A stretch of 64,000 nt of DNA from Cyanomargarita calcarea GSE-NOS-MK-12-04C (GCA_019359595.1 JAHHGZ010000015.1:62001-126000), one strand, 5' to 3'; positions 1 to 64,000 are shown, counted from the stretch's first letter. Made by a program: numbers and translations. The notes: a model not told the origin generated them from the sequence alone.

Positions 1-61
1 CAAATCCTTTAAAAAACGTAAAGTTAAAGATGCAATCAGTTGATATAAAACGGAGGATAAT

Positions 62-1543
62 TTGAATACAAAAGTTTTGCAACGCGAATGGTTCTCTAAT
101 CTCCGAAGTGATATTTTATCAGGTACAGTGGTCGCATTGGCACTAATTCCAGAGGCGATCGCCTTCTCTATCATCGCAGGTGTTGACCCTAAGGTTGGGC
201 TGTATGCTTCATTTTCTATCGCCACAATTACAGCCTTTTTGGGTGGACGACCTGGTTTAATTTCAGCGGCAACGGCAGCGATGGCACTGCTGATGATTGA
301 CCTCGTTAAGCAGCATGGAATCGAGTACCTGTTAGCGGCAACAATTTTAACTGGCATTTTCCAGGTCATCTTTGGTTGGCTAAAATTAGGTCGCCAGATG
401 AAGTACGTTCCCCGTTCTGTAATGATTGGCTTTATTAATGCCTTGGCTATTTCTATCTTTATGGCACAGTTACCACAGTTAAGGAATGTCCCTTGGCAAG
501 TCTACCCGATGGTGGCAGGAACACTCACCATTATTTATATATTGCCGCGATTTACCAAAGCTGTACCATCACCATTGGTTGCCATTATTGTCATCACGGC
601 AATTTCCCTTATCGGTGGGATCAAAGTTCCTACTGTTGGCGATATGGGTGCATTTCCCTCGACTTTGCCTTTATTCCGAATTCCACAAGTCCCCTTCAAT
701 TTGGAAACACTGCAAATTATTTTTCCTCATGCACTAAGTCTGTCGATTGTGGGCTTGTTAGATACTTGGTTGGTTGTATCCCTAGTTGACGAACTCACAG
801 ATACTCCCAGTGATAAAAATCGAGAAGCAATAGGACAGGGAATAGCCAATTTTGTTACAGGTTTCATTGGGGGAATGGCGGGTTGTGCCATGATTGGTCA
901 GTCGGTAATTAATATTAAATCTGGTGGACGTACCCGGCTTTCTACTTTGTGTGCGGGAGTATTATTATTAATTCTGATTTTGGCGTTGGGTAACTGGGTA
1001 AAGCAAATCCCGATGGCATCTCTGGTAGGGGTGATGGTGATGGTGTCTATTGGTACTTTTAACTGGAATTCCTTGCGGACAATCAACTTAGTACCCAGAA
1101 GTGAAACGGTTGTGATGTTAACAACGGTTTTCGTCACCGTACTTACCCGTAATTTAGGGTCGGGAGTGCTGCTGGGTATTATTCTCAGCACAGTTTTCTT
1201 CTCTCGTCAAATTGCCAAAGTTGTTTTTGTTGACTCGGTTCTGAGTTCTGACGGAACACATCGTGTATACAGCGTTGCTGGACAATTATTCTTTTTATCG
1301 GTGGATGAATTTCTCTTACCGTTCGACTTTCAAGAAAATTTAGAGCGCATCAAGATTGATTTAACTCATGCTCATATTTGGGATCAAGCTGCGGTTGTTG
1401 CAATCGATAAGGTAGTGATGAAGTTTCGCAAAAATGGCGTGGAGGCAGACTTGGTGGGAATGAATGAAGCAAGTGCCACATTATTAGATAAACTGGCGGT
1501 TCATAACAAGTCAGGAGCTTGCAATGAAGCCCAATCACATTAA
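62..1543 (+). CDS. SulP-family inorganic anion transporter
   Basis: Integral inner-membrane protein of 493 residues. The first ~385 residues form a run of hydrophobic helices with the SulP N-terminal pattern ([15 protein letters not shown] followed by VGLYASF), and residues ~400-485 resemble the cytoplasmic STAS domain. Known SulP members move sulfate, bicarbonate or other anions; BicA, the cyanobacterial Na+/bicarbonate symporter, belongs here, but the substrate cannot be read from this sequence. The start is TTG at 62, chosen because a strong GGAGG lies about 5 nt upstream and the frame gives the normal N-terminus. A hairpin terminator follows the stop. The family call is firm, the substrate unknown. 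Confidence 0.9.
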
Positions 1544-1554
1544 CATCTACAAGT

Positions 1555-1606
1555 AAAAACGGTAACGCGGTGAATTCAAATGAAAATGTCCTGCGTTGCC
1601 GTTTTT
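1555..1606. terminator. Hairpin terminator between sulP and aroA
   Basis: Arms at 1555-1568 and 1593-1606 pair over about 14 bp (AAAAACGGTAACGC with GCGTTGCCGTTTTT, one G-T pair). There is an A-run on one side and a T-run on the other, so it could terminate both convergent genes. Confidence 0.75.
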
Positions 1607-1626
1607 TGCTTTTAACGAATAAAAGA

Positions 1627-2976
1627 TTAACTGCAAACTTGTTGCAGGGTTGGGGTAAAGTCTGGGTAGGAAATAGCAGCGGCTTCCGCACGGTTGATGG
1701 TGGTAGTACCACTAGCGTTAAGAGCAGCGATCGCCAAACTCATGGCTATTCTATGATCTGTATGGCTATCGACATCAGTACCCGTTAAATTAGTACCGCC
1801 TGTAATTTCCATACCATCGGGTAATTCTGTAACTCTAGCCCCCATTTTGTTGAGTTGCTGCGCCATCACTGCAATGCGATCGCTCTCTTTTACCCGTAAT
1901 TCTTCTGCATCCTTAATCACCGTAGTTCCTTCGGCAAATACTGCTGCTACCGCCAAAATCGGAATTTCATCAATCAACCTGGGGATAATTTCCCCGCCAA
2001 TAGTACAACTTCGCAAGGGACTGGAACGCACCCGCAAATCAGCGACGGGTTCCCCTGCGACCTCACGCTCATTCAAAAGCTCGATATCTGCTCCCATCAT
2101 CGCTAAAACTTCCAAAATACCCGTACGAGTGGGATTCACACCGACATTTTCAATCGTTAACTCAGAATTTGGTACAATAGCCCCAGCGACCAACCAAAAA
2201 GCTGCGGAACTGATATCCCCTGGCACAATCACATGACGCCCATGCAATTGAGCAGGACCAATAATTGTGACACTGTTGGTTTCTGGGTTAACGCTCAATT
2301 CTGCCCCAAATGCTCGTAGCATCCGTTCGCTATGGTCACGAGAAAGTGCAGGTTCGGTGATAGTGGTTTCTCCCTCAACACTCAAACCCGCAAGGAGAAT
2401 GCAGGATTTAACTTGAGCAGAAGCAATAGGAGAATTGTAGTGAATTGGGTTGAGATTTTGTCCGGCGATCGCCAAGGGTGCTAAAGAATTTCCTTTCCGT
2501 CCCCAAATTTGTGCCCCCATTTCTTGCAACGGTTTCACAACACGGGACATCGGACGCGATCGCAAGGAACTATCCCCCGTGACAGTAAAAAACCGTTTTG
2601 GATGAGATGCCAAAATTCCCATCATTAGTCGCAGAGTGGTTCCAGAGTTCCCAGCATTTAACACATCTACAGGTTCTTGTAAATTCCCCAAACCAATACC
2701 GTTAACCCGCACAAATTCCGTATTCAATTCCGAAATAGATGCTCCCATAGCTTGAAAGCAGGTAGCAGTACTGCGAGGATCTTCTCCCAAGAGAAGGCCT
2801 TCGATCTGGGTTTCACCTTGGGCTAGTGCCCCCAACATTAAAGCCCTGTGAGAAATAGATTTATCTCCTGGAACTTTGATCCGACCTTTTAGAGACAGCC
2901 CACATTGGGGAGGCTGAATTATTAAATTCTGGCAAAAACTTTCTTTATTTTCTACGGTGATAACAGAAGGCGACAT
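1627..2976 (-). CDS. aroA: 3-phosphoshikimate 1-carboxyvinyltransferase (EPSP synthase)
   Basis: Sixth step of the shikimate pathway: transfers enolpyruvyl from PEP to shikimate-3-phosphate in the cytoplasm. Visible family motifs are [10 protein letters not shown] near residue 39, [22 protein letters not shown] and the C-terminal [10 protein letters not shown] and KESDRI regions, covering both halves of the inside-out barrel. The reading frame is open to a TTG at 3060, but the ATG at 2976 gives about 449 residues, the usual length, and removes a hydrophobic extension not expected in the family. Convergent with the SulP gene. No defect seen. Confidence 0.95.
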
Positions 2977-3193
2977 TAGGATAAACTGGCGTGTGATTGC
3001 GAGAAGTTTCAGTAAAAGTTTACAAAGGAAGGCGAGAGTTACTCCCGATGGGAGGCTCAAGACTTCAGTACCGAAAGTTAAAACTTGAAAAAACCCGATT
3101 AATACTCGCTAGTATCCTACCGCTTTCCTTGACCTGAAGTACGCTCCTGATTTTATTTTATTTTTCTTCTTCTTAACTGCCCTTATCGCTCCC

Positions 3194-3700
3194 ATGCTTA
3201 CCCATCACCGCAAACCCGTGTGCCTTTCACTAATTTCCACAGACCTACCCGTGTGGTCTGTAATGGAAACTGCAGCGACACTGTATCAAAAAGATACCCA
3301 ACGCTTTCATTTACTGTTGACCGCACCGCCCCTAAGAAACTCCGAAGTAGGCAACTTTCCAAGCCAAAATGAGATATCCCAAGAGTCCGGTAATACGACC
3401 CCCAGCAGTCCTCGGCTGTTGTGGCTGGAGATTTCCCCTTATCGGGTAATCATGACCATGCAAGGCAATTCTGAGTTGAGTTACCGTCATTTTTGGGAAC
3501 AGGGTGTCTATGGCGTTAGTCGTTACTGGTTGCCAACTGAGTCATTGCAAACTAATCATCCAATTCGTCTGCGTAACTTCACTCGCAGCCTCACACTTAG
3601 CGGACACCCCCTACCAGAAAACTTGCGGGTGGAATACGAATTGTGGGCAGGAAAACTCCAATTTGGTTCTTATATCTTGAGTTTGGAAATTCATCACTGA
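3194..3700 (+). CDS. Hypothetical protein
   Basis: 168 residues, divergent from aroA. I do not recognise a catalytic domain. The protein has no signal peptide or membrane span. It starts with a short polar segment, has a low-complexity middle (~residues 50-75) and a C-terminal part rich in aromatic and beta-forming residues (WLEISPYRVIMTMQGNSELSYRHFWEQG). Codon use resembles neighbouring genes, so it is probably a real, cyanobacteria-type gene of unknown function. The ATG at 3194 is the first in the frame. Confidence 0.65.
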   Translation: MLTHHRKPVCLSLISTDLPVWSVMETAATLYQKDTQRFHLLLTAPPLRNSEVGNFPSQNEISQESGNTTPSSPRLLWLEISPYRVIMTMQGNSELSYRHFWEQGVYGVSRYWLPTESLQTNHPIRLRNFTRSLTLSGHPLPENLRVEYELWAGKLQFGSYILSLEIHH

Positions 3701-3827
3701 TGAACGTTGGTTGTTAGTGGAAGAGTAAAGGGCAAGAATTAATTCCTTTTGCATTTACTCAAAAACATCTGCACCCAGAAGTGTTTTGGCCACTAACAAC
3801 GCTCCAATTAACCTCAGAACAACTACC

Positions 3828-5171
3828 TTAAAAATCAGCAATTAGCTTGGCTTCTCTGAGGAAAAATTGCAGAACAGTTTCTTCTCTAGAAATAATATCG
3901 ACTCGACCCTGCATTCCTAGTTGAATGGAACACTTCTTATCACCGTGACTCAATAAATACCTCTCTGGCTTAATCGTTACTTCGTAAAAGGCGGGTATAT
4001 TATCTGCTTGTAGTTTGTGAGTATCTTCCGAAATAATACTGACTACTCCTTTGAGGGTACCGTAATCTGGATAGGGACAAGCAGAGACTCGCATATGCAC
4101 CTTTTGCCCCGCTTTTAACCTGTTTCGCTCCTGAGGTGACACGGATGCTTTTACTTGTAGTGGTGCAGCACTGGGTACAATTTGGGCAACTTCCGCCCCT
4201 GTACTGACTGTCTGTCCGGGGTTGCGAATATTCAGTTTGGTGATGATTCCCGAAGCTGTGGCTGTAATCGTAGTTTGCTTGAGGTCAATTTCGACTTGTT
4301 GCAGTTCCGAAATATTACGCTTAAGCTGTTCTCTAGCTTCAATTTGTTGCTGGATTAAAGCTTCTCGTTCTTTGGTTAGCGTTGCAAGATTTGCTTGACC
4401 GCTAGCTTGTTCTAAAGCAACTCTTTCTGTCGCAATTGCAACAGGGGCATTACTAGGATTGAGAGCAGCCTGCGTACGTTGCAGTTTTGCTCTTGCTGCT
4501 GCAACTGCCTGCTCTTGCTGCTGCATATCTAATTGAGCCTCATCCAATTGATTTTTCGGGAGCGCTCCAGCTTGTGCAATAGGTTGATATCGGGCCAATT
4601 TCACCTTGGCTGCACCCAAAGCCGCTTTTGCCGAATTGAGCATTGCTGAAGCTTCTTGAACTTCAGCACTAACTGTTATTCGTCGCTCTTGATACTCCCG
4701 ATGGCGACCGCCCAGTTCTGCTTTTGCAGCCCCAACTGAGCGATTGATGCGCTTAGTTTCTCCATCGAGTTGCCGATTTAACATACTAATTTGAGTATTA
4801 ATCTGTACCAATTGCAACCTAATTTGTTCGATACTGCTTTCCAATTGATTCTTTTTGGTTTGCAATTGCGAGTTATCGATAGTCGCGATCGCATCACCTA
4901 GTTTAACCCGTTGATTTTCTTTCACGGCGACATTTCTCACCGAACCGGATGCTGCTGCTTGCACTAACCGCAATTCTCCTGTCGGACGCACGGTTGCTTC
5001 TCCTTTGATGGTGACTCTATATTTGATTACAGATGCAAGTGCAAGGGTAATTCCGACAATTGTGACGGTTATAATTCCGCCAATGCTCGTCCACCGACTA
5101 ATAGGTGGAATAAATTCGCTGGCTTCGATTGAGGGTAGTGACTCTGGGTTGGTGTTTGAAGAAGTAATCAT
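3828..5171 (-). CDS. HlyD-family membrane fusion protein (exporter adaptor)
   Basis: 447 residues. A short cytoplasmic N-terminus is followed by one membrane span (~residues 30-48), a lipoyl-like half motif (ATVRPTGELRLVQAAASGSV), a long alanine/glutamine-rich coiled coil (~95-290), the second lipoyl half (TITATASGIITKLNIRNPGQTV) and a beta-barrel domain. This is the adaptor architecture that bridges an inner-membrane ABC exporter to an outer-membrane channel in type I secretion. It lies 68 bp downstream of the C39 ABC exporter on the same strand and is inferred to be co-transcribed and to work with it. No TolC-like gene is present in the window. Confidence 0.9.
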   Translation of the reverse strand: MITSSNTNPESLPSIEASEFIPPISRWTSIGGIITVTIVGITLALASVIKYRVTIKGEATVRPTGELRLVQAAASGSVRNVAVKENQRVKLGDAIATIDNSQLQTKKNQLESSIEQIRLQLVQINTQISMLNRQLDGETKRINRSVGAAKAELGGRHREYQERRITVSAEVQEASAMLNSAKAALGAAKVKLARYQPIAQAGALPKNQLDEAQLDMQQQEQAVAAARAKLQRTQAALNPSNAPVAIATERVALEQASGQANLATLTKEREALIQQQIEAREQLKRNISELQQVEIDLKQTTITATASGIITKLNIRNPGQTVSTGAEVAQIVPSAAPLQVKASVSPQERNRLKAGQKVHMRVSACPYPDYGTLKGVVSIISEDTHKLQADNIPAFYEVTIKPERYLLSHGDKKCSIQLGMQGRVDIISREETVLQFFLREAKLIADF

Positions 5172-5239
5172 AAAAATAAACGAACCGCGTTCACGTAGTG
5201 GAGCCTAGCGCTTAGGTGCAAAGAAAGAAGAGAAAAAAT

Positions 5240-7426
5240 CTAAAATCGTGCGGTTTTTACCAAACCATTTGTTAATGGGGTAATTTTATTTAGGAAACCT
5301 AAGTGGTCACCTGTTTGGTGGCGTAAATCATCGGGAGTACCTTGGATTTTCATCCGTCCCTGCTCTAGCAGGATAATCCAATCAGCTTTTTCGATAACGC
5401 TAGGACGATGACTAATTAAAATAGTGGTTTTTCCTTGGCGGTGATTGAGAAGTTGGAATAGTACTTGCGATTCGCTTACCGGGTCTAACGCACCTGTAGA
5501 CTCGTCCATGATTAAGATGGGTGGGTCAGTGACAATAGCGCGAGCGATCGCCAACCGTTGTTTTTGCCCTCCCGAGAGATTTGCTCCAAATTCTCCTAAA
5601 ATTGTTTGATATTTGTCAGGTAATTCGCTGATGAATTCGTCTGCACCGGCTATCTCGCAGGCTTTGACAACTTGGTCGAATGTAACATGGGGGTAGCTAA
5701 AGCGGAAATTGTCAATAATGGAGCGACTCCAGAAGTGAGGTTCTTGGGGTACAAGCACGACACAGGAGCGCAAGCATTCTAAAGAAAGGTCTTGCTGGTT
5801 ATAGGAACCATAGCGGATATTGCCAGATTCTAGGGAATATAATCCAGCTAGTAATTTAACAAGAGTGCTTTTTCCACAGCCAGATTTTCCAATTAAGGCG
5901 ATAACTTGACCACCTGGAATCTTCAAGGAAAAATCTTGCAGCAAGTCAACTCGACCGGGATGATGGAAGTTGAGAGATTTGCAGGTAATATCTGCTGTAC
6001 CCGAAATTTCCACCCAGGCTTTTTTTGAGTCATTTTGGGATTCTGGAGTAGCATCAATGACTTCGTTTAAACGCTGGATGACTACCCCAGCTCTGATAAA
6101 TTCATCTACTAAGCCGATAGCGGAACTCAAAAACCCAAGAAAATTACTGCTCATGCCGTTAAATGCTAGTAATTGACCGATGCTTAATGTTTTGTTAATT
6201 ACTAAGTAGCTACCTAACCAGAGCAAAGCAATGCTTGTAAAGGAGGAAAAAAGTTTGGTAATTGTGCCGCTATATACCCCCAGTTTCATCATGCTCCAGT
6301 TAAGCCCAGCAAGGCGACCATAACTGCTTTGGTACTCTTGCCAAGCTTGAGGAGTTGATTGGGTAGTTTTAAGCACTTGTACTCCGCGAAATGTTTCGAC
6401 TAAAAAACCTTGAGTCTCGGTACCTAGAACAATTAAATTGCGAGTTTTTTGCTGTAAAGCAGGAAGAAATAGCAGGTTAATCAGGGTGACAACAACAAAG
6501 GCAGTAGCAGATGCTAAGGTTAGTTGCCAACTATAGAAAAGCATAAAGCCCAAGGAAACAATTGCTACAAAGAATTGACTGGGCAAACCAAGAACAACTT
6601 GGGAAATAAGTTCATTAATGGCATCGACATCAGCTATTCGACTAACAACTTCTCCACTGCGCCGTCCTTCAAAATAACTTAGGGGTAAGTGTAATAGTTT
6701 ACGCCCGTACTCAAAAATTAGCCCTAATTGCAGCCTATTTCCAAAATGACCGATTAGAAACGATTGAACTAATCCGATTAGACTCTCGAACAAATTCATC
6801 ATAACTACTCCAATGGCTACAGTAGTCAGCAATTGAGTATCTCCCCGCACCAGTACATCATCAGTGAGCAACTGCATCATAAACGGAGAGGCTAGGGATA
6901 ATAGACCAATGGCAATATTAATGGCGGTCGCTTGAAATAAAATGTTGCGATAGGGTAAGACTCGCACTAAAAACCGCCCAAAACCGCCTATTTTATCTTC
7001 GGATTGTTGAACAAATCGGCTATCATCAGGTTGCAATAGCAACATAATGCCATTGCCCCAACCGTCAACTAACTCCCTATGGCTCAAGTAACGAATGCCA
7101 ATACTAGGGTCTGAAACAACATATTTTTGACGTTTTCGACCATACAGTACAACCCAGTGATTACCTTTCCAGTGAATGACTGCAGGTAGGGGAATTTGGT
7201 CGAGGCTGCCAAGCATTTCAGTTCCAGCTTTGACCTGACGAGCGTTAAATCCTAAGGCTTCGGCACCTCGATATAGCCCTAGTAAAGTGGTTCCCCTCGA
7301 CCCCGTACCCACTGCTTCTCGCACGCGGCTGATAGCAAAAGTGCGTCCGTAATGTTTAGCAACGGTAGCAAGGCAAGCAGCTCCGCAGTCTTCTTCCGTG
7401 TGTTGAAGTATACTTTGGTAACGCAT
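5240..7426 (-). CDS. C39-peptidase-containing ABC exporter (PCAT)
   Basis: About 728 residues from the ATG at 7426; the frame is open to 7498, but MRYQSILQHTEEDCGAAC is the classic start of a C39 peptidase. The peptidase triad is visible: Cys14 in DCGAAC, His90 in NHWVVLY and Asp106 in SDPS. Next come six membrane helices and a complete ATPase with Walker A GKSGCGKST, signature LSGGQKQR, Walker B LIMDES and H-loop ISHR. Such exporters cut double-glycine leaders and export the cargo through the inner membrane. The leader-bearing crystallin gene 1.4 kb upstream on the same strand is the obvious candidate substrate, with the HlyD adaptor immediately downstream. Confidence 0.93.
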   Translation of the reverse strand: MRYQSILQHTEEDCGAACLATVAKHYGRTFAISRVREAVGTGSRGTTLLGLYRGAEALGFNARQVKAGTEMLGSLDQIPLPAVIHWKGNHWVVLYGRKRQKYVVSDPSIGIRYLSHRELVDGWGNGIMLLLQPDDSRFVQQSEDKIGGFGRFLVRVLPYRNILFQATAINIAIGLLSLASPFMMQLLTDDVLVRGDTQLLTTVAIGVVMMNLFESLIGLVQSFLIGHFGNRLQLGLIFEYGRKLLHLPLSYFEGRRSGEVVSRIADVDAINELISQVVLGLPSQFFVAIVSLGFMLFYSWQLTLASATAFVVVTLINLLFLPALQQKTRNLIVLGTETQGFLVETFRGVQVLKTTQSTPQAWQEYQSSYGRLAGLNWSMMKLGVYSGTITKLFSSFTSIALLWLGSYLVINKTLSIGQLLAFNGMSSNFLGFLSSAIGLVDEFIRAGVVIQRLNEVIDATPESQNDSKKAWVEISGTADITCKSLNFHHPGRVDLLQDFSLKIPGGQVIALIGKSGCGKSTLVKLLAGLYSLESGNIRYGSYNQQDLSLECLRSCVVLVPQEPHFWSRSIIDNFRFSYPHVTFDQVVKACEIAGADEFISELPDKYQTILGEFGANLSGGQKQRLAIARAIVTDPPILIMDESTGALDPVSESQVLFQLLNHRQGKTTILISHRPSVIEKADWIILLEQGRMKIQGTPDDLRHQTGDHLGFLNKITPLTNGLVKTARF

Positions 7427-7534
7427 TTTGGAGTTAGGAATTAAAGAGGGAAAAGGGGGTTTTAGATGGGAATTTAGGCATCTCCTGAAATATGCCACTT
7501 ATGGGAGTGGGGTCTGTGACTCCCAGATAGGGAA

Positions 7535-7723
7535 CCTACCGTGTACACACAAGTCGTAAAAATTTCTTCTTCGTGTCCTTTGCGTCCTTCGTGGTTAAAA
7601 ACATATATTCTTTTATTCTTTTTTAACCACGTAAGCGAAGCGCTCTTGAAGGGTAGGACACGAAGAAAGAAAAGAATAAGCCTTGGAGAGTAACAATTTT
7701 AGGACTTGTGTGTACACCGTAGG
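7535..7723. mobile_element. MITE-like near-palindromic element
   Basis: About 189 bp with no ORF. The outer arms contain a perfect 15-bp inverted repeat (GTGTACACACAAGTC at 7541, its complement ending at 7717) that extends outward to CCTAC/GTAGG with one mismatch. Internal segments also pair: CTTCGTGTCC with GGACACGAAG, and GTGGTTAAAAA with TTTTTAACCAC. The whole unit could fold into one long hairpin. It fills the gap between the exporter and dioxygenase genes and resembles cyanobacterial miniature transposable elements. No clear target duplication was identified. Confidence 0.65.
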
Positions 7724-7754
7724 ATAGGGAACAGGGAATAGGAAAAACTGCTAC

Positions 7755-8711
7755 CTATTCACTGTTCCTTTCTTCGATGACATATTCGGGGTGCGATTCT
7801 TGGAAAGGCACATTCCAAACACTGCTGTTAGGCCAGTTCCGTAAAATTGCCTTAGGGTGTTCAAAATTGCCATGACGAACTTGAAGAGACCAGCGCGGAT
7901 AATTACTGCGATTAGTTCCACTGGCGTGTAACATTAAAGTGCTGAAGACCAGTACATCCCCTGAGAACATCGGCACGCGGATGCGGGGAAACTGACTCAG
8001 TATCGAGTCGTCGGGAATTGTTGCGCTCGCAGCATCTTCTTCTCTTTGCGGTAACTGCGGGAGAACCCCCATTCTGTGTGACCCCGGTGCAACATGCAAA
8101 CAACCGTTTTCTTCTCCTACGTCCCGCAATGGAATCCAGTACACCAGTGCGTCTTCAGAGTCTTGAATGACTGGGTAATCCTGATGCCACGGGAATAAAT
8201 AGCGATCGCCGTAAGGATAATCAACTCGTAAGTCGTATGACATATGAACCATGACTGTCGAAGTGGACATTAGTTTTTTAGAAAGACGCACTAGCTCGGA
8301 ATGTACATTGATTTGCTGAACGGACAGCAGGGTACGACAGGCATTTGCAATCACTTCGCTGTGGGCGTACTCTAGCTGATTTGATGTTTGGTAATTAACG
8401 ATGTCTTTGGACATGAGTTCATTTACGTATGCACTTTCTAACTGCCTTAATATCTGTAACCCGTCATCAAATTGAGAAAGTTTATCTACTAAGGTTTCTT
8501 TTTTTAGTCCCGTTCGTTGCATTCTCAGAGAAATAAGTTGTCTGATGTCGTGGTGAATTAAGTCAATTTCTCCATTGTTTAGTAGCCCTTTTGCAAGGAA
8601 ACAACCAAATTCATCTAGTAACTGTTGAGCTAGTAGGTCAGACTCAAAGAGGTCATTTTCGTTGGAAATTGAGTAATCTACTAATAAATCCTTGGCTGAA
8701 ATGTTTTTCAT
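7755..8711 (-). CDS. Phytanoyl-CoA dioxygenase (PhyH)-family protein
   Basis: About 318 residues from the ATG at 8711 (the frame extends to 8753). It carries the Fe(II)/2-oxoglutarate facial-triad motif: the HxD pair lies in FPWHQDYP and the distal His probably in MLHASGTNRS, with the arginine further on (PRWSLQVRH). PhyH-family enzymes hydroxylate diverse substrates including lipids, small molecules and peptides. Its place between a leader-bearing small protein and a leader-cleaving exporter suggests, but does not prove, a role in modifying the exported product. It could equally be an unrelated metabolic enzyme. Confidence 0.85.
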   Translation of the reverse strand: MKNISAKDLLVDYSISNENDLFESDLLAQQLLDEFGCFLAKGLLNNGEIDLIHHDIRQLISLRMQRTGLKKETLVDKLSQFDDGLQILRQLESAYVNELMSKDIVNYQTSNQLEYAHSEVIANACRTLLSVQQINVHSELVRLSKKLMSTSTVMVHMSYDLRVDYPYGDRYLFPWHQDYPVIQDSEDALVYWIPLRDVGEENGCLHVAPGSHRMGVLPQLPQREEDAASATIPDDSILSQFPRIRVPMFSGDVLVFSTLMLHASGTNRSNYPRWSLQVRHGNFEHPKAILRNWPNSSVWNVPFQESHPEYVIEERNSE

Positions 8712-8834
8712 GTGTTTTTCGCAACATATCAAAATTAATAGTAATATTGACAATTGGAATTAAATTTCAACAAAGAAGTAGGGGCAAGGCATAATTCGCC
8801 CCTACAAACTGCAAGAATAGATTAAGAAAATCGC

Positions 8835-9185
8835 TTAACCGATAGACTGCAAGGAGGAAACTTTATTATTGAAACCTGGAGGTAAGAATTTACGATCCTG
8901 TCCTGGTCCTACATCGAAAGAAGCTCCTTTATAGTTAGGTAAGGCATAAAATCGCCATACCTTTTTGTTAATTTTCCCGTCTACTACAACCGATGAAGTT
9001 CTATTGTCAAAATCGCCCAGTCTCGTTTGTCCTTCATTGATTTCTCGGCTTGCACCTTTAAACTTTGTACAATCGTACAACGTCACATCTGCACCACCGG
9101 AAACAGATGCTGCAGATTCATGGGAAAGGTCTTGTACGGCTTTGATAGCATAGAGGTCTTGGGATTGATTGCTGATATTAGACAT
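8835..9185 (-). CDS. Beta/gamma-crystallin protein with double-glycine leader
   Basis: 116 residues. Residues 32-116 form one beta/gamma-crystallin domain of two Greek keys. Each carries a (N/D)(N/D)xx(S/T)S calcium-binding signature: DNRTSS and NNKVSS. The aromatic/glycine Greek-key starts YDCTKFKG and YALPNYKG are also visible. Residues 1-31 look like a bacteriocin-type leader ending DLSHESAASVSGG, the cleavage signal for C39 peptidases, so the mature product would begin ADVTLYDC. SD-like GGAGAA precedes the ATG. It heads the minus-strand run leading to PhyH, PCAT and HlyD. I infer an exported Ca2+-binding protein; its biological job is unknown. Confidence 0.88.
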   Translation of the reverse strand: MSNISNQSQDLYAIKAVQDLSHESAASVSGGADVTLYDCTKFKGASREINEGQTRLGDFDNRTSSVVVDGKINKKVWRFYALPNYKGASFDVGPGQDRKFLPPGFNNKVSSLQSIG

Positions 9186-9859
9186 TTGTTTTCTCCTTTG
9201 TTTTTTGGATTGAGAATTAAGTGAAAGCGAACTCGATAAAAGAATAAGGTTAACAGGTATATTTCCACTATTTGATATTTTTAATCTGTGGAATCTACAA
9301 ACCTTTTTCCTTCGTTCGATAAGCCTATTATTGCGTTTTTTATAGTAAAATAAAATACAAAATAGACCAGTTAAGCACTAACTTATTTTTTATATATGTA
9401 TCAGTTTTAATGCTAATATAAACAGCATCTGTTAATTATTTTTAAATTGGATAACTCATTTTAATTTGACTTGACAAAAAATATTTCTGGATTGACGCAA
9501 GAATAGGAATTTGTTTCTGAATTCACATCTCGCAACTTGCATAAAAGCCACAAATTTTTAATTTTTAACTAGTGAAAAATACTCAGATATCAACCATTAA
9601 TTTTAGTCGATTTTAATGGACTTATGCTATTAGACAGGGACTTCTAGTCCCTGGCGGGTAGGGAGATTAATCTATTTACCTGAGTAATAATAGCAATTGA
9701 CAAAGATATTAAATTAGCAGAAGAAATAAGAATTGATTTTACTCACTATGCTGGTAATGAATAGGGAGACAATCGACGCAAATATTCAACTAGCAGAGTT
9801 GAAAAAACTAAACAGTGAAATTGTGGAGCATTACGCTTACCTTGCAAAGCTGACTTAAC
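9186..9859. other. Intergenic region with hairpin repeat
   Basis: AT-rich leader/promoter region of the crystallin gene. It holds a short palindrome (CAGGGACTTCTAGTCCCTG near 9637) of the kind dispersed in cyanobacterial genomes, and a 36-codon plus-strand ORF (9749-9859) that I do not recognise and do not call as a gene. Confidence 0.5.
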
Positions 9860-11350
9860 TCAGACCTTTTGCCTTTCATTGTTTGGCAACCTCTTACACT
9901 TGAAGGGCAAATCAAGAATTGACATATTTCGTAAGCCAACTTTCGATAATCGTTGGCTTTCACCTTTTATACCCGTAAATAAGCTTTCAGTTTTTAATTT
10001 TGAGTTTTGAGTCAATTCTGATTGATGAAGTTCTGCTAAGTATCCTGTAACATAGTCCATTATTAAAGGCTCTAAACTAAATCCGATATGACTCTGCACA
10101 ATCATGGAACGGCGCATTAGAGAATTAATTGCATCTAAAAGCGATCGCTTTGTGGTGATAGTCGCAACTTTTTCATTTAACTGTTCTAGGGTGACTGGCT
10201 CTCGATTTATTGCCAGCCATTGTATTACTTCTTGTTCTAGCAAAGACAATCTGTTAAATTGATTCTCTAGGAGGTTGCGAATATCTTCAAAAAGTGCAGT
10301 TTCACACTCAATATATTCCAGCACTGTTGCAATACTGCCATTGAGAAATTCTTGGGTAGCGGTGGCGACTACTTTGAGTACTAACGGATTTCCGCCATAG
10401 TGTTTAACAAGTCTGTTCCATTCGGCCTCGGTACCTGTAAAGTTTCCTTTGTATTCAAATAGTTCTCGTCCTTCGCTAGGGAGCAGTCCATTTAGCTGTA
10501 GCGAGCGTACGGGTAAGCGTTCTCCTTCGAGTAAGGCAATTTCTCTTAACTTTTCTCGACTGGTTAGTAACAAGCAACTTTGGTGCGGTACGTTTCCAAT
10601 CGCCTTAAGCATTTGCCCGTAAACATCATACCCCGTTTGGTAGGCTCCTACTTGACAACCGCTATCAAGGATAGTCTCAGCATTATCCAAAATTAGCAAA
10701 CAACGCTGTTGCTTGAGACATTTAAATAGAGAAGTTAGTTTTTTGTCTAAGCTCGCGGGTATTGCTGTATCTTTGCCTTGTATGGGCAACAGAAATGAAA
10801 GAATACTAGTTAGCAAATCCTCTAAGGATGGCGCATTTTGCAGCGATCGCCAAATAACGACCTCAAACTCAGTTTGAATTTGCAGTCCTAATTTCACCGC
10901 AAGGGAAGTTTTGCCAATCCCACCTATTCCCAACACTGTTACTAACCGACAATTGTCTTCTAAAATCCACTGTTGCAGTTGCGCCAATTCTTGCTCTCGA
11001 CCAAAGAATACCGATACATCAACAGCTTCGTCCCAATCCTGTGCTTTGTTTGCTACTTCTTCCTGATGTGAGATAGGTGGAGCAAAATCTCCTTGAGATA
11101 ATTCTAAGCTAAACGCTCGCAGAAAATATTCTATAGATAGCTTATCAACAGCTTCTTGTCGCTTGAGAATGCGAGAAATAGTTTGCAGCGATAGTCCAGT
11201 GCGCTCGTTCAATTGTTCGCGAGTAAAACGCAATCCCCAGTTGTGTTCTGATTCTGCTAAGAGCATTGCTTGCTGGAGCTTTTGCCATCCCTTGGTAGTG
11301 AGAATAACACCGCGTCCCCGTTTCGATTTAGGAGTACATTTATCAGACAT
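9860..11350 (-). CDS. HTH-NB-ARC STAND-type regulator, probably C-terminally truncated
   Basis: 496 residues. An N-terminal helix-turn-helix (residues ~41-66, REQLNERTGLSLQTISRIL) is followed by an NB-ARC ATPase with Walker A GIGGIGKT (141-148), Walker B CLLILDNAE and a sensor-like LLTSREK. STAND ATPases normally end in a repeat sensor (WD40, TPR or pentapeptide). Here the protein stops soon after the winged-helix region with an atypical tail, so the sensor is probably lost. The NB-ARC part closely resembles that of the large CHAT-NB-ARC-WD40 protein at 47-51 kb (shared DVS(V/I)F(F/Y)GR and NCRL(V/I)(T/S)V), so the two are paralogous modules. Confidence 0.8.
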   Translation of the reverse strand: MSDKCTPKSKRGRGVILTTKGWQKLQQAMLLAESEHNWGLRFTREQLNERTGLSLQTISRILKRQEAVDKLSIEYFLRAFSLELSQGDFAPPISHQEEVANKAQDWDEAVDVSVFFGREQELAQLQQWILEDNCRLVTVLGIGGIGKTSLAVKLGLQIQTEFEVVIWRSLQNAPSLEDLLTSILSFLLPIQGKDTAIPASLDKKLTSLFKCLKQQRCLLILDNAETILDSGCQVGAYQTGYDVYGQMLKAIGNVPHQSCLLLTSREKLREIALLEGERLPVRSLQLNGLLPSEGRELFEYKGNFTGTEAEWNRLVKHYGGNPLVLKVVATATQEFLNGSIATVLEYIECETALFEDIRNLLENQFNRLSLLEQEVIQWLAINREPVTLEQLNEKVATITTKRSLLDAINSLMRRSMIVQSHIGFSLEPLIMDYVTGYLAELHQSELTQNSKLKTESLFTGIKGESQRLSKVGLRNMSILDLPFKCKRLPNNERQKV

Positions 11351-11439
11351 AAGCCAGCCACCTGATGATAGAGGTTTAAAATTCTCTTCTATTTGCTCAT
11401 GGGTAGCACTTTAATTGAGTTATGCAAATTCATGGGATT

Positions 11440-11730
11440 TTAGAGGATGTGTATGACTTCTGTTTCTTCAACAGCCCGACTCAAAATAAAGTTAAATTCA
11501 GTCGTATAAAAAGCTTTTTTACCATCATACGCATCATGTTTTTGCAGTTTCATAATTGTGGAGGACATGACTGCAAAAGAGGTATCAGAGTCGAGGTAAG
11601 GGTCATTCTCCGGGTATATTTGCGTAATTAATGGTGTAAAGCCTGCTGCACTTAGTTTGAAGTGAATATGTGCAGGTCGTTTGGTATGGCGACCCAAAAG
11701 CCTATTCTGTATGAAGATGCACATAATCAA
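11440..11730 (-). pseudogene. Intradiol ring-cleavage dioxygenase fragment
   Basis: The translated fragment contains RPAHIHFKL and TQIYPENDPYLDSD, matching the C-terminal iron-binding part of catechol/hydroxyquinol 1,2-dioxygenase-type proteins (HIH motif). The N-terminal two thirds, including the tyrosine ligands, are missing. Upstream (11731-11782) lies a palindromic C-rich/G-rich repeat that ends the homology and supplies a spurious ORF start. It is presumably a dead gene; the original substrate is unknown. Confidence 0.7.
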
Positions 11731-11782
11731 GACCCCCCTGTAGTCCCCCCTTGGCAAGGGGGGACGGCGTAGCCGGGGGTTA
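11731..11782. repeat. Dispersed palindromic repeat
   Basis: CCCCCCTTGGCAAGGGGGG forms a perfect hairpin within 11745-11765, followed by GGCGTAGCCGGGGGTT. This is a common type of cyanobacterial intergenic repeat. It marks the broken edge of the dioxygenase remnant. Confidence 0.65.
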
Positions 11783-11916
11783 ATATATGCAGCTTCACAA
11801 AGAAACAATATCAGTAGATAATATACTTAATCTAATTTGTGAAAACTCGAAATACTTGCTCTATGCTAATGAAGAACCAAAAGACTATTAAAAAATTTCG
11901 GACAAAAACTAGATAA

Positions 11917-12534
11917 CTAATTTTTAAGCAGGCGGTTTAACGCTTCAGGACGAAAAATGCTGAACTGAGAGGAATTCGTATCATTAAAAGTTTGGTAAAT
12001 AAATAATTTTCCTTGGTAAATATTAATCTTGAAATTATTGGATAAATTAGATTTACGGCTCTCGACCTGTTTTGCCCTGATAAAATCTTTCTTAATTTGC
12101 TCACTATATATTTTTTGGATGAGTTTAAGTCCTTCCGAATCTTTTTGAGTAAAGCTTAAAGAAGGACGCATTCTACTATAATCTCGATAATCAACAGTTT
12201 GACTTTCAACAATTTTATTGGAGTTTACAAATACTTCAAATGATATGTATGAAGCTGATTGACCTAGTTTTTGACCAAGTTTAATAATACTTTGGTAGTC
12301 TGGATAATGGTCTTCAAGCTTTTGAACAGCTTGCAATGGAGGCAAAAATTTGTGACTTCTAGACCATGCTATTACTTGTTTAACTGTTTGACCTGGTAAT
12401 CCAGATAAATTATTAGCTGTTAGTTGGGTCTTCTCTGTGGAATAATTAAGATTATTCTGCGCCATTGATGGGGTAACTATACCTCCAATGCCTATTAATT
12501 CGACTAGTAATTTCGTAATAAGATAACTTTTCAC
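11917..12534 (-). CDS. Secreted hypothetical protein
   Basis: 205 residues starting with GTG at 12534, chosen because AAGGAG lies about 10 nt upstream and the frame then begins with a signal peptide (hydrophobic stretch LLVELIGIGGIVTPSMA, probable cleavage after SMA-Q). The mature part is polar, with no motif I recognise and no further membrane span. It lies in a run of short minus-strand genes of low GC content. Function unknown. Confidence 0.65.
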   Translation of the reverse strand: MKSYLITKLLVELIGIGGIVTPSMAQNNLNYSTEKTQLTANNLSGLPGQTVKQVIAWSRSHKFLPPLQAVQKLEDHYPDYQSIIKLGQKLGQSASYISFEVFVNSNKIVESQTVDYRDYSRMRPSLSFTQKDSEGLKLIQKIYSEQIKKDFIRAKQVESRKSNLSNNFKINIYQGKLFIYQTFNDTNSSQFSIFRPEALNRLLKN

Positions 12535-12688
12535 TTTTCTACTTCTCCTTTTTATTTATGCAGTGAGAATTCCAGTTTTGGATAATCATATTGAAAGTTT
12601 TGTAAAGAAATGGGAAAGGGTAAAAAGCTTAAAAAATTAACTTTTACCCAATCTCCCAAATAACTGCAATGTTTATGAACCAGTAATG

Positions 12689-12946
12689 TTAGTCAGCAGT
12701 TGGTATTTGATTAATTAAAATATCCCAAGTCCGTTGACCAACTGTTCCATCTTTAACTAGTCCATTATTACTTTGGAATTCCTTGACTCTAGATTCAGTT
12801 TGGTCGCCAAAAATTCCATCGGAGCCAATAGGCTTATATCCAAAAGATGCTAACAATTGCTGCAACAATCTTACCGATTGACCAGAGTATCCTTTTTGAA
12901 GCAATGGTTGAGCAACTTGCTTAGATTGTACATTTTGAGCTTGCAT
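12689..12946 (-). CDS. Small peptidoglycan-binding domain protein
   Basis: About 85 residues from the ATG at 12946; AGGAG sits 10 nt upstream, so the earlier ATG at 12976 is not used. The body is one PG_binding_1 domain: GYSGQSVRLLQQLLASFGY, DGIFGDQTESRVKEFQ, GLVKDGTVGQRTWDIL. These three-helix domains bind peptidoglycan and normally accompany a hydrolase, but here the domain stands alone with no visible signal peptide, only a short polar N-terminus. Export may use another route or the protein may be cytoplasmic. Confidence 0.8.
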   Translation of the reverse strand: MQAQNVQSKQVAQPLLQKGYSGQSVRLLQQLLASFGYKPIGSDGIFGDQTESRVKEFQSNNGLVKDGTVGQRTWDILINQIPTAD

Positions 12947-13253
12947 GATGAAATTCTCCTTACAATTGTGTTTCAAAATTCACGAAGAAAGAAGGAAGAA
13001 GTACCCACATGAGTAAAAGGTGGGATTGAATGAGCTTTAAACTCAGAACGCGCATTTTTATTAGCTATTCCTTCTTCCAACTTCGGTCCTTACTTCTTCC
13101 TTCATTTGTAATTAGAGGTAAGTCTAATAAAGTAGAACATTGCAGTAGATAGCGATACAATGACTAAAATCAGAGTTCTGTACCTCTCTGTTAATGAATG
13201 GGTGGAAGTAAAAGTCGATTATGCACTTTACTTGAGAAAAAAATTTGGCATTT

Positions 13254-13472
13254 TCACAGACTTACATTCACCATCACGTGGCTTCCGGTTCCCCGCCTTC
13301 TTGTCGGCCTACCTCGACTTGAACCGTCTTGTTTGTTTGCATTAATTGGTTGCTGTTTGCTTTGTGCTAGCACTGAATAGCTATTACAGTCAAATGATGC
13401 TAAAAAAATGACAAATAAAAAATAGATTGCTACGAATCTATGACGAGGTATTAGTTTTAGTTGCATACTCAT
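13254..13472 (-). pseudogene. Truncated DUF928-like secreted protein remnant
   Basis: 72 codons with an SD-like GAGG before the ATG. It begins with a signal peptide (VAIYFLFVIFLASF, ending SVLAQ) and continues into SSRGRPTRRRGTGSH, the Gly/Arg-rich start typical of cyanobacterial DUF928 proteins. It then stops after a few unrelated residues, so the remaining ~150 residues of the domain are missing. DUF928 genes are, from memory, usual companions of DUF1822 and CHASE2 genes, which lie 2 kb away. The call rests on a short segment and could be wrong. Confidence 0.5.
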
Positions 13473-13668
13473 ATCCTCTACATTTTTTTAAGAGTTATTT
13501 TGTTAAATCTTTAAAAAAAATTAAAAAAACTTATTTATATCTTGCGTTATAATAATCGCTTTTGGTTTAGAGTTCGTTAACCCACTCTACTTACCAACAC
13601 CATATAATGCTATTGGTCGAAATAAAAGTACCAATTTTGGTTAAACCGACAGTGCCAATTGCATAATT

Positions 13669-15162
13669 ATGGCAAACGAAATGCGATCTGATATCGCCAA
13701 AATACTAGAACTACAGGCCAAAGACTCTAGACCTTTGTACCGCCAATTATACGACCGTTTGCGAATAGCGATTTTGTCAGGACAACTCAAACCAGGGGCA
13801 CAGCTTCCTTCTACCCGCAGTCTTGCAAGCGAGTTAGGGATTTCTCGCAATACCGTATTGCTTGCCTACGAACAACTTTTGGCAGAAGGTTATGTGGATG
13901 GCAAGGTTGGTCGTGGAACTACTGTTGCTTATGTATTGCCAGAAACATTTCTTGCAACTTCTAACGACCTCCCTATTCTCCCCCAACAACAAGCCGTTCC
14001 CTCTCAATTATCGCAACGAGGAATAATCTTAGCAAACAATCCCTTTATCCCCAAGCCACTCTTGACACCTGAAGGCATTCAACAAAGAGCTTTTCGAGTG
14101 GGAATGCCAGCGTTAGATGCTTTCCCCCAAGAACTTTGGGCACAATTAATTGCTAAACGAGCAAAGCATTCACTCCCTGAGTTATTAAACTATCGCCACC
14201 CCGCAGGCTATTATCCTTTACGGGAAGCGATCGCATCTCATTTGGTTGTGGCACGAGGGGTTCGCTGTACGGCAGAACAGGTGATTGTGGTTGCAGGTTC
14301 CCAGGGGGCAATCGATTTGGCTGCGCAAGTACTCCTCGACCCTGGAGATGATGTCTGGATAGAAGAACCGGGGTACTTAGGTGCCCGTGGAGCTTTAGAG
14401 GGAGCAGGGGCAAATCTATTTCCTGTGCCAGTTGATACAGAAGGGCTGGATGTCGCATTTGGGATAGCCCATTGTCCGCAGGCTCGTTTGGCATATGTAA
14501 CGCCTTCCCACCAATTTCCTCTTGGGGTGACAATGAGTCTGCCACGGAGACTAGCACTACTAGAATGGGCTTTGCAGAAAAATGCTTGGTTGCTAGAAGA
14601 TGACTACGATAGCGAATATCGTTTTGCTGGGCGACCCTTGTCTGCAATGCAAGGTCTTGACCTCGCAAACCGGACTATATATATTGGCACTTTTAGTAAA
14701 GTGCTTTTTCCAGCTTTGCGCTTAGGTTATATAGTTGTTGCACCCGATACGGTAGAGGCTTTTATCACAGTCCAACGCTTGACAAAACTACATCTCCCTG
14801 CATTTGAGCAGGCAGTAGTTGCAGATTTTATAGTAGAAGGGCATTTTACACGGCATATCCGACAAATGCGGACATTATATGCAAAGCGCCGAGCAATACT
14901 GGTGAAAGCGTTGAAAGACGCACTAGAACTGGAGATTTCCGCACCAGATACTGGAATGCATCTTGTAGTTTGGCTACCACGAGGAATAAACGATCAGCTA
15001 GCATCTCAACAAGCAGCAAATCATGGGGTTGATGTACTACCAATATCTTTATTTAGTATTAATGAACATCGGTCTGGGCTAATGCTGGGCTACGCTACTG
15101 TGAATGAGCAGGAAATTCACGAAGGCGTGCAAAGGCTTGCGAAAGCCCTACGTTCAATCTAA
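13669..15162 (+). CDS. MocR-type GntR/aminotransferase transcription regulator
   Basis: 497 residues. An N-terminal GntR winged helix (~18-85: PLYRQLYDRLRIAIL, LPSTRSLASELGISRNTV) is joined to a class I aminotransferase fold with the PLP-site sequence TFSKVLFPALRLGY, where the Lys forms the Schiff base. MocR proteins such as PdxR and GabR sense PLP or amines and usually control an adjacent gene. No pyridoxal or GABA gene is next to it, so the target cannot be inferred. It sits between the DUF928 remnant and the CHAT-CHASE2 operon, ending tail-to-tail with the latter with no gap. Apparently intact. Confidence 0.88.
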   Translation: MANEMRSDIAKILELQAKDSRPLYRQLYDRLRIAILSGQLKPGAQLPSTRSLASELGISRNTVLLAYEQLLAEGYVDGKVGRGTTVAYVLPETFLATSNDLPILPQQQAVPSQLSQRGIILANNPFIPKPLLTPEGIQQRAFRVGMPALDAFPQELWAQLIAKRAKHSLPELLNYRHPAGYYPLREAIASHLVVARGVRCTAEQVIVVAGSQGAIDLAAQVLLDPGDDVWIEEPGYLGARGALEGAGANLFPVPVDTEGLDVAFGIAHCPQARLAYVTPSHQFPLGVTMSLPRRLALLEWALQKNAWLLEDDYDSEYRFAGRPLSAMQGLDLANRTIYIGTFSKVLFPALRLGYIVVAPDTVEAFITVQRLTKLHLPAFEQAVVADFIVEGHFTRHIRQMRTLYAKRRAILVKALKDALELEISAPDTGMHLVVWLPRGINDQLASQQAANHGVDVLPISLFSINEHRSGLMLGYATVNEQEIHEGVQRLAKALRSI

Positions 15163-17532
15163 TTATTTAATACTTTCAATTGCAATACGTAGTAAAGTAC
15201 TACTAGCAATAATTGCTAATACAGATGGAACCAGAGGAACCCAAGCGCCTTGTATTAACAAACCCAGGCAAACTCCAGATAAGATAATAATTGTAATGCC
15301 TCCTGCTATCCTGAAACCGAGTGTTGACTGAAAATGCCAAGAAATTACACCTCCAACAATTGCCCAACACCAAATCCATAGTGCTTCACTCCACTTTGAC
15401 AAAAACCATATTAAGGGTCGGTTGTCTAAAGTTGCACTTAAAATTTGGCTGACCATATGCGCTTGAACTACAACCCCAGGCATTTCTTCGTGAGGAAATT
15501 TTCCTGCACTATAAGGTGTAGACCAATAATCCTGAAAACTTTCGGCTACTGTTCCTATTAGGACAACGCGATTTTTGACTAATTCAGATGCTAGCTGATT
15601 ATTAAGAACATCTGCAAGAGTGACTTGTTTGGCGACTAAATCTGAGGAACGCCAATTTAACATTACTTGATGACCTAAATTATCAACTCCGTGGTATCCT
15701 CCACTGTTTTCTTCCAGATTTTGAAAGACAGTATTACCAAACTGCAAGTTTTTTTCTTGGTTAAGTGTGGGATGAATATTTTCCGATGCTAGATAAATTG
15801 TTGCTAATTGGAAACTTAAAGATTTATCAGTGTTGCAAGGTGATATCGGCGAGAGCGCTAATAATTGACGGCGAATAATATTATCAGAATCTATTACAGC
15901 GTCGCTAAAACCCAAGCGATGGGTTGGAACTTCTGGTGGTGGAGATACACCCGCGTCTTTGCTTTCTTCGCTAATTTTGCAAATAGCAATAAACTTATCA
16001 TTTTGTTGCAAAGTCTTAGCTAAATCAGCAAACTCAGATTTAACCGCATTTTCACGATAAATATCCAAACCAATCACGCGGGGTTGCATCTGTAACAATT
16101 TTGCTAAAAGTTGCGCCAATGTTTTGTCAGAAAGGGATGCCGAACCCCTTTCTCTAACTGGTTGAGACTGAACATCGGTGTTTGTGATGGTTACAATTAA
16201 AATCCGATTATCGGGTGCTTCTTCGGGACGCAACCTCATCAAACTATCAAAAGCAGAAAGTTCGTATGGTTGTAATAAGCTTAAAGAACGTATTACAATT
16301 ATCAAAATTGTTACTATAATACTTATCTTCCCAATCAATGGCACAACTCGCCGAAATTTTAATCTTTGACGAGTTTGCTCGCTAATATTTTTTGTCCAGA
16401 CAAGGGGTGCTTCGGAAGGATTTTGACAAATTACAGGTAGCCAACTAGCACAAGGAAAGTTATTTTCTAACCCCTGTAATTTTTCCCTTGCTTGTCGTAC
16501 TGCTAAATAAAAACACTCACCATCAGCAAAAGTTGACAAAAAATGCTTCAGAAACTCGTGAGCAATTAAATCTGGTATCCCCTCCCGCATTACAATTACT
16601 TGGGGAATGTCTAGAGATGCTAACTGCGGTACTAATCCTAAACCATCGCAGGAGTTAAAAATTGCCAAACTTAAGCTACGTGTTTTGCCATAGCGAGTTC
16701 CTCGAGGCGTGATAGCAGCTTTCAGTGAATTTTTTAATTGAGAAATAGTTAAACTATCGGTTGGATTAATATAAATTCTACCAGTTGCACTCTCACCTCG
16801 ACTAGAACTATGCCCTGCAAAAAAAAGAATATCCCAACCGGATTTATCCCAAAGCCACCTATCTAATTCTTGACGCTTTGGCTCAACTAAAAAAACTACT
16901 TCAGATCCCGGTAATTCTTCGAGTATAACCCTATCTTTATTGATATCAATCCCTTTACTATTACCTAAAATAGCTAATATTCTAACTTTGTTTATAAGGG
17001 TTTTATGCAAAACTTTTACACGGTCAAAATCTTGCGTACTTAAACACACTTCACTTGATTGATAATCATCCAGAAAATCCCATAAATGCCAAGGAATTCG
17101 CCGCACTTGCTCGCATTCTGTTTGAATAATCACTCTAATATCATCAGTAGAAGCTAACTTTGTACGTATTTTTTGGTCAATAGAACGAAAATACTTGGAT
17201 TTGAGCCAGATATTAATACTATTTTGCAGTTCATTACATAAATTATTAAATTCGATAGAAGAAACATTAGTTACATCTTCCTTTTCAATCTCAATATTTT
17301 CCTCAATTTCCATCCGTTTTTGCCAGCTTGGATGCTGATAGGGAGTTTCATAGAGTAAATAATAAAGTAATTGCCAACTTCTGTAGAGTTTTGCAAGCTG
17401 CGGTGCGGGAGGTAAACTACCTGTAAACTGGGTGGGTAAAGCTACATTCTCATCCCACAGTTGAACCGTAACAACAGGAAAACCTGTTTTTAAGTCACCT
17501 TGTCCCAAGTTCAGCACAACTAACTTACTCAT
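15163..17532 (-). CDS. CHAT-CHASE2 membrane protein
   Basis: 789 residues. An N-terminal CHAT (caspase-like) domain has a visible His/Cys dyad, His241 in FFAGHSS and Cys295 in FNSCDGLG. It is followed by a membrane span (~400-415), a CHASE2 sensor-like region beginning LQPYELSAFDSLMRLRP, and two to three C-terminal membrane helices. CHASE2 is normally extracytoplasmic and senses unknown signals; CHAT domains can be proteases. The fusion suggests a membrane-signal-controlled protease, as inference. It starts 2 nt after the DUF1822 gene, so translation is probably coupled. The N-terminal block resembles that of the 1507-residue protein at 47-51 kb. Confidence 0.85.
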   Translation of the reverse strand: MSKLVVLNLGQGDLKTGFPVVTVQLWDENVALPTQFTGSLPPAPQLAKLYRSWQLLYYLLYETPYQHPSWQKRMEIEENIEIEKEDVTNVSSIEFNNLCNELQNSINIWLKSKYFRSIDQKIRTKLASTDDIRVIIQTECEQVRRIPWHLWDFLDDYQSSEVCLSTQDFDRVKVLHKTLINKVRILAILGNSKGIDINKDRVILEELPGSEVVFLVEPKRQELDRWLWDKSGWDILFFAGHSSSRGESATGRIYINPTDSLTISQLKNSLKAAITPRGTRYGKTRSLSLAIFNSCDGLGLVPQLASLDIPQVIVMREGIPDLIAHEFLKHFLSTFADGECFYLAVRQAREKLQGLENNFPCASWLPVICQNPSEAPLVWTKNISEQTRQRLKFRRVVPLIGKISIIVTILIIVIRSLSLLQPYELSAFDSLMRLRPEEAPDNRILIVTITNTDVQSQPVRERGSASLSDKTLAQLLAKLLQMQPRVIGLDIYRENAVKSEFADLAKTLQQNDKFIAICKISEESKDAGVSPPPEVPTHRLGFSDAVIDSDNIIRRQLLALSPISPCNTDKSLSFQLATIYLASENIHPTLNQEKNLQFGNTVFQNLEENSGGYHGVDNLGHQVMLNWRSSDLVAKQVTLADVLNNQLASELVKNRVVLIGTVAESFQDYWSTPYSAGKFPHEEMPGVVVQAHMVSQILSATLDNRPLIWFLSKWSEALWIWCWAIVGGVISWHFQSTLGFRIAGGITIIILSGVCLGLLIQGAWVPLVPSVLAIIASSTLLRIAIESIK

Positions 17533-17534
17533 AG

Positions 17535-18788
17535 TTAAAAGCCAATAGGCTCCTCAAGCAAGAATTCTTCTCTTATACTGACATCATTTAGGGCAACTTG
17601 AATACTAAAGCGATTCCCTAAGGAAGATTTAAACCGCTTTAATTGAATATAATGGTCGTGAGTTCTGGATTGTACCTCTTGAAGAATTTTACCCGACTCC
17701 GAGAGCAAAACTAGTTTTAAATTGCTTGGCAAATAAATATCCTCAGTTGTTGGGTATATTTGGACGCGAATATTAACTTTTTGATTATCCTCTGGTGTAA
17801 GAGCAACTAATAAAACTACACCTTTTCCTTCTAACTGCATTCCTAAATCTATTACTTTAGCTCCTGTGACACGAACCTCGTTAAATCCAGAATTATTTCT
17901 AAAGCTAAAAGCTAAAGTTGTTTCATCGAAATTTAATAACATCTCAAGAGACTGCCAAGCATCCTCAAAAATATTTTCAAACCATTGGCTTAAGTTATTT
18001 ACACCTAGCTTATTTTCTTGAGGGGCTTGTTGTTTTTCTAGTAAGCATAAAAGCCGTCGCTGATAAAGTTGTTGTCTTATTTTATCAGATGCAATTATTG
18101 CCGCCCATTCTGGAAATGCTACATTTAAACGAGGTGAATATGCTGTTGTTTTACTCAGTTTCTCTAATAATTCTTCTACTTGTACGGGAGATAAATTTAT
18201 AAAATTACGTACTATCTCCGGTAAATGATGTGCAGGTTTTGAACAAGATACCCACATCACATTTAAATCTGTTATTAAATCCTCACCATTCAGAACATAA
18301 GTCCTATCGATCCCATCATATATCGCTTGTTTTCTAATTTGTTCATAGCTGGTATAACCCCAGATTCTTAACCAATTTTCTGCTAAATTTATCTGTACAG
18401 GCAAATAATAATTAGCTGCCATCTGGGGAATATCAACCCATTCTTGCTGAATTCTAAACTCCTGGAGACAGGATTTTTCACAAGGAATTAAAGCTAATCG
18501 ATTACTACCTAAACTTAACTCTGTACCGTTGAGTATTTCCCAGAAAGAAGGTAATTCATTCGGTTGACACAAAAGTTGAAAGCCGTGATATAAATCTTTG
18601 TCATCTTTTAACCAAGATTCAAAAGCATCTAAACATAGTTTGTTAAGATAAGCATTTCTCTGAGCGGCAGCATTAGAATAAAGCTGAGAAGACACAATCA
18701 ACCATGCTTCTTGTTTTTTCTCAGGTGATAATTCTACCCAAATTTGTTCTGGAAAAATTACCATTAATTCATTAAATTTAAATGTCAT
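17535..18788 (-). CDS. DUF1822 family protein
   Basis: 417 residues, soluble, no signal peptide. The N-terminal part (QRNAYLNKLCLDAFESWL) and C-terminal part (GAKVIDLGMQLEGKGVVLLVAL, VRVQIYPT) match what I recall of DUF1822, a family almost restricted to cyanobacteria and found beside CHASE2/CHAT genes. Biochemical function unknown. It is the middle gene of a tight three-gene unit, 31 bp after the sigma-like gene and 2 bp before CHAT-CHASE2, so the three products probably act in one signalling pathway. Confidence 0.75.
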   Translation of the reverse strand: MTFKFNELMVIFPEQIWVELSPEKKQEAWLIVSSQLYSNAAAQRNAYLNKLCLDAFESWLKDDKDLYHGFQLLCQPNELPSFWEILNGTELSLGSNRLALIPCEKSCLQEFRIQQEWVDIPQMAANYYLPVQINLAENWLRIWGYTSYEQIRKQAIYDGIDRTYVLNGEDLITDLNVMWVSCSKPAHHLPEIVRNFINLSPVQVEELLEKLSKTTAYSPRLNVAFPEWAAIIASDKIRQQLYQRRLLCLLEKQQAPQENKLGVNNLSQWFENIFEDAWQSLEMLLNFDETTLAFSFRNNSGFNEVRVTGAKVIDLGMQLEGKGVVLLVALTPEDNQKVNIRVQIYPTTEDIYLPSNLKLVLLSESGKILQEVQSRTHDHYIQLKRFKSSLGNRFSIQVALNDVSIREEFLLEEPIGF

Positions 18789-18819
18789 ATTAGTTTATCC
18801 TCCGTCATGATTAGATTAG

Positions 18820-20283
18820 TTACAAACAGTTATCTATAAAATCAGCCAATTTATTATTAACAGTGAATAGAGAATTTGGATTAAGATGCATATCTGATTC
18901 CAACTCATTCTGAAAAGCGATGCTTAACTCCGAACTTTGTTTTAATGTTGTCTTACCAATACTTTTGTTTTTTCGGATCGCAAAAAGCAAGATTTTCTCT
19001 TGGTTAGTCAACTGATTTTTAGCTCTTACTAATAAATTAGATAATGTTCTTTGACAATATAATTGCAAACAATCTATCAATGAATCCTTGATAATTTCTG
19101 TATTTTTATCATCATGAATTAAATTTTCGGGGTTCGTTTTATTCCACTCTTGGATAAAATCGCTTAATAAATTCTTAGTGATTTTGGCTAGTTGACGAGC
19201 AATTTGATATTGTTTTTGTAATTCTGGATATTTACTACCCAACACAATTGCTATCTCTGTTTGTGTTAAGTTTAGCCCCAAGGACAGTTTCAATATTATT
19301 TGACCGATCTCTGGTACTCCCATGAATAACCTAGAAATAAGCAAATAAACTTCTTCTCGTTCTTCTGACTCTATTGCTATATCCCAAAGATTCGGCTTTA
19401 AATCGATGATATTTTCATATTTATCTTCCAATGGAAGAAAATTTTTAGTGCGATATTCACGCGCCAATTTGATACATATTGTTAACATTTCTTGAATTGT
19501 TTCTTCTGTTGCTAGGTTTGCATTGAAATTTAGTTGACTGCATCGCTGGTTATAACACAATGCAATTTCTTGTAACTGTTTTTGATTGGGTGCTGATAAA
19601 CTACGACCGCTGAAACCATCGGATGCTTGGTAAATTTCATCAAAACATTGACAAACTAGACAATATAAGTTGATTTGCTCTTGATTTATAGCGGCTGATT
19701 CCAAGGATTCTTTTAATTCTTTTTTACTTAAGTCTTTCAACAAACCATAGCCAGAAAATTTTGTTCTTTTTGCTTCTACGTCTTGTTGATAAATTTTGTT
19801 TTTAACTGCACGAATAATGGCTGTTTTGGCATAGCCTTCTATATTAGCTTGAGAATATTCTAAATTAAAATTTTTTAAAATTTTTATTGGCGGGTTAGCA
19901 ACAGAATTGCTGATTTGAAAATATTCTTCGATAGAATATTTATGTCGTAGAAAGATAAAGTGTTGATATAATTTTTGAGCAGTCCAAAAACAAGCTTCTT
20001 GCAAGTATGCTGATAAGTGTTTTCCAGCCATTACAGAAGAGAATGTCATTTCGGAATTATTTTCTCCTGTTCTCATTTCTTGAGTCGAGAATATTCCTTT
20101 AGCAATTTTTAAGAAATAACGTGCCCAAAAATCGGCTTGAGTTCCTAAATTTGATTCTGCTATATGCCTCATTTGACGTTCTAACTTGAGGTCAGTTTGC
20201 CAAAATAAATACTTGCTATTATTTTTATCTCCAAAGCTAAGAAAAGTTGAAAATTTTTGAATTATATCTTCACGCTTATTCAT
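18820..20283 (-). CDS. Divergent sigma-70-like protein
   Basis: 487 residues, AT-rich gene with many Lys/Asn. Weak similarity to ECF/group-3 sigma factors is visible: a helical region around ACFWTAQKLYQHF and ANIEGYAKTAIIRAVKNKIY (possible region 2) and a helix-turn-helix-like segment ILKLSLGLNLTQTEIAIVLG followed by RQLAKITKNLL (possible region 4). I recall that DUF1822/CHASE2 loci of cyanobacteria begin with such sigma-like genes. It would then link the membrane CHAT-CHASE2 protein to transcription. Whether it binds core polymerase is untested. Confidence 0.55.
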   Translation of the reverse strand: MNKREDIIQKFSTFLSFGDKNNSKYLFWQTDLKLERQMRHIAESNLGTQADFWARYFLKIAKGIFSTQEMRTGENNSEMTFSSVMAGKHLSAYLQEACFWTAQKLYQHFIFLRHKYSIEEYFQISNSVANPPIKILKNFNLEYSQANIEGYAKTAIIRAVKNKIYQQDVEAKRTKFSGYGLLKDLSKKELKESLESAAINQEQINLYCLVCQCFDEIYQASDGFSGRSLSAPNQKQLQEIALCYNQRCSQLNFNANLATEETIQEMLTICIKLAREYRTKNFLPLEDKYENIIDLKPNLWDIAIESEEREEVYLLISRLFMGVPEIGQIILKLSLGLNLTQTEIAIVLGSKYPELQKQYQIARQLAKITKNLLSDFIQEWNKTNPENLIHDDKNTEIIKDSLIDCLQLYCQRTLSNLLVRAKNQLTNQEKILLFAIRKNKSIGKTTLKQSSELSIAFQNELESDMHLNPNSLFTVNNKLADFIDNCL

Positions 20284-20788
20284 GAACCTTCCCCTTTGTC
20301 GCTACTATATTTTGAGAGAGGCTGTCCCTAAACTTAAGTTAGTAGATAAATTTACTGAAGGAATTCCAATTTTTTTGTGGAATGGGCGGGATTCTGGTCC
20401 GATATCCTAAACTGGCGGGATAATATGGATAATTTATTTCTTGGAAGTCCCTAAAATCAGCGCACGCTCCGCGCTCGCAAACACCAGACGAATGGAAAGC
20501 TTTACGAAGGCTGCTTTTCGGCTTTTGCCAGTAGTCATCACTCCTTGGAAAGACACCTACTTGCTTATGGGTGCCAGGAGCTCTCAGTTATGCAAAGAGA
20601 AATAATTTATATGTAAGTGGGGAGCAATTTTCCCCAGAACCAAAACTCCTACAGCTACGATTTCTGGCAAAAAGTGATTGAAGCGCTTATCTATCCGCTT
20701 CTTTGTGGGGGTTTAATACCCGGACAAGAAAGAGATCGCCCGTTTTGAGTTAGGGGCCCAATCCACATATATAAGCCTCCTCCTTCTT
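20284..20788. other. Intergenic region, no gene recognised
   Basis: Contains short open stretches without starts and a possible decayed coding scrap ending LIPGQERDRPF (plus strand, near 20740) that I cannot assign. Bases 20742-20790 are one copy of a dispersed repeat shared with 43352-43400. Confidence 0.4.
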
Positions 20789-20790
20789 CT
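20742..20790 (+). repeat. Dispersed repeat copy 1
   Basis: Shares about 45 bases at high identity with 43352-43400, including the exact core CCAATCCACATATATAA and a following CTTC-rich run. Confidence 0.6.
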
Positions 20791-21376
20791 AACCAACAGC
20801 AAAATAACTCGGTTCGTTCCCTGGTTTCCACTTGATATTGCAACCAATACTCGGATTCTGTTCCCCTAAAATCGGTTTACCCGTCAATATTGCATCAATT
20901 GCCGAGCGCAAATCTTTACCCGTTACTGGCTTACCATTACTTGGGCGGCTATCATCCAATTGTCCGCGATACACGAGTTTACGGGAATCGTCAAATACAA
21001 AAAAATCCGGGGTGCAAGCTGCTGTATAAACTTTCGCTACTTCCTGGCTTTCGTCGTAGCATAAAGGAAATTTAAAGTTTAATTCTGTTGCCATTGCCTT
21101 CAATGACTCTGGAGCGTCATTTGGGTATTTACTAGCATCATTGGCACTAATGGCGACAATTCCCAAATCACTTTGCCAGTAGTCACTCCCTAAAAGAGCT
21201 AATTCTTCTTGAATATGCTTTACAAATGGGCAATGTTGGCAAATAAACATTACCAATAGGGCTTTCTTCCGGGCAAATGTGGAAAGGGAAATTATTTCAT
21301 CAGATACCACGCACGGTAAGTTAAATTCCGGCGCTTGAGTACCTATGGGTAGCATTGTTGAAGCTGTTAAAACCAT
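20789..21376 (-). CDS. Redoxin / AhpC-TSA thioredoxin-like protein
   Basis: 195 residues, thioredoxin fold of the redoxin type: APEFNLPCV start, KKALLVMFICQHCPFVKHIQEEL with a CxxC (CQHC) redox motif, then GIVAISANDASKYPND and the cis-Pro region TPDFFVFD. Such proteins reduce peroxides or act as thiol oxidoreductases; no signal peptide is seen, so it is probably cytoplasmic. Full length. Neighbours (an Hlip upstream on the same strand) suggest a general stress-response setting, as inference only. Confidence 0.85.
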   Translation of the reverse strand: MVLTASTMLPIGTQAPEFNLPCVVSDEIISLSTFARKKALLVMFICQHCPFVKHIQEELALLGSDYWQSDLGIVAISANDASKYPNDAPESLKAMATELNFKFPLCYDESQEVAKVYTAACTPDFFVFDDSRKLVYRGQLDDSRPSNGKPVTGKDLRSAIDAILTGKPILGEQNPSIGCNIKWKPGNEPSYFAVG

Positions 21377-21446
21377 CTGATACAGGAGTTAGGAGTTAAG
21401 ATCATAACTTATTTTGTCCGCTCAACTCTCTTTTCCAAGGTAGCGA

Positions 21447-21605
21447 TTACAAACTTTTTAACAAACCAAAGATACCGTGTCCGGTGAACACTTCTAATGC
21501 GATTAGCGAGACAAAACCAATCATCGCTAAACGACCGTTGAGCGTTTCAGCATAAGGTGTAAATCCAGTGCGATATGCCTCCGGCACGCTAAAAGCGATC
21601 GCCAT
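21447..21605 (-). CDS. High-light-inducible protein (Hlip/Scp)
   Basis: A 52-residue protein: one membrane helix with the chlorophyll-binding signature [19 protein letters not shown], where the Glu/Asn/Arg positions ligate chlorophyll, followed by a short tail ([12 protein letters not shown]). Hlips sit in the thylakoid membrane, bind chlorophyll and carotenoid, and protect photosystem II during assembly and stress. The ATG at 21603-21605 is the only sensible start; no strong SD is seen. The length and motif fit the family. It is transcribed toward the redoxin gene, about 70 bp away. Confidence 0.9.
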
Positions 21606-22135
21606 TTGAAATTATTAAGTTCATGCAATGTATTTACATATACATTTTGGAGGGAACTTAGAAATTCCCATGCGATTTATACAACATTGCCAACAGTGAT
21701 GTGTTTCATCAGTTTTGAGGGGTTGATAGATCCCCGACTTCGTAAAAGTTGTCGGGGATCTGGGCAAGAGCGAAAAGGTCAAAGTTTTTCATAAAAATTC
21801 TCATACAGGCTGATTAATTATTAGAAAACCTTATTCAACAAATCGACTCACAAAGATATGCAGATTACAAAAAAACAAGCGAGCCTACTCCTAAGTATTA
21901 CTACGGTTACTAATGGAGTAAACCTGTAGGTATAAAGTTAGTCTTATTTATCTGTATTACTAGTAAATAATTTTCGGAGAAAATCAGAAAAATTATCATT
22001 TTTTTTTCTGGAATAGTCTTTGCGAAAGTTGTATTCATTGTTAAATTACAACTTTGAGCTGTTGTAATTAACCGATATACTCATGCTTGACGGACTACAA
22101 AAATCAGAGATAACTGAATAATAAATTTTTCACTT
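21606..22135. other. Intergenic region with hairpin repeat
   Basis: Divergent promoter region between the Hlip and the solute-binding gene. Apart from the hairpin at 21728-21761 and AT-rich sequence I see no gene or recognised regulatory motif. Confidence 0.5.
21728..21761. repeat. Dispersed hairpin repeat copy 1
   Basis: Perfect inverted repeat AGATCCCCGAC...GTCGGGGATCT, preceded by GGGGTTG. A near-identical copy lies at 57770-57803; a shorter relative (CCCGACTT...AAGTCGGG) lies near 45082. Confidence 0.7.
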
Positions 22136-24301
22136 ATGAAATACATAATTCTCAAAGGTCGTCCGTTGATTATAAGCTTGGCAACAGTTTTTAGTATGCT
22201 GCTGCTATCGGGTTGTACTGGTAGTTCAAATAATTCAGATACAGATAATTTTTCGGGTCTAAAAATAAAATTATTGGTAGGTAGCGCTTTGGGTCATTTT
22301 TGCGACCAAGCAGCGCAAAAATACAATACTACACAACCCAAACTGGATAACGGTACGGAATTTCGGGTCAAGTGCGAAGCTGTGGGTAGTGGTGATGTCG
22401 TTACTAAATTGGTGGAGAAAGCAACTCAATTAAAGAATGGTACATTACAAGCTGACGCAGAAGATTTTCCTACGGTTCTTTCGCTTGATGGAGATATTTA
22501 TTATAGTCAGCTAATATACCGGATGAATCAAGTATTCCCAGGAAAAAACTATATTCCGGAAATCACCGACTCATCACTTGTGGCCAATACACCGATGGTG
22601 TTTATGGCACAAGCGGATGTTGCCACTGCACTCAGAAAAGCTGCTGACCCTTATAAAGCATTGGTGACAGCAAAAACTCACCGTGATATCGACCCATCGG
22701 GACCTCCAACGGTGGTTCATTACGTCCATGCTGCACCGACTCGTTCTAATTCTGGACTGCAAACTCTAGTTGCACAGTATACGAGTGTATCCGGTAAACG
22801 TCCGGAAGAATTGACACTTGCTGATGTGCAGAAGTTTCAACCGCAAATTCAGCAAATTCAAAGCAAAATTACCCGTTATGGTGTATCGACTAATTCCTTA
22901 GCACAAGCGATGGTGAAGAATGGGTCATTTTGGGCTAGTGTTGGGTCGGTATATGAATCGAGTGTAATTGCTGCTAATTCGGGGTTGCAACCCGGACAAA
23001 CACGTTACGAGGCAGTTTATCCCAAATCGACATTTACCTCGAATATGCGGGCTATTTTGCCCAATGCACCTTGGGTGAGTGCGGATGAGAAAGCAGGGGC
23101 AGAAAAGTTTATTGCCTTTATGCGATCGCCTGATACTCAAAATATTGCCACAAATTTAGGTTTGCGTCCAGGGACTCCTGGGGTTGCTTTGGGTGCGAAG
23201 TTTACGAAAGAGTTTGGTGTTGACCCGCAGGTTAAGTATGATTCACTACGACCAGCCAAGCCGGAAGTTGTGGATGCGATGTTGAAATCTTGGCAGGAAT
23301 ATGCTAAAAAACCATCTTTGGTAGTGGTGGTTGTGGATTCTTCGGGGTCGATGTCGGGTAATAAGTTACCAGCAGTACAGACTACTCTGCAAACCTACAT
23401 CAATAATTTGGGATCGAAAGAGCAAATTGCGCTAATTGATTTTGACTCAGAAATTCGTCCACCTGTACTGGTAGATGGTACACCACAAGGTAAGGAACGC
23501 GGGTTGCAATTTGTCAGCGGACTCAAAGCTGATGGTGGAACTAGTCTTTATGATGCGACTCTGGAAGGTCGTAATTGGTTGCAAACAAATCTTCGTAAAG
23601 ATGCAATTAATGCTGTTTTAGCTGGTGGCATTTCTTTAATTGTTGGTATACGTTTTATCCAGCTTCCGAGTGTAATTATGTTACCTTTGTCGGCAGGTAT
23701 TGTAGTTGTTGGTGCGAGTTATTTAAAATCCCGTGAACCGGAATCTTTAGAATTAGATAATCCAGAATTAGAAAGAGAAATCCAAGCAGTTCGTAGCTCG
23801 GCATTAGCGTTGGTTTCGCAAGCTAATGAGTTGCGTTTGGAGACTAAGAAATTATTAACTGATTCCTTTCAAATCGACCTGTTAGCAGCAGTACAAATAA
23901 GTTGCGATCGCGCTATCGAACTCCCTGCGAAAATCGATAATTTAGCACGTACTTTGAAAAGTAATAATGCACTGCTTTCGGTTGATGAATTACAACGACA
24001 ATTGGCAGAAGTACAACAAAAACAGCGGTCGAGTTCTGGTATAGCAAAACAACACCTCAGTCAACTTGTCGAAAGTCTGAAACGCAATATTCAATTAGCA
24101 CAGGAAGGTCAAGATACCCGTTTAGCGCAAATTGTTAGTCTTTCGACTCAAATTCAAGATTTTGCTGGAGTATTACAGCAATTGCAAACTAAATTACATA
24201 CCACCGATTTAACTGATGCCGAACAAATTGCCCAGTTGCAAGCACTTAGCGATGAACTAGGTAGTCTGCGGGAAAATATGTATTTACTGGTTAGTAAATA
24301 A
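22136..24301 (+). CDS. Chimeric solute-binding/VWA lipoprotein fused to an XpaC-like C-terminus
   Basis: 721 residues. A lipoprotein signal (LLLSGC, Cys27) leads into a periplasmic solute-binding domain (~35-380) and then a von Willebrand A domain with MIDAS DSSGS at 400-404. The VWA domain is cut short: near residue 490 (KDAINAVLAGG) the text switches to two hydrophobic helices and a charged, helical, XpaC-like tail (SYLKSREPESLELDNPELERE). The usual VWA continuation (LTDGEDSG) is absent. I infer an in-frame deletion joining two neighbouring genes of a TelA/XpaC/VWA-type locus. Whether the hybrid folds or inserts correctly is doubtful. Confidence 0.75.
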   Translation: MKYIILKGRPLIISLATVFSMLLLSGCTGSSNNSDTDNFSGLKIKLLVGSALGHFCDQAAQKYNTTQPKLDNGTEFRVKCEAVGSGDVVTKLVEKATQLKNGTLQADAEDFPTVLSLDGDIYYSQLIYRMNQVFPGKNYIPEITDSSLVANTPMVFMAQADVATALRKAADPYKALVTAKTHRDIDPSGPPTVVHYVHAAPTRSNSGLQTLVAQYTSVSGKRPEELTLADVQKFQPQIQQIQSKITRYGVSTNSLAQAMVKNGSFWASVGSVYESSVIAANSGLQPGQTRYEAVYPKSTFTSNMRAILPNAPWVSADEKAGAEKFIAFMRSPDTQNIATNLGLRPGTPGVALGAKFTKEFGVDPQVKYDSLRPAKPEVVDAMLKSWQEYAKKPSLVVVVVDSSGSMSGNKLPAVQTTLQTYINNLGSKEQIALIDFDSEIRPPVLVDGTPQGKERGLQFVSGLKADGGTSLYDATLEGRNWLQTNLRKDAINAVLAGGISLIVGIRFIQLPSVIMLPLSAGIVVVGASYLKSREPESLELDNPELEREIQAVRSSALALVSQANELRLETKKLLTDSFQIDLLAAVQISCDRAIELPAKIDNLARTLKSNNALLSVDELQRQLAEVQQKQRSSSGIAKQHLSQLVESLKRNIQLAQEGQDTRLAQIVSLSTQIQDFAGVLQQLQTKLHTTDLTDAEQIAQLQALSDELGSLRENMYLLVSK

Positions 24302-24397
24302 AATGTTTTTCGCTGATTCTTTCATAAAAGTTTCGATATGGGTTGATAGATTGTTACCGGACACCATTTAATTCATTGAAACCTACCTAGTAAAACT

Positions 24398-25237
24398 ATG
24401 AATATTATTCAGAAAACAAGCGATAGACTTATAATTCATGAAAATAAAACTATTGTAAATATCTTCATGTTTGCTTTTTTGACACCTTTCTTATTCATAG
24501 GATTAATCCCATTAGTTGGTATATTAGCATCGCTTCCACGTCAGCAAAGACTTAATTGCCAACGCATTGAGCCAACCCAAGTAGATTGTCGAGTTGAAAA
24601 GTATGTAATTGGGATTAAATCGAGTGAAATAACCTCTATACAAGTAACAGCTTCTGAAGTTATCGAGCAAGAAGAATCTAACGACGACGATACATACAAG
24701 GTCTATCAAATTAAACTTTACACAAAAACTCAATCAAGTGATTTTGGGGAAACTACAACTAATGAAGCAGAAACGAGAGCAATTGCCAAACAAATAAATA
24801 CCTTTCTTGCTAATCCTCAGCAACAAACTTTTCAAGGTAGTAAAGTAGACCAATCATTGACTGAAGCTGGAGGTGAAATAATTTCATCTTTATTTTTTGC
24901 CACTTTTTGGAACGGGATTGTGGGTTGGATATTTTGGTCAATTTTATTTTCTGCATGGGTGGAAAATTGGGATTTTGATAAGACACAGCATCAGCTAAAA
25001 GTTACCCAATGGTTTTTGATTAAAAGAAAGACTAAAGAACACTCGCTGTTAGGACAAAACAGCCTAAAATTTGACGATTCAAAAACTGATTCCGATAATG
25101 ATACTTTGTATAAGCTCAATCTCATTCTTAATTTCGGAGAAACGATAATTTGGGACTTAGGTACAAATAAAAAGAAGGCTGAAGAATTGGGTAATGCAAT
25201 TGCTCAATTGTTGAGTTTGAAGCTTGAAAAAGTATAG
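24398..25237 (+). CDS. Membrane protein of unknown function
   Basis: 279 residues with an N-terminal membrane segment (~22-46, probably a hairpin) and a second hydrophobic segment (~165-187). Between them lies a polar domain, and after them a polar C-terminus. No catalytic motif recognised. The N-terminus (MNIIQKTSDRLIIHENKT) is similar to the next small ORF at 25296 (MKISQETSERLVIVEQDNS), so the locus once held at least two paralogous copies. Function unknown. Confidence 0.6.
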   Translation: MNIIQKTSDRLIIHENKTIVNIFMFAFLTPFLFIGLIPLVGILASLPRQQRLNCQRIEPTQVDCRVEKYVIGIKSSEITSIQVTASEVIEQEESNDDDTYKVYQIKLYTKTQSSDFGETTTNEAETRAIAKQINTFLANPQQQTFQGSKVDQSLTEAGGEIISSLFFATFWNGIVGWIFWSILFSAWVENWDFDKTQHQLKVTQWFLIKRKTKEHSLLGQNSLKFDDSKTDSDNDTLYKLNLILNFGETIIWDLGTNKKKAEELGNAIAQLLSLKLEKV

Positions 25238-25295
25238 TAATGACTACTAAAAGATAATTGAATCAATACACCGAAAATCTTACCTGTACTTAACT

Positions 25296-25470
25296 ATGAA
25301 AATTAGCCAAGAAACTTCCGAACGTCTTGTTATCGTCGAGCAAGATAATTCAGTATCAAGATATTTAAGTAGTTTAGGCTGGTCTATAATTTTATTGCCT
25401 TTTGCTCTAAGCTTTCTAACCATTCCCGGAATAATAATCCTAGCTGGGGTAGCTTTGATTTTGTCACTAC
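25296..25470 (+). pseudogene. N-terminal fragment of a membrane protein paralog
   Basis: About 58 codons homologous to the N-terminus of the gene at 24398, including the hydrophobic segment. The similarity ends near 25470, where the sequence changes to the middle of a solute-binding protein in another frame, and the ORF stops at 25502. A deletion remnant. Confidence 0.6.
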
Positions 25471-26041
25471 AGACCCCACCCGGTCAAATAGCGGTCAGGT
25501 GACATTAAGCTTGTGGGGACAGTCAAAAGCAAGCAATTTCAATGACCCATCCGTACAAGCATTATTTAGTCTAATCAAGAAATCAGTATATCAACCACCA
25601 CGTTCGACTGATATTCTCCTACAAGAATTTATTGCTAGAGGTTCCAACGACTCAGATGTTGCTACAGTATACGAAAGCATCGCACTTTACCGCTGGCAAC
25701 AATCGGCAACAAGTCAAGGTAAACCATACCAAATTTATTATTTAAACCCTACGGTTGAAACTACCCCAACTGCTGCTATTGTCCGTCGAGATGTGGATGA
25801 TAGTACAGCGAATGCAGCCAAAAAATTTCTTGATTTTCTTACCCAACCCGAACAACAAGCTGTATTAGTTCAATATGGTTTCCGTCCGGTCAATAATTCT
25901 GTAGATTTAAAAGCTGTACCAAATAGTCCTTGGAGTAAAAATATTCCTGGTGCCGAAGTTAAACCAACAGTTCAAACTTTACCACCACCAAACGCTGATG
26001 CTTTAGGAGAAATTCAACGTCTGTGGGAACGTGCAAATTAA
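25471..26041 (+). pseudogene. C-terminal fragment of a solute-binding protein
   Basis: From 25499 an ORF of 180 codons begins with GTG, but the same frame reads PTRSNSGQVTLSLW upstream, matching the internal APTRSNSGLQTL segment of the solute-binding protein at 22136. It then continues as a type-2 periplasmic-binding domain (AAKKFLDFLTQPEQQAVLVQYGFRPV). Signal peptide and first lobe are missing. I interpret it as the back half of a paralog joined to the preceding membrane-protein fragment by deletion. Confidence 0.65.
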
Positions 26042-26160
26042 GTTGTTAATTTTCACCAATTACAAACTCAATTTTTACTATATTGCGCTGCCGTGGTGTG
26101 GTAACTTAGCGTTATCTCAAGTAGTTTAGGATTTATGAAAGAATAGACCACAGAGACACA

Positions 26161-26958
26161 CAAAACAGGTCGTTAAGATTCGGGAGAATTTATGGCAATT
26201 TAATCGAATTCAATACTGTTGAATTTCTAAATAAACAAAATGATTTTTCTGAGTTTGGAAAATGGCAAAGGCAAGATCCAGGTTTTCCAGATACCATTTT
26301 CATTGGAATTGAACCAACACCAGGGTTAGAAATTAAAGCATGGTTTCCATTAGCTACAGAGATAACAGCACGTTTCAGAGATAGCCAAAACCATTTTAAA
26401 TTTGACCAAACTTATGTTGTTATACTAGCATGGCTACCAGAAAAAGTAATTTATGGTAAACCTCGTATTCTAGATGTATGTGTTGTTTCTGGTTTATCGG
26501 TAGCTATAGCTAGAGATAGTCACTACCACAACCCACCAGATTACCTTGTTATCGAACCAGAAGATACAACTTTGAGAACAGCTAATTTACAACAGACAAA
26601 CACCAGTGGTTATAAATTTCAAGGTTCAAGTCAAGAATTATTAGAAGCTCAAATAATTGTTAATTCATGGGGTAGTGAAGGAAAAATTTATAACCCAACT
26701 AGAGAGTATCAGCTACTTTTGCGCGAATTGTTGATATGCTATAAATATAGACTCGATACAAATTTTGCAAAAATGGATAGAATTGCACATCAAGGTATTG
26801 AGCAATTTAAGCAACGTGTTTACAATATTGAAGTATCTGGTATGAAAGTCGGTCAATGGAATAGGTTACTATCAAGTCGCAACGAAGATAACATTAGAAA
26901 ATATCTCCAAGATTATTTAGAAATCACAGAAGAGACAATTGATGAACTTCTTGATTAA
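26161..26958 (+). pseudogene. Restriction endonuclease remnant, 5' end missing
   Basis: A single open frame runs from ~26130 to 26958, but no ATG, GTG or TTG occurs before 26572. The translation contains a PD-(D/E)XK-like core, FPDTIF...LEIKAW (near 26290-26345), followed by about 200 residues of helical sequence. It converges with, and overlaps by 35 bp, the DNA methyltransferase gene on the other strand, the arrangement of a type II restriction-modification pair. The N-terminus is lost at a junction with a generic repeat (ACCACAGAGACACACA). Probably inactive. Confidence 0.65.
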
Positions 26959-28009
26959 ATCTCTTAACTCCATAATAAAAATAATCCGGGTCAATCTCAC
27001 ACGAATAAGCTTTTCGCTGTAATTTACGAGCTGCTAGGGATGCAGTAAAAAGTCCTCCAAAAGGTTCCCAAATAACATCTTTTTCATCGCTTGATGCTTC
27101 AATTAACATACTCATCAAATCGAGAGGTTTCTGATTAAAATGTAATGCTTTCCCAGACGAAATTTTAACCCTCTCTTCACCTCGTAAAGCTTGACGTTCC
27201 CAAACATTTGAAAAGCCATATGGACATTTAAATTTTGAGTGCATCTTACTCCATTCCTGCGCTGTTATTTGATTACCATCGATAGAAAAATAAGGTTTTC
27301 CCTCTGCAATACCATGCTCATTTGCATATTTTGCTAACTTCTCAAACATGGACGAAGGAGGAAAATACCATAGATGTCCTTGATTAAAATATTTTCTGGT
27401 TGCAGCATCCACAACACCACAAGCATTATTTGCACGTCGCAACGGTAATCCCGAACGTTTCCACTCATGAAGTAACCACTCTTTCAAGGTGAGTGAGTTA
27501 ATTTTGACTTCTCTTACATATTGTACGCAAACTTCTGTAACTACAGGAAACCTACGAATTTTTTCTGTATTAACATTACCTGCTATATGACCTTTCCCTT
27601 TATTCCAAATATTACAATTAACATAGCGCCAACCATGCTTTTCTAAGATAGGATGTACAGTAGCCCAACCAATTTCTGAATTCCAAAACCAAAGCGTTGT
27701 ACATGGTATTGCAGCTTTTGACCATGCTTGAATGTGGGGTTCATACCACTGAGGTAAATCGAGATGGTCTGAAGTATCTCCTTCAAAACCAAGAACACCA
27801 TAAGCACCATCGGAAACGATAACGGTCGGTTGTTCCCATTTATGATAATAGTTAAGACTATCACCTAAGTATAAGGTAACGCTGTCGTCATTCCATGTGG
27901 AAAAATTTAAGTCGGTATTTAGTATCGTAACCTTACCCCGACCGACTGTACTAGCCGCTGTACTTTTGATATTATTATAAAAACTCTGTTCTTGATTAAA
28001 TAAACTCAT
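26924..28009 (-). CDS. Site-specific DNA methyltransferase (beta-class N4/N6 type)
   Basis: 361 residues. Motif IV appears early as SDGAYG (in place of the more common DPPY), and motif I late as WEPFGGLFTAS, with a target-recognition region between them; this order is the beta class of amino-methyltransferases. It uses SAM to methylate adenine N6 or cytosine N4. Intact, starting at an ATG with no strong SD. The convergent restriction partner is truncated, so this is now a solitary modification enzyme that may be kept as residual protection or for regulation. Target sequence unknown. Confidence 0.82.
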   Translation of the reverse strand: MSLFNQEQSFYNNIKSTAASTVGRGKVTILNTDLNFSTWNDDSVTLYLGDSLNYYHKWEQPTVIVSDGAYGVLGFEGDTSDHLDLPQWYEPHIQAWSKAAIPCTTLWFWNSEIGWATVHPILEKHGWRYVNCNIWNKGKGHIAGNVNTEKIRRFPVVTEVCVQYVREVKINSLTLKEWLLHEWKRSGLPLRRANNACGVVDAATRKYFNQGHLWYFPPSSMFEKLAKYANEHGIAEGKPYFSIDGNQITAQEWSKMHSKFKCPYGFSNVWERQALRGEERVKISSGKALHFNQKPLDLMSMLIEASSDEKDVIWEPFGGLFTASLAARKLQRKAYSCEIDPDYFYYGVKRFNQEVHQLSLL

Positions 28010-28491
28010 TTACTCAATTGCTTAATAAAAACTAAGTAGATGTTAGTTTATCTTGTTTTAGGGTACTTCAATAGCTACGGACAATAAAAACAATCTGAAC
28101 CATCTCTAACTATTATTTAGTTTAAACGTCTATGGAAACGTGCTATACCGATTCCCACCGTCTTGAGGTACGGCATATTGAATTAACCGCAGTAGCCGTT
28201 GAGTCGCAAGCGACACGCTCCGCGAACGGCTTCTTGGAGGGTAGAACGCACCCTCGACGCAGATAAATTTATTTGTACCTCAAAAGATGTGGAAACGCTA
28301 TAATTAAACCCTGTCTACTTTGAAAACCGTAGTTTTATAGGTTGGGTGAAACCTAAATTACCTTAGTTATGTAACGCAATTATTAAATTTTGTAAAGTAA
28401 AACTACATCAAACCGTTTGAGTAAGAGGTACAAGCACAAGATATTATGGTGGTTCAACATAGCGTGTACAAACGCTGTTAAGAGGACAGCA
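28010..28491. other. Intergenic region with small repeat
   Basis: Divergent promoter region between the methyltransferase and thyX. It contains a palindromic cyanobacterial-type repeat around 28195-28260 (GTCGCAAGCGACACGCTCCGCGAAC) and no recognised gene. Confidence 0.45.
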
Positions 28492-29214
28492 ATGGATCGA
28501 TTTCGAGTAGAAGTTATAGCTAAAACATCAAACCCGCAGCAGGTGATATACGCTGCCATGCATCAGGACTACACAGAGACCTTTGTATACGACGAGCGCG
28601 AAGATTGGCCCACCGAAGAACAATCTGGTGAAATCATCGTCAAACGCTTACTAGCTGGGGATAGAGGGCATTTTGGATGCATAGAACACCCGCAAATAGT
28701 ATTTAACTGTGGCTATTTTCCCCACAGCGTCATGCAGCAGGCTCGTACTCATCGGACAGGGGTATCATTTGATGTGCAATCTTATAGATACACTAGCAAT
28801 CAGCTAATCGATGCAATTGAAGGTAGAAAAGACATTGAAGAAGTTTTTTATCTGCGTCCAGTTGGTAATTATGCCAATCGCCAAGGTAAGAAATATTACT
28901 ATTCACCCGAACAGCGCGAAGAAGATTTAGATTGGTGTAAGACTGCTGCAAAGCGATACAAAGCCGATATGGATGCGGGAATGTCAGAAGAACATGCAAG
29001 GGGGAAAATACCCTTTGATTATCGTCAGCATTTCGTCGTTAGTTTTAATATGCGATCGCTTCTCCACTTCCTCGACTTGCGGTACAAAAAAGACGCACAA
29101 CTGGAAATCCAAAAGCTTTGCGAAATGATGTTTCCCCACTTAGAAGAATGGACACCAGCTATAGCTGCTTGGTATAAATCAACCCGTCTCGGTAAAGCTA
29201 GACTTTCGCCTTGA
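28492..29214 (+). CDS. thyX: FAD-dependent thymidylate synthase ThyX
   Basis: About 240 residues from ATG 28492 (AAGAGGA 8 nt upstream; the TTG at 28417 is discarded). It converts dUMP to dTMP using methylenetetrahydrofolate and NAD(P)H with FAD, replacing ThyA. The ThyX motif is visible as RTHRTGVSFDVQSYR at residues 85-99. The length fits the family and both ends look intact. The stop lies only 13 bp from the left end of the CAST. dcd, another pyrimidine-nucleotide gene, lies on the far side, so the transposon probably split a thyX/dcd neighbourhood. Confidence 0.93.
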   Translation: MDRFRVEVIAKTSNPQQVIYAAMHQDYTETFVYDEREDWPTEEQSGEIIVKRLLAGDRGHFGCIEHPQIVFNCGYFPHSVMQQARTHRTGVSFDVQSYRYTSNQLIDAIEGRKDIEEVFYLRPVGNYANRQGKKYYYSPEQREEDLDWCKTAAKRYKADMDAGMSEEHARGKIPFDYRQHFVVSFNMRSLLHFLDLRYKKDAQLEIQKLCEMMFPHLEEWTPAIAAWYKSTRLGKARLSP

Positions 29215-29227
29215 ATGAAGGAAGAAG

Positions 29228-29300
29228 TGTACATTAACTAATTATTTGTCACCGTTAACAGATTAGTGTCACTTTTAACAAATTCATGTCACTGTTAACA
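29228..29300 (+). repeat. CAST right-type end (array side) with TnsB-site repeats
   Basis: Terminal TGTACA at 29228, then TGTCA-containing sites at 29247, 29267 and 29287, exactly 20 bp apart, each followed by a TTAACA(A/G)A-like tail. The regular spacing is what TnsB-binding arrays show. Confidence 0.82.
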
Positions 29301-29456
29301 AACTTATCTTGTCCAATTGTATTGGCTAACCATTAACAAAACAATAACGTTAAACTTTCCAATGTGGTGTGTTAGCCATACATCAACCTTGCCACAGCGT
29401 AACACCATTTTTAAAACTTACGTTGTGCTTAACTTTCCTATTTTCAATCTGCCCAT

Positions 29457-29783
29457 CTTTCAACCCACCTCAAGCTAGGAGGGGTGTTGAAACCTATCAG
29501 AGCTTCCTTCTTAATTTTTTGAGGATTCCTTTCAAACCACCTCAAGCTAGGAGGGGTGTTGAAACCGTTGTTTTTTGAAGTATTTACCCCCAAATTGACC
29601 TTCTTTCAAACCACCTCAAGCTAGGAGGGGTGTTGAAACACTTTAAATGTCATCTATGCAAATCAATCAGGGGTCTTTCAAACCACCTCAAGCTAGGAGG
29701 GGTGTTGAAACTGGTAGGAAGTTAGCGCAAGCTGGTAAGTTTGCTGCTTTCAAACCACCTCAAGCTAGGAGGGGTGTTGAAAC
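29457..29783 (-). CRISPR. V-K-type CRISPR array, 5 repeats and 4 spacers
   Basis: Five 37-nt repeats at 29457-29493, 29529-29565, 29603-29639, 29675-29711 and 29747-29783, separated by spacers of 35, 37, 35 and 35 nt. Four repeats are identical; the one at 29457 differs by one base, consistent with the leader-distal end. Read on the minus strand the repeat begins GTTTCAACACC and ends GGTTTGAAAG, like the ShCAST/AcCAST V-K repeats, which also end in TTGAAAG. The array lies between the cas12k stump and the transposon end, as in V-K CASTs. No tracrRNA region was found beside it. Confidence 0.93.
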
Positions 29784-29806
29784 TGCACTAGGGTGCAGAG
29801 CGCGGT

Positions 29807-29944
29807 CTCAAAATCCGGATGTTGACGCATCTGCATCAATAACTCATTGATTAGTGGGGTATTAAGTTCAGCCATCAGTTTCCATAACTTTTGGCGGGTA
29901 GAGGCACTGGCTACTAAACGGCACTGAATTGTAATTTGGCTTAT
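29807..29944 (-). pseudogene. cas12k: cas12k N-terminal stump
   Basis: 46 codons reading ISQITIQCRLV, then TRQKLWKLMAELNTPLINEL and QHPDFE. This is nearly the start of the ShCAST Cas12k protein (SQITIQARL, QQLWKLMADLNTPLINELL, QHPDFE) as I remember it. The expected ATG is ATA at 29942-29944, and homology stops after codon 46, 23 bp before the first CRISPR repeat. About 590 residues including the RuvC-like region, and the tracrRNA that normally follows cas12k, are gone. Cas12k is the RNA-guided target-recognition protein of V-K transposition, so guided insertion cannot work from this locus. Confidence 0.88.
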
Positions 29945-30017
29945 AAATTAGCCAATAAACAAATATGTCTAATAATAACATTTTTGTTCAATAAAAGGCT
30001 TGTGTAAGATAAAAATT

Positions 30018-30449
30018 ATGCAAGAAGCATTTTTTACGAGCAAACAAGCGGCTGAAATTACAGGTTGTACCCTCCGGCAATTGCAGTATTGGCGGGAGAA
30101 AGAGGTAGTTGTACCTACTATTAGTGATACGGGGACGGGACGTAGTGTTTATTACTCTCGTTCGGAGGTTATGGAATTGGCGGTGATGGAATATTGTCTC
30201 GGAGTGGGTTTAAATTTTGAGGTGGCTGCTGCAACCGTTAAACGGCTGAAAGATGAGGGGTTGTTTAAGAGCAGCGATGAGAAAGTACCTCAGCGTTTTA
30301 TGTTGTGGTGGGATGGGAAGAAGAGGAAACTGGAGCTTGTGAGGTTTGATTTAGAGAAGGCGATCGCATCTCTAAATCAGGGTAGACCTGTGATTCCGAT
30401 ATGGTTAGATGTTATCTATCAGCAATTAGTCAAGAAAATACAAAAGTAA
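30018..30449 (+). CDS. cvkR: CvkR-type MerR-family repressor of V-K CAST
   Basis: 143 residues from ATG 30018. An N-terminal MerR-like winged helix is visible (FFTSKQAAEITGCTLRQLQYWREKEVVVPT, then GRSVYYSRSEV). The rest has no metal-binding cysteines, so it is not a classical metal sensor. In V-K CASTs a divergent MerR gene next to cas12k encodes CvkR, which represses cas12k and transposition genes. Here it is still divergent from the cas12k stump with a 73-bp AT-rich gap that should hold its operator. The gene looks intact although its main target is lost, and it might act on other CAST copies in the genome. Confidence 0.85.
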   Translation: MQEAFFTSKQAAEITGCTLRQLQYWREKEVVVPTISDTGTGRSVYYSRSEVMELAVMEYCLGVGLNFEVAAATVKRLKDEGLFKSSDEKVPQRFMLWWDGKKRKLELVRFDLEKAIASLNQGRPVIPIWLDVIYQQLVKKIQK

Positions 30450-30497
30450 AATGGTTGTTAATACTACAAATATAATATTTGGGTATTTTCTTAACCA

Positions 30498-31395
30498 TCA
30501 GAAAGTTCGTACTCTTGTCGAACTGATGATTTCTGGATGCAGTTTATAGTTATTGCTATTGGGAGAATTGTCATCAACATCTTCTATTGATTCAAAGCTC
30601 ACATTTTTGCCCATCGCCTTACCTATAAGCTCCATAAGTTCTTCTGCTCTAGCTTGGAAAAATGCTTCAAAATTATCGCACTGCAAAATATTGAGTTCGA
30701 TGCAGTGCGATTGCATTATTTCTTCCAGGCTAGCTACAGCAGTTCCATGACTGGAAGCGGGTTTCACGATGTTTCCAATCATCTCGAAGGCTAAAATCGC
30801 CTACACAATAACTCGAACTCATTAAGTCGAAGAAATTTAAATCGCATCCTGCAGTGTTGGTGTCTTCAAAAACCTGACATACTCCTTCTTTGGGTAATGA
30901 GTCGCGTAGTTTAATTACTGGTATTTGATAATGCTCGAATTTTTTCAGAACTTCTAATTCTAAAGTGTCAATTAATTGGAGTTTTTGGGGGTCGTATTGC
31001 CAATACTTAGAAAATTTGCTGCGCCATTCGGAGAAAAAGAATACTTTCGACAAGGGAAATAATAGGGCTTCATATTCGTGTTCTGGTGTCGAACAGTTGA
31101 TCGAATCCCCGTTTCTGGTTCGCATGACTTTTGTTTCGGGTAATGCGATGATGGCAGTCTTGCGTTAGCGAAGCTTTCCGAAGGAATCGCATTCTGATTC
31201 GAGGCTTTTTTCAATATCTAGGTAGTACCATTTTTCGATTAATTTCTGGCTTTTGGGGTCTTTGATAATAACGGGTTGCTCGGATAGCAGCACCATGAAT
31301 AAAGTTGTTAGTCTTTGCTGTCCATCAAGTACGAGTAAATTTGGTAATTGAGAAGCAGGATTTCTGACACCATCAAGTAAGCGAGGTTTAAATTG
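30498..31395 (-). pseudogene. DUF262 (GmrSD-type) protein, fragmented
   Basis: Three consecutive minus-strand frames together read as one DUF262 protein: VLDGQQRLTTLFM (31290-31340), PVIKLRDSLPKEGVCQVFEDTNTAG with FSLRDDW (30790-30930), and a C-terminal FEAFFQARAEELMELIGKAMGK (30600-30670). The conserved DGQQR motif belongs to the GmrS-like NTPase half of type IV/GmrSD restriction systems. Two frame breaks and loss of about 80 N-terminal residues make it a pseudogene; one break coincides with a palindromic repeat (GCGAAGCTTTCCGAAGGAATCGC) near 31165-31190. The 5' end abuts the hsdS fragment. Confidence 0.75.
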
Positions 31396-34040
31396 TGGAT
31401 AACCACATCTCAAATTGACTTTAATTCAATAATTTCCTCACATGAATTTATTACTGAATATGGCTTAAAAAATTCAGCCACAAAAGTATATCCTAAAAAT
31501 ACGTTGCTTATGGCAATGTATGGACAGGGGAAAACAAGAGGCAAGGTAGCTATATTAGAAATTAATGCAACTATAAATCAAGCTTGCGCTGCAATTACTC
31601 TCAACCAAAATATTTATAATAGTTATATATTTTTTTATTTATCTCACAATTATGAGGAAATCAGAAAACTCAGCAATACTGGAAATCAAGAAAATCTCAA
31701 TGGGAACATTATAAAATCTATCAGTGTCCCCCTTCCCCCGCTCCCCGAACAAAAAGCGATCGCACTCACCCTTTCCGATACAGATGCACTAATTGCAGCG
31801 TGCGATCGCGCTATTACCAAAAAGCGCAACATCAAGCAGGGAATGATGCAGCAGCTTCTCACGGGTAAGATGCGATCGCCCGGTTTTAGCGGTGAGTGGG
31901 AGGTGAAGAAGTTGGGGGAGATTGGAGAGGTCAAAGGAGGTAAAAGATTACCTAAAGGAAAATTATTATCCAAGATACCAACACCATACCCTTACATAAA
32001 AGTCTCTGATATGTTCTATGGTGGAGTTTCATCAGAAAATATAGAGTATGTTCCAGCGGAAGTTTTTCCTTCAATCAAAAACTACCGTATTTATAAAGAC
32101 GACTTATTTATTTCTGTTGCAGGAACATTGGGAATAGTAGGAAAAATTCCAGATTCATTAAAAGAAGTTTATAGCCTGCTGCGCTACGGTGTAAAAATTA
32201 AAGCAGAAGTCGGGGAAAACACACAAACCATTGAATTAATTAACTGGAAAGAACCCTTAGAAAATGACTTTGCGATCGCCGAAGAAGTCACCGTCAAGGG
32301 CGAAAATACCAAGCGACCAGATATAGTTTTATATATTAACGGCATTGCCCTTGGTGTACTGGAACTTAAACGCAGTACTGTCTCTGTCTCCGAAGGCATC
32401 CGTCAAAACCTCGACAATCAAAAATCCCTTTTTATTCAGCCTTTCTTTGAAACATCTGAGAAATATTATCTTACCTGGAAAGAAGATAGTTACAGCGATA
32501 AAACTCTTCTAAATCGCCATTTACTGCAAATTTGCAACAAAGAACGCTTTCTAGAACTCATCCACAATTTTATTGTTTTTGACCTGGGTATCAAAAAAAT
32601 CTGCCGTTTCCATCAATATTTTGGTGTCAAAGCTGCCCAAACTCACCTTCGTCGCAGGGATGGTGGTATTATTTGGCACTCTCAAGGTAGTGGCAAAAGT
32701 TTAACAATGGTTTGGCTTGCCAAATGGATTCAGGAAAATATCATTGATGCCCGTGTTTTAATTATCACCGACCGCGAAGAACTCGACGGTCAAATCCAAG
32801 GTGATTTTTTAGGTGTTAACGAAAACATCTATCTTACCAAAAGCGGTAAAGATTTGATTGACACCCTCAATGATGCGAAACACTGGTTACTTTGTTCTTT
32901 AATCCATAAATTTGGTAAAAAGAAACAACCTGACTACGACAACTATATAGCCCAACTCAAACACAGTTTACCCTCAAATTTTCGAGCAAAGGGTGATATT
33001 TACGTCTTTATTGATGAATGTCACCGCACCCAATCGGGTAAACTTCATAAAGCCATGAAGGAACTAATGCCGAATGCAGTGCTGGTGGGTTTCACTGGAA
33101 CACCTTTATTAAAGAAGGATAAAGAACAAAATAGCACCGAAGTATTTGGTGACTATATTCACACGTACAAATTTAATGAAGCTGTAAGCGATAAAGTTGT
33201 CCTCGATTTGCGTTACGAAGCTCGCAACGTTGACCAAAATATTACCTCACCAGGCAGGATTGACCAATGGTTTGAAGCCAAAACCAAAGGTTTAACTGAC
33301 TATGCCAAAACCAAACTCAAGCAGCGCTGGGGAACGATGCAAAAAGTTCTCAGTTCCAAATCCCGGTTAGAGAAAATCGTTGCGGACATTATCCTTGATT
33401 TTGAAACCAAAGACCGCTTATCAAATGGTCGTGGTAATGCGATGCTGGTTTCTGGCAGCATTTACGAAGCATGTAAATACTACGAATTATTTCAAAATGC
33501 AGGTTTTCCCAAATGCGCGATTGTCACTTCCTACGACGGTAGTTCCCAAAGCATCAAAGGGGAAAGCACCGGAGAAGATAAACCTACCGAAAAAATAGAG
33601 CAATATGAGATTTATCAAAAAATGCTCAAGGGTAAAGCAGCAGAGAGTTTTGAGCAGGAAGTCAAACAACAATTTATCCACGAACCAGCCAAAATGAAAC
33701 TGTTGATAGTAGTCGATAAACTTCTAACAGGTTTCGACGCACCCTCAGCAACCTACCTCTACATCGATAAAACCATGCGCGACCACGGGTTATTTCAAGC
33801 AATCTGTCGCGTCAACCGCTTAGATGGAGATGATAAGGAATACGGTTACATTATCGACTACAAAGACCTATTTAAAAGCTTAGAAAAATCCGTTACTGAC
33901 TACACAAGAGACGCATTTGATAATTATGACACCGAGGATATTGATGGACTGTTAAGCGATCGCCTGCAAAAAGGTGCGGAACGTTTAGAAGAAAGTCGAG
34001 AAAGCATCAAAGCTTTGTGTGAACCAGTGGAACCACCTCA
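31393..34040 (+). pseudogene. HsdS-HsdR deletion fusion (type I restriction-modification)
   Basis: One long frame of two incomplete proteins. Residues 1-~261 are an HsdS specificity subunit lacking its first recognition half: central conserved segment PLPPLPEQKAIA...KKRNIKQGMMQQLLTGKMR, then part of a second recognition domain. From LLRYGVKIKAEVG (near 32176) it becomes HsdR, with the endonuclease core PDIVLYINGIALGVLELKR, Walker A QGSGKSLTM and helicase box FIDECHR. The first ~100 HsdR residues and the extreme C-terminus are missing; the ORF runs to 34113 in an unrelated tail. HsdM is absent. The helicase motifs survive, but as a type I enzyme it should be dead. Confidence 0.82.
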
Positions 34041-34550
34041 AGATACTCACGCTCAGAACGGGAATTTGTATCTGGTGAAAGTCATTATTTTCAAGGAAAA
34101 CGCTACTTACTAAACGTAATTTACCAGCAGGGTAATCCCGAAGTAAAAGTTAGAAATAATACCTACATCGACCTCTACGCCAGAGAAAACAGCGACACCA
34201 AACAACGCCAAGACGTGATGATGTCCTGGTATCGACAGCAATTAAAACAAGATATTCCCCAATTAATCGCCAAATGGGAACCGATTATGAATGTGCAAGT
34301 TGAAGACTGGGGAATCAAGCAGATGAAAACCAAATGGGGAACCTGCAACATCCGAGCCAAACGCATCTGGCTAAACCTAGAACTCGCCAAAAAAGCCAAA
34401 CATTGCCTAGAATACGTCGTAGTCCACGAAATGGCGCATTTACTGGAAAGAAGTCATGGCGATCGCTTTGTGGCTTTAATGAATAAATTTATGCCCAATT
34501 GGCGATTTTGTAAGGATGAACTGAATCGATCGCCACTTGGAAACTATTGA
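34041..34550 (+). pseudogene. YgjP/SprT-like zinc metallopeptidase, N-terminus lost
   Basis: The frame reads SEREFVSGESHYFQGKRYLLNV from about 34046 and continues to 34550 with no proper start. The first Met-initiated part is 34215-34550 (111 residues). The zinc motif VVHEMAHLLERSHGDRF is present, with upstream WGTCN as usual in the YgjP (DUF45) family. Genes of this family commonly follow hsdR in type I loci. Here the 5' quarter has been lost and the rest joined to the truncated hsdR. A shortened protein from 34215 might still be made. Confidence 0.75.
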
Positions 34551-35050
34551 GTTGTATTTTTGTCTTTTTCTTATTAGATTTACCAAAAGAACTAGAAAAG
34601 CTTTTTATCGGAGAAAGGCAGAAGGAAGAGGGCAGAGGGCAGAAGGAAATATAAAGCATAAAAGTAATAATAGATACCTCTGCTCTCCCTTCTGTCATAG
34701 GGGTACCCCCGCCACTATTGACGGTCTACGTTCAGGTGGGGTCAGAATCCCCATCTGAACGCCTCCTGCCTCTGCCTTCGTTCAATGGTTGCGAAATAGT
34801 ACAATTGTTTGCATAAGTTCGCAATAAGATATTTAGGTGCTTTCTGCCTGCTTATTTGCTTGATTGGAAGGATAGGGAAGAGAAAAATATAGGGGTTGAA
34901 ATCAGTAGTAAGTTCACTGTAGCCATAAGTTGTACTCGTAAGCTATAATTGTTGCTATAGATATATTTTAAATATTGTTGCAGAAAAGCCTTAAAATAGA
35001 ATGGCTTATTGAGCTATCATAATATTGTATTAGGATTAAATCTCTTAAAA
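34551..35050. other. Intergenic region with repeats
   Basis: Holds purine-rich repeats (AGAAGGAAGAGGGCAGAGG, near 34620) and a hairpin, CGTTCAG...CTGAACG at about 34728-34760. It is AT-rich before 35051. No gene recognised. Confidence 0.5.
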
Positions 35051-35830
35051 ATGACATTAGAAAACCTCAAAAACAAACCTCTTGTCGAGGCAATATTTGA
35101 GATTAGATGGCAAGTAGAACAGCAAAATCAACTTACCATAGACTCCAATACGCAGTTTATTTTTGGTAGGTTATTTAACAGTATAAGTTCAGAATATCCT
35201 ACATACGAACAACTACCTTCTTCAGTGATTCCCGACAATATGGCTGAAGGGTTAGTAAAACACAGATTTAGAAGTAAAGAAGGTTGGCCACTCGTACAAT
35301 TAGGAACTGGCATTTTAACTTTAAACGATACAGAGAACTATAGCTGGGTAGATTTTAAAAATAGAATAGTTTATGCTGTAAATCAACTTTATAAAGTTCA
35401 TCCAAATCAACAAGAATTTCGCCCTATACAACTAATATTAAGGTATGTAGATGCAGTAGATTTGCAATCAGAGGAGGATATTTATAAATTTTTGGAAGAG
35501 AAAATGAAGATTAACTTATCTCTGAATCCTTTACTTTTTCAAAAAACTTTAGTGGAAGAAAGCCCAATTCAATTTGATTTACAATTTGCGTTTAAATCTA
35601 CTAAACCTAATGGTGCTGTAAATTTTAGATTGTTTAAGGGTCAAAAAATAAATAATCAAAATAACGAATTAACAGAAGCCTTAATATGGGAAACAACTAT
35701 TCAATCACCTCAATCTGATATCCCTAAAATACCATTATATTTAGATACATGGCTAGAGGATGCTCACTCCATTGCTCATGATTGGTTTTTTACTTTAATT
35801 GAAGGTGATTTACAAAGGAGATTTGAGTAA
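35051..35830 (+). CDS. TIGR04255 family protein
   Basis: About 259 residues from the ATG at 35051 (the TTG at 35009 is rejected). It starts with LKNKPLVEAIFEIRW, the signature opening of TIGR04255, a family of unknown function scattered in accessory and defence regions. It is soluble, with no membrane or signal segments. It overlaps the next gene by one base (TAATG), so the two are co-translated. It is the first gene of an apparently complete three-gene operon inside the CAST. Very AT-rich (low GC compared with host genes such as rph), indicating horizontal origin. Confidence 0.78.
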   Translation: MTLENLKNKPLVEAIFEIRWQVEQQNQLTIDSNTQFIFGRLFNSISSEYPTYEQLPSSVIPDNMAEGLVKHRFRSKEGWPLVQLGTGILTLNDTENYSWVDFKNRIVYAVNQLYKVHPNQQEFRPIQLILRYVDAVDLQSEEDIYKFLEEKMKINLSLNPLLFQKTLVEESPIQFDLQFAFKSTKPNGAVNFRLFKGQKINNQNNELTEALIWETTIQSPQSDIPKIPLYLDTWLEDAHSIAHDWFFTLIEGDLQRRFE

Positions 35831-36513
35831 TGTTTCAAGGATTGACTAGTTCAAGTAGGGATTTAGAAGATAAGAATATATCAACTACACAAAAAGTCAG
35901 AAAAACAGAGAGTAAATTATTGTCTTTGTATTCTTCTAATAAGTATGTTATTAATATGGAGAATATCCCTAGTAGTCATTCGATTCAGGAAAAGAGAGAG
36001 GATACACAACTTTCTGATTTCATAACTTCTCTAGCAATATTAGAGGATAATTCAAGACAGCTTTATACAAACCCTATATTAGCACAAATAAAAATAAACT
36101 CCTCGAACTTTACTTCATTAGGTACGGAAGTATCTAACTTTAAGTTTCATACAATTAACAGTAGTGTAATTGATTTCGTCAATAATTCAGTTAACTATCT
36201 AAAACCTATTTATATTTTTAATAACCAATCAGAAATAATTAAGTATTTAAACGAAAAAAAACATTTAATTCCCTTGTTAATAGATGCTAGCCAAAAAATA
36301 AAAAAAGTTTTTACAAATGAAAAATTGCAGTTAAGGATTGTACACGATCCAGAAATAAAGTATTCTAAAAAATTAACAATTGACATTCATACTTCGCTTG
36401 ACGTAGATGAAGCATTTGACAAATTAAAAATATTAGATAATACTTGGTGGCTCGATATTTCCCCTTTAAGATATAATGATTTAGAGATTAATATTAATTT
36501 CGATGAAATTTGA
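35830..36513 (+). CDS. Hypothetical protein, middle gene of HEPN-like operon
   Basis: 227 residues, very AT-rich. I do not recognise a domain. The N-terminal ~45 residues are polar and likely disordered; the C-terminal half alternates hydrophobic and charged residues (KLQLRIVHDPEIKYSKKLTIDIHTSLDVDEAFDKLKILDNTWWLD). No signal peptide or membrane helix. It is coupled to TIGR04255 upstream (1-nt overlap) and to the HEPN-like gene downstream (11-nt overlap), so the three products probably act together. Function unknown. Confidence 0.65.
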   Translation: MFQGLTSSSRDLEDKNISTTQKVRKTESKLLSLYSSNKYVINMENIPSSHSIQEKREDTQLSDFITSLAILEDNSRQLYTNPILAQIKINSSNFTSLGTEVSNFKFHTINSSVIDFVNNSVNYLKPIYIFNNQSEIIKYLNEKKHLIPLLIDASQKIKKVFTNEKLQLRIVHDPEIKYSKKLTIDIHTSLDVDEAFDKLKILDNTWWLDISPLRYNDLEININFDEI

Positions 36514-36952
36514 TTGGTTAGAATACTATGATTTAGCGAAAGAATTAGCTGATGTAAATTCAACAAATTCCGGGGATTCATCGGATAATCCTAAATCAAA
36601 TAATCCTAAATCGAAAATTTCCGAAGCAAAGTTACGTTCATCTATCAGCAGAGCATATTATGGTGCATTTTGTACTGCTAGAAATTACTTACGAGATGTT
36701 TTGCTCGATCGAAGACTCTCAAAAGCTGGAAGTGCCGATATAAATGAGCACCAATATGTAGCTGATGAATTTAAACATAATAGAAGCAGCAAGAAAATGA
36801 TAGAAATAGGGAATGATTTAAGTCGGTTGCGTCAATTCAGGAACAAGTCAGATTATGATGACAATATATATAATTTAGAAAAAGAAGTGAGCTTTGCTTT
36901 AAAACTAGCTGAAAATATTATTACTAAAATAACTGAATTAATTAATAATTGA
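36503..36952 (+). CDS. HEPN-like domain protein
   Basis: 149 residues, all-helical. The pattern SSISRAYYGAFCTARNYLRDVL followed near the C-terminus by LRQFRNKSDYD is typical of HEPN-superfamily proteins (the AYYA...LR..R...DYD class). The catalytic RX4-6H of HEPN ribonucleases is not clearly present: a Tyr stands where the His would be, so RNase activity is uncertain. Residues 22-45 are a Ser/Asn/Lys-rich linker. It is the last gene of the TIGR04255/unknown/HEPN operon, and such compact modules in mobile elements are often toxin or defence units. The function here is inference. Confidence 0.72.
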   Translation: MKFDWLEYYDLAKELADVNSTNSGDSSDNPKSNNPKSKISEAKLRSSISRAYYGAFCTARNYLRDVLLDRRLSKAGSADINEHQYVADEFKHNRSSKKMIEIGNDLSRLRQFRNKSDYDDNIYNLEKEVSFALKLAENIITKITELINN

Positions 36953-36996
36953 ATAAACAACAAAATAGGCTACGATAGAATACAAATGTAGTATTT

Positions 36997-37509
36997 TTAA
37001 TTAACAAAAACTTTTTGCAACTTTACGATCTCCACGAAAGGCGTAAAACACCTGTGACACCACCCATCAACCCACAAAGCCGGAACCTTAAACCTAGCTC
37101 CACAATTAGGGCATTCCGACAACAACCGCAGCAGATGACGATTACACCCCTGCGTCTCCTTAAACTGCCACTCAATTCTGTGACAGGGAGACTCAGCATA
37201 ACAAGCCCCACATAAGCGAATCGGCTCCATTTTCATTCCCACCCCAGCAGGTGGCAACATCAGCACTAATCTATCAGCATCAATCCCCACCACAGCAGCC
37301 AAATTTTCCAACTGCTGATGAGAAGGCGGGGGATTAAACCGAAATTTCTCCCAACGTGTGATCGCACCCCCAAGTCCCGCAGCTTTACCCAACCCAGACG
37401 GAGTTAAATCATTCGCTCGTCGAAACCTTCCCAAAAAATGACTTAAACTTTCTCCATCAAAGGGTTCGATTCGGAAAAGCCAAGGCTTAATATCTTCCGC
37501 TTCTATCAC
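36997..37509 (-). CDS. tniQ: TniQ transposition protein of V-K CAST
   Basis: 170 residues, starting with GTG in a GTGA overlap with the upstream TnsB-TnsC fusion. The sequence closely follows the small V-K TniQ: KPWLFRIEPFDGESLSHFLGRFRRAN, PPAGVGM, then zinc-finger cysteines RLCGACYAESPCHRIEWQ and ECPNCGARF...CHRC. TniQ links the TnsC filament to the Cas12k-guide complex at the target. It appears full length and free of stops, the only core transposition gene left intact here. Confidence 0.92.
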   Translation of the reverse strand: MIEAEDIKPWLFRIEPFDGESLSHFLGRFRRANDLTPSGLGKAAGLGGAITRWEKFRFNPPPSHQQLENLAAVVGIDADRLVLMLPPAGVGMKMEPIRLCGACYAESPCHRIEWQFKETQGCNRHLLRLLSECPNCGARFKVPALWVDGWCHRCFTPFVEIVKLQKVFVN

Positions 37510-37976
37510 TTGTACTCCCCAGCCACTTGCTTCAAAGTTTCCAAGTCAATTTTTTGCAATCCCTTTTTCAAAGCCCGAATCGCAGTCTCTCGCAAAATCA
37601 TATCCATCAAACCGATATAACCTCCTGTTGCTTCCCCCAAAGTCTTCAACATCGTCTGACTCGAAAGATTAGAAGCCACTGGTAATTTTAAAATTTGCTC
37701 AGAAGTAACCCATTCTTCATGAAGTCCATATTCTGAACCATACTGTTTGGTTAAAATCGCATGACGTAACGCCAAAGCTACAACTTGAGAACTTGGTGCA
37801 TCGTAACCCAAGTTAATCCCCATAATGCAGCGTGAATAACTATCAATAACCGTTGTTAACCAAGGACGACCGAGAATTTTGCCATGCTGGTCTACCAACA
37901 AAACATCCACACGGGTATGGTCGCACTGCCAAACTTGATTACTATGTTCTACTTGTAAATCTTTTCCGTCATTGCA
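37506..37976 (-). pseudogene. TnsB-TnsC deletion fusion
   Basis: The frame reads DGKDLQVEHSNQVWQCDHTR, then DVLLVDQHGKILGRPWLTTV to GLHEEW, which is the first part of the TnsB catalytic core with its first DDE aspartate. At ~37710 it switches to EQILKLPVASNL...TAIRALKKGLQKIDLETLKQVAGEYK, the C-terminus of V-K TnsC. Missing are the TnsB N-terminal DNA-binding domains, its second Asp and Glu, and the whole TnsC AAA+ core. The frame is preserved, but neither transposase nor AAA+ function is possible. It is translationally coupled to tniQ. Confidence 0.9.
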
Positions 37977-38055
37977 TTTGTCGTAAAGGTAGTAGAAAAT
38001 TCTGCATCCTGCATACAGTGTTTTATCAAAACATAGTTGTATTATACTACTTGAG

Positions 38056-38289
38056 TGACAAAGAATTTGTTAATTTATGCAAAATCATGATTTTCCCGAT
38101 TTCTGGGAATTGACAATTAAATTGAGAAATATCTGGTATTTGACATCTAATTTGTGAATTAAAACTGAAAGGGCTGTGACTGCTTTAAATAGCAAAACCC
38201 TGTCATAGTTCTTGCAATGACAGGGTTTGATAGATTTTGAATTGTATGACAATATTTTGTTAAATTGACAAATAATTAGTTAATGTACA
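38056..38289 (-). repeat. CAST left-type end (tnsB side) with TnsB-site repeats
   Basis: Read inward from the TGTACA terminus at 38289, TGTCA motifs occur at about 38270, 38251, 38222, 38145, 38115 and 38060 (all inverted relative to the plus strand). The outermost 24 bp match the other end perfectly in inverted orientation. Confidence 0.8.
38195..38228. terminator. Strong hairpin inside the CAST left end
   Basis: Perfect 12-bp arms (AAACCCTGTCAT / ATGACAGGGTTT) with a 10-nt loop. It also carries two inverted TGTCA sites. It could block read-through from dcd into the element or be part of the TnsB-binding end. Confidence 0.6.
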
Positions 38290-38296
38290 CCCTTTA

Positions 38297-38896
38297 TTAA
38301 ACTTTTGCTAAAGTCACATTTTCTGGTTGGTCTTGATATTTACCTTGACGAGCTTCGTAACTGATAGCACAAGGTTCACCTTCCAAAAATAATAATTGCA
38401 CCACACCTTCATTCGCGTAGATGCGACAGTCTGCGCTAGAAGAATTGGAAAATTCTAAAGTTAGATGTCCCCGCCAAGCAGCTTCCGCAGGAGTTAAGTT
38501 TGCAATTATGCCACATCTTGCATACGTGGATTTACCGATACAAATTACTGTAATATTCTCTGGAACTTCCAGTTTCTCCAATGCCACGCCCAAACCGTAG
38601 GAGTGGGCAGGTAGAATAAAATAATTACCACTAGCATCTGTATGCAAAGATGTTGGTTCTAAATTTTGTTGATTAAAGTTTTTGGGATCGACTACAGTTC
38701 CGGGGATGTGGCGAAAAATGCGAAACTCAACGCTTGATAGACGGATATCGTAGCCATAGGAAGATAAACCATAGCTGATGACACTACGTAGGTGTGAAGT
38801 GTCATTACTTTTTGTCTCTCGGATTAAACTTGGCTCAAAGGGAGAAATCATACCCTTTAGAGCCATTCTAGCAATCCAAATATCGTTCTTAATCAC
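38297..38896 (-). CDS. dcd: dCTP deaminase
   Basis: 199 residues. Deaminates dCTP to dUTP, feeding dUMP to thymidylate synthesis. Visible signatures: SYGLSSYGYDIRL, IGKSTYARCGI, TPAEAAWRGHLTLEFSN (containing the catalytic Glu) and IYANEGVVQLLF, ending with GKYQDQ. Full length. Its stop codon is 7 bp from the CAST end and it faces thyX across the element. dcd and thyX act in the same dTMP route, which suggests they were neighbours before the insertion. Confidence 0.93.
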   Translation of the reverse strand: MIKNDIWIARMALKGMISPFEPSLIRETKSNDTSHLRSVISYGLSSYGYDIRLSSVEFRIFRHIPGTVVDPKNFNQQNLEPTSLHTDASGNYFILPAHSYGLGVALEKLEVPENITVICIGKSTYARCGIIANLTPAEAAWRGHLTLEFSNSSSADCRIYANEGVVQLLFLEGEPCAISYEARQGKYQDQPENVTLAKV

Positions 38897-39087
38897 AAAA
38901 TCACCGACTTTCTAAGATAGCGCGATCGCTGTTAATTTTAAACAAATTAGGATGTTTGAGATCCTCCCCATCCTACCTTGCGGTTGAGGGTGGGGATTCC
39001 AAGAATTACTTTTCTCTTGATTATTCAATCAAAAATGTTAATTTTGCTTGCAGCTACGGTACAGGGTAAGCTAAAATCCAAAATTCT

Positions 39088-39624
39088 TTAAGGTCGATGA
39101 GTTCGACGGATTTCTGTGATTTGGTCTGCGACATCAAGAATTGATTTAGGCATCTCTGGCCCTGTGAGAATGATATCAACATTCCGAGGACGTTTTGCCA
39201 GAAATCCTAAAACTTCGGCTTCGGGAACTAAACCAAAGTTAATCGCTAAACTTAACTCATCCAGGACAACGAGAGAATACTTACCCTCGAAGACAACCTT
39301 TTGTGTATGTTGCCACAGTTCTTGTAGAGATTCGCTTTCAGTATCGTCTAGATGGGGTGTATCGATACAACGAGGTAAATCGCAGCGAATCCAATCTAAT
39401 TTTTGGGCTAGTCGAATGGGTTGATTGTAGCCCTGATGAATGCCACCTTTGAGAAATTGCACTATTAATACTGGTGTGCCTTGACCGGCAATTCTCAGTG
39501 CCTGCGCCATAACAGTAGTAAAAAAGTTCCGATGCAAGCTAGTGAAAACTTGCACTAGTCCTTCAACCGGATATTGGAAGTTAAGACTTGAATTTACGCT
39601 TGGGGTTTCTAGCTGGGCGACCAT
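39088..39624 (-). CDS. CobO-like corrinoid adenosyltransferase homologue without P-loop
   Basis: 178 residues. The body matches ATP:corrinoid adenosyltransferase (CobO/BtuR): VLIVQFLKGG, SLVVLDELSLAINFGLV with the Walker-B-like LDE, VDIILTGPE and ADQITEI. Where CobO has its phosphate loop (GxGKGKTT), this protein reads FTSLHRNFFTTV, so the lysine and glycines for ATP binding are absent. It may therefore be a non-catalytic paralog with another role. No other cobalamin gene is nearby. The family assignment is good, the activity doubtful. Confidence 0.78.
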   Translation of the reverse strand: MVAQLETPSVNSSLNFQYPVEGLVQVFTSLHRNFFTTVMAQALRIAGQGTPVLIVQFLKGGIHQGYNQPIRLAQKLDWIRCDLPRCIDTPHLDDTESESLQELWQHTQKVVFEGKYSLVVLDELSLAINFGLVPEAEVLGFLAKRPRNVDIILTGPEMPKSILDVADQITEIRRTHRP

Positions 39625-40094
39625 AGGGAAATGTCAAAAATAGTACAATAGATCAAATCAGTTTTGCTCTTGTTAGTTGATGCCAACGTATCTCTATAAT
39701 CCAGCAATTTTAAAAAAAATGTATTCTATCTAGCAAACTGCATTCCTAGTCAAACACTAGGTTTGTCTTTAAGTCAATAGTTATTTAAATTTATATATTT
39801 GCTTGGATCGTGAAACTAATTGTTAAAAATGACACAAATATTATGAAAAAAGCTGGTAGCAGTTCAAAATTAATAAATGTTATATTTCCTGTTTATTTGG
39901 GCACAACAGATTTAGAGCGTTATTTACGTGACATGACTAGAACCAAACTCCGCTCCTCCCGTACGAGCGGGGTAAAGAGCGCTCCTTTGCTCCTTTGGAC
40001 TCAATATAAGTAATTGCTTAAGAATACCTAAAGCGCTAGATGAAAGCGTAATCTTGAGGCTATATCCTATTATTCAAAAATTGAGGCTACTCCA
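39625..40094. other. Intergenic region upstream of rph
   Basis: AT-rich, with a 67-codon ORF (39810-40013) lacking recognisable features and a small hairpin around CGCTCCTCCCGTACGAGCGG (39951). I do not call a gene. Confidence 0.45.
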
Positions 40095-40835
40095 ATGGTT
40101 TGGCAGCGCCCAGATGGTCGGCAACCTGATCAACTCCGTCCCATCAGCTTTGACTCTGGTTTCACCCGCTTTGCTGCGGGTTCTGTTCTCACAAAATGCG
40201 GTGATACTCAGGTTCTTTGTACTGTCAGCGTGGCAGAGGGAGTCCCGAAATTTCTTGCCGGAACTGGTAAAGGTTGGCTAACTGGTGAGTATCGAATGCT
40301 CCCATCAGCTACCCAGCAGCGGTATGAACGGGAATTTATGAAATTATCGGGACGGACTCAAGAAATTCAGCGTTTGATTGGGCGTAGCTTGCGGGCAGCG
40401 TTGGATTTTGAAGCGTTGGGAGAACGAACCTTGACAGTGGATGCTGATGTGTTACAAGCAGACGCCGGAACTAGGACAGCAGCGATTACAGGCGGGTTTG
40501 TGGCATTAGCACAGGCGATTTCTAAATTATTGAATTCGGGAGTCTTAAAGCGATCGCCTCTTGTTGGACAGATAGCGGCGGTTTCTGTGGGCTTATTAGA
40601 ATCCGAGCCATTTTTGGATTTAAACTACCCAGAAGACGTTGCAGCGGCTGTGGATTTCAACGTAGTGATGAATCAGCATCTGGGGATAATAGAAGTCCAG
40701 GGAACCGCAGAGGAAGCTAGCTTTAGCCGTCACCAGTTGAACCAACTACTGGATTTTGCTGAAAAAGGAATTCAGCAATTATTAATCGCTCAACAGGAGG
40801 CTATACCGGATTGGAAGCAGATTTTTCTTTCTTGA
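40095..40835 (+). CDS. rph: Ribonuclease PH
   Basis: 246 residues. A phosphate-dependent 3' exoribonuclease that trims tRNA 3' ends. It starts [19 protein letters not shown] and has the family markers [32 protein letters not shown]-rich [15 protein letters not shown] and [21 protein letters not shown], covering the phosphate-binding and catalytic residues. Full length. It starts at ATG 40095. It is followed 146 bp later by the phosphogluconolactonase gene on the same strand. Confidence 0.95.
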
Positions 40836-40981
40836 GTAGAGGATTAAATTCGGGGCAGGGGAAGAATTAATTCCTTTCCCATTCCCGAGTCGGGATGTTA
40901 AGAGTTTCAAAAGGTAAAACAGGAAATTGTCATAATTTCGCTATTCTATTGCTGGAAGTCGGGAATACGAAAAGTGAAGTG

Positions 40982-41716
40982 ATGAACAAAAAGCTAGAAG
41001 TTTTATCAGATCGGTCAGCGCTGATTGCACGAGCGCTAGAATTGATATTGTCTAAGATAGAAACTGCCATTCAAGAGCGGGATCGGTTTACCATAGCCCT
41101 GGCTGGCGGTAGTACACCTGAACCATTATACGAAGCGATCGCCTCTTCAAACCTGGCTTGGGATAAAATACATGTGTTTTGGGGGGATGAACGTTATGTC
41201 CCACCAGATCATTCAGACAGCAATGAACTGATGGCGCGTCGTGCGTGGCTAGACCGGGTTGATATACCAGAGGCTAACATTCACGCCATGCCGACTCTAG
41301 ATGGCGATCCCGCAGTTTCTGCCACGAAGTACGAACAGCATCTACAGGAATTTTTTCATACTTCGCCGGGAGAGTTCCCCAGTGTGGATGTAATTTTGCT
41401 GGGAATCGGCGATGATGCTCATACCGCATCTTTGTTTCCCCACACTCCAGCGCTAAAAGTACGCGATCGCTTAATTACTGTGGGTAACAAAGATGAAAAT
41501 CCTCGCATAACCTTCACCTACCCATTTATCAATGCTTCTGATTGCGTGATGTTTCTGGTTACTGGTTCCAACAAAAGACCAGCCTTAGCTCAAATCTTTG
41601 CGGACTCGGCAGATGACTTCACATACCCATCCCGCCTCATTCAACCCCAAGGGGAACTTTGGTGGCTGCTAGATGCGGCTGCGGGTTTGGAACTCAAACC
41701 GAATCTGCGTATGTAA
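40982..41716 (+). CDS. pgl: 6-phosphogluconolactonase
   Basis: About 244 residues from ATG 40982; the frame is open to 40895, but the family N-terminus (KKLEVLSDRSALIARALELI) starts here. It hydrolyses 6-phosphogluconolactone in the oxidative pentose phosphate pathway, the main NADPH source of cyanobacteria in the dark. Motifs: ALAGGSTPEPLYEA, HVFWGDERYVPPDHSDSN, LLGIGDDAHTASLFPHTP and the C-terminal GSNKRPAL. Intact. Confidence 0.94.
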   Translation: MNKKLEVLSDRSALIARALELILSKIETAIQERDRFTIALAGGSTPEPLYEAIASSNLAWDKIHVFWGDERYVPPDHSDSNELMARRAWLDRVDIPEANIHAMPTLDGDPAVSATKYEQHLQEFFHTSPGEFPSVDVILLGIGDDAHTASLFPHTPALKVRDRLITVGNKDENPRITFTYPFINASDCVMFLVTGSNKRPALAQIFADSADDFTYPSRLIQPQGELWWLLDAAAGLELKPNLRM

Positions 41717-41805
41717 CAGTAGTAATTGTTAAAATCTAAAGCTAGAGTTGCTCGCTCTGCTTGCCAGCACTATTTTTTGATGATCCTGAATAAAGGCTTA
41801 ATTCC

Positions 41806-42759
41806 ATGATCGTCTGTCCAAATTGCAATCACCCGAACCCAGACGGCGCTGTCCAGTGTGAAGCTTGTTACACCCCGTTACCAGCGACGACTAATTGTCC
41901 CAGCTGCGGAACAACCGTGCAAGCAGATGCGGCTTTTTGCGGTCAATGTGGCTTTAATCTGCGTGCTGCTAATGCACCATCTGTAGCTGCAACTATCGCT
42001 CCTGATATCGCAGTAGAGGCAGATCCCCTAGTTAGACCTGACTCAATTCCACAATCTGAACCTGTGGTTGTTACTGCAGCTGGCAGACCCCCTGAACCCG
42101 TCCCAGCGACAGTAGTGGCAGCCCCACCATCTGGAAACCCTCCTGAACCTGTACCAGCGACAGTGTTCGCAGCCCCACCACCCCCTGTATTAGAAGAACT
42201 GGAACCCGAACCCGCAGCCGTGGAATTACCACCGCCACCTGTATTAGAAGAACCGGAACCCGAACCCGCAGCCGTGGAATTACCACCGCCACCTGTATTA
42301 GAAGAACCGGAACCGGAACCTGCACCCGCGCCTGTATTAGAAGGACCTGAGCCTACAGCCGTGGAAGCACCTCCTGCACCGCCTCCACTAGCACCGCTGC
42401 CAATGACAGCATCTAGAACTCAACTTCAACAGATTACTGCGGGTTTAGTCCACTTACAATCTGACACCCACATAGAGTTACCGCATAATCTCTCTGTAAT
42501 TCATATCGGCAAGCCGAATGACCGTATCCCTCCGGATATAGATGTATCAGGATTTCCTAACTCTGAAGTTGTCTCACGGATTCATGCAGATATTCGTGTT
42601 GAGGGAGATGGCTGCTATATCGAAGATGTCGGAAGTTCCAACGGCACTTATATCAACAACTTGCCGTTGTTGCCAGGGAACCGACACAGATTGCGACCAG
42701 GCGATCGCATTAGTTTGGGTAAAGGAGACATGGTGACATTCCTTTTCCAACTTTCATGA
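41806..42759 (+). CDS. Double zinc-ribbon and FHA domain protein
   Basis: 317 residues. Two zinc ribbons (CPNC...CEAC at ~4-20; CPSC...CGQC at ~30-48) are followed by a Pro/Glu-rich linker with tandem repeats of PPPPVLEEPEPEPAAVEL type (42170-42330) and a C-terminal FHA domain (IHIGKPNDRI, SRIHADI, DVGSSNGTYINN). FHA domains bind phosphothreonine, so this is a scaffold or sensor in Ser/Thr kinase signalling. It is followed 37 bp later by another FHA gene, suggesting joint function. The linker repeats are near-identical in DNA and prone to copy-number change. Confidence 0.88.
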   Translation: MIVCPNCNHPNPDGAVQCEACYTPLPATTNCPSCGTTVQADAAFCGQCGFNLRAANAPSVAATIAPDIAVEADPLVRPDSIPQSEPVVVTAAGRPPEPVPATVVAAPPSGNPPEPVPATVFAAPPPPVLEELEPEPAAVELPPPPVLEEPEPEPAAVELPPPPVLEEPEPEPAPAPVLEGPEPTAVEAPPAPPPLAPLPMTASRTQLQQITAGLVHLQSDTHIELPHNLSVIHIGKPNDRIPPDIDVSGFPNSEVVSRIHADIRVEGDGCYIEDVGSSNGTYINNLPLLPGNRHRLRPGDRISLGKGDMVTFLFQLS

Positions 42760-42796
42760 GGAGGTTATAGTGGAAAAAATTTAACACTATCCTTGC

Positions 42797-43168
42797 GTGA
42801 TTACACTAATCCTACTGCATCCACTAAAATCCATCACGGCTCAAAGTTGGACTTTTGAGGACGAACCAATCATTCGCATAGGACGGGCGATGGATAATCA
42901 TGTTGTTCTCTATAGCGCTGTGGTTTCCCGTCGTCATGTCGAAGTGCGACAAGTTGATGAAGGCTGGCAAGTTATTAGTTTAGGTGCTAACGGCACTTAT
43001 GTGGACGGGGAACTGATTTTTCAAGCTCCGGTAATCGATGGAGTAATCCTTCGTCTTGCTCGTTCTGGTCCCCAAGTCCAAATCCGTTTAGGAGAAAATG
43101 ACTCTAATGAAGTCATAGCCGGAACAACTTTATTGGAGCGTTTTCCGCAAACTGTGGGTTCGAGTTAG
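42797..43168 (+). CDS. FHA domain protein
   Basis: 123 residues starting with GTG at 42797; GAGGAGG lies about 30 nt upstream, so initiation signals are not strong. The domain is essentially a single FHA: PIIRIGRAMDNHVVL, VSRRHVEVRQ and LGANGTYVDGE, with the phosphopeptide-binding Arg, Ser and Asn positions. It is the partner gene of the longer FHA protein upstream, and probably binds the same class of phosphothreonine ligands. Confidence 0.88.
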   Translation: MITLILLHPLKSITAQSWTFEDEPIIRIGRAMDNHVVLYSAVVSRRHVEVRQVDEGWQVISLGANGTYVDGELIFQAPVIDGVILRLARSGPQVQIRLGENDSNEVIAGTTLLERFPQTVGSS

Positions 43169-43187
43169 TAGTTAGTAGCTTGAGAAA

Positions 43188-43215
43188 GGGTAAAGGGTAA
43201 AGGGTAAAGGGTAAA
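43188..43215 (+). repeat. Heptamer tandem repeat
   Basis: Four exact copies of GGGTAAA, an STRR-type repeat common in filamentous cyanobacteria. Confidence 0.9.
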
Positions 43216-43351
43216 AAAGAATAGAATTCCCCCCTTCCCCTTTGCCCCTTCCCCCTCTTCCTACCAACCTATTAGGATAGAAGTAATTGAGTTAATAAAT
43301 TTATCCTTTGAGTTGAGGGTTTAACATCTTGACCTCTACAGGTAGGTGGCT

Positions 43352-43400
43352 CGTTTTAAGTTGAGGCCCCAATCCACATATATAAACTTCTTCCTTCTTC
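43352..43400 (+). repeat. Dispersed repeat copy 2
   Basis: Matches 20742-20790 with high identity, including CCAATCCACATATATAA, and runs into a CTTCTTC tandem repeat (43387-43419). Confidence 0.6.
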
Positions 43401-43435
43401 CTTCTTCCTTCTTCCTTCATTCATTGAAACTCACT

Positions 43436-44173
43436 ATGACGCAATCTGGTAAAAATATCGAATGGCTCCAAAATCAAGCCCCGCCAACTGTGAAGCGGAT
43501 GGGGCTTACTTGGTTAATTGCTGCGGCGATCGCTACTGCAGTATTATGGCAAATCCCAGGTGGGGATTATATTTTATACCCCTTTACCATCTTGGCGACT
43601 TGGTTCCACGAAATGGCGCACGGTTTAATGGCCATGCTATTGGGGGGACAGTTTCAGCAATTGCAGATTTTTTCCAATGGTTCCGGTGTTGCTTCCTACG
43701 CTGTTCCAGTATCTTTCGATCCAATTCGTCGTGCCATAATCGCAGCAGCAGGTCCGATGGGACCTCCGATTGCTGGTGCAGCTTTAATTTTGGCTTCGAG
43801 AAGCTTTAAAATTGCGAGTTTAAGCTTGAAGATATTAGGCGGATTTTTACTGCTTTCCACATTAATTTGGGTGCGATCGCCTTTTGGCTTTGTTCTAATT
43901 CCTTTACTAGGTTTAATTATTCTCGGTATCAGCTTGAAAACACCGCACTGGTTCCAGGGGTTTGGGATTCAATTCCTTGGGGTACAAGCTTGTGTGAGTA
44001 CTTACCACCAACTTGATTATTTATTTAGCTATAGCGCTGGTTCTTTGGGAATTTCCGATACTGCCCAAATACAGCAGAATTTATTACTCCCTTATTGGTT
44101 TTGGGGTGGATTGATGGCGATCGCTTCTCTAATTATTTTGGTGCAGAGTTTGCGTGTGACTTATTACAAATGA
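43436..44173 (+). CDS. M50-like membrane zinc metalloprotease family protein
   Basis: About 245 residues from the ATG at 43436 (the upstream 30 codons translate the tandem repeat and are rejected). Six or so membrane helices. The zinc motif TWFHEMAHGLMAMLLGG lies in a helix as in site-2 proteases and related M50 peptidases, and AAAGPMGPPIAGA follows. Probably a thylakoid or plasma-membrane protein; its substrate is unknown, and some of this subfamily may be non-proteolytic. Confidence 0.82.
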   Translation: MTQSGKNIEWLQNQAPPTVKRMGLTWLIAAAIATAVLWQIPGGDYILYPFTILATWFHEMAHGLMAMLLGGQFQQLQIFSNGSGVASYAVPVSFDPIRRAIIAAAGPMGPPIAGAALILASRSFKIASLSLKILGGFLLLSTLIWVRSPFGFVLIPLLGLIILGISLKTPHWFQGFGIQFLGVQACVSTYHQLDYLFSYSAGSLGISDTAQIQQNLLLPYWFWGGLMAIASLIILVQSLRVTYYK

Positions 44174-44316
44174 AGGAAGAAGTAAGAAGAAATAGCTAAT
44201 AAAAACTTTAGTTCTGATGAATTTAGAGCTTCAGTCAAAAAAAAAGATGTTTTTTTCATGCTACGCAAACTCAAAAAACAGCGTCCTTGTTTCAATCTCA
44301 TTTTTTTAAAGGTGAC

Positions 44317-44371
44317 TCCTTCTTCCTTCTTCCTTCTTCCTTCTTCCTTCTTCCTTCTTCCTTCTTCCTTC
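44317..44371 (+). repeat. Heptamer tandem repeat (CCTTCTT)n
   Basis: About eight copies of a 7-mer in 55 bp, located in the 5' leader of the next gene; the same unit occurs at 43387-43419. Confidence 0.9.
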
Positions 44372-44410
44372 GTGAATAAGGTATTATTCGTTTTGCTACG
44401 GAGTTTTTTT

Positions 44411-45046
44411 ATGTCTTTCGATTCTTATAAAAATATCGGTGAAGTTCTGAAGGAATATAATATTATTTCATCTGAGGCCAATTTTATTATAGAAACGCCA
44501 ATAAACATTCGGGAAGCATTCAAAGAAGATTTGGAATTTTCACTCCGAGAATTTAATTTTGAAGATTCAGAGTACGCTATTTGTGAAGCAGTTATTTTCC
44601 CTATTTTGAAAGAAATATATCGCAATTACCGTGAGGATTTTACACTTTGGAGTCACAAAAGTCTGACTTATGACGAAAAACTCTCTGGTGTACCTGATTA
44701 TCTGATTGCGAAAAAGTCCCCGTTAGGAAAAGAGGTTTTTGAAAAGCCATTTTTCGTGGCAGTTGAAGCTAAAAGGGATGATTTTAACAAAGGATGGGGA
44801 CAATGTTTATCTGAAATGGTCGCAATCCAAAAGATAAATCAGCAACCGGACAAACAGACCATATATGGAGTTGTGTCTAATGGTCAATTTTGGCAGTTTG
44901 CTAAATTGAAAGCTAATCTGTTAACTAGAGAAGTTAATTCTTATATTTTATCTAATTTAGATACATTATTGGCAGCTATTAATTATATATTTATTCAATG
45001 TGAGCGCGAGCTTGAAATGCTTGCGTTTAATATCTCAATCACCTAG
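44411..45046 (+). CDS. PD-(D/E)XK-like nuclease-fold protein
   Basis: About 211 residues from ATG 44411; upstream codons come from the tandem repeat. The segment VPDYLIAKK...KPFFVAVEAKRDDFNKGWGQCLSEMVAIQ has the layout of a PD-(D/E)XK fold (Asp, then ExK in VEAKRDD, then a Gln-containing helix). Proteins like this are frequent, poorly characterised cyanobacterial genes, some related to restriction enzymes. No methyltransferase partner lies next to it. Function unknown. Confidence 0.68.
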   Translation: MSFDSYKNIGEVLKEYNIISSEANFIIETPINIREAFKEDLEFSLREFNFEDSEYAICEAVIFPILKEIYRNYREDFTLWSHKSLTYDEKLSGVPDYLIAKKSPLGKEVFEKPFFVAVEAKRDDFNKGWGQCLSEMVAIQKINQQPDKQTIYGVVSNGQFWQFAKLKANLLTREVNSYILSNLDTLLAAINYIFIQCERELEMLAFNISIT

Positions 45047-45128
45047 TAGTTCGCCAGATTAATTTCGCTCTTATTCCAAGATGCCCGACTTATTTAAGAA
45101 GTCGGGATCTAATCCTCATAAATAGTAT

Positions 45129-45707
45129 TTACTCCTTCCCAAACGGCTGTACCCAATATTTCCAATTTTCTTTATTAAAAGGTGACTTCCACTTTTGAAT
45201 TAATGCCAATTCTAACCTCTGCCTTGGTCTTGTAGAAATCGGCGCATCCCACCAAAAGCCAATGTTCACGGCAGTTTTTAACCCATACCGATAATGCAAA
45301 TCTTGGTACTTTTCAATATACCGCTTGCAATCATGTACCCCTTTCCACCGCTTGTTAGATTTACAAGTTTCGCCGATATATAGTAGCAAATTTGTTGCCA
45401 TATCGATGACAAAATACAAACAGGCTTCACCAGGACTATCGACAGGTAAACGATAAAATGATAGTGCCGATGGCTGTAAAATAAACGGGTCGATAATATC
45501 CGGGTCAACGTGAGACTTCGGTATTTGAAATAAAGTATTTTGTTGAATGGGTTCGCTTGTTCTTACATGTTGTTGATGGACAATGATTTGGTTTTTCCAC
45601 TTTGTGAGTGTTTTCTCATCCATCAACAACACTGGAGTTCTGTTGCCGAGTACTGGCTTAATTTCCGAGAGTGAGAACAAGTCAAGTTGATTGATTTCCA
45701 ATAGCAC
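45129..45707 (-). CDS. GIY-YIG nuclease family protein
   Basis: 192 residues. A polar N-terminal region is followed by a GIY-YIG-type core: ACLYFVIDMATNLLLYIGETCKSNKRWKGV, with the Arg/Tyr positions of the active site and a downstream Glu-containing helix (LELALIQKW). GIY-YIG enzymes cut DNA in repair, recombination or mobile elements. The gene stands alone between two accessory genes. Apparently intact; target unknown. Confidence 0.75.
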   Translation of the reverse strand: MLLEINQLDLFSLSEIKPVLGNRTPVLLMDEKTLTKWKNQIIVHQQHVRTSEPIQQNTLFQIPKSHVDPDIIDPFILQPSALSFYRLPVDSPGEACLYFVIDMATNLLLYIGETCKSNKRWKGVHDCKRYIEKYQDLHYRYGLKTAVNIGFWWDAPISTRPRQRLELALIQKWKSPFNKENWKYWVQPFGKE

Positions 45708-45937
45708 TCCCTAAAAACGCAACTTGGGAATGCTAACACTTATTTGTTATATTTAGAACATTAGCTTTGTAACTCTGTATACATTTAATTCGGAATTGCT
45801 AAATTTACAAAACTTAGCAATTCGTGCCAATTATCACCTAGCCAAGCAGCCGTTTTAGCTAGATGTGCCTGAAGTTTTGCGATCGCCGAGGCAAACCCTC
45901 AAGCTTTGTGAGAAATCCGGTTAAGTGTGATTTTTTA

Positions 45938-46273
45938 CTAGCCAACTGCAAACCCATCGAACTGGCGCATAAACGGCGAGTGATATGCCAGCACAATATC
46001 CTCTTTCGCTACTCCTAGCTTTATAAGTTCATCTGCAAATCCAATCTCAGTCCCATCATGCTGTACCCAAATCTTGCTATCTTTAATATCAATATGTACC
46101 GAACACCCATAAATACGGCGCTCGTTTTTCCATCCGGCACTAACAACTTGATAGTGATCTCGTTCTAAATCAAAAACAGGCATAACTTCAATTTCACCCG
46201 ATGAGAATTTATAGTTTGCATATTGTTCTAAGACTTGTTTTACCAACTGTCTATATTTCTCTACCTTTTCCAT
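45938..46273 (-). CDS. xisI: XisI-like protein (fdxN element excision controlling factor)
   Basis: 111 residues: KVEKYRQLVKQVLEQYA start, then DLERDHYQVVSAGW, RIYGCSVHIDIKDSKIWVQHDGTE and DIVLAYHSPFMRQF, all typical of XisI. In Anabaena the XisH and XisI proteins are needed with the recombinase XisF for excision of the fdxN element in heterocysts, but xisHI pairs are widespread without XisF and may serve other roles. It overlaps xisH by 13 bp. No xisF or fdxN in this window. Confidence 0.9.
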   Translation of the reverse strand: MEKVEKYRQLVKQVLEQYANYKFSSGEIEVMPVFDLERDHYQVVSAGWKNERRIYGCSVHIDIKDSKIWVQHDGTEIGFADELIKLGVAKEDIVLAYHSPFMRQFDGFAVG

Positions 46274-46677
46274 TCGACGATGACCTCCTGCTTAGGATCG
46301 TAAATTAAAAGCTTTAAGCTATATTTCTGTACCATTCTCTGCACAAACCGCTTTTCAAAAAAGCTTTTGTAAGCTTGCATTGGAACTGCTAAATACAAAG
46401 TTCGCTCGGGTTGATCGAGTTCCAAAGCTTCCTGATAGTTGAGAAATTGCCCCAAGGCTGTATGAAATGTTGAAATGGCTGATGCTTGCAGGAAGGTTTT
46501 AATCTCTACCGCAATTTTATCTCCTGACCTTTGCGCTGCCAGCAGTTGCTCGGCTCCCAGATCAATCAGCAGTTCAACGTCCTCAATTTGAAGGCGCAAC
46601 GGGTCATCCGTAATTGTCCAACCATCTTTTTCGAGCGCTCGCCTGACTACATCATGAAATGCATCTCTTACAGACAT
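46261..46677 (-). CDS. xisH: XisH-like protein
   Basis: 138 residues. Markers are DAFHDVVRRALEKDGWTITDDPL, LLIDLGAEQLLAAQRSGDKIAVEIKTFLQAS and ALGQFLNYQEAL. The pattern D...(V)EIK is that of a PD-(D/E)XK nuclease-like fold, which XisH proteins carry. It is upstream of and overlaps xisI; the two are co-translated. The role beyond the Anabaena fdxN element is not established. Confidence 0.9.
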   Translation of the reverse strand: MSVRDAFHDVVRRALEKDGWTITDDPLRLQIEDVELLIDLGAEQLLAAQRSGDKIAVEIKTFLQASAISTFHTALGQFLNYQEALELDQPERTLYLAVPMQAYKSFFEKRFVQRMVQKYSLKLLIYDPKQEVIVEWKR

Positions 46678-47083
46678 TGTTCTTTAATACTAACTGCCTT
46701 CCATAATTAGAGCATATTTCAATTTCGAGTTATTGGAGTACAACTGAACAGGCAAAAAGTGCCACCACCCGTAGCATTACAGGACTTAAACAGCTCTGCT
46801 TGCTTAGGTATTAGCGCCAACCTTAAACTTGTATGAGTTGCTCAATTTTGCCTGACTGAGAATGACAGTACTGATGCGGAGCGGTGAGATTAATTCTGTG
46901 TCACAGAAATTTATGGCCTCGCAACATTGGGAAACTACATCAGGTTAGGGGTACATGGAATAGATAGATTGCGTGTAATACCAAATAAGGCAGGACTATG
47001 CCAAAACCGGAAAAGAGATAGGGGAGTCAAATATTTTAGAATAAACATTTAGCATCTATTTCCCCGCTAGGCATACTTGTATA
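46678..47083. other. Intergenic region
   Basis: About 400 bp upstream of the large CHAT gene. I see no gene, repeat or clear promoter motif beyond AT-rich sequence. Confidence 0.4.
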
Positions 47084-50000
47084 ATGATTTATTCTGTTGT
47101 CATCAATCTGGGGTATGGTAATTTATCAGAGGGATTTCCTGTTGTGACTGTTGGGTTATGGGCATTAAATAATCCTCGTCCGCAGCAATTTGTCGGTAGT
47201 TTACCACCAGCACCGAATTTAGTAGATTTGTATCGAAATTGGCGATTGATTTATCAAAATTTGTGCGATCGCCTACCAAATATATCGATGAGCAATTTAG
47301 CTAAAAATACTCGTCATTTGCAACTATCACAAGAACAAGATGATGATGATGAACTGGAAATTGATGAAGGTGAAATCACGAATGTCTCTGTAGTAGACTT
47401 TAATGATTTATGTCAACAGTTACAGCAAACTATTAATACTTGGCTGGAATCACCAGGAGTTATGAGTATTAGCCGACAGCTACGGGCTTCACTTAACCGT
47501 ACTGATGAAATAAGAGTAATTATCGAAACTCAAGATATTATTATCGAAAAGTTACCTTGGCATTGTTGTAGTTTTTTTCAAGATTATCGACACTCAGAAA
47601 TTTCTTTTTCGAGAACTGAATATCAACAGGTTCCCTGTTGTAAATTGGCGCAAATTACTAGAAGTCAAGTGAGAATTTTGGCAATTTTTGGCAATTCTCA
47701 AGGTATTGATTTAGAACAAGAAGAGAGGTTTTTACGAAGTTTACCAGACTCGGAAGTTGAGTTAATTGTCAAGCCCTCACGACAAAAATTTAATGATAAA
47801 CTTTGGGATTCTCAAGGATGGGATATACTCTTTTTTGCTGGGCATAGTCAAACCAAGCAAGAAACAGGGATAATTTATATTAATGAAAATCCAACCAATA
47901 ATAGTTTAACTATTGAACAATTAGAAGAAGCGTTAAAAACTGCAATTGAGAAGGGTTTGAAACTAGCAATTTTTAATTCTTGCGATGGTTTGGGGTTAGC
48001 TCATGGTTTGGAAAAATTAAATCTACCGACAACAATTGTAATGCGGGAACCTGTAGCGAATCGGGTTGCGGAAGAATTTTTTAATTATTTTTTACAAGGG
48101 TTTGCATTTGAAGAAAAATCTTTATATACCTCAGTACAGCAAGCACGACGTAGATTACAAGGATTAGAAGATGATTTTCCCTGTGCAAGTTGGTTACCTG
48201 TAATTTTTATTAATCCCGCAGAAGAACCACTAAGTTGGGTGAAATTCAAGGAAAAACTTGACGAGCAAACTATATTTAATAATAGTCAAATAAAAACGAA
48301 AAAAAAGCGTCAGGATTGGGGAGACGCAATTGATGTTTCGATATTTTACGGACGCAATGAAGAAATTAACACGTTAAAAAAATGGATTGTTACAGATAAT
48401 TGCCGATTAATTAGTGTAGTTGGAATGGGTGGAATTGGTAAAACAGCTTTATCTGTAAAGTTAGCAGAACTTGTTGAAAATGAATTCGATTGTTTAATTT
48501 GGCGAAGTTTGCGAAATGCTCCACCTATAGAAGAATTATTGAGCGATTTGATTGGTTTTTTATCTGAAGAAAATCAAATAGTTTTAGAAAATTCATTAGA
48601 TAAACAAATATCTCAATTAATTGAGTGTCTGCGTGTTTCTCGCTGTTTAGTAGTCCTGGATAATCTCGAATCGATTTTAGACAGTCACAAACAAGCGGGA
48701 AATTACCCTGAAGGATATCAAGGATACGGACAACTTTTCAGATGCGTCGGAGATACTCGTCATCAAAGTTGTATTTTAGTAACCAGTCGAGAAAAACCCA
48801 AAGGATTCGGCAGCAGGGAAGGGGATAATTTACCAGTGCGATCGCTGACATTAAAAGGGTTAAATTATCGAGAGGGGGAATTAATCTTAGCACAAAAAGG
48901 TTTATCGTCATCAGCAACGGAAATAAATAGCCTAGTCGAAGCTTATGCAGGTAATCCTCTAGCACTAAAAATTGTAGCTACGACGATTGAGGAATTATTT
49001 GATGGTAATATCACTGATTTTTTACAAGAAGGTACAATTATATGCAGTGATATTTTCGATTTGCTTGCCCAGCAGTTTCATCGTCTCTCGATTTTAGAAA
49101 AAGAAGTAATGTATTGGTTGGCAATTAATCGGGAATGGATATCTTTAAAAGAGTTACAAAGCGATATTATTGATCCTGTCAAAACACGAGATTTATTGGC
49201 AGCTTTAGAGTCTTTACAATCACGCAGCTTAATTGAAAATCAAGCTGGTAAGTTTACTCAGCAATCAGTGGTGATGGAGTATGTAACTGAAGAACTAATC
49301 GAACAAGTTGCTCAAGAAATCTATGTGAAAAAAATTCATTTTTTTGACAAATATGCTTTAATTAAAGCTCAAACTCAAGATTACCTCATCAATGCTCAAA
49401 TCCAATTTATTCTCAAACTTATTACTGATAAATTATTAACCTTTTGGGTGACACCGCAAACTATTCACAACCATTTAAATCAGCTTTTATCCCAACTTAA
49501 ATCCTCGACACCTCCAAAACCAGGATATGCTGCGGGTAATATCATTAATCTCCTGCGACAACTTGATATAGAACTAAATAATTATGACTTTTCTAACTTA
49601 AATATTTGGCAAGCTAATCTCCAAGGAATCAATTTACAACAAACAAACTTTGCTAATTCCGATTTAAGTAAATCAGTATTTACCCAAACTTTAGGTAGTA
49701 TTTTAGCAGCCAAATTTAACCCCACAGGTAACTTATTCGCAACAGCAATTGATAATCAAATATATCTATGGTCAGTTGACTGTGGGAGACAATTACTTCA
49801 ACTTGACGGCCATACAGCTTGGGTGCGATCGCTTGCATTTAGCCGGGATGGTAAAATCCTAGCTAGCGGTAGTCACGACCACACGATCGGGTTATGGAAT
49901 GTCGAAACCGGAAAATGCTTGGCACAACTAACAGGTCATACATCAGGAGTGCAATCCGTTGCTTTTAGCCACGACGGTAAAACTTTAGCCAGTGGTAGCA

Positions 50001-51607
50001 ACGATAAAACTATCAGATTATGGAATATCTTAACCGGACAATTATGCCTAGTTTTGCAAGGACATACGAATAATTTAACTTTTGTCACCTTCCATCCCAA
50101 CGGACAAACATTAATTACTGCAAGCACCGATAATACCGTCAGATTGTGGGATATCCAAACTGGCAAATGTTTACAAATATTTAATATTCAGATTAATTGG
50201 GAACTTGCGATCGCTTTAAGTCACGACGGACAAACCTTGGTTACTGGCAGCAATGGGAATGCGGTAAAATTCTGGGATATATCCACAGGTAGATGTATTA
50301 AAATTTTACCAGATTACAACAGCTTTGTCTGGTCGATAGCTTTTAGCACCGATGATAAAACCATAGTTACTGGCAGCGAAGATAACACAGTCAAAATCTG
50401 GGATGTCGAAACGGTCGAATGTCTGCAAACCTTACATGAACATCACCAGCGTGTTTGGTTAGTCGATTTGCATCAAAATAATCAAACTTTACTGAGTATC
50501 ACCGAAGACCAAACAATGAAACTATGGGATATCTCATCACGACGCTGTTTAAAAACATTAAAAGGATACAGTAATTGGATATTATCTCTTGGCTTTAGTC
50601 CAGATGGTCAAACATTAGCCAGTAGCTCTCAAGACCAAAAAGTGAGATTATGGGATATTAAAACGGGAAAATGCCACTTAATATTAGAAGGACACGATAA
50701 CTTAATATCTTCAGTTGCCTTTGCTCCTCAACATATTCAAGATTGTCTGCTAGCTAGCGGTAGCGATGACAAAACCATCAAACTCTGGAATCATCAAGGT
50801 GAATGTTTCAAAACACTGGAGGGACACGAAGCTTGGGTATATTCTGTTGCTTTTAGCCCCAAGTGCGAAATTTTAGCTAGTGCTAGTCGCGATCGCACGG
50901 TAAAACTTTGGGATTGGCGAACTGGTGAATGTTTACATACTTTAGTGGGGCATCAAAATCGAGTTAAATCTGTCAGCTTTAATCCTTACAGTACCATAGT
51001 CGCAAGCGCCAGCGATGACAAAACCATCAAAATATGGGATGTAAATAATCAAACCTGCTTGCACACACTTATAGGACATGAAGATAGGGTGGATTGCGTA
51101 ATTTTCAGCCCGAATGGAAATGCTCTAGCTAGTGCAAGTTGCGACAAAACTATTAAATTATGGGATGCGAACACCGGGGAATGTGTACGTACATTACAAG
51201 CACATACCCACAGAATCCGTGGGATCGCATTTAGTGCAGATGGTCAGATTTTAGCTAGTTGTAGCGACGACCAAACAGTAAAACTGTGGGATGCCAATAC
51301 AGGTAAACATATCAGAACATTATCAGGACATGATAAGGCTGTATGGACGGTTGCAATTAGCCCCAATAATTGTACATTAGCTAGCGGCAGCGAAGACCAA
51401 ACCATTAAACTTTGGGATATGCAAACAGGTGAGTCCACCTCCCGTCTTGGCTTACAGCCAGATGGGAGAGTGGCGAACCCTCCTCGTGAATGCATCAAAA
51501 CCTTGAGATGCAGTAGACCATATGAAGGTATGAATATTAGCAATACAACTGGTTTAACAACCGCTCAGAAAACAATCTTAAAATCCCTTGGGGCAGTAGG
51601 AGAATAG
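47084..51607 (+). CDS. CHAT-NB-ARC-WD40 protein
   Basis: 1507 residues. A CHAT caspase-like protease domain has the dyad His254 (FFAGHSQ) and Cys300 (FNSCDGLG). It is followed by a STAND NB-ARC ATPase (Walker A GMGGIGKT at 447-454, Walker [10 protein letters not shown]), a helical/pentapeptide-like bridge ([17 protein letters not shown], ~845-865) and 14 WD40 repeats, enough for two seven-bladed propellers. By analogy with NLR-type proteins, WD40 would sense a ligand, NB-ARC oligomerise and CHAT cleave a target. Bacterial relatives act in immunity or programmed death, but the ligand and substrate here are unknown. A 57-bp in-frame insert lies after the last blade (51429-51485). Confidence 0.92.
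51429..51485 (+). repeat. In-frame 57-bp insertion in the WD40 gene
   Basis: Flanked by a GTGA duplication (51429-51432 and 51486-51489). It separates MQTGE from ECIKTL, which together would be a normal WD40 blade edge (TGECIKTL occurs elsewhere in the protein in similar form). The insert adds 19 residues. Confidence 0.65.
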
Positions 51608-51816
51608 GGGAGGCAGGAAGCAGGAGGAAGAAAATACATTTTTTTTCCCTTCTACCTTCTGGTTTCTGATTATGGGCTATTTTGAACCATTGTCAGTGCT
51701 GTAATTAACCATTCCCAAATCAAAATTCAATAAGAGGGAGGATATCAAAATTTTTATAGATCATGTATCATTCAGCTTGGCCTACTGATAAATAAATGTA
51801 ATATTTTACTTTCATC

Positions 51817-52032
51817 ATGAATGAAAAAGTTCGAGAACCAAATAAACCTAACACAGAAGATCAAGAATCGAATGATTCCTCTCGTTCTCCTGGAGTCACA
51901 GACAGGGGCTTGATTAGCCATAACAAGGATAATACAAAGGAGGCTAGTAAAGACAGTAAAATAGATGTAACTAGTCAGCAGGATAAGCCTGGTGATTCAG
52001 TCAAATCAGTAGAAACGCTAGATGAAGATTAA
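51817..52032 (+). CDS. Small hydrophilic hypothetical protein
   Basis: 71 residues, almost entirely Asp/Glu/Lys/Ser/Asn/Pro with no hydrophobic core, so probably disordered. No SD is visible before the ATG. It lies 210 bp after the CHAT-NB-ARC-WD40 gene and is on the same strand. It could be a real stress-type small protein or a chance ORF. Confidence 0.4.
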   Translation: MNEKVREPNKPNTEDQESNDSSRSPGVTDRGLISHNKDNTKEASKDSKIDVTSQQDKPGDSVKSVETLDED

Positions 52033-52308
52033 CTAAATATAACAATCTGTCCTTTATTGACACAGAAACTGCATGAAGGGAAAACGCCTAAAAAGCCACA
52101 AAGTCAACAGCCTTGCTCAGTAATTATTCATACTCTTCACACAAGCCAATATATCGTCCATGCCACAGTTTGCCTGTTTCGGTTAACCCCAATTCTGGGG
52201 GAGAAAAAAATTCAATTTCAAGTCCCCTTTGAATCGGGGAGCCACTGCGTTGGGCGGCTCTGCCGACTTGTAGCATGTGGCGTGGATTTAGGGGGCTTAA
52301 ACTAAAAA

Positions 52309-53334
52309 TCAGCTAACTAACGCTTTCGGTGGAACTGGGGGTTGGGCTGCTATCGCATTTGGACAATCACACCCTTGCTCAACATCGGTAATATTAGCAA
52401 GAGTAGTCTCAGCAATATTACGGACAGCTTCTTCGGTAAAGAAGGCTTGATGTCCGGTAATTAGGACGTTGGGAAAGGTAAGCAGGCGCTGGAAAACATC
52501 ATCTTGAATGATTTCGTCAGACAAATCCTCAAAGAATAAGTCTGATTCTTGTTCGTATACATCCAGACCTAATGAACCCATTTTACCGGACTTCAGCCCT
52601 CTAGTAGCGGCTTTGGCATCAATCAACCCACCCCGACTGGTGTTGATTACCATCATTCCCGGTTTCATCTGTTCGATAGCCTCTATGTTAATCAGGTGAT
52701 GGGTTTCGGGCATGAGGGGGCAATGTAGGGTGATGATATCGGAGTTGGCTAATAGTTCCGGTAGTTCGACATATTTAGCACCCAATGCTTCACATTCAGG
52801 GTTGTGATATACGTCGTATGCTAGGAGGTTACAGCCAAATCCTTTGAGTATCTGTCCGACAATGACACCGATTTTCCCTGTGCCGATAATACCAACCGTG
52901 CGTCCGTGTAAGTCAAATCCCAAGAGTCCATCAAGGGAGAAATTGCCTTCCCTGACGCGGTTGTAGGCACGATGAATTTTCCGGTTGAGGCTAAGAATCA
53001 TGCCGATAGTATGCTCTGCTACTGCGTAGGGGGAGTATGCAGGTACGCGAACAACGGTAATGCCGAAATCAGCGGCGGCTTTCAAATCAACGTTGTTAAA
53101 TCCGGCACAGCGCAAAGCTAGTAAGTTGGTACCGCATGAGGCGAGAATTTCGAGGGTTGCGGCATCAGCTTGATCGTGGACAAAAACGCAAACTGCGGGA
53201 AATCCGGCTGCGAGGATAGCGGTATCTCGATTCAGACGGGGTTCAAAGAAGGCGAGATAGTGTTGCTGGTTGGAGTTTGCAGCTTCGAGAAACTGGCGAT
53301 CGTAGGCTTTGGTACTAAATACTGCGACTTTCAT
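52309..53334 (-). CDS. ldhA: D-lactate dehydrogenase (2-hydroxyacid dehydrogenase)
   Basis: 341 residues. NAD-dependent D-2-hydroxyacid dehydrogenase: Rossmann motif [13 protein letters not shown], then the family signature [22 protein letters not shown] and [17 protein letters not shown]. The catalytic Arg lies in NTSRGG, Glu in [10 protein letters not shown] and the His in [11 protein letters not shown]. The C-terminal half and VYEQE segment point to the LdhA subgroup reducing pyruvate to D-lactate during fermentation. Full length. It stands alone, divergent from the SphX gene. Confidence 0.9.
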
Positions 53335-53791
53335 TAATTACCTCAAGCTCTATGCTGCATGGGTTTCGAGTCTATGATAACTTGACTGGTTAAGCATAGT
53401 TGGCGATCGCCGACTATAGACGGGTGGAAGGATTTGGCTTTGTTTGGATAATATAAATCTCAATCAAATATTCACAATCATTTTCGGATTGCTCTACAGA
53501 TAAATTCTAGGTAATATTTGACCTGTTTGTATTTTGCTACAGTCCTATTAAAGGATACAAAAAGAGTGAATTAGGGGTAAGACCCCTCAAAATTAATGTG
53601 GTGGGGTACTAGCAGAGTTCCGTCGCTTTAGCCCGATATTGCTTGCTGGCTCGTCGTTGCGACGACCTCTGAAAATCAATCAACTTTTCTTAATATATAT
53701 TTGTTTTATTTAACACACTTAGGGGTTGACAAATCAAGTTTTTTTGAAATGATGGTTGTATATCTTTGATATAACCTACGGGATAAAGTCA
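53335..53791. other. Divergent intergenic region, ldhA / PstS-like gene
   Basis: About 450 bp. It contains a small palindrome (GTCGTTGCGAC near 53655) and AT-rich sequence before the PstS-like start. A Pho-box could be expected here, but I could not identify a convincing one. Confidence 0.4.
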
Positions 53792-54856
53792 ATGAACGCA
53801 ACGGCAAAAAGATTGTCTCTCGCGCTAGGGATGCTTGCGATCGCGACTGGTTGCACAGCGACATCCAACCCATCGGCTCAAACTGAGCAACCGCAAGAAG
53901 CGACGCAAGTCACTAATTCACAAACGGTTGCAACAAGCACAATTAAGATTGATGGTTCCAGTACGGTATATCCAATTACACAAGCTATAGCTAAAGAATA
54001 TAAAGCAAACCCAGAGAATAAGGCAATTGTTGAAGTTAAAATTTCCGGTACTAGTGGCGGGTTTGAAAAATTCTGTAAGGGAGAAACAGACATCAGCAAC
54101 GCTTCCCGACCGATTTTGAAGGCAGAGATGGAAGCTTGCGATAAAAATGGTATCAGGTTCATGGAGTTTCCCATTGCCTTTGATGCCCTTACTGTTGCTA
54201 TTAATCCGCAGAACAACTGGGCAAAAGACATTACTATAGAGGAATTAAAAAAAATCTGGGAACCTGGGGCTGAGGGAAAAATCACCAAATGGAACCAAGT
54301 ACGTTCATCTTGGCCCGATAAACCCCTAAATTTGTATGGTGCAGGTGGCGATTCTGGTACTTTTGACTACTTTACAGAGGCAACTGTAGGTAAAGCCAGA
54401 GCCAGCCGGAAAGACTACACAGCCAGCGAAGATGATAATGTCTTGGTGGAAGGGATTAGTAAAGATCCGAATGCCTTAGGTTACTTTGGTTACGCTTATT
54501 ACGAACGAAATCAAGATAAATTAAAAGCGCTAGCTGTCAACAGCGGCAAAGGAGCAGTGTTGCCTTCGCTAAAAAGTGTAGAGGAAAACAAGTATCAGCC
54601 GCTTTCTCGACCTTTGTTCATCTACGTCAATCTTTGGTCTAACAAAGATAGAACAGCATTAAGTAATTTCGTCCGATACTACATCGAGAAAGGATCAAAG
54701 GCAGCTAGTTTTGTCGGATATATACCTTTACCTAATGACAGCAAGAACCTAAATTATGTCCACTTGAACAAAGGCAAGGTGGGTACAGTATTTGGTGGGG
54801 AAGCAAAGCTGAACTTGACTATTGGGGAATTGTTACGGAAAGAAGGGAAGTTTTAA
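53792..54856 (+). CDS. sphX: PstS/SphX-type phosphate-binding lipoprotein
   Basis: About 354 residues from ATG 53792. A lipoprotein signal (LAIATGC, Cys21) precedes a phosphate-binding domain: IDGSSTVYPITQAIAKEY, SGTSGGFEKFCKGETDISNASRPI, GAGGDSGTFDYFTEA and LGYFGYAYY. It captures phosphate in the periplasm for a Pst transporter; no pstCAB follows. Stand-alone PstS/SphX genes occur next to arsenic genes, where a phosphate-selective binder can help discriminate against arsenate. The three genes downstream support that setting. Either sphX or pstS would be an acceptable name. Confidence 0.85.
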   Translation: MNATAKRLSLALGMLAIATGCTATSNPSAQTEQPQEATQVTNSQTVATSTIKIDGSSTVYPITQAIAKEYKANPENKAIVEVKISGTSGGFEKFCKGETDISNASRPILKAEMEACDKNGIRFMEFPIAFDALTVAINPQNNWAKDITIEELKKIWEPGAEGKITKWNQVRSSWPDKPLNLYGAGGDSGTFDYFTEATVGKARASRKDYTASEDDNVLVEGISKDPNALGYFGYAYYERNQDKLKALAVNSGKGAVLPSLKSVEENKYQPLSRPLFIYVNLWSNKDRTALSNFVRYYIEKGSKAASFVGYIPLPNDSKNLNYVHLNKGKVGTVFGGEAKLNLTIGELLRKEGKF

Positions 54857-55014
54857 ACCTTGTTTCGCAGTGCAAACAGAAAGCTTTAGCAGAAGGCATT
54901 GGCACTCTTACTTGAGTGGGGAGCAAATACTGGTGTAGTTATATGTATACCCATGTGGGAGCTACCAATCTACTTTTATGGGTGTTTTTGACTTATATAG
55001 CGGTAGGAAAACTG

Positions 55015-56028
55015 ATGACAGTTCGTGTTGGAATCAATGGATTTGGTAGGATTGGACGGCTAGCTCTGCGGGCTGCTTGGGGTTGGTCAGAACTAGAATT
55101 TGTTCATATCAACGAGGTTAAAGGTGGGGCCGAGGCAGCCGCTCACTTACTGAAGTTCGATTCTGTCCACGGACGTTGGGCATCGGAGGTGGAAGCTGAG
55201 GAAGCTTGCGTCCTCATTGACGGCAAGCCCCTCACTTTTAGCGAGCATTCCCAACCCGGTGAAGTTCCTTGGCAAGAGTTAGGTGTTGATTTGGTGCTGG
55301 AATGCTCCGGTAAGTTTAGGACTCCCAAAACCCTTGAGCCTTATTTCAAACGGGGTGTACGTAAGGTAATTGTGGCGGCTCCCGTGAAGGAAGAAGCGCT
55401 GAATATCGTTATGGGGGTGAATGACCAACTTTATGAGCAGGACAAGCATCATCTCCTAACCGCTGCCTCCTGTACTACCAACTGTTTGGCTCCGGTTGTG
55501 AAGGTAATTCATGAAGGTTTGGGCATTAAGCATGGAGTAATTACAACAATCCATGACAATACCAATACTCAAACCATCGTGGATGCCCCTCATAAAGATT
55601 TGCGTCGTGCAAGAGCTACCAGCCTGTCTCTGATTCCCACATCAACTGGATCGGCAACGGCGATCGGGTTAATTTATCCCGAACTCAATGGCAAACTCAA
55701 TGGTTTAGCTGTGCGGGTGCCATTACTCAATGCTTCTCTAACTGACTGTGTATTTGAAGTCGTGCGGCCAACCACGGTAGAAGAAATTAATAACTTGTTA
55801 AAAACGGCTTCCCAGCAGGAACCCCTCAAAGGCATTTTGGGCTATGAGGAACGTCCTTTAGTATCTATCGACTACAAAGACGACCCCCGTTCTTCAATCA
55901 TTGATGCCCTCTCCACAATGGTAGTGGATGAGACTCAAGTGAAAATACTTGCCTGGTATGACAACGAATGGGGCTATGCCAACCGGATGGTTGAACTCGC
56001 CCGTAAGGTAGCTCTGAGCCTGAACTAA
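55015..56028 (+). CDS. ArsJ-associated glyceraldehyde-3-phosphate dehydrogenase
   Basis: About 337 residues from ATG 55015 (upstream codons rejected; the family begins [11 protein letters not shown]). It has the catalytic SCTTNCLAP, the HDNTNTQ region and [12 protein letters not shown]. It resembles the GAPDH variant paired with ArsJ, which in the presence of arsenate forms 1-arseno-3-phosphoglycerate. Its start is 50 bp before ArsJ on the same strand, so the two probably form one operon. Distinction from ordinary Gap enzymes rests mainly on this context. Confidence 0.88.
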
Positions 56029-56078
56029 TTATAAGTTCTAAGTTTTGAGTTTCCCCCCTATTCTTTCCCTATTCTCTC

Positions 56079-57341
56079 ATGGCTACTACTACAGCTTCTA
56101 GTGCCAATTTCAAGAACTATGTTCTAGTCACACTAGCTTACTGGGGTTTTACCATCACCGATGGTGCCCTACGAATGCTGGTGCTGCTCTACTTTTATAA
56201 TATTGGCTATACCCCAATCCAAATCGCCTCCCTGTTCCTGTTCTACGAAGTCTTCGGAGTCATTACGAACTTTTTAGGCGGTTGGATTGGCTCCCAGTTG
56301 GGACTTAAGGTGACGCTTTACACTGGTATTGGACTACAGGTTTTTTCTCTCGTCATGTTGTCCTTTCTCAATCCGAGTTGGGCACAGTGGCTTGCAGTCC
56401 TTTATGTGATGGTTGCACAGGCATTTTCCGGGATTGCCAAAGACCTGACGAAGATGAGTTCTAAGAGCGCCATTCGGTTGGTGGTGCCTCAAGATGCCCA
56501 GTCATCTCTATTTAAATGGGTGGCAGTGCTGACGGGTTCCAAGAATGCCCTCAAAGGGGTTGGCTTCTTTGTTGGTAGCGCCCTTCTGGCTTCAGTTGGC
56601 TTCATAAATGCCCTGTGGATTATGGCAGGGGGACTGTCCTTGATTATGTTTTCTGGTTTACTGCTGCCCAAAGGGATGGGCAAAATCAAGAAGAAAGTCA
56701 AGTTTAGCCAACTTTTTTCTAAGAGCCGAGAAATCAATATTCTCTCCGCTGCCCGATTCTTTCTATTTGGCTCCAGGGATGTCTGGTTTGTTGTGGGATT
56801 GCCAGTATTTTTACGGGGACAGTTAGGCTGGTCTTTCTATCAGGTTGGTGGATTCTTGGCGTGTTGGGTCATTGGTTACGGCATTATTCAATTCCTAGCA
56901 CCAACCCTGCTCCAACGATTTGGCTCTGGTGGTCCTCCGCAATCAAAGACTATCCAATTTTGGACATTTACTTTAACAGCAGTTCCAGCAGCGATCGCCC
57001 TTGCTCTCCAACTAGGCGTACCCCCTAATATTGCCATTATTGCTGGACTCTTTGTCTTTGGCGTGGTGTTTGCCTTCAACTCAGCGGTTCACTCCTACTT
57101 AGTGTTGGCATTTACCGACGATGACAAGGTGGCGCTGAATGTTGGGTTTTACTATATGGCAAACTCTGGCGGTAGGCTGGCAGGCACTGTATTGTCGGGT
57201 CTAGTTTATCAGTTTTACGGGCTGGTGGGTTGTCTGTGGACATCAATGTTCTTTGTGCTGGCAGCAGGATTGATTACTCTGAAGCTACCCAATCCCCAAC
57301 CAAGCAAAGCAATAGCTTGGAAAGCTGGAGACGGAGAGTAA
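56079..57341 (+). CDS. arsJ: Organoarsenical efflux permease ArsJ
   Basis: 420 residues, about 12 membrane helices of the MFS type. The sequence FKNYVLVTLAYWGFTITDGALRMLVLLYFYNIGYTP and the SGIAKDLTKMSSKSAIRL loop are characteristic of ArsJ. It exports 1-arseno-3-phosphoglycerate, made by the partner GAPDH; outside the cell the compound decays to arsenate, completing a resistance cycle. It follows the GAPDH gene directly. Intact. Confidence 0.9.
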   Translation: MATTTASSANFKNYVLVTLAYWGFTITDGALRMLVLLYFYNIGYTPIQIASLFLFYEVFGVITNFLGGWIGSQLGLKVTLYTGIGLQVFSLVMLSFLNPSWAQWLAVLYVMVAQAFSGIAKDLTKMSSKSAIRLVVPQDAQSSLFKWVAVLTGSKNALKGVGFFVGSALLASVGFINALWIMAGGLSLIMFSGLLLPKGMGKIKKKVKFSQLFSKSREINILSAARFFLFGSRDVWFVVGLPVFLRGQLGWSFYQVGGFLACWVIGYGIIQFLAPTLLQRFGSGGPPQSKTIQFWTFTLTAVPAAIALALQLGVPPNIAIIAGLFVFGVVFAFNSAVHSYLVLAFTDDDKVALNVGFYYMANSGGRLAGTVLSGLVYQFYGLVGCLWTSMFFVLAAGLITLKLPNPQPSKAIAWKAGDGE

Positions 57342-57371
57342 AAAACTGAGGTTCGGTTCTTCCTAAGTGTT

Positions 57372-57716
57372 TTGCCACCTCTGTTTGGCTTGAAAGGGAG
57401 TGTTGTCAATATTGGCATTCCAATGGACGTTGTGCGAATAGCGATTCCCCTAATCGTCTACTTCGTGCTAATGTTCTTGTCTAGTTTTTACATGGCCTGG
57501 AAAATCAAAGCCGACTACTCGAAAGCTGCGAGTTTGGCATTTACAGCAGCTGGGAATAATTTTGAGTTAGCGATCGCTGTCGCTATTGCCGTGTTTGGCA
57601 TTAACTCCGGTGCTGAAGAAAGCTGCTGTAATTGGTCCGTTGGTAGAAGTGCCTGTATTAATTAGTTTGATTAGTGTAGCTTTTTGGATAAGAAAAGGGT
57701 TTTTCAAGGCTTCCTC
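57372..57716 (+). pseudogene. ACR3-type arsenite transporter remnant
   Basis: The frame reads [28 protein letters not shown], then [26 protein letters not shown], the last third of ACR3/ArsB. After SGAEE the frame is broken: the continuation [16 protein letters not shown] is found in another frame at 57620-57670. The first two thirds, including the arsenite-binding cysteine, are missing. Not functional; arsenite export must rely on another gene if it exists. Confidence 0.82.
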
Positions 57717-57769
57717 ATCATTTGTGTTGTAGCTTTAGTGGTTCGTGTCATTAATTCTGGGGGGTTGCT

Positions 57770-57803
57770 AGATCCCCGACTTCGTGAAAGTTGTCGGGGA
57801 TCT
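57770..57803. repeat. Dispersed hairpin repeat copy 2
   Basis: Differs from 21728-21761 by one base in the loop region; both are preceded by GGGGTTG(A/C)T. Confidence 0.7.
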
Positions 57804-57911
57804 GAGCCTCACGACTGGGCAAAACTAATGACATGAACTACTAAAACCTGTAATTGTCTGCTTTCAAGAATTCTGGCCGTTCCCAATATTAAATCAAATA
57901 GGTTCAAACGA

Positions 57912-58388
57912 ATGGAGCAGCGAGCAATTCAGCTAATTATAGAAAACTTGTGGTGGGTGATTCCAACCAAACTGGCAGGTGTTCGTAAGCCAATGGCAGA
58001 GGAACTGAACGAGCTACAGACTGCCGGCATTGGTGCAATTGTTTCAGTTATAAATGACACCTCCAATCTCGCTTTGTATGAGCAGGCAAACATCCCCTAC
58101 CTGTGGCTACCGATCGATATAGGTGGCTCACCGAGCCGAGAGCAGATTCAGGAATTACAAAACTTTGTTGACCAACATAATCGCCAAGGCTTGGGTGTTG
58201 CAGTCCATTGCACTGGTGGAATACATCGGACGGGAACCATTCTGGCTGCTTACCTGATTTGTAGTGGTTCGTCTTATAACGATGCAATGCAGACAATTGA
58301 AAAAGCGAACTCGTTGGTCGTACTGGAAGACCAACAAGTTCGCTTTTTGCGCTCTTTATCAGATGGTAAAAGTTCCCAAAACGATTGA
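57912..58388 (+). CDS. Dual-specificity/cysteine phosphatase family protein, copy 1
   Basis: 158 residues. The cysteine phosphatase P-loop is visible: VAVHCTGGIHRTGTILAAYL (HCx5R, Cys nucleophile and Arg), with a candidate general-acid Asp further upstream (WLPIDIGGSPS). The N-terminal part ENLWWVIPTKLAGVRKP is shared with the next gene. Dual-specificity phosphatases hydrolyse phosphoproteins or phosphoinositides; arsenate-reducing relatives use the same P-loop, but there is no extra Cys pair here to support arsenate reduction. Intact and adjacent to its tandem copy. Confidence 0.82.
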   Translation: MEQRAIQLIIENLWWVIPTKLAGVRKPMAEELNELQTAGIGAIVSVINDTSNLALYEQANIPYLWLPIDIGGSPSREQIQELQNFVDQHNRQGLGVAVHCTGGIHRTGTILAAYLICSGSSYNDAMQTIEKANSLVVLEDQQVRFLRSLSDGKSSQND

Positions 58389-58453
58389 TTCGAGCGTCGT
58401 AGGGTGGCAAAAATCAAGTTTAAGTCAAGTAATCATACTGGAGGTTCAAACCA

Positions 58454-58912
58454 ATGGAGCAAGAAACAATTCAGCCAATTGTAGAAAACTTGTGGTGGGT
58501 GATTCCAAGCAAACTGGCAGGTGTTCGCAAGCCAACAGCAGAGGAACTCAGGGAGTTACAAGCGGTAGGGATTGGTGCAATTATCTCCGTCCTAGATGAC
58601 CCCTCTAATTTGGATTTGTATGAGCAGGCAGGCATCCCTTACCTTTGGCTGCCAACCAAGGGAGGCACCCCACCAAGTCGGGAACAGATTCAGGAATTAG
58701 AAAACTTTGTTGACCAACATAATCGCCAAGGCTTGGCTGTTGCAGTCCATTGTACCAATGGAATACGTCGGACGGGAACCATGCTCGCTTCCTACCTGAT
58801 TCATGTCGGTTTGTCTTACGATTCGGCGATTCAGACAATACATTTGGCAAAGCCTGAAGTCGAACTGCGAGAAGCCCAAAGTGCCTTTTTGCGCTCTTTG
58901 GCAGGAGAATAA
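58454..58912 (+). CDS. Dual-specificity/cysteine phosphatase family protein, copy 2
   Basis: 152 residues, a tandem duplicate of the previous gene, starting 65 bp later with long stretches of identical DNA. P-loop VAVHCTNGIRRTGTMLASYL. The region of the candidate acid Asp differs (PTKGGTPPS versus PIDIGGSPS), so this copy may lack it. Whether both copies are active, or one is a regulatory variant, is not visible. Substrate unknown. Confidence 0.82.
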   Translation: MEQETIQPIVENLWWVIPSKLAGVRKPTAEELRELQAVGIGAIISVLDDPSNLDLYEQAGIPYLWLPTKGGTPPSREQIQELENFVDQHNRQGLAVAVHCTNGIRRTGTMLASYLIHVGLSYDSAIQTIHLAKPEVELREAQSAFLRSLAGE

Positions 58913-58959
58913 GCCAATTGGTATGATTTAGCGCTCAGGGCAAGCCCTGAGAGGAAAGT

Positions 58960-59170
58960 GGCACGCGACAATTGAAAAAATTGCCAAAGCCATGTGAAAA
59001 CAAACGCCTCGCCGTTTTCAGTTGCAATTTCTCAATGCCACTTTTTAAAGCGTAATGATAGCGTTCTATCAACCAAGGGTCTGTATACCATTTCACGCAA
59101 TGTGGTGCATCTTCTAAACGATTAATCTCCAGGCTAGTAATCAACAACCAACTAATCGGATTAATCCCCG
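58960..59170 (-). pseudogene. IS4-type transposase fragment
   Basis: Reads PISWLLITSLEINRLEDA, then VKWYTDPWLIERYHYALKSG, matching the C-terminal DDE region (catalytic Glu within WLIERYH) of IS4-family transposases. The remainder is missing and no inverted repeats are seen. A dead insertion-sequence remnant downstream of the phosphatases. Confidence 0.75.
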
Positions 59171-59220
59171 ATGGTTAGTTTTCCTCAAGTGCCAAAATCA
59201 CTTAAGTAATTCAGAACTTT

Positions 59221-60585
59221 ATGACTAATTTATTAATAATCGGTGGTAGCGACGCTGGTATTAGTGCTGGCTTACGGGCAAGAGAATTAGATTCTACGGT
59301 TGATGTCACCCTAGTTGTTGCTGATAGCTATCCTAACTACAGCATTTGTGGTATTCCTTTTTACTTAAGTGGAGAGGTTGCAGATTGGCGCAATCTTGCT
59401 CATCGAACAGCAGAAGAAATTACAGCCACAGGCATTAATTTGTTACTCAACCACACTGCCACGACTGTAAACGCTATCAACAAAAGTGTTCAAGTCGTGA
59501 ATCAACAAGGGCAAGAACAATGGTTGACCTACGATAAGTTAATGATTGGTACAGGTGCCGTTTCTACTCAACCCCGTATCAAAGGGTTAGATATCAAGGG
59601 TGTGTTTCTATTGCATTCAATGGATGATACTTTTGCTGTCCACCAATATATGACTACTCATCAACCCCAGCGGGCGGTGATTGTTGGTGGTGGATATATT
59701 GGCTTAGAAATGGCAGATGCTTTAACTCATCAAGGTATAAGCGTTACCGTAGTGGAACATTCCCCAACAGTAATGAAGACGGTTGACCCTAGTTTGGGGC
59801 AAATGATTGCCGAAAAACTACAACAACACAGTATATCCGTAATTAATAGTACAGAAATTAATACTATCGAGCTGCAAGGAACGGAGTTAGTAGTTTCTGG
59901 TTCTAATGGTTTTTATAGAACTACTGATATGGTACTAGTTGCAGTTGGGGTTAAACCCTTAACAGACCTAGCGATGTCGGCAGGGTTGAAAACTGGTATA
60001 CGTGGTGCTATCCAAGTCAGCAAAAAAATGGAAACTAACGTCCCTGATATTTATGCTGCGGGGGACTGTACTGAAACTTGGCATCGTTTGCTCAATGAGT
60101 ATGTTTACTTACCCTTGGGTACAACCGCACACAAGCAAGGTCGGATTGCTGGTGAAAATGCGGTTGGTGGAAATCGAGAATTTGCTGGAACACTGGGTAC
60201 ACAAGTTGTAAAGATATTTGATTTAGCAGTTGCCCGTACAGGGTTGCGCGATTTAGAAGCTCAAGAAGCCAGATTGAATCCTGTGACAGTCGAGTTTGAA
60301 ACTTGGGATCACAAAGTTTATTATCCAGGTGCGAAGAAATTAAGAATTCTCGTCACTGGTGATTCTCAAACAGGTAAGTTATTGGGTGCCCAAATCGCAG
60401 GACATTATCAGGGGGAAGTTGCCAAGCGCATTGATGTCTTTGCTTGTGCCTTATTTCATGAAATGAAGGTTGAGGATTTAAGTGAACTCGACCTAAGTTA
60501 TACACCTCCTTTGAGCAGTCCTTGGGACCCCGTGCAAATGAGTGCCCAAGCTTGGGTAAAATATGTAAATAAGAGTAAGTTTTGA
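59221..60585 (+). CDS. FAD-dependent pyridine nucleotide-disulfide oxidoreductase (CoA-disulfide reductase/NADH oxidase type)
   Basis: 454 residues. FAD-binding GGSDAGISAG at the N-terminus, single redox Cys43 in YSICGIPFYLS, NAD(P)-binding VIVGGGYIGLEMA and FAD-binding DIYAAGDC, with a C-terminal dimerisation domain. The single cysteine identifies the NADH oxidase/CoA-disulfide reductase/NADH peroxidase class rather than a two-cysteine reductase. Similar enzymes accompany arsenic islands in cyanobacteria, which I recall but cannot verify here. Full length. Confidence 0.86.
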   Translation: MTNLLIIGGSDAGISAGLRARELDSTVDVTLVVADSYPNYSICGIPFYLSGEVADWRNLAHRTAEEITATGINLLLNHTATTVNAINKSVQVVNQQGQEQWLTYDKLMIGTGAVSTQPRIKGLDIKGVFLLHSMDDTFAVHQYMTTHQPQRAVIVGGGYIGLEMADALTHQGISVTVVEHSPTVMKTVDPSLGQMIAEKLQQHSISVINSTEINTIELQGTELVVSGSNGFYRTTDMVLVAVGVKPLTDLAMSAGLKTGIRGAIQVSKKMETNVPDIYAAGDCTETWHRLLNEYVYLPLGTTAHKQGRIAGENAVGGNREFAGTLGTQVVKIFDLAVARTGLRDLEAQEARLNPVTVEFETWDHKVYYPGAKKLRILVTGDSQTGKLLGAQIAGHYQGEVAKRIDVFACALFHEMKVEDLSELDLSYTPPLSSPWDPVQMSAQAWVKYVNKSKF

Positions 60586-60881
60586 GACTTGACTAAATCG
60601 AATCGTAGGGTAGATATTTTTAAAGTTTGCAGGCAGTAATTACAAAAAAAAATCACCGTGAGGAGATAAGTACGTCGGCGTTAAAAATTGTCGTTATGAC
60701 AAGGCAGGAGGCAGAAGGGAAGAGGCTTTTGGGCAACTTTACTTTTCGTTACATACTTAAGTTTTTTTGCGCCTTTCTACTTAATACTCCCCCTCGACCT
60801 AACTCAATGCCTATTCCGTTCGGGATATGTAAAAGTGGTCGTCCACTAATTTAAAGTTGGCAATAATTTTGAAGCCCATTC

Positions 60882-63113
60882 CTACGGAACTTCAATAGAA
60901 ATCAAGGCATTTTCCGGCAAATAGCTAGAGAAGCGTCCTTCATCGGAAAGCACCAAAATTAAGCGCAGGGGATAATCTGGTGAGACTTGCAAATCGGCCC
61001 AGGGTATTGCTAACTCCAAACAATTGTCTAAAGCAACTTCGGCACGACTGCTTCGGTTCTGCCATTGATTATTCTCAACTGCTTCCTGAAACTGGATAGA
61101 TTCCGTCAGCAAGTTAATTTCCAAATGGTGGTGGAATGCATAATTTAATGGTGCTGCATCCGGCACATCTGTCAAAGGTAGAGGGCTGTTGTGCATGGTT
61201 TTGCCGGGATAAAACCATAGTAAATTTAAGTCTGGGGGTAAATCTCGTCCCGGCTGAATGCCTGTTTTGAAGTCTAAGCGTAAATAGAAATTCAGGTGGT
61301 CTACCCCATAGAACAACCGCTGTATGGGGCTGCTGTTGTGCATTGTACCCCGTGCGCCACCAATTTCTATGCGTCCGGCTTTATCCCAGTCTTGTTCATC
61401 ACCTTTGCCATTAATTATTGGATGAATAAAGCTTTCTGGTGCGTGGTCTGGTCGTGCTTCGTGAGCTTCTACTGGTTGTTTGAGATATGAAGGTATCGGT
61501 TCGTTCAATGCCCGGTAAATGCCGCACAGGTGTTCGCGAAATAATTGGTCGAAAATAGCGTCTTGGTTGGAGGAATGCCCTTCGCCAAACCACCAGAACC
61601 AGTCGGAACCCTCGGCAGCATACAATGCTTCCCAGGCTGCAGGGTTGTTTTCTTCCGTGGCTTCGGGATGATTTGCCAACATTTGCCTTGCCTGTGTCAG
61701 GTAGTCCCAAGCCCGGTTTTTGGCCGGATCGCCAATCCAGGTGGTGAAGCTGCCATCTACCCAAGAACCGCTGTGTAATTCGTCTGCTTTTATCGTCGCT
61801 GTGGCAGGAAATTCTTCGATAAATTCTGAGACGGTGACAAGTTTTATCCGGGATTCTTTTTCCAGAGTTTCGTATAATGCTTCCAAGAAGGGTTTGCCAT
61901 CTTCGGGATAAAATTCCCAGCAATTTTCCCCATCTAGGGCGATGGTAACTAACCAAGGTTGTTCTGTCGGGTGGTCTTTTTGCATCTTGGCGATCGCTTG
62001 CAAATGTCCTACCAAATCTGCTGCTGCATGCTTGGGTGGCATCGCGCTGTAGGTAAACCCAATTAAATCTGATAGTCTATGGTCGCGGAAAACGATCGCT
62101 AAATCGCCTGATGGAGTTTCCAAACGGTAGGGACGATATAGCAGTGCTGGTTCTTGGAGATTCCCCGCTCCATCGCGATGGAAAAAGTTTTTCACTGTCC
62201 AGCCGAGGACTGCTTCATCTGAGCAAATCCACTTAAATCCTTGTTTGCTGATATACGGTAATATTTCCGGACTTACTGACTGCTCAGATGGCCATAAACC
62301 GCGTGGCGCACATCCAAATCTATCTATATATAAGTTCCAGGATTTTTTTAAATGTCGGGGAATATCTTCCTCCCACTGAAACTGCTGTAGTGGTAATGCC
62401 ATATTTGGCACAGCGACTCTACCCGCGTTGGTATCGGCAAGTAAGGGCAAAATCGGGTGAGTATAGGGAGTGGTTGTAACTTCCAACTGCCCAGATTCTT
62501 GCATTTTCCGGTGTTGTGGAATAATGCGACTCAGAATTTGTCTTTGTTTGGAATAAATCCGCTGGCGATCGCTTAAAGTAAAATCCTTGCCCTGTTTTAA
62601 CCAAGTTGCAATTTCTGGGTCATCCCAAAAGAGTGGGTCAATCCAGGCCAGGTTATGCCAAGCTAATAAATCGCCATAATCTTGCTCTTGCCAATTTGTC
62701 AAACACCAAGCTTGTCCTTTTTCTTGTCGTTGCTGGTATAACTGGGCATACCGAGGATGAGGGTCAATCAGGGTGTGGTGATTGGCATCAAAAAAATGTT
62801 GGATGATAAACTCACGCTGTTGGTGATTTATTTGTTCAACAGGCATGAGACTGGCTTCTAAGTAAGGGTCAAAAGCAGTGCCAGCAATATAATCTTCTAA
62901 TTGCAATATCAGCGATGGTACCAAGTTCACAGTTTGATGTAACTTGGGATATCGCTCTAACATCAGCACCAAATCGAGATAATCCTTAGTACCATGCAAT
63001 CGTACCCAAGGCAAGCGATACTTACTGCGAGACACTGAAATGCCGCTGTCGGGTGACTTGTACAGCGGCTGATGTTGGTGCCATATAAAGGCCACGTAAA
63101 GGGGATGAGGCAT
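60882..63113 (-). CDS. Glycoside hydrolase family 57 protein
   Basis: 743 residues. The GH57 barrel starts YVAFIWHQHQPLY. The nucleophile region appears as RGLWPSEQSVSPEI and the acid/base Asp region as TIALDGENCWEFYP. A C-terminal ~200-residue beta-sandwich-like domain follows (DKAGRIEIGGARGTMHN). GH57 enzymes are alpha-amylases, branching enzymes or 4-alpha-glucanotransferases, so a role in glycogen metabolism is likely; the exact activity cannot be told. No signal peptide, cytoplasmic. Intact. Confidence 0.88.
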   Translation of the reverse strand: MPHPLYVAFIWHQHQPLYKSPDSGISVSRSKYRLPWVRLHGTKDYLDLVLMLERYPKLHQTVNLVPSLILQLEDYIAGTAFDPYLEASLMPVEQINHQQREFIIQHFFDANHHTLIDPHPRYAQLYQQRQEKGQAWCLTNWQEQDYGDLLAWHNLAWIDPLFWDDPEIATWLKQGKDFTLSDRQRIYSKQRQILSRIIPQHRKMQESGQLEVTTTPYTHPILPLLADTNAGRVAVPNMALPLQQFQWEEDIPRHLKKSWNLYIDRFGCAPRGLWPSEQSVSPEILPYISKQGFKWICSDEAVLGWTVKNFFHRDGAGNLQEPALLYRPYRLETPSGDLAIVFRDHRLSDLIGFTYSAMPPKHAAADLVGHLQAIAKMQKDHPTEQPWLVTIALDGENCWEFYPEDGKPFLEALYETLEKESRIKLVTVSEFIEEFPATATIKADELHSGSWVDGSFTTWIGDPAKNRAWDYLTQARQMLANHPEATEENNPAAWEALYAAEGSDWFWWFGEGHSSNQDAIFDQLFREHLCGIYRALNEPIPSYLKQPVEAHEARPDHAPESFIHPIINGKGDEQDWDKAGRIEIGGARGTMHNSSPIQRLFYGVDHLNFYLRLDFKTGIQPGRDLPPDLNLLWFYPGKTMHNSPLPLTDVPDAAPLNYAFHHHLEINLLTESIQFQEAVENNQWQNRSSRAEVALDNCLELAIPWADLQVSPDYPLRLILVLSDEGRFSSYLPENALISIEVP

Positions 63114-63119
63114 AGAAAA

Positions 63120-63275
63120 AGTTAGGAGTTATGAGTTAGGAGGTAGGAGTTAGAAGGTAGGAGTTATGAACTAGGAATTAAGAGTGATGAGTTGCAATTT
63201 ATACTTCTAACTTTTCATCCTCAACTCTCCATTTTATTCTTAATTCCTAACTCCTAACTCCTAACTCCTAACTCT
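63120..63275. repeat. Oppositely oriented heptamer-type tandem repeats
   Basis: AGGAGTTA/TAGGAGTTAG units at 63121-63180 and inverted (CTAACTC)n units at 63241-63272, in the gap between the GH57 and NfuA-like genes. STRR-type repeats; the two blocks could form a long hairpin. Confidence 0.75.
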
Positions 63276-63281
63276 TAATTT

Positions 63282-63512
63282 TTAAATGACTTGCTCAACT
63301 TCGGCAATTTCTGGAATCATTTCGCGCAACCGACGCTCAATACCCATTCTCAGGGTCATTGCGGAACTAGGGCAAGAGCCACAGGCACCTTGCAAACGCA
63401 GCTTGACAACAGGCCCATCAAGTTCTACGAGTTCCACGTTGCCACCATCAGACATGAGATAAGGGCGCATTTCGTCTAAGACTGTTTCCACGTTTTCAGT
63501 TGTCAGTTCCAT
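63282..63512 (-). CDS. NifU-like C-terminal domain iron-sulfur scaffold (NfuA/CnfU type)
   Basis: 76 residues, essentially the NifU C-terminal domain: [26 protein letters not shown] and [21 protein letters not shown], with CGSC as the CxxC that holds a [4Fe-4S] cluster in a dimer. It delivers clusters to photosystem I and other proteins in cyanobacteria. Stand-alone copies of this length are normal. Intact. Confidence 0.92.
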
Positions 63513-63725
63513 ACTTTTAGACCTTGTAATTTAACGATGGGATTGCTTATGGTTGATGATTAACTTTTAACTGTCAATTGTTGATGGTGAGCTAATTTTC
63601 TCTCTTCTGTTAAAACAAGGAAAGAACCTAATTCTTCAGTCTGATTTTAGCCCAAAGTCCAAAATCTAAGGTTTACAGCCAAAAGTTTTTTAGCTATTGA
63701 CTATTTACCAAACTAGTGATACCTC

Positions 63726-64000
63726 TTATACTAACTTGATATTCGAGTAACTGAACTCGGTTGTGGAGCGTTCCCCATCCTTATACTCTTGCACAACCTG
63801 CTTGCTCATCAAGTAGTAATCCCCGATTTTCTCATAGGTATCTTCAAATTTGAGAAGACTGCTGACTTGATTGGTTTTAATGTTGCGGAAAATTGCATCG
63901 TAGCGAGAAGCAATGTAGCCAAAACCAGTATCCAAGCTTTCGTGGGTATCAATTACAAAAGCCATACGTCCCATCACTCGACTTATCTGGCAAATTTCCT
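63726..64000 (-). CDS. DUF3386 family protein, C-terminal part (runs off the window)
   Basis: The frame stays open through the window end (upstream codons read EICQISRVMG), so only the last ~90 codons are visible. Text such as DTGFGYIASRYDAIFR, FEDTYEKIGDYYLM and TTEFSYSNIKLV matches what I recall of the DUF3386 family, widespread in cyanobacteria and of unknown function. The GTG at 63977 is internal. No motif for a biochemical role is visible. Confidence 0.65.
   Translation of the reverse strand, partial: EICQISRVMGRMAFVIDTHESLDTGFGYIASRYDAIFRNIKTNQVSSLLKFEDTYEKIGDYYLMSKQVVQEYKDGERSTTEFSYSNIKLV

What the first reader, a model, noticed from the sequence alone, without database searches (positions are those of the whole stretch)
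3828..9185. Double-glycine-leader crystallin with PhyH enzyme, C39 exporter and HlyD
Four minus-strand genes form a logical export line. The crystallin N-terminus ends SVSGG before ADVTLYDC; the exporter has the C39 triad Cys14/His90/Asp106; HlyD follows. Beta/gamma-crystallins with bacteriocin-like leaders and a neighbouring dioxygenase are unusual and may be a type I-secreted, possibly hydroxylated Ca2+-binding surface protein.
Basis: partly seen in the sequence, partly recalled or inferred. Interest (0 to 1): 0.8.

Follow-up and report, generated by a model that had tools for sequence, protein, structure and literature searches.

The report
Bacteriocin-style export of calcium-binding crystallins
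Cyanobacteria appear to send small calcium-binding proteins of the eye-lens crystallin family out of the cell with a cut-and-export pump normally used for bacteriocins; the neighbouring hydroxylase gene is a rare, lineage-specific extra whose role is unproven.

Summary
In detail: a beta/gamma-crystallin precursor with a double-glycine leader, a PhyH-type 2OG/Fe oxygenase, a C39-peptidase ABC exporter with an intact Cys/His/Asp triad, and HlyD, all on the minus strand. The export interpretation is well supported. GG-leader crystallins sit beside this particular exporter clade (about 70-92% identical to ours) in 27 of 32 loci examined, from 25 genomes in at least two orders, often as tandem arrays. 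The canonical Ca2+ motif [ND][ND]xx[ST]S is about 47-fold enriched over shuffles. The same exporter clade carries other small GG-leader proteins elsewhere, and cargo type switched at least four times on the exporter tree. The real unit is leader + exchangeable small domain + C39 exporter + HlyD. PhyH is not a conserved part: it occurs here and in Scytonematopsis contorta only (1 of 391 order genomes). Its closest other relatives (56-58%) lie directly behind lasso-peptide B and C genes, so a RiPP-style hydroxylation of the precursor is plausible but unshown. I read it as a new variant of the known cyanobacterial "group III bacteriocin" cluster, exporting a Ca2+-binding crystallin domain; no record of such cargo turned up in the papers searched.

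The parts
8835..9185 (-). beta/gamma-crystallin precursor, 116 aa: 31-aa double-glycine leader (MSNISNQSQDLYAIKAVQDLSHESAASVSGG) + 85-aa mature domain
   Evidence: PF00030 34.6 bits; gamma-crystallin and M-crystallin hits; alignment of 23 precursors with invariant E23, G30, G31
9093..9185 (-). leader peptide, predicted cut after Gly31
   Evidence: leader-only profile finds 27 places in 8 genomes; apart from one 15-residue fragment (G176:C82:121336) all lie in crystallin ORFs
8991..9008 (-). Ca2+ motif 1, DNRTSS (residues 60-65)
   Evidence: motif defined in PMC3551895
8853..8870 (-). Ca2+ motif 2, NNKVSS (residues 106-111)
7755..8753 (-). PhyH-type Fe(II)/2-oxoglutarate oxygenase (the Met at 8714 is the likelier start); HxD...H metal ligands and the distal Arg conserved; accessory, lineage-specific
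   Evidence: PF05721; invariant H178/D180/H264/R275 in alignment A4; rarity
5240..7498 (-). C39-peptidase ABC exporter (PCAT); likely start at 7426
   Evidence: PF03412, PF00664, PF00005; full-length alignment to PCAT1 4ry2; triad
3828..5171 (-). HlyD-type membrane fusion protein
   Evidence: PF13437, sub-cut-off TIGR01843
7551..7722 (.). dispersed palindromic repeat inserted between PhyH and the exporter; not part of the system
   Evidence: 55 matches in own genome; hairpin z -8.75; the S. contorta gap is only 55 bp

Best explanation
A dedicated peptidase-containing ABC exporter with its HlyD adaptor, and a TolC-type protein encoded elsewhere, cuts the 31-residue double-glycine leader off a small beta/gamma-crystallin and sends the 85-residue domain out of the cell. 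Outside, at millimolar Ca2+, its two N/D-N/D-x-x-S/T-S sites bind calcium and stabilise or complete folding; the protein then most likely works as a Ca2+-binding matrix or surface component. Shown here by sequence: crystallin family, Ca2+ motifs, leader, catalytic triad, conserved linkage, purifying selection. Inferred: cleavage, export, calcium-driven folding, surface role. PhyH is an accessory of this lineage; if it acts on the precursor it must do so in the cytoplasm before export (inferred, about 35%).
For: GG-leader crystallins lie beside this exporter clade in 27 of 32 loci; of the five others, two lie at a contig end and one on a 6-kb contig. Seven leaderless crystallin loci had none. 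Tandem crystallin arrays directly upstream of the exporter, e.g. 5 crystallins-C39-HlyD in L045 and 6 in L046. The leader profile is confined to crystallin ORFs in 8 genomes. Ca2+ motif 57 observed against 1.2 expected. C39 triad aligned to PCAT1. dN/dS 0.07-0.28 for all four genes against S. contorta. TolC-type genes present. Some Nostocaceae relatives carry crystallins with an N-terminus that looks like a Sec signal peptide (L137-L139), an independent hint of extracytoplasmic location.
Against: No experiment. The exporter clade is often paired with non-crystallin cargoes, so it is not crystallin-specific. About a dozen of 48 crystallins lack any strict Ca2+ motif, so Ca2+ binding is not universal. 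AlphaFold models were useless.
Confidence: 0.78

Rival explanations
1. A secreted antagonist: the crystallin fold here is a bacteriocin, killer-toxin-like protein or protease inhibitor rather than a calcium-binding structural protein.
For: Double-glycine/C39 export is the classical bacteriocin route, and such clusters are named bacteriocin clusters in cyanobacteria (PMC3140520). Weak PF03995 Inhibitor_I36 match (20.7 bits, cut-off 21.1). Paralogous arrays; the crystallin is the fastest-evolving of the four genes (71% identity against 86-92%).
Against: No immunity-like gene recognised beside it. dN/dS of the mature part 0.25, not diversifying. Ca2+ motifs kept in most relatives. Inhibitor_I36 is under its cut-off. 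The cyanobacterial GG-protein system with a tested function, EbfG1-4/PteB, serves biofilm development (PMC4997328).
Confidence: 0.17
2. PhyH is a true partner: a RiPP-style peptidyl hydroxylase acting on the crystallin precursor (for example beta-hydroxylation of Asp/Asn) before export.
For: Same position between crystallin and exporter in two lineages with dS about 0.65; PhyH dN/dS 0.11; intact metal ligands. Closest other relatives (56-58% identity) follow lasso B (PqqD + Transglut_core3) and C (Asn_synthase) genes and a lasso-like precursor with a YxxPxLxxxG leader motif (L039-L041). A lasso-peptide 2OG hydroxylase acting on the linear precursor is known (CanE; PMC9266682).
Against: PhyH absent from every other exporter-clade locus examined; 1 of 391 order genomes. 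No shared substrate motif seen. A more distant relative (41%, L042) sits by methyltransferase-like genes, so the wider family is not RiPP-specific. Solved relatives act on small molecules. No leader-binding RRE (PqqD-type) domain in the four proteins.
Confidence: 0.35
3. Chance neighbourhood: the crystallin is cytoplasmic and the GG is incidental.
For: Crystallins without a leader exist in cyanobacteria (L058, L059).
Against: Conserved leader and exporter linkage across at least 25 genomes.
Confidence: 0.03

Closest known systems
Cyanobacterial group III 'bacteriocin' clusters (Wang et al. 2011, PMC3140520)
   Same: Short-type C39 ABC exporter without a CAP_ED domain, HlyD, upstream arrays of GG-leader precursors of about 30-130 aa
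   Different: Mature part is a recognisable Ca2+-binding beta/gamma-crystallin domain; the word crystallin does not occur in that paper; antimicrobial activity untested; PhyH added in this lineage
EbfG1-4 / PteB of Synechococcus elongatus (PMC4997328)
   Same: Small GG-motif proteins secreted with the help of a C39 peptidase, acting outside in community behaviour
   Different: EbfG proteins are not described as crystallins there; no oxygenase described
PCAT1 (Clostridium thermocellum), PDB 4ry2
   Same: Full-length match, same C39-TMD-NBD layout and triad
   Different: From a Gram-positive and without HlyD (own knowledge); different cargo
Microbial Ca2+-binding beta/gamma-crystallins (M-crystallin, Hahellin, caulollins)
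   Same: One domain of two Greek keys, two N/D-N/D-x-x-S/T-S sites
   Different: Those carry no known GG leader or C39 exporter (own knowledge)
CanE lasso-peptide hydroxylase (PMC9266682)
   Same: 2OG/Fe oxygenase acting on a ribosomal precursor; relatives of our PhyH lie in lasso loci
   Different: Substrate class here would be a folded-domain protein; homology to CanE not tested; no B1/RRE partner here

Membership tests
Beta/gamma-crystallin | PF00030 match over the curated cut-off | tested here: met
   34.6 bits against 25
Beta/gamma-crystallin | Two Greek-key Ca2+ motifs N/D-N/D-x-x-S/T-S | tested here: met
   DNRTSS and NNKVSS
Beta/gamma-crystallin | Double Greek-key fold | tested here: inconclusive
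   AlphaFold model with 2 sequences, pLDDT 36
Peptidase-containing ABC transporter (PCAT) | C39 Cys/His/Asp triad + TMD + NBD in one chain | tested here: met
Peptidase-containing ABC transporter (PCAT) | Cleaves a GG-leader substrate | not testable with these tools
   needs the purified peptidase domain
Cyanobacterial group III bacteriocin cluster | Short C39 ABC + HlyD + GG precursors, no CAP_ED, no second ABC exporter | tested here: met
Cyanobacterial group III bacteriocin cluster | Antimicrobial product | not testable with these tools
   the name rests on genome mining (PMC3140520)
CTB family bacteriocin NF038167 | NCBIfam model match | tested here: not met
   no NCBIfam hit for the crystallin precursor; some other cargoes of the clade give sub-cut-off hits
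Peptidase inhibitor I36 | PF03995 over cut-off | tested here: not met
   20.7 against 21.1
PhyH oxygenase | HxD...H metal triad and distal Arg | tested here: met
RiPP tailoring hydroxylase | Modifies the neighbouring precursor | not testable with these tools
   mass spectrometry needed
RiPP tailoring hydroxylase | Conserved linkage with the precursor | tested here: inconclusive
   two lineages only; nearest other relatives are in lasso loci

The most novel reading that the evidence does not exclude
The exporter clade is a general platform that secretes interchangeable small beta-domain proteins rather than bacteriocins, and in this lineage a lasso-type PhyH hydroxylates a whole crystallin domain before export: a RiPP-like modification of a Ca2+-binding protein.
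Probability: 0.2. Interest if true: 0.85.

Novelty: new variant of a known kind. Interest (0 to 1): 0.62.

Why it matters
Double-glycine/C39 export is nearly always read as bacteriocin or signal-peptide export. Recurrent pairing with Ca2+-binding crystallin domains suggests that many 'orphan bacteriocin' clusters of cyanobacteria secrete small Ca2+-binding domain proteins for the sheath or matrix, and it gives microbial beta/gamma-crystallins, whose roles are mostly unknown, a testable place outside the cell. It also ties a PhyH family to lasso peptides and, once, to a crystallin.

Tried and rejected
AlphaFold of the crystallin (2 sequences) and of PhyH (5 sequences): pLDDT 36 each, not used, no fold search made. 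NCBIfam for the crystallin: no hit. PADLOC: only generic ABC-type hits to the exporter. Promoter and terminator scans: no more than in shuffles. Literature searches for crystallin with double-glycine, peptidase C39 or cyanobacterial exoproteome found no relevant paper. Four conserved genes as one unit: rejected, PhyH is not conserved. PhyH as proof of hydroxylation: rejected as unproven. Chance GG: rejected.

Full report
OBSERVATION. The 116-aa crystallin matches PF00030 above cut-off and PDB gamma-crystallins and M-crystallin; its two canonical Ca2+ motifs are DNRTSS and NNKVSS. The exporter has C39, ABC membrane and ATPase domains; it aligns end to end with PCAT1 and the Cys14/His90/Asp106 triad is in place. 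HlyD and PhyH are clear Pfam matches.

LINKAGE. A protein search in 245 genomes of the order, then a profile built from 23 precursors in 391 genomes of the order and 291 of the class, found many GG-leader crystallins. I fetched 32 loci with a GG-leader crystallin (window and S. contorta included). In 27, from 25 genomes, an exporter of the same clade (about 70-92% identity to ours) lies close by, normally directly downstream and followed by HlyD where the contig goes on. Of the five without it, two crystallins lie at contig ends (L054, L057), one on a 6-kb contig (L133), and two are orphans in a genome that also has a linked cluster (L049, L050). Seven loci with crystallins lacking a GG leader (L058-L060, L137-L139, L245) had no such exporter in the stretch fetched. 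Three of those begin with what looks by eye like a Sec signal peptide (L137-L139). Arrays occur: five crystallins in L045, six in L046. Three loci (L242-L244) come from genomes outside the order. These counts come from a sample of genomes and from ORF calls made here without curation; the exporter search scored only two candidates per genome, so it undercounts.

LEADER AND CARGO. A profile of the 32-residue leader alone found 27 places in eight genomes; apart from one 15-residue fragment they all lie in crystallin ORFs. Of 26 further loci with exporters of the same clade but no crystallin, nearly all have one to four other small GG-leader proteins close to the exporter: an SH3-like domain (L176), a family 'YEVFTIRNKTxYN..LDG' (L178, L191, L193-L196 and others) and Asp-rich proteins (L182, L184, L192). 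On a tree of 57 exporters, crystallin against other cargo changes at least four times on well-supported branches (quick method, no bootstrap). So the exporter-HlyD pair looks like a platform whose cargo is swapped while the leader type persists.

CALCIUM. In 48 crystallin ORFs the strict motif [ND][ND]xx[ST]S occurs 57 times against 1.2 expected in shuffled sequences. The motif is the canonical Ca2+ site (PMC3551895). About a dozen members, mainly in the arrays of L045, L046, L048 and L126, have no strict motif, so some paralogues may have lost Ca2+ binding. Several microbial crystallins are disordered until Ca2+ binds (PMC3551895, PMC8639718); by analogy with RTX proteins the cargo might be exported loosely folded and fold outside. 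This is inference and was not tested.

PHYH. The PhyH gene is intact and under purifying selection against the S. contorta orthologue (dN/dS 0.11; exporter 0.07, HlyD 0.11, crystallin 0.28) but is found in 1 of 391 genomes of the order at E 1e-40 and in no other exporter-clade locus fetched. Its nearest other relatives (Nostoc, Komarekiella; 56-58%) directly follow a PqqD+transglutaminase-like (lasso B-type) gene, an asparagine-synthase (lasso C-type) gene and a 52-54-aa lasso-like precursor, e.g. L040:7026-7184...YHAPKLYELGNLNKVQGYWGYWDDWGGYYS. That these are lasso loci is my reading of the domains. A lasso 2OG hydroxylase that acts on the linear precursor is known (CanE, PMC9266682), so action on the crystallin precursor is plausible. 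It is not shown; solved relatives act on small molecules and a 41% relative stands near methyltransferase-like genes.

MECHANISM, marked. Shown by sequence: families, motifs, leader, triad, linkage, selection. Inferred: cleavage after Gly31, export through exporter-HlyD-TolC (TolC-type genes exist elsewhere in the genome), Ca2+ binding outside, matrix or surface role. Speculative: hydroxylation.

KNOWN KIND. The organisation equals 'group III' cyanobacterial bacteriocin clusters (PMC3140520), where precursors were mostly unclassified and crystallins are not mentioned. The GG-protein system with a tested function in cyanobacteria, EbfG, serves biofilm formation (PMC4997328), which favours a non-toxin reading. 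I file the system as a new variant of that kind.

Noticed in passing
window 7551-7722: Dispersed palindromic repeat (55 matches in the genome, hairpin z -8.75) sits between PhyH and the exporter; the S. contorta gap is only 55 bp, so it inserted later or was lost there.
   Followed up: yes
window 8778-8805: Terminator-like palindrome GTAGGGGCGAATTATGCCTTGCCCCTAC between crystallin and PhyH; might let cargo be expressed above the exporter, or be a dispersed repeat.
   Followed up: no
L061:14447-14617: GG-leader mini-protein with KYDKYDKYDK repeats upstream of another C39 exporter of the same genome.
   Followed up: no
L062:11575-12617: Three GG-leader glycine-rich peptides upstream of a further C39 exporter (61% identical) in the same genome.
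   Followed up: no
L039:6820-10984, L040:7026-10984, L041:7027-10984: Lasso-peptide-like loci (precursor, B, C) ending in a PhyH oxygenase in Nostoc and Komarekiella.
   Followed up: partly
L191:746-1102, L193-L196, L178, L185, L189: Widespread GG-leader protein family 'YEVFTIRNKTxYN..LDG' beside the same exporter clade; no Pfam or over-cut-off NCBIfam match for the two members scanned (L191, L178).
   Followed up: partly
L137:8680-9048, L138:2053-2421, L139:8938-9282: Close crystallin relatives with an N-terminus that looks like a Sec signal peptide instead of a GG leader.
   Followed up: no
window 9860-11350: NB-ARC/NACHT-type STAND ATPase upstream of the crystallin; no PADLOC match.
   Followed up: no
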